From NCBI GenBank assembly GCA_007121025.1, contig SKMO01000080.1, positions 1 through 36,336 of the forward strand: a stretch of DNA of 36,336 bases. Reading direction: 5' to 3'. The notes beneath the pieces are model-generated. The model had not been told where the DNA came from, did no database searches, and saw nothing but the letters and a program-made list of their open reading frames with translations. This DNA is from Bacillota bacterium (GTDB lineage Bacteria > Bacillota > TC1 > UBA5767). This document shows, one piece after another, positions 1 through 36,336 of this stretch. The position numbers were made by a program, and so were the translations under genes. Positions within the stretch are counted from its first letter, which is position 1, and every line of letters starts with the position of its first letter.

Positions 1-891
1 CGTCCCGAATTCCTTGCCCACAGATCCAAGCGTCTCTCCGGTTTCATCAAAAAGTTCCGTCGGAAAAGGACCCTCACCCACCCGGGTCAGGTACGCTTTG
101 GCAACTCCCAGAACCCGATCAATGGCTGTGGGGCCGACCCCGGCTCCCGGACAGGCGCCTCCTGCCGTAGGGCTGGAACTGGTCACGAAGGGATACGTTC
201 CATGGTCAATGTCCAGAAGGGTGCCCTGGGCCCCTTCAAACAGGATGTTTTTTCCTGCTTCCAGTTCCCGGTTGACCAGCGGCACACTGTCCACGACATA
301 AGGACGAATGGCCTCTGCGTATTCGAGAATCTCCTGGTAAATCGTGTCAAATTCCAGAGGCGCGGCGCCGTAGATTTTTTCAATCAGCTCATTTTTTTCC
401 CGCAGATTGGACGCCAACAGTTCCCTGAACTCATCGGGCCGAAGCAAGTCACCGATCCGAATGCCACAGCGGCTGATCTTATCGGCATAGCAGGGCCCAA
501 TCCCCCGTTTCGTGGTCCCGATCTTCTGTTTCCCGCGCCGCTCTTCCTGCAGCCCGTCAATCAGTTTGTGATAGGGCATAATCACATGCGCCGTCGAACT
601 GATGCGAAGCGTCTCCACGCTGATCCCTTTTTCTTCCAGATAGCGGACTTCCTGCAAAAGGACTTCCGGATCCACCACCACACCGTTTCCTATCACCGTC
701 TGTTTTCCACTGATGATCCCCGACGGGATCAGATGAAGCTTGTATTCCACATCCCCAACAAGAACCGTGTGTCCGGCGTTATTACCGCCCTGGTACCGGA
801 CCACCAAGTCGGCCTTTTCCGCCAGATAATCCGTGATTTTCCCTTTTCCTTCATCACCCCACTGGGCTCCGATCAATACAACTGCAGACAT
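1..891 (-). CDS. purA: Adenylosuccinate synthetase, 3' end cut off by window edge
   Basis: Joins IMP and aspartate using GTP to form adenylosuccinate, the first committed step of AMP synthesis in the cytosol. The 297 codons present run open to position 1, so the last third or so of a roughly 428-residue family protein lies outside. The N-terminus has the family signature [10 protein letters not shown]-like stretch ([11 protein letters not shown], residues 8-18) with catalytic Asp13, the GGNNAGHTV segment with catalytic His41, and GTTKRGIGP at about 125-133. The ATG at 889-891 follows AGGAGG, and this SD overlaps the end of the upstream queT reading frame, so the two are probably translationally coupled. 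Last gene seen of the rplI-dnaB-queT-purA run. Identification is very secure. Confidence 0.97.
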
Positions 892-895
892 CTGC

Positions 896-1375
896 TTACC
901 TCCTCAGGGTTTCATTCTCCGCATGCACTCTTAGCTTCTTGATCAGCAGTTTTCCTAATGTAAAAACAACTGCAGCCTGGCTGATCCCAATAAACAAAAC
1001 GGTTACAATGTATGGCCAGTCCAGTTCAAGCGTGAGATGAAGAACGATGCTCACAACAATGGCATTGACAATCACCGGTGGCCAGTACGCCCAATTTGTT
1101 TTTCGCAGACGGTAGGTCAGATAGGCCGCAAGAAGGGTTGCCAGACTCCCCAGGATTACATCCAGTGGGCCCAGAGGGCTTCCAAACAGATTCACCAAGA
1201 GCACTCCGATAAATAGTCCCGGGATGGCTTCAACATATAAAATGGGAAGCACGGTCAGGCTTTCAGCCACCCGAAACTGCAATGGCCCAAAAGAAATGGC
1301 CGACAGGCCAGGGGCCAGTCCCAACGCTGTGTACACCGCAGCAATCAATGCGCCGCGAAGCATTCGATTATTCAT
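896..1375 (-). CDS. queT: QueT-family queuosine-precursor transporter S component
   Basis: A 159-residue hydrophobic protein with about five or six membrane segments. It resembles the QueT family, the substrate-binding S component of an ECF-type importer thought to take up a queuosine precursor such as preQ1 or queuine. Family features are the N-terminal [11 protein letters not shown]-like helix, the motif [15 protein letters not shown] (about 50-64) and EAIPGLFIG shortly after. The energising EcfA/EcfT parts are not in this window and would be shared in trans. It lies between dnaB and purA on the same strand. Its TAA overlaps the purA SD. The ATG follows GAGGTG with 5 bases between. The 89-base gap upstream holds a strong stem-loop. 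Substrate is inferred from family only. Confidence 0.85.
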
Positions 1376-1408
1376 TTGTGCACCTCTATTCGCTTGTTTT
1401 CAGTGTCT

Positions 1409-1464
1409 GCCAGCTCCCGCCGGTTTGCGTAATGCGTTTTTTCACTTCCTGCAGGGGAGCTGGC
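1409..1464 (-). promoter_or_regulatory. Stem-loop leader between dnaB and queT, possible riboswitch-like element
   Basis: A perfect 10-bp stem (GCCAGCTCCC / GGGAGCTGGC, 1455-1464 with 1409-1418) encloses a 36-base loop rich in A's on the transcribed strand. The stem begins directly after the dnaB TAA and ends about 33 bases before the queT ATG. No U-tract follows, so it is not a typical intrinsic terminator. queT genes are often controlled by preQ1 riboswitches, but I could not match the known preQ1-I or preQ1-II consensus. The structure is seen; a ligand-sensing role is a guess. Confidence 0.4.
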
Positions 1465-2775
1465 TTAACGGGACAGATCCGCAAACTTGGTCATTTCCGC
1501 AAAGAACGCCAGTTCAACCGTCCCCGTCGGACCATGACGGTGTTTGGCCACGATGATCTCTGCGATGTTTTTCTTGTCAGTCTCATCATCGTAGTATTCC
1601 GGCCGGTGGATAAACATCACACAGTCACTGTCCTGCTCCAGAGACCCGGATTCCCGCAGGTGACTCAACGCCGGTTTTTTATCGCTGGTTTGCTCCACTG
1701 CCCGGCTCAGCTGGGACAACGCCATCACGGGAACATCCAACTCCCGGGCCAGCGCTTTCATGGATCTGGAAATCTCGGACACTTCCTGCTGACGGTTCTC
1801 AACCTTTTTGTGGGATTGCATCAGCTGGAGGTAATCCACAATAATCAGACCCAACCCTTTGTCCGCCTTCAGACGCCGGGCTTTTCCCCGGATCTCCATA
1901 ACGCCGATTCCCGGAGTATCATCGATGTAGATCGGAAGAAGTGACAACTCGTTGGCGGTCTTGCTGAGCCGCTCAATCTCCTCCATGGAAATATTGCCCG
2001 CCCGGAGTTTTTGCTGATCCAACATGGCTTCAGAAGACAGCATTCTGGTCACAAGCTGATCCGCAGACATTTCCAGGCTGAACAAGGCCACCGGGTAATC
2101 TTCCCGGGCCGCCCTCAGGGCAATGTTCAGACAGAACGACGTTTTTCCCATTCCGGGACGGGCCGCCACGATCAGCATATCGCTTCCATGCAGCCCCAGA
2201 AGGATGCGGTCCAAATCACGGAACGTGGGAATCCCGGTGACTTCGCCGGAATTCTGTGCCATCAGGGAGATCTGATCGATGGCATCATGCATGGCATCCC
2301 CGATGGGGATAAACCCGGATTTTTGGCGTTTTTCCGCCACATCCAGAATCATCCGCTCCGATTCATCCAGAAGAAAATCCACTTCCGCTTCCCCGGCAAA
2401 GGCTTTGGAGGTGATGTTCACTGACGTGGAGATCAGTGCCCGCAAAATGGCCTTCTCTTCAACAATCTTCGCGTAATACTGTGCGTTGGCTGCCGAAGGA
2501 ACCACGGTGGACAGGTAGGCCAGATACGAAGCCCCGCCCACCTTGTCCAGTTTTTCTCCCTTTTTCAGTTGATTGGTCAGCGTCACCAGATCTACCGGAA
2601 CGTACTGTTCGTGGAGTTTCTGGATTCCTTCATAGATGAGTCCGTGTTTCTCCTGGTAAAAACTCCCAGCGCGGATGGATTCCGAGACTTCATCCAGCAC
2701 GTCTTGTCCCTGCAGCAGAGAGCCCAATAACGCCTGTTCTGCTTCTTCATTGTGCGGCGGGATCCGGTCGATCAC
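1465..2775 (-). CDS. dnaB: Replicative DNA helicase DnaB
   Basis: Hexameric ring helicase that unwinds DNA at the replication fork (called DnaC in Bacillus subtilis). The 436 residues match the family length. The N-terminal DnaB_N domain covers about residues 5-105. The RecA-like domain has Walker A ARPGMGKTS at 205-213, Walker B LIIVDYLQLM around 310-319, and the downstream Gln/Arg segment with ALSQLSRAVE. The start is GTG at 2773-2775: an in-frame TGA lies just upstream, and AGGAG sits eight bases before it, overlapping the rplI stop. It is transcribed after rplI and before queT and purA, as in many Clostridia. No intein or truncation seen. Confidence 0.97.
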   Translation of the reverse strand: MIDRIPPHNEEAEQALLGSLLQGQDVLDEVSESIRAGSFYQEKHGLIYEGIQKLHEQYVPVDLVTLTNQLKKGEKLDKVGGASYLAYLSTVVPSAANAQYYAKIVEEKAILRALISTSVNITSKAFAGEAEVDFLLDESERMILDVAEKRQKSGFIPIGDAMHDAIDQISLMAQNSGEVTGIPTFRDLDRILLGLHGSDMLIVAARPGMGKTSFCLNIALRAAREDYPVALFSLEMSADQLVTRMLSSEAMLDQQKLRAGNISMEEIERLSKTANELSLLPIYIDDTPGIGVMEIRGKARRLKADKGLGLIIVDYLQLMQSHKKVENRQQEVSEISRSMKALARELDVPVMALSQLSRAVEQTSDKKPALSHLRESGSLEQDSDCVMFIHRPEYYDDETDKKNIAEIIVAKHRHGPTGTVELAFFAEMTKFADLSR

Positions 2776-2788
2776 CTTCCATCAGCTC

Positions 2789-3238
2789 CTATTCTTCCTG
2801 TTTGACAATCACTTTGATCGTTGCGCTGACATTGGGGTACAGCTTGATCTTTACATCATAGGCCCCCAACGTTTTAATGGTCTCTCCAATATCAATCTTC
2901 TTTTTGTCGACATTCAGCCCGAACTTCCGGTTGATGCTGTCTGCCAGGTCTTTACTGGTGATGGCTCCAAACAACCGGCCCTTGTCACCGGCTTTTGCCA
3001 CGTACTCCAGGGTCTGACTTTCCAGCGACCGGGCTTTCGCCTGTGCATCACTCAGCTCTTTGGCCAATTTTTCTTCCGCCCGGGCCTTTTCCTGCTGGAC
3101 CCTCTGCACACTGGCGGCCGTCGCCTCACGGGCCAACTCCCTGGGCAGGAGGTAATTGCGGCCGTACCCATCGGACACTTTTACCACATCGCCTTTTTTT
3201 CCCAAACCCTTTACATCGCTATTCAGAATGACTTCCAT
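2789..3238 (-). CDS. rplI: 50S ribosomal protein L9
   Basis: Large-subunit ribosomal protein that binds 23S rRNA near the L1 stalk. The 149 residues fit the usual length. The N-terminal RNA-binding domain starts MEVILNSDVKGLGKKGD and contains the conserved GYGRNYLLPRELA stretch; a long charged helix follows (about 45-75), then the C-terminal domain. The reading frame continues 38 codons upstream, but the ATG at 3236-3238 gives the canonical N-terminus and has a G-rich SD (GGGGG). It overlaps the end of yybS by 20 bases, suggesting translational coupling. In many Bacillota the phosphodiesterase gene gdpP lies between yybS and rplI; it is absent here. Confidence 0.96.
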   Translation of the reverse strand: MEVILNSDVKGLGKKGDVVKVSDGYGRNYLLPRELAREATAASVQRVQQEKARAEEKLAKELSDAQAKARSLESQTLEYVAKAGDKGRLFGAITSKDLADSINRKFGLNVDKKKIDIGETIKTLGAYDVKIKLYPNVSATIKVIVKQEE

Positions 3239-4238
3239 CGTTTTTTCCCCCTTTTTTCCGGTCAAAGCTCTTTCTGTAATCGAAAAAGACATCAAACACA
3301 CCCATGAAGATGAGAATGTAGAGAAACACCTGGAAATACAGCACCGCTCCAAACAGCAACAGAAATTTCAGTGCCGGAGCCAGTTTGGTGTGTTTCCACC
3401 CATAAATCGCAATGGACAGACCGGAAAGCCCGAACAAAAACCCGAACAACACCAGAAGGTTTTGCCCGAACAGGCCAGGAAGCTCCCAGTCGAGCCAAGT
3501 CGAGATCAGCACAAGCAGCAATCCGGCGATCACACCCCATACCAGACGCCAGTCCAACCGCCACATGCTAAACGGCGGCAGTTTTTCCGGGACGGGCAGT
3601 TTCAGTCTCCGCAAAACCCCCCTGCTGATGATCAGCGACAGCAGGGCCGTGACCATGGCATTGATCAGGAGCATCGCCGGCAGGATACTGACCACAAGGG
3701 TGGCCCCTGCACGGAGGGTTTCCTGTGCTTCTTCCGGCGTCATTCCCCGGCCTTCCAACAGCTCAGCCATCCCGGTGTCTCTGTAAAGCTCCATGATGGT
3801 TTCACCCAGATTGCTGACCTGGGCCGCCATCTGGGTCAGGCTGAATCCGGCAATGCCCAGGGAAATGACCAGCGACACCAGGGTTCCGGCCACGGCAATC
3901 AACGCACCGCCGGACAGCATTCGGCTCAGGGGCAGTTGCTTTCGAAAAGACCAGCCATAAAACAAGGCCAGTCCGGAAAACTCCAGCAACAGGAACAGCG
4001 CCGGCAAGGGTGTCGCCAAAAGACCGAGAAGCACACCCGCCACCGCCAGTCCCCCGGCACCAGCTTTGAGTCCTTTTTGCATGGTCAGGATAATCAACGG
4101 CACCAGCCATAAAAAATTGGTGATCAACGAAAGCGGAGGGATATACACCCCGATCGTTCCCAGGATGGCTGCCAGAGCAGCCAGCACCGCGGTGTATGCG
4201 ATTGTATGGGCTGAGCGAAACGTTCTGTTGTCTTCCAT
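3219..4238 (-). CDS. yybS: YybS-like DUF2232 membrane protein
   Basis: A 339-residue integral membrane protein with about eight hydrophobic segments and a highly charged C-terminus. Both sequence style and position (between rpsR and rplI) match the DUF2232/YybS family, which lies beside gdpP and rplI in many Bacillota. It looks like a multi-spanning protein related to ECF S-components, but its substrate is not established. The N-terminus HTIAYTAVLAALAAIL resembles S-component first helices. The ATG at 4236-4238 has GGAGG eight bases upstream. Its last 20 bases overlap rplI. It sits downstream of the rpsR terminator, and a weak -10-like TAGAAT at 4266-4271 could give it its own promoter. Confidence 0.85.
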   Translation of the reverse strand: MEDNRTFRSAHTIAYTAVLAALAAILGTIGVYIPPLSLITNFLWLVPLIILTMQKGLKAGAGGLAVAGVLLGLLATPLPALFLLLEFSGLALFYGWSFRKQLPLSRMLSGGALIAVAGTLVSLVISLGIAGFSLTQMAAQVSNLGETIMELYRDTGMAELLEGRGMTPEEAQETLRAGATLVVSILPAMLLINAMVTALLSLIISRGVLRRLKLPVPEKLPPFSMWRLDWRLVWGVIAGLLLVLISTWLDWELPGLFGQNLLVLFGFLFGLSGLSIAIYGWKHTKLAPALKFLLLFGAVLYFQVFLYILIFMGVFDVFFDYRKSFDRKKGGKNDGSHSE

Positions 4239-4265
4239 GCTTCCTCCGCAAACGGTTCTGTGTCC

Positions 4266-4271
4266 ATTCTA
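4266..4271 (-). promoter_or_regulatory. Possible -10 box for yybS-rplI-dnaB
   Basis: TAGAAT on the minus strand lies in the short gap between the rpsR terminator and the yybS start, about 28 bases before the ATG. The -35 region would fall inside the terminator T-tract and matches poorly. Read-through from rpsR remains possible. Confidence 0.3.
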
Positions 4272-4278
4272 CACTCTG

Positions 4279-4320
4279 CAAAAAAATAAAAAAAGGCCAC
4301 TGTCGATCCAGCGGCCTTTT
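4279..4320 (-). terminator. Intrinsic terminator after rpsR
   Basis: On the minus strand AAAAGGCCGCTG pairs with CAGTGGCCTTTT (12 bp, one G-T wobble) around the loop GATCGA, followed by a long T-rich tail (TTTTTTTATTTTTTT). It begins a few bases after the rpsR stop and should end the rpsF-ssb-rpsR transcript. Confidence 0.9.
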
Positions 4321-4325
4321 CATCA

Positions 4326-4556
4326 CTACTCCTGGGTGGTAAACGGCATCAAGGCAATGTGTCTTGCTCTCTTGATGGCGATCGTCAGCTGTCTTTGGTG
4401 AGAAGCACAGTTTCCTGTGATTCTACGAGGCAGGATTTTTCCCCGCTCCGTCACAAATTTTTTCAGCTTGTTGGTGTCTTTATAATCGATGAATTCCGCT
4501 TTGTCTACACAAAACTGGCAGACTTTTCTGCGGCCTCTTCTGCGCTCACGCTTCAT
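4326..4556 (-). CDS. rpsR: 30S ribosomal protein S18
   Basis: Small-subunit protein that forms a heterodimer with S6 on 16S rRNA. The 76 residues have a basic N-terminus (RERRRGRRK), the pair CQFC at 13-16 and a further Cys-X2-His (CASH) near residue 50, typical of the zinc-binding (C+) form of S18. The core [14 protein letters not shown] and the C-terminal [18 protein letters not shown] are highly conserved. The ATG has AAGGAGG upstream. Last gene of the rpsF-ssb-rpsR operon, directly before a strong terminator. Confidence 0.97.
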
Positions 4557-4575
4557 GACTACTCCTCCTTACGAT

Positions 4576-4980
4576 TTAGAATGGAAGGTCGTCGTCAGAA
4601 ATGTCGCTGTCGTAACCACCGCTGCTGGTTTCCGCTCCGCTGCCGGAAGAAGCGCTTTTTCCTTCGCCGCCTCCTGGCAGAAACCGTACATCGTTGGCCG
4701 TCACATCGACACTAATCTTTTTTTGACCTTCTTTTTCGTATGTGTTGATCTCAATTCTTCCATCTACCACAACCATCCGTCCCTTGGACAGGTAGTTGGC
4801 ACAGCTTTCTGCCTGCTTTCCCCACACAGCAACCCGGAAAAAATCTGCATCCGGTTGTCCTTCCCGTTTGAACGTCCGGTCCACTGCCAAATCGAAATTC
4901 GTTACCGATTTTCCATTGGTTGTATACCTCAGCTCTGGGTCTCTGGTCAGACGACCGACCAAAATGACTTTATTGAACAA
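4576..4980 (-). CDS. ssb: Single-stranded DNA-binding protein
   Basis: Tetrameric OB-fold protein that coats single-stranded DNA in replication, repair and recombination. The 134 residues comprise the OB fold (about 1-105, beginning FNKVILVGRLTRDPELRY), a Gly/Ser-rich linker and the acidic tip DDDLPF that recruits partner proteins. The start is best read as TTG at 4978-4980: it gives the canonical N-terminus and lies 7 bases from a GGAGG. The in-frame GTG three codons upstream overlaps that SD, so it is unlikely. It sits between rpsF and rpsR, the usual bacterial order. Confidence 0.95.
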   Translation of the reverse strand: MFNKVILVGRLTRDPELRYTTNGKSVTNFDLAVDRTFKREGQPDADFFRVAVWGKQAESCANYLSKGRMVVVDGRIEINTYEKEGQKKISVDVTANDVRFLPGGGEGKSASSGSGAETSSGGYDSDISDDDLPF

Positions 4981-5000
4981 AGCAAGCACCTCCAGTTATT

Positions 5001-5288
5001 CTAGTACTCCTTACGTGTAACAAGAAACTTGAGAATGTTTTCGTCAATTCTCATGACCCGCTCGATCTCCTGCACAAAATCACCGACAGACTTGAATTCT
5101 GCCAGGACGTAGTAGCCGTCCTTGTTTTTCATGATTTCATACGCGAGCCTGCGTTTTCCCCACTCATCGACATTGACCACTTCACCGCCGTGTTCGGCGA
5201 TCAGTGTGGAATACTTCTCCACGACCGCAGCAGTTTCTTCCTGCTCCAGGTCGGCCTTGATGATGTAGACGATCTCGTAGTTGTTCAT
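5001..5288 (-). CDS. rpsF: 30S ribosomal protein S6
   Basis: Small-subunit protein that pairs with S18. The 95 residues start MNNYEIVYIIKADL and carry the conserved GKRRLAYEI block and the VMRIDENILKFLV segment. The ATG at 5286-5288 has AAGGAGGTG upstream. First gene of the rpsF-ssb-rpsR operon. In Bacillota the S6:S18 complex can bind the rpsF leader and repress the operon. A short hairpin in this leader could take that role, but I did not recognise the specific binding motif. Confidence 0.97.
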   Translation of the reverse strand: MNNYEIVYIIKADLEQEETAAVVEKYSTLIAEHGGEVVNVDEWGKRRLAYEIMKNKDGYYVLAEFKSVGDFVQEIERVMRIDENILKFLVTRKEY

Positions 5289-5388
5289 TTCCCTTCACCT
5301 CCTTATGGACTCTGACCCCAGATCAAGTCTGGAGTAAGGATGGAAAACCATCGAAGAACATTGTATCATTTCGGGAACCACCCCGCAA
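5289..5388 (-). promoter_or_regulatory. Promoter and leader of the rpsF-ssb-rpsR operon
   Basis: A sigma-A-like promoter is visible on the minus strand: -35 TTGCGG (5383-5388), 17-base spacer, -10 TACAAT (5360-5365). The leader that follows is about 65 bases and contains a small hairpin, ACTCCAGA / TCTGGGGT around CTTGA (about 5315-5335), before the AAGGAGGTG. Promoter is well supported by spacing; regulation by S6:S18 is only suggested by family knowledge. Confidence 0.7.
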
Positions 5389-5393
5389 GAAGC

Positions 5394-5582
5394 TTACGGC
5401 TGTTTCAGGACTTTTTTCACCCGTTTCTCAAAATCCCGGCGGCTAAGCAGCACCATCCGGCCGCAGCCCTGGCATTTGATCCGGAAGTCCATCCCCACCC
5501 GAAGGATCTCCCATCGGTCACTTCCACAGGGGTGTGCCTTTTTCATTTGTACAAAATCTCCGATCTGGTATTGTTCTGCCAT
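5394..5582 (-). CDS. DUF951 small protein
   Basis: A 62-residue protein of the DUF951 family, widespread in Bacillota next to rpsF or in the same region; its function is unknown. It has the family pattern KKAHPCGSDRWEILRVG and a C-terminal CQGCGR knuckle. These three Cys (one in HPCG, two in CQGCG) could bind a metal, and the C-terminus is basic. The ATG at 5580-5582 has GAGGTG at good spacing; a GTG three codons upstream overlaps that SD and is less likely. It lies downstream of the variant Tad locus and upstream of the rpsF promoter. Confidence 0.88.
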   Translation of the reverse strand: MAEQYQIGDFVQMKKAHPCGSDRWEILRVGMDFRIKCQGCGRMVLLSRRDFEKRVKKVLKQP

Positions 5583-5600
5583 GTTCTTCACCTCAGGTTC

Positions 5601-5609
5601 ATTTTACCA
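5601..5609 (-). promoter_or_regulatory. Extended -10 promoter candidate for the DUF951 gene
   Basis: TGGTAAAAT on the minus strand fits an extended -10 (TGn plus TAAAAT). It ends about 19 bases before the DUF951 ATG, so the leader would be very short. No good -35 is seen. Alternatively the gene is read through from the Tad-like operon. Confidence 0.35.
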
Positions 5610-5617
5610 CAGAACCC

Positions 5618-6349
5618 TTAGTTGTCTGCGATCTGTGTGCGCAAACAGACCAGGCATGGTCTGAAACCGGAGGCAATGGCATCCTCCCTGGTGGTCACCA
5701 GGGGTTGTTTGTTTCGCACATATCGGCAGTCACTGTGCGTATGGAAGACTTTGAGATAATCGTGTGCCTTTTCGCTGTCATCCACAATGAACACCTGTCC
5801 GTTCCGGGCACCGGAATCATCAGACTCCGGGTCTCCTGGAACCCATTCTCCCAGACTGTCTCCGAGAGCAGGAAGGATTTCATCGTTAAAAAATGCCAGC
5901 TGGCGGAGGTTCATTGCCGGCAAAAATCGCCGGCTTGTCTGCGTGAGCGAAAGACGGGCACCCAGGGAACCCGCACGGACCATGTCCCGGCTGGCCGTGC
6001 CCTGTACGAGCACATCACCCACCGGAGGGTGGTCCAGATGATACTGAATATCCAGCACCCGGTCCCGGGTATGGGACAGGGTCGCTTGCTGAAGCGCTTC
6101 AATGCGCCCCAGAGCGTCCGGACTTCCAGCGACGATTCCCGCGGCATCCCAGTACAGGCCTGACTCCCGGGTCACCCAGTTCAGGCTGGTCTGGCGCAGA
6201 GCCGCTGTCATGTCCAGGGACCCGAGAACAAAGCGGTGCAGTCCGGTGAGTCCCTGTACCGCCATCACCAGGATGATGAGCAGAAACGGAAGGACCAGCA
6301 CCCCTTCAAGGGTCGTGCTGCCTCTAATTTCCCGGGAACGTCCCCACAT
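5618..6349 (-). CDS. TadE-like pseudopilin with C-terminal Ada-like Cys cluster
   Basis: A 243-residue protein with one hydrophobic helix near the N-terminus, STTLEGVLVLPFLLIILVMA, which fits a TadE-type or class III pseudopilin (Glu in TLEG after a basic leader). A middle part of about 130 residues is of unknown fold. The last 45 residues contain FHTHSDCRYV then ASGFRPCLVC, closely resembling the metal-binding Cys cluster of Ada-type domains (Cys at the first site, then CxxC, with nearby His). The tail would face outside the membrane. The ATG at 6347-6349 is chosen because it keeps the overlap with the upstream pilin gene to 26 bases; a start at 6403 is possible. Last gene of the variant Tad locus. 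Processing enzyme is not encoded nearby. Function of the Cys tail is unknown. Confidence 0.72.
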   Translation of the reverse strand: MWGRSREIRGSTTLEGVLVLPFLLIILVMAVQGLTGLHRFVLGSLDMTAALRQTSLNWVTRESGLYWDAAGIVAGSPDALGRIEALQQATLSHTRDRVLDIQYHLDHPPVGDVLVQGTASRDMVRAGSLGARLSLTQTSRRFLPAMNLRQLAFFNDEILPALGDSLGEWVPGDPESDDSGARNGQVFIVDDSEKAHDYLKVFHTHSDCRYVRNKQPLVTTREDAIASGFRPCLVCLRTQIADN

Positions 6350-6542
6350 TGACGTCCACCACCGGATCACCGATGTCCCGTCCAATATTTCCCAACAGTC
6401 CATGGAACCAGTTGGTCAGCGTGTTCTTGAAGGCAAACCCGATGGCAATGATCGCAATCATCAAAATGACTGCCTCCAGAGTCTCAACACCACGCTCATC
6501 CCTCCAGAACGCCCTGATGATCTCAACAGTACCGCGCATCAT
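6324..6542 (-). CDS. Flp1-like pilin subunit
   Basis: A 72-residue protein with a short basic leader (WRDERG) followed by VETLEAVILMIAIIAIGFAF, the arrangement of clostridial Flp1-like pilins. Cleavage would fall after the Gly of ERG, with Glu at position 5 of the mature form (VETLE). About 30 polar residues follow the helix. The ATG has a GGGGGGAG SD close by; the next codon is also ATG with better spacing. It lies between the TadC-like and TadE-like genes and is probably the major subunit of the filament or pseudopilus built by this locus. No prepilin peptidase is encoded in this cluster. Confidence 0.72.
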   Translation of the reverse strand: MMRGTVEIIRAFWRDERGVETLEAVILMIAIIAIGFAFKNTLTNWFHGLLGNIGRDIGDPVVDVNVGTFPGN

Positions 6543-6554
6543 ACTCCCCCCTTT

Positions 6555-7274
6555 CTATCTGATCTGCAACAGTGCAATCAGTCCTGGGGTCAGTGTCAAC
6601 AAACTGATCCCCACAAAAATCAGCATCATTGGAAAGACCATTTTCGCCGAAGCCCGTTCACTGCGGATCCGCATTTCATCCATCCGGCTTTTCCAGCAGT
6701 TCTGGGCCAGAAGCTCCAGACTCCGGGCCATTTGTCCCTCACCAAGTGAAATGCCCTGGAGTGTCAGAAAGACCAGCTTGGACAGGTTCGGTTCCCTGAT
6801 CCTGCGGACGATCCTTCCCAGAGCCTCATTCCTTGGGGTTCCGTGGTCAATGTCCCGAAACGCCTGACGAAGCGCTGCCTTGATGTCATTGTCCGCTCCC
6901 ATCTCAGCGGCCCTTCTGAGGGCCGTTTCCACCGGATAACCCGCCTCAAGAAAAACAATGTAGTTGCTGACCAGCCGCGGAAATTCCCGCCGGTAAGCCG
7001 CCAGGGTTTTTCTGGCGTTCTGGTGGTTTCTGACATCCTCTCTGAAGACATAGAGCAGACCGGCCAGAAGAATCAGCACCGCTTTCTCCCGGATTGCGAC
7101 CGCACCGAGAGCAGAGCCTGCAAGCAACAGCCCCAAACGGCACATCTGCTTTTCGCAGTGTTCTTCCAGGCTGTGCTGGCATCCCTCCGGAAACAGCACC
7201 CGACGATTGGCCTGCACCCACCGGCCATAGACTGAACGGGCAGCGAATGCCTTTACAGATTCTCGGTTGAACAT
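6555..7274 (-). CDS. TadC-like inner-membrane platform protein of the variant locus
   Basis: A 239-residue protein resembling type II secretion F-domain proteins of the TadC kind. It has two hydrophobic segments around 60-90, then a soluble part with the F-domain style pattern FPRLVSNYIVFLEAGYPVE and LREAF-like repeats, and a C-terminal pair of hydrophobic helices (MVFPMMLIFVGISLLTLTPG). The ATG at 7272-7274 has GGGGGA 7 bases upstream; a start five codons earlier lacks an SD. It overlaps the TadB-like gene by 22 bases. With its partner it should form the membrane platform that the ATPase drives. Shorter and more diverged than the TadC of the second locus. Confidence 0.75.
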   Translation of the reverse strand: MFNRESVKAFAARSVYGRWVQANRRVLFPEGCQHSLEEHCEKQMCRLGLLLAGSALGAVAIREKAVLILLAGLLYVFREDVRNHQNARKTLAAYRREFPRLVSNYIVFLEAGYPVETALRRAAEMGADNDIKAALRQAFRDIDHGTPRNEALGRIVRRIREPNLSKLVFLTLQGISLGEGQMARSLELLAQNCWKSRMDEMRIRSERASAKMVFPMMLIFVGISLLTLTPGLIALLQIR

Positions 7275-7996
7275 ATGCTCATCCCCCATACAATGGCCAG
7301 GCCGATCAGGACCAGCGACACAAGCAGTCCGGCAACGCCCACCGGCGTGCTGACCAGTCCCTGAAGGTAATCCGGATTCAGGGACCGCATCATGGCGAGC
7401 AAAACCACCGGAAGCACCGTGATGATCTGCAGCTCCATTTTTTGTTTGGCCAAAATCACCTCCCTGTCTTTTTCCAGTTTCATCTTCTCGCGAATCAGAT
7501 CACTGCAATGGGCGGTTAACTTGCAAAAATCACCCCCCTTCCGTGAAATCAGCAACAGCATCTCGCCAAACACTTGAATCTCCTCCCGGTCCGAATGGCA
7601 GGCATATTCACAAAACACTTCATGGACATCCCGGTCCATTGAGGACTGCGCCAGAATGCCTGAGAGATCCCTGAGGAACGCTCCCTGCTCCGGGTAAACG
7701 GTTTTAAGCTCGTCCAGGCTGTAGCGAAAGGCCATGAGTCCTGTTTTTCCCGCAGACGCGGCCATTGAATAGGACAGGAGAAAATCCTGGAACTGGTCCA
7801 TATAGCGCTTCTTGCGCATGGAGCCGATGGCTTCCCTTGTCTTCTGAAGCACCAGAATGCCCCAGGGTGAAAGAAGCAGGGCCAACACAACCATGTCGAA
7901 CAGGAACAGAAACAGCAGGAACGCACCCAACACGGCCATCAGCTCCCCACGATAACGGCAACCCCCCCGGACCGCATGGCCAAGCCGCGTCAACAT
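7253..7996 (-). CDS. TadB-like inner-membrane platform protein of the variant locus
   Basis: A 247-residue F-domain protein. An N-terminal hydrophobic region (about 20-50) precedes the cytoplasmic helical domain, which contains DFLLSYSMAASAGKTG and LLISRKGGDF, typical of TadB/T2SF proteins. Two more membrane helices lie near the C-terminus (VLPVVLLAMM and VSLVLIGLAIVWG). The ATG overlaps the end of the ATPase gene by 7 bases (ATGTTGA), and the 3' end overlaps the TadC-like gene, so all are tightly coupled. Together with the TadC-like protein it should anchor the assembly ATPase. Confidence 0.77.
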   Translation of the reverse strand: MLTRLGHAVRGGCRYRGELMAVLGAFLLFLFLFDMVVLALLLSPWGILVLQKTREAIGSMRKKRYMDQFQDFLLSYSMAASAGKTGLMAFRYSLDELKTVYPEQGAFLRDLSGILAQSSMDRDVHEVFCEYACHSDREEIQVFGEMLLLISRKGGDFCKLTAHCSDLIREKMKLEKDREVILAKQKMELQIITVLPVVLLAMMRSLNPDYLQGLVSTPVGVAGLLVSLVLIGLAIVWGMSICSTENL

Positions 7997-9174
7997 ACCA
8001 TCGCACTTCCGGCCACTTGCAATTTGTCCCGGTTCACCAGCTGACTTTGGCGCATCATCCGCCGCTCATTGTGGTCATACACAAACAGCGGGTTCAGCAC
8101 GTATTCTTCCCTGTCCACACCCACCACTTCGCAGATCTCCATGACTCTGCGGGTACCATCGGTGTGACGCTTCAATTGGACAATGATCTCAATGGCTGAC
8201 CCGATCTGCTGCCGGACGCTGCAGATCGGAATATCTGCCGCCTCCAATGCCATCACTTCCAGCCGTTTCAGAATGTCTCCACAACTGTTGGCGTGACCGG
8301 TGGACAGTGAGCCTTCATGTCCCGTGTTCATGGCCTGCAACATATCCAGTGCCTCCTTCCCCCGGACCTCACCCACAATGATCCGGTCTGGCCGAAGCCG
8401 CAGGGCGGTCTTGATCAGGTCCCGGATGGCCACCTGCTGGCCCCCGCCGTTGTGGTTTCTCGATTCAAGAGAGATGAGGTTTTCTTTTCCGTGAATCTGG
8501 AGTTCCGCAGAGTCTTCAATGGTCACGATTCGTTCCTGGGGTGGAATGTCATTGGAAAGAATGTTCAGGAAGGTGGTTTTGCCTGAACTGGTTCCCCCGC
8601 TGATAAACACGTTATAGCGGCAACGAACCAGTTCGGCCAGGAACCCGGCGGCCTCCCGGGTGACGCTTTCACGCTCAATCAGATCTTCGATCGTCAGCGG
8701 CGTTTTGGGGAATTTCCGGATGGTCATCACCGGTCCCTGCAGGGCAATGGGCGGAAGAACCACATTCACCCGCGATCCGTCTTCCAGGCGCGCGTCAACG
8801 ATCGGTGAGGTCTCATTAACCGCCCTGTTCACCTTGCTGACCACATTGTGAATCAGGTTTTCCAGTGTTTCAGGACTCTCAAACACCTGTGGCGCCCGCT
8901 CCATCTGACCGCCCTTCTCGATGAAGATGCACTCCGGTCCGTTAATCATGATTTCTGAAATGGTGTCATCTTCCAGGTAGGGCTGCAGAATGTCCATTCT
9001 GCGCATCGAGTTGTAGATCGACAAAATCAACTCTTCTTTTTCCGCAATGCTTAAATAATGCTGCTTGCCATAATCCAGAACTTCCTGGGTGATCAGCGCC
9101 TGAAGCTGATCATCTTCGACTTCGCGGAATCCTGCGATTTTGCGGTCAATGGTTCCGCGGATTTCCTTTCGCAT
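7990..9174 (-). CDS. CpaF/TadA-type pilus assembly ATPase of the variant locus
   Basis: Secretion ATPase of the type II/IV family that would power pilin assembly at the membrane. About 394 residues. It shows the N-terminal TadA motif [14 protein letters not shown], then [20 protein letters not shown], Walker [11 protein letters not shown] (about 192-201), an Asp/Glu-rich TIEDSAEL box, and the family block [15 protein letters not shown] followed by [15 protein letters not shown]. All key residues look intact. The ATG at 9172-9174 is chosen; TTG codons at 9198 and 9192 lie at plausible distances from AAAGG and are alternatives. It follows the CpaE-like gene and overlaps the TadB-like gene. It is a paralogue of the ATPase at 30755-32110. 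Confidence 0.9.
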
Positions 9175-9184
9175 ATCCAGCTGC

Positions 9185-10282
9185 CTATTCAAACACAATC
9201 ATCCTTTCTAACAGATATTGATAAATGGGCCAGATCCCCCGGGATACCTTCCCCCCGGGGTCAAAGACGCGCTCTCCGTCCTGCACGAGATAGAGTTTCG
9301 TCCCCTCATCCCAGCCGGTCTGCAGCGTTGCCCAGCCATGGCCGGCTGGTCCGTCCGGGATCGGCTTGCCATGGGCACAAGGGGTTCCCTGCCACTGCCT
9401 GACAGTGACCGCCAGCAGCTTATCCCTGAGATCTTCACTTTGGGGGCCGGAAGCCGCCTGTCTGAGGAAGCGTTCTTGACACAATTGTTCATAGGGGTGT
9501 TCGCCATCCACGAGAATCACCATATCGGAATGACATAGAAATTCCCATCCGACGGGGTCGACAGGGCTGGCCGTTTCCACAACGAGCACATCAAAAAGCC
9601 CACAGGCCCGCATGTGCGCCAGTGCTGTTTCCCATTGCGTCCAACTGATCTGGGATTTTTCAAGAAAATGATCCGGTGAGCTGAGAAACCGGAAACGATG
9701 ACGGGGGTCATACGTGAATAGTTTCTGAATGGTGGTTTGTTTCTCCGGGGTGTTTTGATGGAGAAACAGTTTGGTAAAGCCGTTGTCCAGACCGCTGTCC
9801 AACAGCATGTCGTTCAGGTCCAGTGGATCTGCGTTGAGATAGAGCGCGCTCCGGTTCTGATCACCGATCTGAGCGCTCAGGCCCACTGCCACAGCATGTT
9901 TTGTCCAGCCTCCGGCTGCTGAGCAGACACTCACCAGCAAGCCTTTTCGGGTAGACAGTCCTCCCTGTGCTGATGTCAGACAGCGGAGCAGCTGGCTGTG
10001 GATCTCTTCAAAACACTGGTACCGATAGATGGTGCAGGGATCATCGCGGGGCGTCTCGGTCAGCAGGATCACCGGAGTCCCCGGAACCTCCGGCTGATGA
10101 GCCTCATCGCACAGAATCAGATCAGGCGGCGGCCGCTCACCTCCGGTATCCTCTGCCATTGTGATCGTTCCTAGCAACCCTCCTTTTTCTCTGATCCGCT
10201 TCAGAAAGCGGTCTCCATACACATTGTCTACACAAAGTTCGATCCGAAAGACGACCACCCCTTTCCGTTTGATTGTTCCCAC
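9185..10282 (-). CDS. CpaE/TadZ-like protein with degenerate P-loop
   Basis: A 365-residue soluble protein, first gene of the variant Tad locus. The N-terminal 105 residues look like a degenerate receiver-type domain (PPPDLILCDEAH, then TPVILLTE). The segment IYRYQCFEEIHSQLL leads into a MinD/ParA-like domain. Where Walker A KGGVGKTT is expected the sequence reads SAAGGWTKHAVAVG, so classic ATP binding is probably lost. The Walker B position is FDVLVVETA. TadZ/CpaE proteins place the Tad machine in the cell, usually at a pole. The GTG at 10280-10282 is the longest start; its SD (GGGGG, 12 bases away) is weak, and the start is uncertain by several codons. Function is inferred mainly from context and weak similarity. 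Confidence 0.68.
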   Translation of the reverse strand: MGTIKRKGVVVFRIELCVDNVYGDRFLKRIREKGGLLGTITMAEDTGGERPPPDLILCDEAHQPEVPGTPVILLTETPRDDPCTIYRYQCFEEIHSQLLRCLTSAQGGLSTRKGLLVSVCSAAGGWTKHAVAVGLSAQIGDQNRSALYLNADPLDLNDMLLDSGLDNGFTKLFLHQNTPEKQTTIQKLFTYDPRHRFRFLSSPDHFLEKSQISWTQWETALAHMRACGLFDVLVVETASPVDPVGWEFLCHSDMVILVDGEHPYEQLCQERFLRQAASGPQSEDLRDKLLAVTVRQWQGTPCAHGKPIPDGPAGHGWATLQTGWDEGTKLYLVQDGERVFDPGGKVSRGIWPIYQYLLERMIVFE

Positions 10283-10321
10283 GGTTTATTTCGACCCCCG
10301 CCAGCAAAAATCCTTCCAAAT

Positions 10322-10353
10322 GAAACATTTAAGTTTCGTTAAATGACAGTTAA
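10322..10353. promoter_or_regulatory. Repeat-rich control region between two divergent CpaE-like genes
   Basis: The 139-base divergent gap holds an inverted repeat GAAAC-N6-GTTTC (10322-10337). On the minus strand it also holds direct repeats TTAACT-N5-TTAACG (10337-10353), continued by a weaker TTAAAT. The 11-base period and TTAAC core resemble the PhoP box of Bacillus. No convincing -10/-35 pair could be fixed. It may control the variant Tad locus, the divergent gene or both. Confidence 0.4.
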
Positions 10354-10421
10354 ACCCTGCGCCACTCCTCTCTTCCACGCTATCATCGGTTCAGAACCCT
10401 AACGATCATAAGGAGGAACCC

Positions 10422-11459
10422 ATGAAACTGATCACCGTTTTTGGCCCCCGCCTGGATCCTGTCAGGCAGGATCTGGCGTTGCACCAGGGACTGACCTGTA
10501 TGGATAACCTGGGCCACATCAGACATCATTCCGGGAAAGAACACCTGTTTCACCGGATCGGGCGAGACGCTCCGGATGTGTTGCTGATCGATCTGGATGT
10601 TTTTGGCCGCCAACCCCCCCTGCCCCTCCTGCGGGACTGCCGCCAAACATTCCCGGAACTGAGAGTCGTGGTCTTACAGCCCGGAACTCTCAGCACTCAA
10701 AAGCAATCCACGCTCTATGCCATGCAGATCATGGACATTCTCATTTATACGCCAACCCCCCGTGGCATTGGCAAGCTTACCCGCGAACTGCTCTATCGTC
10801 TGTTTCACCCGCGAACCCTCACAGACATCCTTCCCGAATTGTCGGAGCCGGTTTCCGAACCGGCTCCGGCCGCCACAAGACGCCGGATGATCGCTGTGGG
10901 TTCTTGCTGTCCCGGTGTGGGCTGCACACATTTGGCCCTGCATTTGGCCTGCTTCCTTGACCCTGATCATTCTGTGCTGCTTGCGGAACTGGGTTCAAAC
11001 CCGGTCTTGGAGCAGTACCTTCTTCACCCTTCAGACCGTATGGGATGCACCGGGCTTTACGAACATCCCGCTTTCAGGCAGACGCAGTTCCTCCCGGCCA
11101 TGCACCCCTCCTGTTGGGAGAACCACCATTCCGGTTTTTCCGTCACGCTGCTGGATCTTGGGGTCATCGACACAACAGAAAAAGAGCAGCTCTTTTCCCG
11201 CAGCGACTTAGCTTTCCTGGTCACCACCGGGTCTGCCTGGCACATGCACACCGTTCTGCGCCAAAAAGAGCTGCCTCCGTCGTGCTGTCTGTGGATCAAT
11301 TTTTGTCCTGAACGTGCTTTTACCGATTACGTTCACATTCTCGGGTCCACGTTTCAGGGATACTATGCTGGCCGTTATTCACCCGATCCCCTGGCACCGG
11401 ATCCGGAACAGCAAAAACTGTTCCGAACGTTGGTGAAACAGCAGAAACTGGGGTTGTGA
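10422..11459 (+). CDS. Second CpaE-like protein with deviant P-loop, divergent to the Tad-like locus
   Basis: A 345-residue soluble protein with two parts. Residues 1-125 look like an atypical receiver domain (APDVLLIDLDVFG with Asp near 57, then LRVVVLQPG). Residues 155-345 look like a MinD/ParA-type fold whose P-loop reads GSCCPGVGCTHLALHLA (160-176) in place of KGGVGKTT; the GVGxTHLALHLA pattern is a variant seen in CpaE-like proteins of Gram-positives. The Walker-B-like site is VTLLDLG. The ATG has AGGAGG at good spacing. It is transcribed away from the variant Tad locus and shares its control region, so a regulatory or positioning role for that machine is a reasonable inference. No close relative is recognised. 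Confidence 0.6.
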   Translation: MKLITVFGPRLDPVRQDLALHQGLTCMDNLGHIRHHSGKEHLFHRIGRDAPDVLLIDLDVFGRQPPLPLLRDCRQTFPELRVVVLQPGTLSTQKQSTLYAMQIMDILIYTPTPRGIGKLTRELLYRLFHPRTLTDILPELSEPVSEPAPAATRRRMIAVGSCCPGVGCTHLALHLACFLDPDHSVLLAELGSNPVLEQYLLHPSDRMGCTGLYEHPAFRQTQFLPAMHPSCWENHHSGFSVTLLDLGVIDTTEKEQLFSRSDLAFLVTTGSAWHMHTVLRQKELPPSCCLWINFCPERAFTDYVHILGSTFQGYYAGRYSPDPLAPDPEQQKLFRTLVKQQKLGL

Positions 11460-11462
11460 GTT

Positions 11463-11496
11463 CTGTCATCATTCTGTCACAGTTCCCTGCTACGCT
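11463..11496 (+). promoter_or_regulatory. Pho box with -10 element before the deacetylase gene
   Basis: Two direct repeats CTGTCAT (11463-11469) and CTGTCAC (11474-11480) lie 11 bases apart, with CATT between. This nearly equals the enteric Pho box consensus. Ten bases further lies TACGCT (11491-11496), a possible -10 at the same spacing as in E. coli phoA. It ends 28 bases before the deacetylase ATG. Bacillota PhoP boxes also have an 11-base period but usually a TTAACA core, so the regulator is inferred. Confidence 0.6.
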
Positions 11497-11524
11497 GAAC
11501 AGAGCAACGAAAAAAGGAGATAAT

Positions 11525-12355
11525 ATGATGATGTTGAAACGACTGACAGTAATCACCTGCCTGTTTCTGGCCGCGGCTTTCACTGTCGCGGAACTGACCA
11601 CCGCCAATGATGCTTCTCAACCCACCCCTGACCAGAAGCCTCCTACACCGCAACAGTCTTTTTCGATGGATGCCCGGGACGTTCCAGTATTGATGTACCA
11701 TCATTTGGATGAACATCCCAACACCAGTGGTGCCATCACACCAGAACAGTTTGAAGCGCAATTGCAGTGGCTGGACCAGATGGGTTATCGGAGCATCAAT
11801 CCGGATCAGCTGGTGGACTCCATTGAAAGCGGAGATACGTTTTCCCGCCCGAAAGTGCTGATGACCTTCGACGATGGCTACAGAAGCACATTGACACACG
11901 CACTCCCGTTGTTGGAGACCTACGGTTTTGAGGCCACCCTGTTCATCTACACTGAACGGATCCAGGACACCCCGGGACATCTCAGCGCAGACGAGCTTCT
12001 GGTTATGCAGTCCCGCGGAATCACCATTGCTTCCCATGCGGTGAGCCATGCCGATCTGCCTGCACTGCTTACCAAAGAAGGGTTGCCCGCTGTCCAGCAT
12101 GAGCTGAACCATTCCCGGGAGATCCTGGAAAGCCTGATGAAAACCGAGGTGACACACCTGGCCTTTCCCTACGGCGCGTATTGCCCGGACGTCATCAACG
12201 CCGCCCGGGACGCCGGTTTCAATGGTCTCTTTGCCATTACCCGAAACCGTGATTGTCAGGATGACACCATCGTCCAAAGGATTCCCGTTCTTCGGGAAAC
12301 AACGCTGGACGAATTCAGGACTCTGTTAAGCCCTTCGGGCAAGACAGGGTCCTGA
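11525..12355 (+). CDS. Extracytoplasmic polysaccharide deacetylase
   Basis: NodB-fold hydrolase that removes N-acetyl (or similar) groups from cell-wall or surface polysaccharide. The 276 residues start with a basic hydrophobic signal peptide or anchor (MLKRLTVITCLFLAAAF), then a Pro/Thr-rich linker. The catalytic domain begins VPVLMYHHLDE, has motif 1 TFDDGY (Asp116, Asp117), motif 2 SHAVSHADL (His171, His175, the metal ligands), and motif 3 AFPYGAY. The pattern is closest to the YMHHL-type group that includes IcaB/PgaB-like enzymes, but the substrate is unknown. The ATG at 11525 follows AAAGGAG at 5 bases; the open frame upstream is not used. It lies behind a Pho box and before a phosphate transporter gene, suggesting surface change under phosphate limitation (inference). 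Confidence 0.87.
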   Translation: MMMLKRLTVITCLFLAAAFTVAELTTANDASQPTPDQKPPTPQQSFSMDARDVPVLMYHHLDEHPNTSGAITPEQFEAQLQWLDQMGYRSINPDQLVDSIESGDTFSRPKVLMTFDDGYRSTLTHALPLLETYGFEATLFIYTERIQDTPGHLSADELLVMQSRGITIASHAVSHADLPALLTKEGLPAVQHELNHSREILESLMKTEVTHLAFPYGAYCPDVINAARDAGFNGLFAITRNRDCQDDTIVQRIPVLRETTLDEFRTLLSPSGKTGS

Positions 12356-12357
12356 AT

Positions 12358-12383
12358 CTTTGGGCTGAACTTTTGGGCTGAAC
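12358..12383 (+). repeat. 13-base tandem duplication
   Basis: Two adjacent copies of a 13-base unit ending in TTTGGGCTGAAC (12358-12370 and 12371-12383, one mismatch) lie just after the deacetylase stop. Probably a slippage duplication without function. Confidence 0.7.
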
Positions 12384-12432
12384 TTTTTTCCTGCACTTTG
12401 GGACTGGCTCTTACCCAATGCCCAATCTGTGA

Positions 12433-12438
12433 TATAAT
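12433..12438 (+). promoter_or_regulatory. Extended -10 promoter of the Na/Pi cotransporter gene
   Basis: A perfect TATAAT preceded by TGA forms an extended -10 (TGATATAAT). A weak -35 TTACCC lies 16 bases upstream. It is 40 bases before the ATG, so the cotransporter gene can be expressed apart from the deacetylase. Confidence 0.65.
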
Positions 12439-12478
12439 TTGACTGATTGGACATCAATTAGACGAAGGATGGAAACCT

Positions 12479-14092
12479 ATGGACATCATAATCGGTCTGG
12501 CCGGAGGGCTGGCCCTATTCATATTTGGAATGCAGATGATGAGCACCGGCCTGAAAAATGCGGCCGGTGAAAAAATGCAAAGCCTGCTGGAAAAGCTGAC
12601 CTCAAAAACCGTGTTTGGCGTACTGGTCGGTACCGTCGTGACCGCCCTGATCCAGTCCAGCAGTGCGACCACTGTGATGGTGGTGGGCTTTGTCAACGCG
12701 GGCATCATGAACATCAAGCAGGCCGTGGCCGTTATCATGGGGGCCAATATCGGAACCACCGTGACCTCACAGCTGATTTCCTTTAAAATCAGCCAGTTTG
12801 TGTTCCCTCTGATCATCATCGGTTTTGTCCTCCACTTTTTCGGGAAACGGGCTCTGATGAAATACATCGGATCGGTGATTCTGGGTTTTGGTATCCTGCT
12901 TCACGGCATGGGCATCATGGGGGTATCCCTGAGTCCCCTCCGCGAAAGTCCTGCCTTTAACTCCCTGATGGTCAGTTTTTCCCAGCAACCCTGGCTGGGG
13001 CTTTTGTTTGGCATTCTGATCACCATCTTGCTGCAGAGCTCCACCGCTTCCACCGGGATCCTGATCGCCCTTGCGGGCAGCGGACTGATCCCCCTTGAAA
13101 GCGGGATGCCCATCATTTTCGGAACCAACGTCGGAACCTGTGTTACAGCCGTCCTTTCCTCCATTGGAACCAACCGGAATGCCAAACGGGCTGCACTGGG
13201 CCACGTTATCTTCAACCTGATGGGCTCAGTCCTGTTCATGTTTTTCATCGGACCGTACACATCACTCATATACCTGATCTCCGGACCGGCAGCCACGGTC
13301 CCGCGGCTGATCGCAAATGCCCATACCGGATTCAACGTGTTCAATGCACTTTTGTTTGTTCCCCTGATCAACGTGATTGTTCGCATGATCTACCGAATCA
13401 TTCCCGAGCTCGAAGAAGAAAAGGAGTTAAGCAAAACACCACTGTATCTGGACGACCGGATGCTGGGAACCCCGGAGATCGCCTCTTCGCTGGCCCGGAA
13501 AGAACTGGTGTCCATTGGTAACCTGGCCCGGAAGAACTACCGCAACGCAATGAACGGACTGATCAACCAAAACCCCAAAAAATTGCGCAAGGTGTTTGAG
13601 GTGGAACCCATTATTGATAAACTGGAAAAACAGACCACCATTTATCTGACCAAAATTTCTCAGCAGAACATGCGCAGTCACCTGTCCCGGCAGAACACCG
13701 GTCTGCTTCACATTGCCTATGACCTGGAGCGGATCGGAGATCATGCAGAAAACATTGCGCAAATCGCCCAGGAATACATCGCCGGCCCGGTTAAATTCAG
13801 TCCGGCCGCACAGGAAGAACTCCAGGAACTGCACCAGATGATCATGGTCACATTGGAAAAAGCCCTTCTGACCCTGCAAACCAGCGATCTGGTTGCCGCC
13901 CAGGACGTCCGGGATCTGGAAAAACAGATCAACGCCATGGAGCGAACCCTCCGAAACCAGCATACCTCACGGCTGAAAGACGGCCTTTGCGTGCCGGCTG
14001 CCGGCGTGATGTTCCTGGATATCCTGAGCAACATGGAGCGGGTTGGCGATCACTGTGACAACATTGCCGAGGCCATTCAGGAAGCAGGATAA
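12479..14092 (+). CDS. Na/phosphate cotransporter with PhoU-like C-terminal domain
   Basis: Sodium-driven phosphate carrier of the NptA/PNaS family (Pfam Na_Pi_cotrans) in the cytoplasmic membrane. The 537 residues split into a membrane part (1-310, about 8-9 helices) with the two inverted repeats marked by QSSSATT (58-64) and QSSTASTG (about 187-194), and GTNVGTCVTA. The cytoplasmic part, from about 340, is PhoU-like, with LERIGDHAENIA and ERVGDHCDNIAEAI, the two metal-binding E-R-x-G-D-H motifs. The PhoU part may sense phosphate state. The ATG follows AAGGATGG. A bidirectional terminator closes the gene. Import or export of phosphate cannot be told from sequence. Confidence 0.93.
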   Translation: MDIIIGLAGGLALFIFGMQMMSTGLKNAAGEKMQSLLEKLTSKTVFGVLVGTVVTALIQSSSATTVMVVGFVNAGIMNIKQAVAVIMGANIGTTVTSQLISFKISQFVFPLIIIGFVLHFFGKRALMKYIGSVILGFGILLHGMGIMGVSLSPLRESPAFNSLMVSFSQQPWLGLLFGILITILLQSSTASTGILIALAGSGLIPLESGMPIIFGTNVGTCVTAVLSSIGTNRNAKRAALGHVIFNLMGSVLFMFFIGPYTSLIYLISGPAATVPRLIANAHTGFNVFNALLFVPLINVIVRMIYRIIPELEEEKELSKTPLYLDDRMLGTPEIASSLARKELVSIGNLARKNYRNAMNGLINQNPKKLRKVFEVEPIIDKLEKQTTIYLTKISQQNMRSHLSRQNTGLLHIAYDLERIGDHAENIAQIAQEYIAGPVKFSPAAQEELQELHQMIMVTLEKALLTLQTSDLVAAQDVRDLEKQINAMERTLRNQHTSRLKDGLCVPAAGVMFLDILSNMERVGDHCDNIAEAIQEAG

Positions 14093-14101
14093 GTGCCAAA
14101 A

Positions 14102-14144
14102 CAGGCAAACAAAAACCGCCGGCGGCGGTTTTTTTGTTTGCCTG
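14102..14144. terminator. Bidirectional terminator between convergent genes
   Basis: CAGGCAAAC-AAAAACCGCC and GGCGG-TTTTTTT-GTTTGCCTG form a long near-perfect hairpin with A-rich left and T-rich right arms around GGC. It can stop the cotransporter transcript (+) and the Nudix transcript (-). Confidence 0.88.
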
Positions 14145-14176
14145 TTTTCCCGTTGCCCTGTATCTCAGAACACGGT

Positions 14177-14689
14177 TTAACGGGATGCCAATCCCGTGTG
14201 ACGATAGTAGGCAAGAAGTGTCTTCTCGTCAATCACGGTTCCCCTGGCAATCAGGTTCTCCACTTCCGTCAGGGTGAACCAGCGGGCCTCCAGAACATCC
14301 TCATCCTGGAGCGGGGGAAGTTCGGGTGATTCCTCCAGCCGGACCCGGTAAATGGTCAAACGGGAGTCGTTGTAGCCAATCTGCGGAACGTAGGACACCA
14401 TCTCTTCCATCTGATCTTCAGAAATGTTCAGCCCCGCTTCTTCGATCAGCTCTTCCCGAAGAACACTCTTTGGGCCATAGCCCGGCTTATCCAAAACACC
14501 GGCAGGGATTTCCCAGGTTTCCTGAAGAACAGCAGGCCGAAACTGGCGGACCAGAAGGATGTCCCCCCGACCATTGGTGACCCAGGCGGCAACCGCACTG
14601 GGCGACAGCAGAATGTCATATGTCCGGCCGTCTACCCTCCGGCGAACCACCTTTAACCACCCATCGTAGACCAGTGGCTCTTTTGTCAT
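14177..14689 (-). CDS. Nudix hydrolase, ADP-ribose/nucleotide-sugar pyrophosphatase type
   Basis: A 170-residue soluble enzyme that should cleave a nucleoside diphosphate linked to a sugar, such as ADP-ribose or UDP-glucose. The Nudix box (64-87) reads GVLDKPGYGPKSVLREELIE then EAGL. It departs from the classic GX5EX7REUXEEXGU: the first Glu is Gly, and the spacing is one residue longer, as I recall for the NUDT14/UDP-sugar branch. The metal-binding pair Glu83-Glu84 is kept. The N-terminal SPSAVAAWVTN and LLVRQFRPAV fit ADP-ribose pyrophosphatases. Its ATG overlaps the stop of the mutase-like gene (ATGA), so the two are coupled. Exact substrate unknown. Confidence 0.85.
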   Translation of the reverse strand: MTKEPLVYDGWLKVVRRRVDGRTYDILLSPSAVAAWVTNGRGDILLVRQFRPAVLQETWEIPAGVLDKPGYGPKSVLREELIEEAGLNISEDQMEEMVSYVPQIGYNDSRLTIYRVRLEESPELPPLQDEDVLEARWFTLTEVENLIARGTVIDEKTLLAYYRHTGLASR

Positions 14690-15378
14690 GCCCCCAGCAC
14701 CTCTTTTTTAATGCATGTCATTTCATCACTGAGTGTGTAAACAATGGGCTTTCCCTGGGGAATCTCCAAATCAAAGACTTCTTCAGGACCCAGACCTTCG
14801 ACCATGGTCATGATTCCCCGGATGCTGTTTTGATGGGCCACCACCAGTACACGCCGGCCAATTTTGACCATGGGCGCGATTTTGTTGTCCCAATGGGGAT
14901 AGATTCGCGAGAAGGTCTCCAACAAGGTTTCCCCGGAAGGAATCTCTTCAGGAATCAGGTCCTGATACCGGGGATCATGGGATGGATGCCGGGGATCACT
15001 TTCCTCCACCCGGGGAACCCGGACATCGTAACCGGTCAACCAGTTGTGCAGTTTTTGTTCTCCGTACCGGGATGCAATCTCGTCAAAACTCATGCCCTCG
15101 AGCATGCCGTAATGCCGACCATTCAACCGCCAGCTCTTGTTGACTTTGACCCATTGCAGGTCCATCTGTGCAAGAATCTCCCACAGCGTCTCAATGGCCC
15201 GCTTCAGGACTGACGTATAGGCCAGGTCAAAGACAAAGCCATGCTCCCGCAGCAGTTCTCCGGCCTGTCTGGCTTCCTGTCTCCCCTGATCGGACAGCGG
15301 CAGATCCCGCCAGCCAATGACGGTTTCATTCATGGCCTCTTCTGTACTTCCGCTGCATACCACTACCAGCTGCATCAT
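14686..15378 (-). CDS. GpmA-type phosphoglycerate mutase homologue lacking catalytic residues
   Basis: A 230-residue histidine-phosphatase-fold protein that aligns along its whole length with cofactor-dependent phosphoglycerate mutase (GpmA): TGW-like GWRDLPLSDQG, TSVLKRAIETLWEIL, RLN-RHYG, AHQNSIRG near the end. But the phospho-acceptor motif RHGES near the N-terminus reads CSGST (residues 8-12), so the catalytic His is Ser9. The acid Glu of NERHYG is Gly87 (NGRHYG). The second His (His182) is kept. It is therefore probably not an active mutase. The frame is intact and translationally coupled to both neighbours (HAD upstream, Nudix downstream), so it is unlikely to be a decaying pseudogene. 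The start may be either of two adjacent ATGs (15378 or 15375). A regulatory or ligand-binding role is inference. Confidence 0.85.
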   Translation of the reverse strand: MMQLVVVCSGSTEEAMNETVIGWRDLPLSDQGRQEARQAGELLREHGFVFDLAYTSVLKRAIETLWEILAQMDLQWVKVNKSWRLNGRHYGMLEGMSFDEIASRYGEQKLHNWLTGYDVRVPRVEESDPRHPSHDPRYQDLIPEEIPSGETLLETFSRIYPHWDNKIAPMVKIGRRVLVVAHQNSIRGIMTMVEGLGPEEVFDLEIPQGKPIVYTLSDEMTCIKKEVLGA

Positions 15379-15381
15379 CCC

Positions 15382-16128
15382 TTATACCCCCCGTTCGTTC
15401 CAAATCAACGCGCCTCTTTCGTCTATTATATCTGAAATGTTCATAATGATCACGTCTGCCAACGGCTCCAGATCTTCCCGGGATCCGGTGCCACACAAAA
15501 CGCCAACGAGAAACCCGGCTCCCGCACCCTCACCAAAACGCAAGTCGGTGGGCGTGTCACCCACCATGGCCACGTCCTGTGGATCCAGTCCATACTGACG
15601 ACAGAAGACCGCCATCATTTCAGGGGCCGGCTTTGGCGCCCAGCAGCCGTTGTCCGCTCCGATAAAATCAAAATATGAGGCCAGCCCCAGCCGACGCAGA
15701 CCCTGTCGGGCAGAACCATCGCTGTCCGCTGTGGCCAATCCGATAATCAGTCCCCTTTGCCGCAGCGTTTCAAAGAACCGGGGAAGCCCTTCTTCCGTGG
15801 GCACCACCGGCAATTCTGCTGCGATCTGGTCAAACAGTGCTGTGGATTGGGTCACAAACTGTTCATCGTCCGGAATCATCGTATGCTTTCTCAGCACCGG
15901 CAGAAAATCCAGTGCCACATCCCGGTTGGTTCCCTGAGCCATGGATCCCTCCGGATCAATGCGGACATCAAAGACCCCGATCGCCTCCAGCATTTCCCGG
16001 GCAATCTGTGGTTCCTCCCGATCGTAGCGCTGCAGAAGGCTTTCAACCACCCGGTTTGCCACCGGAAGCCAGGTTTGTTCAAAATTCACCAGTGTTCCAT
16101 CTTTGTCAAACAGGACTGCTCTGATCAT
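15382..16128 (-). CDS. HAD-family phosphatase, phosphoglycolate-phosphatase-like
   Basis: A 248-residue HAD superfamily hydrolase, type IA, that removes phosphate from a small molecule. Motif I is FDKDGTL (nucleophile Asp8, acid Asp10), motif II is ATADS, motif III uses the Lys of APKPAPEM, and motif IV is GDTPTDLRFG. An alpha-helical cap lies between motifs I and II. It resembles phosphoglycolate phosphatases (Gph/PpaX), but specificity cannot be read. The frame continues 51 codons upstream, over the fba terminator and stop, but the ATG at 16126-16128 starts the HAD fold exactly and has GGGGG upstream. Three bases separate its stop from the next gene. Confidence 0.87.
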   Translation of the reverse strand: MIRAVLFDKDGTLVNFEQTWLPVANRVVESLLQRYDREEPQIAREMLEAIGVFDVRIDPEGSMAQGTNRDVALDFLPVLRKHTMIPDDEQFVTQSTALFDQIAAELPVVPTEEGLPRFFETLRQRGLIIGLATADSDGSARQGLRRLGLASYFDFIGADNGCWAPKPAPEMMAVFCRQYGLDPQDVAMVGDTPTDLRFGEGAGAGFLVGVLCGTGSREDLEPLADVIIMNISDIIDERGALIWNERGV

Positions 16129-16152
16129 TCCACTGCCCCCTTCCGCCAACGT

Positions 16153-16185
16153 AAAGGAAGACCGCCAAGGCGGTCCCTTTCCTTT
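16153..16185 (-). terminator. Hairpin terminator after fba
   Basis: On the minus strand AAAGG-x-GACCGCC pairs with GGCGGTC-x-CCTTT around a TT loop, and starts at the fba stop codon. The tail is short and mixed (TTCCTTT), so termination may be partial, with read-through to the HAD gene. Confidence 0.6.
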
Positions 16186-17113
16186 AAAGTTTATTGTCGC
16201 AACCCAGCACGTTGATGATTTTGTGACGCACAATGTCCCGGATGGCATCCCGGGCCGGGGCCAAATATTTTCTGGGGTCAAAGTTCTCAGGATCTTCCGC
16301 CAGAGACTTCCGGATGGTTCCGGTCATGGCCAGCCGCAGATCAGAATCAATATTAATTTTGCAGACCGCCATGGATGCAGCCCTGCGCAGCATGTCTTCC
16401 GGCACACCCTGGGCACCCGCCATCCTGCCGCCGTACTGGTTGATCATCTCCACGTACTCCGGAATCACAGAGGATGCTCCGTGAAGCACAATGGGAAATC
16501 CGGGAAGACGGCGTTCGATCTCTTCCAGGATATCAAACCTCAGGGTCGGTTCTCCTTTGAATTTAAACGCCCCGTGACTGGTGCCAATGGCAATGGCCAA
16601 AGAGTCGACCCCTGTTCGGGTCACAAACTCCTCCACTTCATCCGGTCTGGTGTAACTGGCGTCCTCAGCAGTCACGTTGACATCATCTTCCACACCGGCC
16701 AGACGGCCCAGTTCCCCTTCCACCACCACGTCGCGTTCGTGAGCGTAATCCACCACACGCCGGGTCAGTTCAATGTTCTCGTCAAACGACAGATGCGATC
16801 CGTCAATCATGACTGAGGTGAACCCTCCGTCGATACAGGATTTGCACAATTCAAAACTGTCCCCGTGGTCCAGGTGAAGGGCGATCGGCAAATCCGTCTC
16901 TTCCAGAGCGGCCTCCACCAGTTTCACCAAATAGGTGTGGTTCGCATATTTTCTGGCACCGGCAGATACCTGAAGAATCAACGGCGCTTTTTCCTCTGCT
17001 GCAGCTTCAGTAATCCCCTGAATGATCTCCATATTATTTACATTGAAGGCCCCAATCGCATAACCTCCGGCGTAAGCGTCCTTGAACATTTTTTTCGTTG
17101 TCACCAATGGCAT
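16184..17113 (-). CDS. fba: Class II fructose-bisphosphate aldolase
   Basis: Zinc-dependent cytosolic aldolase that splits fructose-1,6-bisphosphate into glyceraldehyde 3-phosphate and dihydroxyacetone phosphate (glycolysis and gluconeogenesis). The 309 residues match the Gram-positive FbaA type. Visible are AFNVNNMEI, ALHLDHGDSFE (catalytic Asp82, zinc His83), the zinc ligand in TSHGAFKF, VLHGASSV, and KINIDSDLR near the C-terminus. A related tagatose-bisphosphate aldolase cannot be fully excluded. The ATG follows a GGGGG SD. It lies 45 bases after the MFS gene and ends in a hairpin. Confidence 0.94.
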   Translation of the reverse strand: MPLVTTKKMFKDAYAGGYAIGAFNVNNMEIIQGITEAAAEEKAPLILQVSAGARKYANHTYLVKLVEAALEETDLPIALHLDHGDSFELCKSCIDGGFTSVMIDGSHLSFDENIELTRRVVDYAHERDVVVEGELGRLAGVEDDVNVTAEDASYTRPDEVEEFVTRTGVDSLAIAIGTSHGAFKFKGEPTLRFDILEEIERRLPGFPIVLHGASSVIPEYVEMINQYGGRMAGAQGVPEDMLRRAASMAVCKINIDSDLRLAMTGTIRKSLAEDPENFDPRKYLAPARDAIRDIVRHKIINVLGCDNKL

Positions 17114-17143
17114 CTTTTTATACCCCCTTATTCTCTCTAAGAC

Positions 17144-17152
17144 ATTTTACCA
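17144..17152 (-). promoter_or_regulatory. Extended -10 promoter candidate for fba
   Basis: TGGTAAAAT on the minus strand (TGn plus TAAAAT) lies 30 bases before the fba ATG, in the 45-base gap after the MFS gene. The -35 is poor. The same 9-mer occurs before the DUF951 gene. Confidence 0.4.
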
Positions 17153-17158
17153 AACAAC

Positions 17159-18346
17159 TTATGGATTGGGTACCTCTTTCGAGGACTTTGTCATGAGGGA
17201 AACCGTGATCCCAAACGCCCCGATGAGCAGAAAAGCCAGCGGGAAAGTAAGTCCAAGCGTCAACGTCCCAAAAAACAGACTGCCTAAAGCGATTCCCGCA
17301 TCAATGTTGCTTTCCTGAAGACCCAATGCCGTTCCACGCAGTTGGGCCGGCGTAATGTCCACCAGCCAACTCACCAGAACAGACACCCCTCCCGTGAAGC
17401 AGGCCCCGGTCAATACCCCGGAGATCAACGCAGCGATCACCGGGCTGACTGGCACCAGAAAGAGCATCGCCATCCCCACTCCCATTCCCAGAAGGGCCGG
17501 TTGTGCAATGACCTGTCTGGAGAAGCGGTCAGAAAGAACGCCGGCCACGACACTGCCCAACAGGCCGCTGGCCGCAAAGACCGTAAAATAGATCCCGGGA
17601 CTGGGGATAGCCGGAAACCTTCCCAGGTAAAGTGTGATGTACGACAGGAGGATTCCGTACGACAAACACAGGGTCAGAATGGACAAGTAGATCTTCCTGT
17701 TGAGGGGTTTGCCCAGAATCAGAGCGGTATCCCGGCGGACACGATTGGCCTCACAGCCTTCCACCCGGCGGTCACGAATGCCCAGGACCAACAGAACTGA
17801 AAGAACACCCAATGCCGAGGAAAGAATAAAGAGCCCGGAAAACCCGGCTGAACTATCCGCCACAGCCAGACCGGCCACCGGCGCGACCATCAGGGCCACC
17901 GAATAGAACGACCGCTGTACGCCAATGGCAAACCCCCGGTGTTCCGGGCTTACCGACTCCGCCACGTAACAGCTGACCGCCGACAGAAAGGACGCCATCC
18001 CGACGGCCATCAGGAGCCGTCCCGCCAGAATCAGTCCGTAGTGGCCGCCGGAGAACCAGAAAACCATCGGTCCGGCCACAAAGGTGCTGCTTCCCAGCAG
18101 CATCATGCCTTTTCGGCCCTTCCGGTCTGCCATGGGCCCCAGATAGAATCGAAACACCACACAGAGCACACTGAAAAAGGTGTTTTGAAACCCCGCCAGA
18201 AATTCACCATGGCCCTGCCGGACAGTGTACACAGGGGCCAGTGACAAAAAAATGAAGTTGATGGCGATGAATATGACGGCAGCCAGCACTGTCAGCACAT
18301 AGTCCTTTCCGGTGATCGCCTGCAAACGTCCACTTCTGCTGTTCAT
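17159..18346 (-). CDS. Major facilitator superfamily transporter
   Basis: A 395-residue membrane protein with about 12 helices and the MFS fold. Motif A appears after helix 2 as GPMADRKGRKGMMLLG, and again in the second half as GVLSDRFSRQ. The ligand is not known. The overall style (drug or sugar efflux, YfcJ/YttB-like) hints at export, but this is weak. The ATG at 18344-18346 is chosen because GGAGGACAAACAA precedes it; the frame extends ten codons further without an SD. It is divergent from the transglutaminase-like gene, with a palindrome between them, and lies upstream of fba. Confidence 0.85.
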   Translation of the reverse strand: MNSRSGRLQAITGKDYVLTVLAAVIFIAINFIFLSLAPVYTVRQGHGEFLAGFQNTFFSVLCVVFRFYLGPMADRKGRKGMMLLGSSTFVAGPMVFWFSGGHYGLILAGRLLMAVGMASFLSAVSCYVAESVSPEHRGFAIGVQRSFYSVALMVAPVAGLAVADSSAGFSGLFILSSALGVLSVLLVLGIRDRRVEGCEANRVRRDTALILGKPLNRKIYLSILTLCLSYGILLSYITLYLGRFPAIPSPGIYFTVFAASGLLGSVVAGVLSDRFSRQVIAQPALLGMGVGMAMLFLVPVSPVIAALISGVLTGACFTGGVSVLVSWLVDITPAQLRGTALGLQESNIDAGIALGSLFFGTLTLGLTFPLAFLLIGAFGITVSLMTKSSKEVPNP

Positions 18347-18413
18347 TTGTTTGTCCTCCAATTGACCGAACGCCATTATGCGTTGAATTGTGTTAAGATG
18401 GATGGAGACGATG

Positions 18414-18425
18414 CGGTTTAAACCG
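18414..18425. promoter_or_regulatory. Perfect 12-base palindrome in divergent promoter region
   Basis: CGGTTTAAACCG lies in the 131-base gap between the divergent MFS and transglutaminase-like genes. A perfect palindrome at this place fits a repressor operator, but it is short and could occur by chance. No promoter elements were clear. Confidence 0.3.
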
Positions 18426-18477
18426 GGCCGTTTCCACTGTCACCATTTGAAAAATCGTTTTAAAAAGGAGTAAACCC

Positions 18478-20226
18478 ATGCTTGATCTTCATAATCCAAA
18501 ATCGATGGAAAAATACTCATCGGCGGTCACGTTGTCCGATATGGAAATCTTCATCTTTCCGGAGCTGATGTACGCACTGGCACTGGCAAACATCATGTCT
18601 CCTCTGATCTGGGAGTGGAAGGACGATTCATGGTTTTCCAAACTGGACACCATGTCCGATTACCGAAAGATCCATCGTATCAAACAGTATATCATGAATC
18701 ACTTTGATTTTAACCTGGACCTTGACACCTGGGGCCTGACCGACAAGCCCAGCGAAATGAACCGCTTTCAGGATTTCGTCGATGAGGCCACCCTCTCACA
18801 GAGCAATGCACTTTTTGGCTATGAGGGCGACAAATATTACTTTGACATCGATATCCGCCGGCATTTCGGCCTGGACAAATACACCTCCGACGTGATCCCC
18901 TACTGGAAAACAGAGACGGTGGACGCCATGGTCAGTTTCCAGCTGCGGGAGGGATACCGCAAGGGGGCCGGAGAATGCGTTTCGCTGTCCACACTATACT
19001 ATGCTGCTCTCGTGATTCTGGGTGGGATTCCCACCGAAGACATCTATATGATCGCAACCCCGTTGCATTCGCAAAATTTTGTGGATCTTGGGGATGGACT
19101 GTTAACCAATAATCGGCGTCTGGTCACCCATAACATGTGGTTTAATGGCACGGAGCTGTCCAACAAGGCCAAGCGGGCCCTGGTCAACGAACGGGTCACG
19201 TTCGTCTCGTCCAGCACCGGTTATGTACACCGGATCTACGATGAGGCGACCATGCCTGCAGAACAGTATCGCCATTTTCAGAACCGCTTACTCGATTTCT
19301 TGTCCACCGAAATCAGCTATGAGATCCTGGTGAATTTTCTTCGGGAACACAACCATTTGCAACGGTGTTTTCAGCTCGAACACTCACGGTTTGGACACAC
19401 GCTGTATATCCCGATCGAGAAGATCTTCCAATATGAACACTCCAGCAACTTCCGAGCGGGAACAAACACGGAGGAAAAGCTCCTCGATGACATCGACGAG
19501 GATGTGTTTTACCCTCACCCGATGGAAAACCGGTTGTCGCTAAACACATTGAAGGAGATCTTCGACAGCCACAGTTTCACGCTGGACACGCTTGAGCGAA
19601 ACCCCGAAACCCTGACGGATCTTCTGGGCAGCTACTGTGAACGGGCAAAAGAGATCGTCACTGAGCTTCTGGTGTTTTGCCGGACAGTGCCACTCCTGCC
19701 GGACATCGACAAAACGGTTGTGCGACCGCAGAAACACGATCTGACTCTGCGCGGACTTCGCTCCAGAACGGAGATCCAGGAGGCGCTTAGCTCTCTGCGT
19801 GAACAGGATGAACTTGTCGGTTTGGCATTTATGGCCTACAGAGATATCCGGGGCGACTACTGGTATCCGTTCCTGAAAGCCAGCCTGGAACGCAATCCGG
19901 TCTGCCTGGCCGCCACCCGGGATTTGGCGCCACGGACCATCTATGAGCAGCTTCTGAAACTCCCGAATCAATCGATCTACAGTGAGGACCGGTTGGCCCA
20001 ACCGGATGAAGTTCACAATTTTGGAACCGGCGACGGTCTGGAAAAGGCGCTCTACCTCTTAACGGTGCTGAACAGGAATGAACCCCGGACCATCTGGACT
20101 CTGTCCCGCAATGGGAGCAAAGTCACTCTGCGCTACGGTGACACCGTCTACGTTTTCCTCACCGCCAAAAACTGCCTGATCCCCGAAAATTTGTATGAAA
20201 AAGCAATGGAACTGGCCATCGGCTAG
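18478..20226 (+). CDS. Cytosolic protein with transglutaminase-like Cys-His-Asp core
   Basis: A 582-residue protein of no family I can name. It has no signal peptide or clear membrane helix. The central part resembles the transglutaminase/cysteine-protease fold: GAGECVSLSTLYYAALVILG (nucleophile candidate Cys167), then ATPLHSQNFVDLGDGLLTNN with His197 and Asp206 or Asn211 as partners. The first 150 residues are acidic and Trp/Tyr-rich; the last 350 are helical, with repeated Leu-rich stretches and no recognised motif. The ATG has AAAAGGAG 7 bases upstream. It stands alone on the plus strand, divergent from the MFS gene and followed by a glucosaminidase. A peptide-bond or amide reaction on a cytosolic substrate is likely but unproven. 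Confidence 0.75.
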   Translation: MLDLHNPKSMEKYSSAVTLSDMEIFIFPELMYALALANIMSPLIWEWKDDSWFSKLDTMSDYRKIHRIKQYIMNHFDFNLDLDTWGLTDKPSEMNRFQDFVDEATLSQSNALFGYEGDKYYFDIDIRRHFGLDKYTSDVIPYWKTETVDAMVSFQLREGYRKGAGECVSLSTLYYAALVILGGIPTEDIYMIATPLHSQNFVDLGDGLLTNNRRLVTHNMWFNGTELSNKAKRALVNERVTFVSSSTGYVHRIYDEATMPAEQYRHFQNRLLDFLSTEISYEILVNFLREHNHLQRCFQLEHSRFGHTLYIPIEKIFQYEHSSNFRAGTNTEEKLLDDIDEDVFYPHPMENRLSLNTLKEIFDSHSFTLDTLERNPETLTDLLGSYCERAKEIVTELLVFCRTVPLLPDIDKTVVRPQKHDLTLRGLRSRTEIQEALSSLREQDELVGLAFMAYRDIRGDYWYPFLKASLERNPVCLAATRDLAPRTIYEQLLKLPNQSIYSEDRLAQPDEVHNFGTGDGLEKALYLLTVLNRNEPRTIWTLSRNGSKVTLRYGDTVYVFLTAKNCLIPENLYEKAMELAIG

Positions 20227-20238
20227 TTCCATTTTATT

Positions 20239-20284
20239 GAATACGGCCGCAAAAGAGCGTTTAGATGAGCAAGGCGGCGTATTC
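20239..20284 (+). other. Long-range stem-loop in gap before the glucosaminidase gene
   Basis: GAATACGGCCGC (20239-20250) pairs with GGCGGCGTATTC (20273-20284) over 11 bp with one bulge. No T-tract follows, so it is not a standard terminator. The rest of the 208-base gap (20227-20434) shows no supported gene or clear promoter, and I could not match a known riboswitch. Confidence 0.4.
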
Positions 20285-20434
20285 ATGAGATTTGTATTGA
20301 GGTCGTCTTGGAGAACGAGTCCACTCTCGGCTAGATACCGTTCACCACGCACCCCTCTGCTTTTCTTCTTCTCCCGGAATGTGGTAGGCTTGTCTTCGTG
20401 AGTGAAAATCCAATTATGAAGGAAAGGAATGAGG

Positions 20435-21115
20435 ATGATGAACAAATCCAATGCGATTTCGGACAAGAAACTGTTTCTGATCATCGCTGTGGTCTTTCTG
20501 ATCACTGCGCTGTTCTCAGCAACCATTTCATATGCCAGCAATTCTTCCTCTGACCATGACGACCATACCGAAACCACCCGGATACAGGCAAGCGCGATTG
20601 CCTTTTCCCCGGTCGACGTCAGAGTTGATGCGCCCATCGTTCCGGTCTCTTCACCGGACATGGAGGAAAAATACAGTGACTTTCCGCTGAAAAGCAGAAC
20701 GTCCGCAACTGAAGATGAACTCAATGGTGCCCTGGAGGGCACACCCATGGAAGGAATGGCCGGTGCCTTCCTCAATGCCCAGGAACGCTACGGCGTCAAT
20801 GCCACTGCACTGCTGGCATTGGCCATCCATGAAAGCGCCTGGGGTCGCAGCGGTTTTGCCAGAAACCGCAACAACCTGTTTGGCTTTCAGGCCTACACAC
20901 ACAATCCCGGGGCAGCCCGCCGGTTTGACACCGTGGACGAAGGCATTGATGTGGTCACAGATTTCATCGAGTCCCAATATCTGACAGAAGGCGGCAAGCA
21001 TTACCGCGGGGGAACCCTGCGGGACATGAACCCCATCTACTCCGCGGATGCCAGCTGGATGTCCAAGGTCGCCCTTTTATGGGCCAACTTGGAGAACGGG
21101 CGATACCTGGATTAA
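20435..21115 (+). CDS. Exported glucosaminidase, GH73-type peptidoglycan hydrolase
   Basis: A 226-residue enzyme that should cut the glycan strands of peptidoglycan. An N-terminal hydrophobic segment (LFLIIAVVFLITALFSATI) acts as signal peptide or membrane anchor, followed by a 60-residue Ser/Asp-rich linker. The catalytic domain is of the glucosaminidase (GH73/FlgJ-like) type, with ALLALAIHESAWGRSGFA (catalytic Glu near 133), NNLFGFQAY, and the C-terminal YSADASWMSKVALLW. The ATG at 20435 is preferred as AAAGGA lies 6 bases upstream; ATG at 20429 or 20438 is possible. It has no wall-binding domain. A terminator follows. Confidence 0.87.
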   Translation: MMNKSNAISDKKLFLIIAVVFLITALFSATISYASNSSSDHDDHTETTRIQASAIAFSPVDVRVDAPIVPVSSPDMEEKYSDFPLKSRTSATEDELNGALEGTPMEGMAGAFLNAQERYGVNATALLALAIHESAWGRSGFARNRNNLFGFQAYTHNPGAARRFDTVDEGIDVVTDFIESQYLTEGGKHYRGGTLRDMNPIYSADASWMSKVALLWANLENGRYLD

Positions 21116-21141
21116 AGGCCAGACCCAATCAAAAACACAGC

Positions 21142-21186
21142 GAACCGCTCACACCCCAAGCAAAAGGGTCCTGAGCGGTTCTTATT
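21142..21186. terminator. Terminator between convergent glucosaminidase and tadA genes
   Basis: GAACCGCTCA (21142-21151) and TGAGCGGTTC (21172-21181) form a perfect 10-bp stem with a 20-base loop, itself holding a CCC/GGG pair. TTATT follows on the plus strand and a T-run (GTGTTTTTG) a few bases past the stem on the minus strand. It overlaps the tadA stop. Confidence 0.7.
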
Positions 21187-21664
21187 CGTGCATCCGTCCC
21201 GTTGATTGCGTTCGTTTTCCGCGGATCTTATCAAACCCCTGTTCCAACAAATGCCGGCAAGCTTCTTCCCGGATTCCTCCGACCACATCCACCTCATGAT
21301 AACTGGACCGGTGCCGAAGGAGATTGATCGTGGACTCCACTGCTCCCGTTTTTCCATCTGCCACCCCATAGACCAGAAGCCCGATCCGGGCCTGACTGAT
21401 GGCGCTGGCACACATGGGGCAGGGCTCCAGGGTGACAAACAGAGCACAGTTCTCCAGCCGCCAATCTCCAAGGCGTTTGGCAGCTTCCCGTATCACAAGC
21501 ATTTCGGCATGAGCGGTGGGATCATGTTGTCCTTCCCTGCGGTTGTGATCCCTGGCGATCACCTGACCGCCACAGACCAGAACAGCGCCTACCGGAATCT
21601 CCCCTTCCGACAACGCACACCGCCCTTCCTCGACGGCTATATCCATATACTTGAAATAGTCCAT
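21182..21664 (-). CDS. tadA: tRNA adenosine(34) deaminase
   Basis: Zinc enzyme that converts adenosine to inosine at the wobble position of tRNA-Arg(ACG). The 160 residues show the deaminase signature AHAEM (His52 zinc ligand, Glu54 proton shuttle) and TLEPCPMCASAI (Cys82, Cys85). The ATG at 21662-21664 has GAAGGAG 6 bases upstream and starts MDYFKYMDIAVEEG, as in relatives; an 11-codon extension has no support. It lies 10 bases after cvfB in the msrB-cvfB-tadA run. The name is shared with, but unrelated to, the pilus ATPase TadA. Confidence 0.94.
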   Translation of the reverse strand: MDYFKYMDIAVEEGRCALSEGEIPVGAVLVCGGQVIARDHNRREGQHDPTAHAEMLVIREAAKRLGDWRLENCALFVTLEPCPMCASAISQARIGLLVYGVADGKTGAVESTINLLRHRSSYHEVDVVGGIREEACRHLLEQGFDKIRGKRTQSTGRMHE

Positions 21665-21674
21665 GGCCGCTCCT

Positions 21675-22511
21675 TCAGGCCAGACGAATGCCGTCATCCT
21701 CCAGGATGACCTGCCCGTTTTTCCATAAGCGCCCCAATGCCCGTTTGAACGCCGCCTTGCTCATCTGCATCTCCCGACGGATGTCTTCGGGATCACTGCG
21801 GTCATGCAGAGGAAGCCGCCCCCCTGCCTCAATGAGTCGTTTCAGGATTCGTTCGGAATCGTCATCCATCTGTTCGTGCTTTTCCATGCGCAGACTCAGT
21901 TCCAGCCGCCCGTCTTCCCTGACCCGGTTTACTCTGCCGGTGATTGCCTGGCCAATGTGCAGCTTTTCATACAACTCACGCTGGGGAATCATCCCGTGGA
22001 ACTGACTGTTCACCGCCACAAAGGCCCCAAGATCCGGGTTGAGTTCATAAACGATCCCGTCCACACTGTCGTTCCGGGCATAGGGTGACTGTGTACTCAG
22101 AAGGTCATAGATGTTCAATGTCCCGATGACCCGATCCTGCTCCGGCGTAACGGTCACCCCAACAAGAACATTGTGTCCCCGCTTCAGGGTTCCTCTGCGG
22201 TCCCGCTGTTCACTGACCGGCAGAAAGAGATCCCCTGCCAAGCCCCAGTCCAGAAATGTCCCGGAGCGGATGTTTCCCACCACTTCCAACGTTCCAATCT
22301 GCCCCGGCAACAGAAAGGGCCTGTGAGGGGAGCCGATCCAGTGTTCCTGGTCACGACGGTAGACGAACACCTCCAGAGGTGCCCCCTGCCGGATGGCAAA
22401 GGGACCTTTTCGTTCATCCAGAACCACCTTTTCCCCCGTTTCGGTCTCTTCCAGAATGATCCGCGGTGATGTTTCCCGAACCATAAGATTCTTAATCGTT
22501 CCTGCTTTCAT
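21675..22511 (-). CDS. CvfB-like S1-domain RNA-binding protein
   Basis: A 278-residue soluble protein of the CvfB/YitL family, which has three S1-type RNA-binding folds and a C-terminal winged helix. Visible are the first S1 motif (about 70-135, GTFLDWGLAGDLFLP), a second (about 150-210, LGAFVAVNSQFHGMIP), and the C-terminal winged helix (230-278, DPEDIRREMQMSKAAFKRAL). In Staphylococcus CvfB affects virulence gene expression; its exact role elsewhere is unclear. The ATG has GGAGA upstream. It sits between msrB and tadA on the same strand. Confidence 0.85.
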   Translation of the reverse strand: MKAGTIKNLMVRETSPRIILEETETGEKVVLDERKGPFAIRQGAPLEVFVYRRDQEHWIGSPHRPFLLPGQIGTLEVVGNIRSGTFLDWGLAGDLFLPVSEQRDRRGTLKRGHNVLVGVTVTPEQDRVIGTLNIYDLLSTQSPYARNDSVDGIVYELNPDLGAFVAVNSQFHGMIPQRELYEKLHIGQAITGRVNRVREDGRLELSLRMEKHEQMDDDSERILKRLIEAGGRLPLHDRSDPEDIRREMQMSKAAFKRALGRLWKNGQVILEDDGIRLA

Positions 22512-22597
22512 CTTTCTGTCTCCTCTCCGGATCTGCGCCGGCCACCCGCACTCGGACCCTTCCGTGACTGGACCGTTTCCCTCGTGCTCTGCCGGAA

Positions 22598-23065
22598 TTA
22601 TTTCTCTTCTTCGGAAGGAGTCTGCTGATCAAACAGATCCGCATATTCGCCGTACCCTTCTTCCGCCAACCGATCCCGGGGAATAAAGCGCAGCGCTGCC
22701 GAATTGATGCAATACCGCGTTTGTGTGGGTTCCGGTCCATCATTGAACACATGCCCCAGATGGCTGTCCGCATCCCGGCTTCTGACTTCAATCCGCTTGA
22801 CGAGAAGTTTTTTGTCTATATGTTCCGTAATGTTGTCCGGTTCCAGCGGCCTTGTGAAACTGGGCCAGCCTGTTCCCGATTCATACTTGTCCAGCGAACT
22901 GAACAGCGGTTCTCCGGACACAACATCCACAAAAATCCCCTCTTCCTTGCTGTCCCAGTAAAGATTATCAAAGGGAGGCTCCGTGGCCTCTTCCTGGGTC
23001 ACCCTGTATTGCAGCGTATTGAGCTGTTCCAGTTTTTCTTCCTTACTATATGGATGTCTTTTCAT
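22598..23065 (-). CDS. msrB: Peptide-methionine (R)-S-oxide reductase MsrB
   Basis: Repairs oxidised methionine (R form) in proteins. The 155 residues have the family blocks [42 protein letters not shown] and [11 protein letters not shown] with catalytic Cys119. That is the only Cys in the chain: the resolving Cys (Thr in SGTGW) and the CxxC zinc pairs are absent, a known subtype. The ATG at 23063-23065 is 9 bases from AAGGAG; the ATG three codons upstream directly abuts that SD. It starts the msrB-cvfB-tadA run; a weak promoter (TTGTGG, 17 bases, CATACT) can be seen just upstream at about 23080-23110. Confidence 0.94.
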
Positions 23066-23169
23066 GACACTCATCTCCTTTTCAGTATGGTTCTCTGTAT
23101 GTCATTCCACAAAAACAAACAAACCCCTGCAGAAAAGCAATCATTTCGCGCCTAAATCCGCTCCGGCGA

Positions 23170-24627
23170 TCACCCTTCCCGGACAAACAGTGCGATGGCT
23201 CCTCCTGGAACCATGAAATCACCAACCCCACCTTCCCCGATGGTCACCCGGGACTCTCTGCCGGGCATCCGGTCGGACCAGACTTCCCCTGCATGACCTT
23301 CTCCAACGTCCATCCGGAGTGATCCACCGCCGCCATTGGACAGGACAACGGCGCATCCTTCAGGATGCTCCCTGTTCCCCGTGCGAACCCAGCCGACCAG
23401 ATTCGTGTCTTCGAAATAATCCAGCTGTTCTCCATGGCAGTGCTCCTGCCGGGCCCACAGAAGCGTGCGCAGCACATCCGGGCTCGGATCCAGCGGATGT
23501 TCCCCTTGCGTACCGTATAGATCACCGTAGAACACACAGGGATAACCCTGTGCCCGCAACAGAATCAATCCGTAGGCCAGCGGCCTGAACCAGTGTTCAA
23601 CCGGAAAACCCAAATCCTGCCCTGGTTGCGAATCATGATTGTCCACAAATGTCACCGCATGTTCCGGGGCAGTCTGAACCAGACTGCCATCAAAAATGGT
23701 CCGCAAATCGAATCCCTCCCCCTGCTGAGAGGCCTCACGGAACCGATGATGGAGAGCCACGTCAAACAGGTCCGTCCGGCCATCCACTTCCTCTAGATAA
23801 TCGTGTACGGTATCCCGGTCAGGTTCCCAGAACTCACCAACACAATAAAACTCTTGTCCAAACGTTTCACGCACATGTCCGATCAAATCCCGAATAAACC
23901 AGTCATTGATGTGTTTGATGGCATCCAACCGGATCCCGTCAACACCGGTTTCCCGGATGAACCAGCTGATCCAGCTGAATGTCTCCTCCCGCACATCCGG
24001 ATGCTGATAATCAATATTGGCAAACATCAGGTAATCGTAATTTCCGAATTCAACGGCCACGCCCTCTGCCCAACCCTTGTTCTCCCCGACAATCAGGTAA
24101 ATGCCTTCTTTTCCGTTTTCAGCATTGTAATCCGTGCCGTTGAAATGCTCCCAGGACCACTGAAACGCCGAGTGCCGGCCTCCTCTCCCGGGGAATGTGA
24201 ACCGCGTCCACCCTTCAATTTCGTACGGTTCTGTCAGCGCTTCGTTTCGGTTTTCCGGGTTGACTTCCACCGCCGGAAACCGCTGCGTTTCATCTGCGCC
24301 GGCTTTATGGTTAAGAACCACATCCGCATAGACTGACAGCCCCCATTTCTGTACCACACCGATGGCTTCCCGCAGTTCCTGTCTGGTCCCATACTTTGTC
24401 CGAACCGTTCCTTTCTGATCGAACTCCCCCAAATCATACCCGTCGTACATGCCATAACCGGTATCATTGCTTCCTGTCGCTTTGCAGCACGGCGGAATCC
24501 AGACTGCCGTAAAACCCATTTGCGCCAGACTCTCTGCTTCATCCCCCAGTTGCCTCCAAAGCGTCCCATTGTCCGGCAGGTACCATTCGAAATACTGGAG
24601 CATCACACCATTGACAGCCAACATCAT
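23170..24627 (-). CDS. Cytoplasmic alpha-amylase, GH13 family
   Basis: Cleaves alpha-1,4 glucan or maltodextrin inside the cell; no signal peptide. The 485 residues begin with the typical NGVMLQYFEWYLP and fit the length of bacterial liquefying-type (GH13_5) amylases. The (beta/alpha)8 barrel shows ADVVLNHKAG, GIRLDAIKH (nucleophile Asp235), CVGEFWEPD (acid/base Glu265) and FVDNHDSQPGQ (Asp332), with a small beta domain at the C-terminus. The ATG at 24625-24627 is followed by a second ATG; both lie close to AAGGG. A TTG at 24681 would add 18 residues but has no SD. It stands alone between msrB and the degU terminator. It could act on stored glycogen, but no glycogen genes are in the window. 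Confidence 0.92.
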   Translation of the reverse strand: MMLAVNGVMLQYFEWYLPDNGTLWRQLGDEAESLAQMGFTAVWIPPCCKATGSNDTGYGMYDGYDLGEFDQKGTVRTKYGTRQELREAIGVVQKWGLSVYADVVLNHKAGADETQRFPAVEVNPENRNEALTEPYEIEGWTRFTFPGRGGRHSAFQWSWEHFNGTDYNAENGKEGIYLIVGENKGWAEGVAVEFGNYDYLMFANIDYQHPDVREETFSWISWFIRETGVDGIRLDAIKHINDWFIRDLIGHVRETFGQEFYCVGEFWEPDRDTVHDYLEEVDGRTDLFDVALHHRFREASQQGEGFDLRTIFDGSLVQTAPEHAVTFVDNHDSQPGQDLGFPVEHWFRPLAYGLILLRAQGYPCVFYGDLYGTQGEHPLDPSPDVLRTLLWARQEHCHGEQLDYFEDTNLVGWVRTGNREHPEGCAVVLSNGGGGSLRMDVGEGHAGEVWSDRMPGRESRVTIGEGGVGDFMVPGGAIALFVREG

Positions 24628-24719
24628 CCCTTCTTTCTTTGCGTCCCTGCGCGCCAAAAAGTCTTCTCCTAAAGGATTCAACGGTCAGGCCGATTCTCCT
24701 CCCGTCGCCGTTTCAGAAC

Positions 24720-24748
24720 AAAAAAACGGCCCTGCCTCAGCAAAGCCG
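24720..24748 (-). terminator. Intrinsic terminator after degU
   Basis: On the minus strand CGGCTTTGC pairs with GCAGGGCCG (9 bp, two G-T wobbles) around the loop TGAG, followed by seven T's. It lies about 65 bases past the degU stop. The rest of the 188-base gap to the amylase start shows no clear promoter. Confidence 0.8.
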
Positions 24749-24815
24749 GATCATCGTTTCCGGTTATCCTCTGGAATGATATGCCCGTGGTCGGGTCGCC
24801 GCGGCCCTGTATGGA

Positions 24816-25487
24816 TCAGGACAATTCAATCCAATGGCGTTTGAGCCCGTAAAGGACCGCCTGGGTCCGGTCTGTGACCCCGCATTTTTGAAAGATGCTG
24901 GTCAAATGATTCTTGACTGTCTTTTCACTGATAAACAGTTTCTCCGCCATTTCCCGATTGCTCAGTCCCTGGGCCAGCTCCTGAAGAATTTCCAGTTCCC
25001 GGGGGGTGAGCATTTCCGGATCGGAACCGGACTCCTGAGCCGCGCAGGAAAGACGGTTTAACTCTTTCAGCACTTTGCCCATCAGAACCTGAGGAATGTA
25101 TGTCTCCCCACTGTGCACCTGTCCAATCGCCCGGACCAGTTCATCCGGGTGGACATCTTTCAGCACATAGCCTGATACGCCGCACCTGATCAGTTCGACA
25201 AGGTATTCCTCCTGGTCATGAATGGTCAACGCAATAATGGCAACCTTCGGATTGTGTTTCCGAATCTCTTTGACCGCCGTAATCCCATTGACTTTCGGCA
25301 TATTAATGTCCATCAGGATCACGTCCACCGGGAGGGTTCTGGCCTTGTCAATGGCCTCCTGCCCGTCCCTGGCTTCGCCGATGACCTGAATGCTTTTTTC
25401 CAGTGACAGCACTTTGATCAATCCCTGCCGAATCAGGGCGTGGTCATCTGCGATCATCACCCGGATGGTGCTTTGTTCATTCTGCAT
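24816..25487 (-). CDS. NarL/LuxR-family response regulator, DegU-like
   Basis: DNA-binding response regulator, partner of the kinase encoded just upstream. The 223 residues comprise a receiver domain (1-125; acidic pair Asp14-Asp15, phospho-acceptor Asp60 in VILMDINMP, and Lys of VLKDVHP) and a LuxR-type helix-turn-helix (about 158-222; LTPRELEILQELAQGLSNRE and EKTVKNHLTSIFQKCG). It closely resembles DegU, which in Bacillus controls exoenzymes, motility and surface behaviour. The ATG at 25485-25487 is favoured by GGCGGTGATC six bases upstream. It overlaps degS by 11 bases. Targets are unknown. Confidence 0.92.
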   Translation of the reverse strand: MQNEQSTIRVMIADDHALIRQGLIKVLSLEKSIQVIGEARDGQEAIDKARTLPVDVILMDINMPKVNGITAVKEIRKHNPKVAIIALTIHDQEEYLVELIRCGVSGYVLKDVHPDELVRAIGQVHSGETYIPQVLMGKVLKELNRLSCAAQESGSDPEMLTPRELEILQELAQGLSNREMAEKLFISEKTVKNHLTSIFQKCGVTDRTQAVLYGLKRHWIELS

Positions 25488-26652
25488 CACTTTGATCACC
25501 GCCTTTGGCCTCTTCTTCCTGACTGACAGGAACAGACACGAGAATCTGTGTGCCTTTGCCGGGTGACGTTTTGATGGAGCTTGTTCCCTTGACCAGCTGC
25601 ACCCTCTCGCTGATCCCTGTCAGCCCAAAACTGTTGCTCATTTTTGCCTGACGCACCGCATCCAGTTCAAATCCGCACCCATTGTCTCTGATCAGCAGAT
25701 TCAACCGGTCCGGCAGAAACTCGATTTTGATCACAACCTCCGTGGCCTCTGAGTGCTTCCGAACGTTGGTCAACGACTCCTGAACGATCCGGAAAAGGGC
25801 TATCTCCAGAGAACTGTCCACCCGTTCTTCCCTGCCGATCACATTAAGATCCACATGAACCGGTTCATCCTCCTGAAACTGTTCAATATAGCGTTTCAGG
25901 GCTGAAAGAAGTCCCAGGTCATCCAGCGACATGGGCCGCAGATCGAAGATGATCTTTCGAACATCCTCCAGACTTCCCCGGACCAGCAAGGCAAGATCAC
26001 GAAGTTCATCTCTGACCTGATCGGGGTTGACGTCCATCAGTTTCAAACAGAATTCCGCCCGCATCACAATGTTGGCAAAGCTCTGGGCCGGCCCGTCATG
26101 AATATCTCTGGCCACCCGGCGCCGCTCTTCTTCCTGTGCACGAATGATCGACAGTCCCAGATTGTTGGCATGTTGCACTTCCCCAATCTGATTGTACACA
26201 CCGGACAGATCCTGCGTTAAGAGTTTCAGCGCCATGCTGACGTTACTGATCAGTTCCGCTGAGCGTTTTCGAGCCTGCTCCAGTGTTCGCATGTTTTGTT
26301 CAAGATGATCGCGCTGCAGCCGCAGGATTTTTTCTGTCTCCCGGCGTTGCATCAGTTCGATCATCTTTTCATGAGCCGCATCATAGGTTTCCTTCATGGT
26401 CTCCTTGCTGTATTGATTGAAATCCCGGTTAACCTCCATCAACCGATTGCGGAGTTTGCGGGACTCTCCTTCCAGGCGGTCGACTTCATCAATCACTTTG
26501 CTCAGACGGTCCCGGATATCACTGAGCTGCCGCTGACAGCGCTCATATTCATCCAATACATCCGTTTCCAGACGAAACAGATCTTCCTTGCCTTTCTCCA
26601 CGGCCTCAATGGTGCCGGATATAATGTTTTCCAATTGCTTAAGATCAATCAA
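25477..26652 (-). CDS. DegS-like sensor histidine kinase
   Basis: Soluble two-component kinase without membrane segments. The 391 residues contain a long coiled-coil sensor region (about 1-165), a HisKA_3 domain with RRVARDIHDGPAQ (phospho-His185), and a C-terminal HATPase domain with SLTNVRKHS, DNGCGF and TSPGKGTQILV. Size and layout match DegS. The start is taken as TTG at 26650-26652, 8 bases from GGAGG; the in-frame GTG at 26659-26661 is only one base from the SD. Co-transcribed with degU. Confidence 0.92.
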   Translation of the reverse strand: MIDLKQLENIISGTIEAVEKGKEDLFRLETDVLDEYERCQRQLSDIRDRLSKVIDEVDRLEGESRKLRNRLMEVNRDFNQYSKETMKETYDAAHEKMIELMQRRETEKILRLQRDHLEQNMRTLEQARKRSAELISNVSMALKLLTQDLSGVYNQIGEVQHANNLGLSIIRAQEEERRRVARDIHDGPAQSFANIVMRAEFCLKLMDVNPDQVRDELRDLALLVRGSLEDVRKIIFDLRPMSLDDLGLLSALKRYIEQFQEDEPVHVDLNVIGREERVDSSLEIALFRIVQESLTNVRKHSEATEVVIKIEFLPDRLNLLIRDNGCGFELDAVRQAKMSNSFGLTGISERVQLVKGTSSIKTSPGKGTQILVSVPVSQEEEAKGGDQSDAE

Positions 26653-26698
26653 CAGCCACACCTCCGCCGCTTTGTTGTTCCCCCGGCCAGTAAACAGA

Positions 26699-27390
26699 TC
26701 AATGAATATTGAACAGCTGCAGATACCGGAAACGCAGCGCTATCTCCTGGGCATCCGTTGAAGCCACCGCATCGTTGTCCAGATATTCATTGGGATTCTT
26801 TTGCGGGGAGCAACCGGGCAGGTCAAACACGATGATCTGCCCCCTGCTGAGAGGCCGGCCAGGTCTGGACTGTTTTGCCGTATTGGACCCTGCGGTCGGC
26901 ATCCCTGATCAGTCTTTGCATCCATTCAATCCCGATATACCGTTTACCGCCCCAAGACAAACCATCAATCGCACCATGCCCGGTCACTGCGCCGTGTATC
27001 CCCCATTCTTCAGATCGTTGCTGCCGGTTTTCAGGGTAATACGGCATTATTCATCCGCCCGATCAACTGTCTGATGGCTTCGCGGGCCATACGGCAAAAG
27101 AAAAATGCAGCTTCTCCGGAGTTTGCACCGCAATCACCACCTGAATCTCCTGCTCCTGTTCAGAGGTGAGGCGGCGCCTGGCTCCCATCTGGCGTCCTGT
27201 CTGTTTCAGCGAAATCCCTCTCATTCCTTCTCGCTGATCTTTTGCCAGACGCTGCTGCAATGGCCGACACTTTAATCAAGATTCTCTGCCGTTTCATTAT
27301 TGCTGACATCCTTCCTGCACAGTCTGACCATCTGCTTTCGCAGTTCAGCCTGAGCTTCGGGAGAACGTTCTTTGCATCACAACCTTCCAT
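26699..27390 (-). pseudogene. IS630-type transposase remnant
   Basis: No intact frame, but minus-strand pieces in shifting frames resemble an IS630-family transposase in order: MEGCDAKN then RSPEAQAELRKQMVRLCRKD (N-terminal HTH region, after a frameshift); RRLTSEQEQEIQVVI and TPEKLHFSFA; then a frame shift into REAIRQLIGR; and finally LPGCSPQKNPNEYLDND, matching the LPxYSPxLNPxEY motif near the C-terminus. The middle region with the first two catalytic Asp residues appears deleted or unrecognisable. Stops and at least three frameshifts mark it as dead. No terminal repeats were found by eye. It separates degS from the end of the Tad locus. Confidence 0.7.
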
Positions 27391-27463
27391 GCAAATATTA
27401 TATCGGTTTATCCGCAAGATGGCTATATCTTGACGGAACACAATCGGCAGGCCGCTGACAACC

Positions 27464-28435
27464 CTAGTATTTCTGGTCGTTGAGCTGAAACTGGTTCAGA
27501 AATGCCTGCAATTTATCAGAGACCCGGACCAGCCTCTTTCCATTTGACACGATTTCCTTCATCCATTCATCCTGCCGGTCAGCCGGCCAGGATGAATCTG
27601 CTTCTGCCAATGTTTCGGACCGGTCCACAATTTGCCGGGACGTATAGTCGAGCTCTGATACCGACTGGTGGATGGAACGAAACAACACGCCCAACTGACG
27701 GTTCATCAGATTGAACCCTTCCCCCAACTGTCCCAGCTCATCTCTGGACGTTGTCTCCAGTTCTTCGGAAAAATCGCCGACAGCCACCCGTTCGGTCGCC
27801 TTCAACAGCCGTCGAACCGGTCGGTGAACCGCCCGGACAATCACAAGCCGCACCAGCACCAGCGCCACGAGCACAGCCAACACAAACAGGCGGATCCATT
27901 GCAGTGCGCTTTGATGCAAAAAGGCCAGTGCTCCCGAAACATCTGTGTGATAATGCAGATACCCGGAAATCTGACCATCGCTGGCTGATAACGGAGCCAC
28001 GAACAACAGTGATGTGTTGCCGCCTGACTCTGTAACCGACCGTTGAACCCCAATGGTCCGACTCTCCATTGCTGCGTTTAATGCTCTTGACTGCATTCGG
28101 TTGCCCATGCTCTCGGGCTGCTCATGAACGATCACTTCTCCGGAGGGACTGGTGACATAGGCTTCCAGAATCTTCGGATCACTTTTCATTGAGCGAATCG
28201 CCCCCAGAACCGCCTCCGGACCGTCCTGAGCCATCCGGTTTTCCGTCAGCTCCACGGCCAATTTCCCGATGGACATTCCCTGGCTGGTTTCCTGTGCAAT
28301 CAGAGCTCTGTGATTGATCACGTAGGTCATGGACCCCATGCCCAGCATCAATGTCGTGATGATGACGGTGATCGTCATGCTGACTTTAAAGGTTAGTGAA
28401 AACCCTTTACGGGTCTTTAATGATTTCCTTTTCAT
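27464..28435 (-). CDS. Membrane sensor with HAMP domain and no output domain
   Basis: A 323-residue protein. A basic N-terminus leads to a first membrane helix (about 18-40), an extracellular part of about 130 residues that may be a Cache-like sensor (IVHEQPESMGNRM, GGNTSLLFVAPLSA), a second helix (about 180-203), and a HAMP linker (VIVRAVHRPVRRLLKATERV, then DELGQLGEGFNLMNRQLG). A coiled coil of about 90 residues follows, with no kinase, cyclase or methyl-accepting signalling domain. It is complete, with SD AAAGGAG overlapping the DUF192 stop. It is the last gene of the Tad locus. It may pass a signal to a Tad protein by contact; that is a guess. Confidence 0.75.
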   Translation of the reverse strand: MKRKSLKTRKGFSLTFKVSMTITVIITTLMLGMGSMTYVINHRALIAQETSQGMSIGKLAVELTENRMAQDGPEAVLGAIRSMKSDPKILEAYVTSPSGEVIVHEQPESMGNRMQSRALNAAMESRTIGVQRSVTESGGNTSLLFVAPLSASDGQISGYLHYHTDVSGALAFLHQSALQWIRLFVLAVLVALVLVRLVIVRAVHRPVRRLLKATERVAVGDFSEELETTSRDELGQLGEGFNLMNRQLGVLFRSIHQSVSELDYTSRQIVDRSETLAEADSSWPADRQDEWMKEIVSNGKRLVRVSDKLQAFLNQFQLNDQKY

Positions 28436-28438
28436 GGC

Positions 28439-28801
28439 TCATGCTCCTTTCGGTGAGAGATCCAACAGATCTCCGATGCCGATCTTCAGACGTGCGGCCT
28501 GCCCCCCGCTGAGCTCCAGGACCTTTGCCGCCTCCCTGACGGTTTTCGGCCCGCGGTTCGGCGCCAGACAGTCCTCCACATGAAGAACCTGCCCCTCCCG
28601 ACTCAGAAACAGAACATCAATCGGGTATTTCATGTACCAGGTGTGGACACTGTTGCATGGATCCAGCAGCAAACCTGTATCGTCAGGCAAACTCCGGGTT
28701 CCCATGAGACCCTTGAGTCGTTTCCAGAACGTATCTGCCGGAAGAATGTTCTCCACCGGCCGGATTGTTCGTCCGGTCCGGTCTGACTGCATGTTGTCCA
28801 T
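28439..28801 (-). CDS. DUF192 family protein
   Basis: A 120-residue soluble protein of the DUF192 family (function unknown), with the family block TFWKRLKGLMGTRSLP, SVHTWYMKYPIDVLFLS (His-Thr-x-x-Met-x-x-Pro-Ile-Asp core), and the C-terminal VLELSGGQAARLKIGIGD. The ATG at 28799-28801 has GGGAGGTG 6 bases upstream; the frame extends further upstream without support. It lies between tadC and the HAMP sensor. I recall DUF192 genes near Tad clusters in other Gram-positives, so the link may be real, but the role is not known. Confidence 0.85.
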   Translation of the reverse strand: MDNMQSDRTGRTIRPVENILPADTFWKRLKGLMGTRSLPDDTGLLLDPCNSVHTWYMKYPIDVLFLSREGQVLHVEDCLAPNRGPKTVREAAKVLELSGGQAARLKIGIGDLLDLSPKGA

Positions 28802-28820
28802 AGAACACACCTCCCTCTGT

Positions 28821-29738
28821 TCAGAATACCCGCATAATCTGCAGGATCGCCGGCCCCAGCAAAACAATGAACACCGCCGGAAAAATAAACATCATCATGG
28901 GAATCAGCATTTTGATCGGAGCCTTCATGGCTGTCTCCTCAGCATGCTGACGTTTTTTCTGCCGGATTTCCTTGGACTGAATCCGGAGGACCTTCCCGAT
29001 GCTGACACCCAATTGCTCTGCCATAATGATCGATCCCACAAAATTGGACAGACTGTCCACTTCCAGCCGGTTTGCCATGTCCTTCAACGCCTCTTTGCGC
29101 GGTCTGCCCATTTTGGTCTCTCGCAACACCGTCAAAAACTCATCTGACAGCAGGCCCTCCGTTTTTTCAACGATTTTAATCAGCGCTCCTTCAAAGCCCA
29201 GTCCGGCCTCCACACTGACCGTCAGCAGATCCAGGATATCCGGAAGATCTCTTTGCACCTGTTCCTTGCGCCGCTGTCCTTTGGCGGACAGGACACCATC
29301 AACAGAAAACCAGCCAATCAACATGACCGGAAGGATCAGAACGGTCATCTGCCAGGCCGCGGTGCCGCTTCCACGCAGGATCACCCACAGAATCGCCGAC
29401 AGTCCGACCGACAACAGCCCTTTGACAACCATCCATTCCCGTGCACTCAGGTTCCCGGGATGGCCCGCACGGATCACTTTCCGTTCCAGCTCAGCCTCTC
29501 TGGCAAATGGAACCACAGACAGCATCAGGTTGGCGGCGCGTCCAAGCATGGGCCGGAACATCCTCTGGTAAAGAGGCGCTGACAGTTCCTGTTTTCGGAT
29601 GGGGATCTCTTTTTCGCCCAATACATTGTCCATCCGTCTGGACATCTTGATTTTTTCTCCAAACAGCGCGTTGTGCAGAAGCAAAAAGAGTGCTCCTGCG
29701 AACCCAAACGCACCGGCTGCGGCTACCGCTACATACAT
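28821..29738 (-). CDS. tadC: Tad pilus platform protein TadC
   Basis: A 305-residue F-domain membrane protein. Hydrophobic segments lie at about 5-25, 105-150 and 270-300. The cytoplasmic domain has DLPDILDLLTVSVEAGLGFE and GVSIGKVLRIQSKEIR, typical of TadC. With TadB it forms the inner-membrane platform of the Tad machine. The ATG follows AAGGAGG. It lies 18 bases after tadB in transcription order and before DUF192. Confidence 0.9.
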   Translation of the reverse strand: MYVAVAAAGAFGFAGALFLLLHNALFGEKIKMSRRMDNVLGEKEIPIRKQELSAPLYQRMFRPMLGRAANLMLSVVPFAREAELERKVIRAGHPGNLSAREWMVVKGLLSVGLSAILWVILRGSGTAAWQMTVLILPVMLIGWFSVDGVLSAKGQRRKEQVQRDLPDILDLLTVSVEAGLGFEGALIKIVEKTEGLLSDEFLTVLRETKMGRPRKEALKDMANRLEVDSLSNFVGSIIMAEQLGVSIGKVLRIQSKEIRQKKRQHAEETAMKAPIKMLIPMMMFIFPAVFIVLLGPAILQIMRVF

Positions 29739-29756
29739 GGCGTTTCCTCCTTGCTG

Positions 29757-30719
29757 CTATACCCGAATGCTCACAATCCGTTTGATCAGCATAAATCCGA
29801 TGATTTCTCCTGCGACGGCCATGCCCAGCATGAGTCGCCCCAGAGGGTGAATGACCAGTTCCATGACATACGTTGGATTCACCGCCAGCATAAACAATCC
29901 CAATACCACCGGAAGGAGCCCAATGATCATGCCGGACAATTTTCCCTGGGCGGTCAGTGTCCGAATCTCCCCCTGCAGACGTACCCGTTCCCGGATCGTG
30001 TCTGCAATATTGTCGAGGACTTCCGCCAGGTTCCCGCCGACCTGTCTCTGGATCAATACCGCTGTGATCAGCAGATCCAAATCATCACTGTTGACCCGAC
30101 TGCTCAGGTTCTGAAGCGCCCGTTCCGTGGAGGCCCCGAGATTGACCTCCCGAAACGTCCGGTTGAACTCCTTGCTGATCGGATCCGGCATCTCTTTTCG
30201 TACCATATCCATGCTCTGCATGAAACTGAACCCTGCCCGCAGAGCGTTGGACATTATGGTGATGGCATCGCAAATCTGCCCATTGAAGCTGGTCAGCCGC
30301 TTCTGGCGTGACCTCTTGACCAGAAAGAACGGAACAAACAGTGAAACCGCACCGATCGTCAGAGCCAGCAACGTACTCATGGTCAGGCTAAAGACAATCA
30401 GCATGGTCAGCACCATACTGCTCAGGTCAAGGGCCATGAACTCGCCGCCGGTCAGGGGAACATCCGATTCTTCCAGCTGTTTTTCCATCCCCCTGCCCAA
30501 CCGGTTAAACAACCGAAGACCGCCAAACAGCCGAAGGGTTTTTCGCAGAAGGTCCGTTGACCCCTCCTGCTGTCTCCCTTCTTCCGGTTGTGGAAGTCCG
30601 TTCATTCCTTTGACCCGTTTGGCCACGTTCGCTCCCTTTGGCTGAGTCAGCTGCCAAAGGCCCAAAACCAGCAGGAATGCACTCAGAAACATCAGGACCA
30701 TCAATGTCGTCAGCGTCAT
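29757..30719 (-). CDS. tadB: Tad pilus platform protein TadB
   Basis: A 320-residue F-domain membrane protein. The N-terminal helix (1-24) is followed by a basic segment, a central hydrophobic pair (100-135), the F-domain with ICDAITIMSNALRAGFSFMQ and QVGGNLAEVLDNIADTIRER, and C-terminal helices around 245-315. It works with TadC and the ATPase. The ATG follows AAGGCGGTG. It follows the ATPase gene by 35 bases. Confidence 0.91.
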   Translation of the reverse strand: MTLTTLMVLMFLSAFLLVLGLWQLTQPKGANVAKRVKGMNGLPQPEEGRQQEGSTDLLRKTLRLFGGLRLFNRLGRGMEKQLEESDVPLTGGEFMALDLSSMVLTMLIVFSLTMSTLLALTIGAVSLFVPFFLVKRSRQKRLTSFNGQICDAITIMSNALRAGFSFMQSMDMVRKEMPDPISKEFNRTFREVNLGASTERALQNLSSRVNSDDLDLLITAVLIQRQVGGNLAEVLDNIADTIRERVRLQGEIRTLTAQGKLSGMIIGLLPVVLGLFMLAVNPTYVMELVIHPLGRLMLGMAVAGEIIGFMLIKRIVSIRV

Positions 30720-30754
30720 GTGTTCACCGCCTTTTTCTGTCTATCCTCAAAGCG

Positions 30755-32110
30755 TTAAAACATTGAGGGATTAAAGAGCGCCGATGGAAGCACGATTCCA
30801 TTTGACACCAGGGTGTCCGTAAACCGGGGGCGAATGCCTGTTGCAATAAATTCTCCCTGCACCTTGCCCTGCTCATCAATGCCCGACTGTTTGAACAGAA
30901 ACAGATCCTGGAGGGTGATCACGTCTCCCTCCATCCCCTGGACTTCCGTCACATGGGTAATCCTGCGGGACCCGTCCCGCAGGCGGCTCTGGTGAATGAT
31001 CAGATCCACGGCCGATGCGATCTGCTCCCGGATGGCCCGGACCGGAAGATCCATCCCCGCCATCAGAACCATGGTTTCCAGCCTGGCCACCATGTCCCGG
31101 GGAGTGTTGGCGTGTCCTGTGGTCAGCGACCCGTCATGCCCGGTGTTCATCGCCTGGAGCATATCCAGGGCTTCACCGCTTCGGACCTCTCCGACCACAA
31201 TCCGGTCGGGACGCATCCGCAAGGAGTTTTTCACCAGATCCCGGATGGAGACAGCGCCCTTCCCTTCAATGTTGGGGGGCCTGCTTTCCAGGGTCACCAC
31301 ATGAGGTTGCCGCAGCTGAATTTCCGCTGCGTCCTCAATGGTCACAATCCGGTCACTTTCCGGAATGAATGAGGACAACACATTCAATGTGGTGGTTTTC
31401 CCGCTTCCGGTTCCACCGGAGACAATGACATTGAGTCTTCCCCGGACGCAGGCTTCCAGAAAGTCGGCCATCTCGCGGGTCAGTGTGCCAAATCCGATCA
31501 GATCCGCTACGGTGAAGGGATCGGCGGCAAATTTTCGGATCGTAATGCTTGGTCCCTTCAGCGCCAGTGGTGGAATCACTGCGTTCACCCGGGAACCGTC
31601 CGGAAGCCGGGCATCCACCATGGGACTGGATTCATCGATCCGCCGCCCCAGGGGCGCGACGATCCGTTCAATCACATGGAGCACATGCTCATCATCCCGA
31701 AACACAATGTTTGTCAGCTCCAGTTTTCCACTGCGCTCGGCATAGACCTGTTCCGGACCATTGACCATCACTTCACTGACGTTGTCATCCTGCAGCAACG
31801 GGTTGATCGGCCCGTAACCAATGATTTCATCGACCATTTCCTGCTTCAGGCGAAGACGGTCCATCCGCAGCTGGGATTCACTGCCCTTTTCCTGAACCAA
31901 CTGGTCCACCAGTTCACCGATCCGTTTGACCATGGCCTTATCGTCTTCTTTTTCTTCTGCTTTAACATTTTTCAATTTGTCGACGATCATGCCATGGAGT
32001 TCCTGTTTCCATTTCAGATGGGGATCCGCCGGGCGACAGACCTGTCGAGGCTGCTCGTCCGGGGACTGTTGCTGTTCCGATCGTTTCTCAAGTTTCTGAA
32101 GCAATGACAT
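30755..32110 (-). CDS. tadA: Tad pilus assembly ATPase TadA/CpaF
   Basis: A 451-residue secretion ATPase that powers assembly of the Flp pilus. It has a charged N-terminal region, the NTD motif LLQDDNVSEVMVNGPE (about 105-120), SSPMVDARLPDGSRVNAVIP, Walker A SGGTGSGKTTTLN (231-243), the acidic box TIEDAAEIQLRQPH, and [15 protein letters not shown] followed by MNTGHDGSLTTGHAN. All catalytic residues look intact. The ATG follows AGGGGTGA. It lies between tadZ and tadB. The symbol follows the Tad nomenclature (also cpaF), not the tRNA deaminase. Confidence 0.95.
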   Translation of the reverse strand: MSLLQKLEKRSEQQQSPDEQPRQVCRPADPHLKWKQELHGMIVDKLKNVKAEEKEDDKAMVKRIGELVDQLVQEKGSESQLRMDRLRLKQEMVDEIIGYGPINPLLQDDNVSEVMVNGPEQVYAERSGKLELTNIVFRDDEHVLHVIERIVAPLGRRIDESSPMVDARLPDGSRVNAVIPPLALKGPSITIRKFAADPFTVADLIGFGTLTREMADFLEACVRGRLNVIVSGGTGSGKTTTLNVLSSFIPESDRIVTIEDAAEIQLRQPHVVTLESRPPNIEGKGAVSIRDLVKNSLRMRPDRIVVGEVRSGEALDMLQAMNTGHDGSLTTGHANTPRDMVARLETMVLMAGMDLPVRAIREQIASAVDLIIHQSRLRDGSRRITHVTEVQGMEGDVITLQDLFLFKQSGIDEQGKVQGEFIATGIRPRFTDTLVSNGIVLPSALFNPSMF

Positions 32111-32122
32111 GCTGGTTCACCC

Positions 32123-33346
32123 CTAAAAGTTAAAGACTCTGGTCATCCCTGTTTTCGGATTCTTGCGGGACTGATTGCGACCCGCTCCCAGAAGTTCCAG
32201 TTCTTCCATCAGTCCGGTCACGCTGGCCGCCACCGGTGAGCCCGGTTGCCCGATGACAAAGGGCATGCCCTTGTTGATGGCATTGCGGACCACCCGTTGA
32301 TCTTCTGGGATGGCCGCACTCAGGCGAACGTCCAGGGTTGTTTCAAGATCTTTCACTTTGATTCCTTCCCGGCTTTGCTGGTTCAGAATCACCCGGAGCC
32401 GGCTTCCATATTTCAATGTGCTGAGAATATCCTTGGCTGATTTTACGTGTTTGAGTGTCGTCAGATCCTGGTTTAGGATCAGCGCAATGGTTTCACTGGC
32501 ATCCAGGACATTTAAATTGATATCACTGTAAAACGGAGCGGTATCCACCAGGATGTAATCATAGTGATTCCGCAGAATGCCGAGAATTTTCTCCACGTGA
32601 TCAGCATCCACCAGTTCCGCCCGCTCAGGGGCCGATGGCGCCGCCAGGATCTGTACCCCTGTGAGATGAGGCACCATATAACTTTCCACCAAACTCAGAT
32701 CCATGCTGTTTTCGTCCTGTACCAGATCGGCAATGCTGCCTTTTGCGGCCACGTTCATCATGACAGACACATCGCCGGATGACAGATCAAGGTCCAGAAG
32801 CGCGACTTTTTTCTGGGTTTCCCGGGCCAGGGCAACCGCCAGATTGCAGGCCAGCGTGGTTTTGCCCACACCACCTTTTGTACAGAAAAAGCTGACCACT
32901 TTTCCCTTGGTGTTGGCTCTCTGCTGAATCACCTGCCGGGAAGGTGACGTGGTATACCGCAGATTTCGTTTCTGCTGGCTCTCGTGTACCTTCCGGATGG
33001 TTTCTGCCAGCTCTGCTGAGGTCAGGGGCTTGACCATGTACTCCCGGGCACCGGCAGACATGGCTTTTCGCAGATAATCCTGTTCACCCTGAATCGACAC
33101 GATGATAATGGCACATTCCGGCGCTTTCATGGTGATTTCTTCGGTGGCTCCGATTCCGTCCAGGCCAGGCATGTTGATGTCCATCAGGATGACGTCCGGT
33201 TTAAGATCCAGAGCCAGGGCAACGGCTTCGTGACCATCTCCGGCTTCCCCCACCACTTCCATGTCCTCCTCAAAATACAGCAGTCGTTTGATGTCTTCTC
33301 TCGTGTTGGCGATGTCGTCCGTCACCAGAACCCTGATGGGTGCCAT
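32123..33346 (-). CDS. cpaE: Receiver-domain TadZ/CpaE localisation ATPase
   Basis: A 407-residue fusion. Residues 1-122 are a full receiver domain with phospho-acceptor Asp56 (VILMDINMPG), acidic residues at 10-11 and Lys106. A linker follows, then a MinD/ParA-type ATPase (from about 149) with an intact deviant Walker A TKGGVGKTTLACNLA (156-170) and DYILVDTAPFYSD. CpaE/TadZ proteins recruit the Tad machine to its cell site. Here the intact receiver suggests control by phosphorylation. The ATG has GGAGG. Both halves appear functional, unlike the two CpaE-like proteins near 10 kb. Confidence 0.92.
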   Translation of the reverse strand: MAPIRVLVTDDIANTREDIKRLLYFEEDMEVVGEAGDGHEAVALALDLKPDVILMDINMPGLDGIGATEEITMKAPECAIIIVSIQGEQDYLRKAMSAGAREYMVKPLTSAELAETIRKVHESQQKRNLRYTTSPSRQVIQQRANTKGKVVSFFCTKGGVGKTTLACNLAVALARETQKKVALLDLDLSSGDVSVMMNVAAKGSIADLVQDENSMDLSLVESYMVPHLTGVQILAAPSAPERAELVDADHVEKILGILRNHYDYILVDTAPFYSDINLNVLDASETIALILNQDLTTLKHVKSAKDILSTLKYGSRLRVILNQQSREGIKVKDLETTLDVRLSAAIPEDQRVVRNAINKGMPFVIGQPGSPVAASVTGLMEELELLGAGRNQSRKNPKTGMTRVFNF

Positions 33347-33412
33347 GTTTATTCCTCCTTCTTCGTATCTATCGTTGATCTGCGTTTACAGGTGCTCCAA
33401 AACACAGAATGC

Positions 33413-34147
33413 TTATCGTTTGAGCCCGTCAATCCCAACCATGGGGATCACGGTTTCAGCATCATCTTCAGGCGAACGCAGTGTAAACTGAATGCTCCCC
33501 TGCTGGATGGCCAGTGCAATCAGTTGCGCTTCCTCCGGGCCGACCATAATGGTGACTGTGTTGGCTTCCTGGTTGCCTTCTGAAGCGCTGTGAATCCGGT
33601 TGTTGATGGCAAGAACAGGGGCGTTGTGAATGATCGTTGACGTGCCGACCAGCTGTTTTTCCACCCGCCGGCCGGTTTCGGCTTCAGTGGTTTCCTCTTC
33701 ATACCCAAAGGTCACCAGGACATCCACCTGATCATTAACATTAAGAAGGCCATGCAGCGAGCTGACCAACCCGACCGGTATGGCAACTGCCCGCTTGCCT
33801 TCGTCAATGCGTACAGCCAGACCGCCGGTCTGGTCTTCCCGGGTCATCAGTTTCTGCGTCATGATTTGTTCACCGGGAAAAATATCTCCCCGGGCCATTT
33901 TCCCAACGGCATCTGCCGGGTCCATGATGGCATCCGCCATCACATATTCAACCGGCACTTCGATGAATTCCAGCATGCTGCCGTGAATGATTGACCGTGC
34001 TGTAATCACCTGTTTGGCGGTCGCCACCTGCGTGTAGTCACCGGAAAGCTGGTAGGTCGCTTCCATTGTCCGCATATATTGAAAGATTCCGAATGCTGAC
34101 ACACAGCCAAACAGAATGGCCACCAACAGAATGAGTTTGTTTTTCAT
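33413..34147 (-). CDS. cpaB: CpaB/RcpC-type Flp pilus assembly protein
   Basis: A 244-residue protein with an N-terminal membrane anchor (LILLVAILFGCVSAFGIF), then an SAF-like domain (about 40-110; VITARSIIHGSMLEFIEVP, GDIFPGEQI) and the RcpC-type domain with KRAVAIPVGLVSSLHGLLNV and DQVDVLVTFG. In Gram-negatives CpaB supports the secretin; here no secretin is present, so it probably works at the membrane-wall interface. The ATG at 34145-34147 follows GCGGGTGA; an ATG seven codons upstream lacks an SD. It lies between tadG and cpaE. Confidence 0.88.
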   Translation of the reverse strand: MKNKLILLVAILFGCVSAFGIFQYMRTMEATYQLSGDYTQVATAKQVITARSIIHGSMLEFIEVPVEYVMADAIMDPADAVGKMARGDIFPGEQIMTQKLMTREDQTGGLAVRIDEGKRAVAIPVGLVSSLHGLLNVNDQVDVLVTFGYEEETTEAETGRRVEKQLVGTSTIIHNAPVLAINNRIHSASEGNQEANTVTIMVGPEEAQLIALAIQQGSIQFTLRSPEDDAETVIPMVGIDGLKR

Positions 34148-34173
34148 TGTTTCACCCGCTTTCTGCATTTCTG

Positions 34174-35166
34174 TTACTGCACCAAAGCAACGCCTCTGAG
34201 CCCGAAATCGGCTGCTGACCAGTCGATGGCTCCCGGAACGAACTGCGGGGCATCCGGATTGAGGACGGCTTCAATGGAAAACCCGGACGACTTACCTTCA
34301 TACCCGATCAGCACAATTCCGGCAAATCCCCGGACGGTCACCGGAGAAGAGGTCCCCGACGTCCATGTATCGCAGATGATTGGAACGTACAGTGTCTCGC
34401 CACTGGCAATGTAATCCTCCAGCACATCCCCCAACCCTTTTTTCAGGTTGGCCGGGGTTCCGATGTTGGCGCCGGTGTCGACCCGCAGCAGATCGCCGAC
34501 GAAGATCATCCCGGGGTACCCATTGGTGATGTACTCAATCTGATCATGGGTGTTTGACTGTTCCGGGTAGGCCAGATTGACCCAGCCCCAGTTTCCAGGA
34601 CCGATTTCCCCAAAGTTCTCTTTGGTAATCACAACCTGACCGTTTGCATCCGGACTGGCCATCAGGACGTGGTAAACGTTTTCCTGAATCCCGATGGGAA
34701 TCAGGCCACTCATCCCCCCAATGGACCCGGAGGCCGCTGTAGCCCGGGCATGAACGGTTCCTTGTTCGACGCCCAGAATGGGTGCGAAAATATAGTTTCT
34801 CTGGGCAGAAGCAGCAACGGTGATGGTTTCATTGCTGGTGCCAAACGTCACCGTCAGATTGTCCGTTTCAACACCGTTCAGGAGGGCGTACTGCTGGGCG
34901 GTGCTTTCGGCTGCGGAAACATCCGGCAGTTCCCGGGCACCGGCCAGAGCAGCTGCATCGGTTGCATTGACCAAACGGGTCCGCTCCAGATGCATCGCCC
35001 CCAAATCGATGACCAGTGCAGAAAACCCCAACGCAACCACCAGAAACGCCGAGAAGATGACCAACACCGCTCCCCGTTTCGAGTTGAGAGGCCACCGGAT
35101 GGTCCGTAGACAATCCCGGGTACAATCACGTTTTCTTCGCCCTTCACCATTTCTTTTCTGAAACAT
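34174..35166 (-). CDS. tadG: TadG-like minor pseudopilin
   Basis: A 330-residue protein. A basic leader is followed by RGAVLVIFSAFLVVALGFSA and DLGAMHLERTRLVNATDAAA, then LAGARELP: the classic Tad/TadG-like N-terminal domain with one membrane helix. The rest is an extracellular, Gly/Ser/Thr-rich beta-type region of about 250 residues (NWGWVNLAYP, DTWTSGTSSPVTVRGFAG) without a von Willebrand A domain that I can see. The ATG at 35164-35166 is favoured by GAGGTG 6 bases upstream; a start at 35184 would overlap tadE. Coupled to tadE upstream and cpaB downstream. Confidence 0.85.
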   Translation of the reverse strand: MFQKRNGEGRRKRDCTRDCLRTIRWPLNSKRGAVLVIFSAFLVVALGFSALVIDLGAMHLERTRLVNATDAAALAGARELPDVSAAESTAQQYALLNGVETDNLTVTFGTSNETITVAASAQRNYIFAPILGVEQGTVHARATAASGSIGGMSGLIPIGIQENVYHVLMASPDANGQVVITKENFGEIGPGNWGWVNLAYPEQSNTHDQIEYITNGYPGMIFVGDLLRVDTGANIGTPANLKKGLGDVLEDYIASGETLYVPIICDTWTSGTSSPVTVRGFAGIVLIGYEGKSSGFSIEAVLNPDAPQFVPGAIDWSAADFGLRGVALVQ

Positions 35167-35176
35167 CACGAACACC

Positions 35177-35575
35177 TCATTCACTTCGCATGGTGGCGCT
35201 TGCCGTCAGGGGCAGCGGGTTGGGCAGCAAATCGCCAATCAACGGAACCACCAGGGGCATATCGTAGCGGATTTCCACCCGCACAGCGGAACCGGCAACC
35301 CGGTCCCCTTCAGCGGGGCTGATCTCCAGAATGTGCAACCGCGTTTCCGCTTCAGACAGCGTGACCGCCTGGCGAATCCGCGCTTCAATTTCTGCATCGG
35401 TTTTCCCGACGGCAGCCTCCCGGACCCCTTCCCGGACCGCGCTGGTCACCGAGATATACGAATAAAACGCCCGGCCAAATTCCATTGTGCCAAACAGCAG
35501 AAGCACGATGACCGGAAGAATCAGTGCCAACTCCACCATGGATTGTCCTTTTTTTCGTTTGATCCGTTGATTCAC
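35177..35575 (-). CDS. tadE: TadE pseudopilin
   Basis: A 132-residue protein with the TadE signature: basic leader KRKKGQSMVELALILPVIVL (cleavage expected in this region, Glu at MVE), one hydrophobic helix, then FGRAFYSYISVTSAVREGVR. The extracellular part is about 90 residues. Minor pseudopilin needed for Flp pilus assembly; likely processed by the peptidase encoded next to it. Start is GTG at 35573-35575 with GAAGGTG 8 bases upstream. Confidence 0.9.
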   Translation of the reverse strand: MNQRIKRKKGQSMVELALILPVIVLLLFGTMEFGRAFYSYISVTSAVREGVREAAVGKTDAEIEARIRQAVTLSEAETRLHILEISPAEGDRVAGSAVRVEIRYDMPLVVPLIGDLLPNPLPLTASATMRSE

Positions 35576-35589
35576 GACCCGTTCACCTT

Positions 35590-36108
35590 CTATCCCAACA
35601 AATTCAGATAGGCCATTGCTGATCCAATGGAAATGGCGACTCCATACGGAAAGACAACACCCTTCCTGTCTGTTGTTTTCTCTTCAACTGGTCCCTGGGG
35701 GATCCGCAGAAAAACGGCTTTTAGCCCAACACCCATTGTGTGTAACGTTTGCCTAAGCCGGCCCTGTCGGATCAGCAGGAACAGTGCAATCAGACCACCG
35801 GCAACCGCCGTCAGTAAAAACGCTTCAAAAACAAAGATCGGCCCCTTGATGACCCCGATTACCGCCATCAGCTTCACATCTCCGGCACCCATCCCTCCAG
35901 CCAGATACGGCACCAGCAACACGGCCAATCCCAGCAGAAACCCAAGGGCGCTCTGCTGGAGACCGGACAGGCCGTAAAAAATGATGTTTACCCCCAGCCC
36001 GGCCAACAGGACCGGAAAAAGAACCTTATTATATATTCTTTGCTCCCGCAGGTCTGTGTAGAGACAAACCCCGATCAGGAGGAGCAGCATTCCATCCAAC
36101 AGACCCAT
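35590..36108 (-). CDS. tadV: Flp prepilin peptidase TadV/CpaA
   Basis: A 172-residue membrane aspartic protease (peptidase A24 type) that cleaves the leader of Flp and TadE-type prepilins. The two catalytic Asp lie in CLYTDLREQRIYN (first site) and GGMGAGDVKLMA (GxGD motif). About five or six helices. The final part includes GVVFPYGVAISIGS, typical of A24 peptidases. The ATG at 36106-36108 has AGGAG 9 bases upstream; the frame continues 22 codons into the hairpin without support. Only peptidase of this kind in the window, so it may also process the pilins of the variant locus near 6 kb. Confidence 0.92.
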   Translation of the reverse strand: MGLLDGMLLLLIGVCLYTDLREQRIYNKVLFPVLLAGLGVNIIFYGLSGLQQSALGFLLGLAVLLVPYLAGGMGAGDVKLMAVIGVIKGPIFVFEAFLLTAVAGGLIALFLLIRQGRLRQTLHTMGVGLKAVFLRIPQGPVEEKTTDRKGVVFPYGVAISIGSAMAYLNLLG

Positions 36109-36135
36109 GGGACAAACTCCTTTCGTACATTCTGC

Positions 36136-36172
36136 GGGAAAGGCCCTGCCCTTACTGGGCAGGGCCTTTCCC
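36136..36172 (-). other. Perfect 16-bp hairpin between flp and prepilin peptidase genes
   Basis: GGGAAAGGCCCTGCCC and GGGCAGGGCCTTTCCC form a perfect 16-bp stem with a 5-base loop. No T-tract follows on the minus strand. It starts 22 bases after the flp stop. It likely slows polymerase or protects the flp mRNA 3' end, raising pilin levels over the machine genes. Confidence 0.75.
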
Positions 36173-36194
36173 AAGCTGTCCTGTCCGACGATCG

Positions 36195-36336
36195 CTAGTC
36201 GGTGTCGATCGTTGGGTCATCCAGTCTATCGGTAACATCTGTGAAAAGATCCGTCAGCCCCCCACCGAGGGCCACCAGAGCCACGATGACGACCACAGCC
36301 ACTCCTGCCAGAATCAGACCGTATTCCGCCATGCCC
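36195..36336 (-). CDS. flp: Flp pilin, 5' end cut off by window edge
   Basis: The last 46 codons of a small pilin, open to the right edge. The visible part GMAEYGLILAGVAVVVIVAL matches the conserved Flp helix (GxxxxEYGL, with Glu-Tyr at positions 5-6 of the mature form). A short acidic tail ends in TIDTD and TAG. The leader peptide, SD and promoter lie outside. It is the major subunit of the classical Tad pilus and stands first in the visible operon. Confidence 0.88.
   Translation of the reverse strand, partial: GMAEYGLILAGVAVVVIVALVALGGGLTDLFTDVTDRLDDPTIDTD

Follow-up and report, generated by a model that had tools for sequence, protein, structure and literature searches.

Pairs of dPGM and iPGM, and the gains and losses of either, have been surveyed (PMC2964296); that survey calls their roles uncertain when both are present and describes pseudogenes that are truncations or carry in-frame stops. 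Human BPGM has the same fold as the protein described below and is an active enzyme with its catalytic set intact, in which R10, E89, K/R100, R116, R117 and N17 contact ligands (PMC8972806). Proteins that work alike are found among the pseudophosphatases (STYX, MK-STYX and the inactive myotubularins), where a catalytically dead phosphatase fold serves as a binding or regulatory partner. These proteins have other folds and are eukaryotic, and no homology to them is implied here. Pseudophosphatases of other folds are well known. Our literature search found no paper on a conserved bacterial pseudo-dPGM, which is not proof of absence.

We describe a homologue of dPGM (GpmA) that has lost nearly its whole active site, encoded in a window of 36,336 nucleotides (the whole stretch of DNA that was analysed; Table 1) from a member of an uncultured bacterial family. 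The genome of this organism comprises 198 contigs and 2.23 Mb and is 86.9% complete. Three further genomes of the family, all from another genus, carry the pseudo-dPGM at about 57% identity to the window copy, giving a set of four independent assemblies from two genera, which cover the four known species of the family. Ten genomes of the class were compared; they represent two families, in one of which the genomes are markedly smaller (1.1-1.7 Mb). The reading that we prefer, at a probability of about 0.55, is that of a lineage-specific pseudoenzyme derived from dPGM that acts as a non-catalytic binding protein, regulator or scaffold of an operon enzyme.

Table 1. Features of the pseudo-dPGM locus (window positions)
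Feature	Positions	Strand	Remarks
Pseudo-dPGM gene	14686..15378	-	GpmA homologue without active site, 230 aa
CSGST (residues 8-12)	15343..15357	-	For RHGES; phospho-His pocket lost
NGRHYG (residues 86-91)	15106..15123	-	For NERHYG; acid Glu89 replaced by Gly
LTG (residues 114-116)	15031..15039	-	For RRS; second phosphate site Arg116/Arg117 lost
Residues 129-173	14860..14994	-	New constraint centre, far more conserved than in intact dPGMs
HQN (residues 182-184)	14827..14835	-	His184 and Asn186 kept, Gly185 lost (H in relatives)
HAD phosphatase	15382..16134	-	ATG at 16134 by homology; longer TTG ORF overlaps fba
Nudix hydrolase	14177..14689	-	ADP-ribose-pyrophosphatase-like
fba	16184..17113	-	Class II fructose-bisphosphate aldolase
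MFS transporter	17159..18376	-	Upstream of fba, kept beside fba in relatives
10-bp GC-rich hairpin and T tract	14111..14133		Between convergent Nudix and Na/Pi-cotransporter genes; pattern match only

Family membership and the active site

The pseudo-dPGM opens with ATG and keeps a clean frame (ORF list and translation). In profile searches TIGR01258 covers the protein end to end with 254 bits (cut-off 81.7) and is matched by the pseudo-dPGMs of all four family members, while PF00300 scores 94.4 bits against a gathering cut-off of 21.7 and places the protein by descent in branch 1 of the histidine phosphatase superfamily. Among solved structures the best match is E. coli GpmA (1e58, E = 6.5e-64, residues 3-229), and identity to dPGMs over the full length is about 40-47%. 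The TIGR01258 and 1e58 matches bear out the original prediction of a full-length GpmA homologue. An AlphaFold2 model built from six sequences (mean pLDDT 66, pTM 0.67) retrieved dPGMs first in Foldseek (3fdz and 1e58, TM about 0.75), and all of the 50 hits listed were dPGM or BPGM structures, which supports a dPGM fold for the predicted structure. The pLDDT of the model falls below 50 at residues 15-24, 79-96 and 114-157; the cap (114-157) is unreliable and much of the region 129-173 is poorly modelled.

Compared with dPGM, and in E. coli numbering, the protein lacks the phospho-His, Arg10, Glu89, Glu13, Asn17, Thr23, Lys100, Arg116, Arg117 and Gly185. The alignment reveals CSG[ST]T, NGR[HY]YG, no arginine pair, and HHN or HQN in all four family genomes. 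The phospho-accepting His of RHGE is absent from 4/4 pseudo-dPGMs, with RHG present in 23/23 intact homologues, and position 89 is Gly in the former four but Glu in all 23 of the latter. Arg116, Arg117 and Lys/Arg100 have become M/L, H/N/T and Y/E/F in the four proteins, and Asn17, Thr23 and Glu13 are also replaced. Gly12, Gly24, Tyr92 and Asn186 are kept in common with dPGM, as are Arg62 and the second catalytic histidine, His184 (both in 4/4), and C8, S9, G10 and T12 are invariant within the clade. The intact set consisted of 20 GpmA-type proteins found among 399 genomes drawn from the phylum and three proteins of Planctomycetota from the genome collection; their active-site motifs are intact in 23 of 23, except that five have Q or L in place of Glu13. 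The replacement of RHGES by CSGST and of NERHYG by NGRHYG, which had been predicted, is accompanied by further losses (R116/R117, K100, N17, T23, E13 and Gly185). One of these falls within AHQNSIRG, which had been taken for a preserved GpmA motif: where AHGNSLR has Gly after the catalytic His, this protein has Gln and its three relatives have His. The missing C-terminal tail was ruled out as an inactivating lesion, several intact homologues being equally short.

In the 23 intact proteins, 81 positions reach an invariance of at least 90%. Sixteen of them are on our list of active-site positions, one part of which was assigned from dPGM structures. The other part of the list was taken from the structure of BPGM (PMC8972806). 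Ten of these 16 positions were lost in all four pseudo-dPGMs; outside the list, the same holds for 13 of 65 (Fisher p = 0.0016), and 39 of the 65 were unchanged in all four. Consequently, the dPGM core is largely kept and the active site is stripped. Judged from these residues, canonical catalysis is almost certainly lost, and annotation pipelines would name the protein a phosphoglycerate mutase though the known mechanism is impossible for it.

The pattern of losses bears on the proposal, made in the original prediction, that 2,3-BPG or 3-PG is bound as before and that the protein acts as a glycolytic sensor, which would then signal to the HAD or Nudix enzyme. Retention of Arg62, His184, Tyr92 and Asn186 and the presence of fba in the operon are compatible with such a sensor. 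However, all of the BPGM ligand contacts R10, E89, K/R100, R116, R117 and N17 are lost (PMC8972806), and position 23 carries a different side chain. With the basic pocket residues R10, K100, R116 and R117 gone together with E89, N17 and T23, most phosphate ligands are missing, which weakens the proposal and makes it highly unlikely. Binding of 2,3-BPG in the canonical mode is in any case not likely. A single phosphate held by Arg62, His184, Tyr92 and Asn186 is possible, in which case the ligand could be a small monophosphorylated one.

Conservation and selection

A tree with the intact homologues groups the four pseudo-dPGMs in one clade (support 100/99) on a long stem. CSGST and NGRHYG are conserved together in all four family genomes, and none of the three relatives of the window's genome carries an intact RHGE or NERHYG. 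A scan of the genome collection for relatives returned only two genomes of the same family and three intact dPGMs of Planctomycetota. No relative was detected in the viral contigs searched, and the only relatives in phage and plasmid records, which were compared by identity alone, are less than 60% identical to the pseudo-dPGM.

Non-synonymous distances of the pseudo-dPGM ranged from 0.10 to 0.36 across species pairs, against 0.17-0.58 for the HAD gene, 0.23-0.65 for the Nudix gene and 0.04-0.12 for fba; because dS was saturated in nearly every comparison, dN was used alone and no dN/dS ratio was formed. In every species pair the pseudo-dPGM evolved more slowly than its HAD and Nudix neighbors and faster than fba. 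By this measure, the gene is under purifying selection, with stronger constraint than these two neighbors. The view that we are dealing with a decaying or recently mutated gpmA, or with an error of assembly, is hardly credible: we found nothing in its favor, and the same lesions, clean frames and low dN recur in four independent genomes. Recent mutation and sequencing error are ruled out by the agreement of the four assemblies, and the lesion is thus not a matter of chance. We regard the protein as a pseudoenzyme because the loss is common to its orthologues (four genomes of one clade) and is accompanied by purifying selection. The idea of a conserved pseudoenzyme is strongly supported, given lesions in all four genomes, the signature of selection, and the presence of GpmI.

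Operon, sister family and the mutase step

The tight coupling noticed at the outset is confirmed: in the window, 3 nt separate the HAD stop from the pseudo-dPGM start, and the end of the pseudo-dPGM gene shares 4 nt (ATGA) with the beginning of the Nudix gene. The pseudo-dPGM is probably co-expressed with fba, HAD and Nudix, and the hairpin that follows the Nudix gene is likely a terminator. A second GC-rich hairpin with a weak T tract lies at 16158-16177 (-), immediately past the end of fba and ahead of HAD; it could act as an attenuator between fba and the genes that follow. The order MFS-fba-HAD-pseudo-dPGM-Nudix, followed by a convergent Na/Pi cotransporter with PhoU domains, was found in 4/4 family genomes. 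Since a block of about 15 kb around the gene is collinear in the relatives, this synteny alone says little about partnership.

In each of the six genomes of the sister family, fba, HAD and Nudix form an unbroken run in which about 15 nt separate HAD from Nudix, and none of the six has a dPGM. The fba-HAD-Nudix genes thus form a shared cassette to which the pseudo-dPGM is accessory, either as an insertion in one family or as a loss in the other. Because these enzymes do without the pseudo-dPGM in the sister family, the case for an obligate partnership with HAD or Nudix is weakened; a facultative partner or regulator is the part of the original proposal that survives as our best guess.

The HAD protein retains intact DKDGT, T, K and GDT motifs and matches phosphoglycolate phosphatase models, at scores well below their cut-offs. 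Its TAL-effector hits were discarded as sums of many insignificant repeat matches. A ligand such as 2-phosphoglycolate, or another small monophosphate putatively handled by the HAD enzyme, might be bound or sensed at the dimer interface or at a remodelled site, and human BPGM does bind 2-phosphoglycolate at the dimer interface and in the active site (PMC8972806). However, neither His65 nor Glu72, which belong to the interface in BPGM, lies within the newly constrained region; we consider this distinctly unlikely. In the Nudix box (14177-14689, -), which reads EELIEEAGL, Glu takes the place of the Arg in REUxEExGU, and the Glu of GX5E is missing. Because the R-to-E change is common to all four family members and one sister-family genome (G005, L085), the protein looks, by its sequence, like a divergent ADP-ribose-pyrophosphatase-like subfamily.

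GpmI, an unrelated mutase that performs the same glycolytic step as dPGM, is encoded elsewhere in 10/10 genomes of the class. In the four family genomes GpmI is intact and keeps the serine motif NSEVG; its gene neighbors tpi in the window's genome and eno in the relatives. The window's genome encodes just one other His_Phos_1 protein, which is short. From gene content, we infer that GpmI carries out the glycolytic phosphoglycerate mutase step. The locus thereby offers a clean natural case of an enzyme kept for another role while a non-homologous isofunctional enzyme serves its reaction.

Constraint on residues 129-173 and the proposed role

Residues 129-173 are 73-80% identical between genera, compared to about 51% elsewhere in the pseudo-dPGM. 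The difference between this region and the rest was +0.13 to +0.30 in six of six pseudo-dPGM pairs, whereas in 241 intact pairs of 45-75% identity it averaged -0.21 and never exceeded 0.00. At equal overall identity (56%), residues 128-175 were conserved at 0.76 in pseudo-dPGMs and 0.40 in intact pairs, and residues 1-30 and 108-127 were less conserved in the former. Among sites variable in intact dPGMs, 15 of 27 were fixed in the region versus 12 of 56 elsewhere (p = 0.003); p-values are indicative, the region having been picked as the best-scoring stretch and the pairs, from two genera, not being independent. The rate of same-codon use at identical residues was higher in the region than in the rest in three pairs and lower in three. 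The signal of constraint therefore resides in the protein, and an overlapping antisense ORF or RNA was ruled out as its cause; antisense ORF matches are read as by-products of coding on the other strand. As far as alignments can tell, these comparisons show that constraint has moved from the active site to residues 129-173.

This shift also weighs on the possibility that the dPGM fold was rebuilt around C8/S9, with Arg62 and His184, into a new phosphatase, transferase or lyase. The invariance of C8, S9, G10 and T12 and the preservation of Arg62, Tyr92, His184 and Asn186 favor it, and the invariant C8 and S9 leave room for new chemistry, a point that counts against a pseudoenzyme. However, no acid stands in place of Glu89 at its own position, and the pocket-lining segments (1-30 and 108-127) are less conserved than in intact dPGMs, when catalytic constraint predicts the reverse. 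We consider a new enzyme unlikely.

The best explanation of the shift is a binding or regulatory role exerted through residues 129-173, with a plausible partner among the operon products. The pseudo-dPGM would keep the dPGM fold but form no phospho-histidine and bind no bisphosphoglycerate cofactor in the canonical way, with GpmI, by gene content, taking the glycolytic step. It would act on the aldolase, HAD or Nudix enzyme, the putative partner, as a regulator or scaffold, and its working surface would be residues 129-173, which take in part of the cap region and the helix that follows. A small monophosphorylated ligand, presumably held by Arg62, His184, Tyr92 and Asn186, may gate this activity. 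More specifically, and only tentatively, the former mutase may now serve the aldolase operon as a dedicated regulatory subunit that binds through a surface formed by part of the old cap and the helix next to it. If true, it would be, as far as we found, the first time that a defined function is assigned to a pseudo-dPGM from bacteria. Mutation and binding tests could be aimed directly at residues 129-173.

Two other features of the window deserve mention. A divergently oriented neighbor of the MFS-fba operon (18478-20226, +) encodes a 582-aa protein that is about 59% identical in 3/3 relatives; it has no match in Pfam or NCBIfam and is a conserved orphan family. Finally, two TadA/VirB11-type secretion ATPases (7993-9198, -, and 30758-32116, -) suggest two Tad-like pilus loci.
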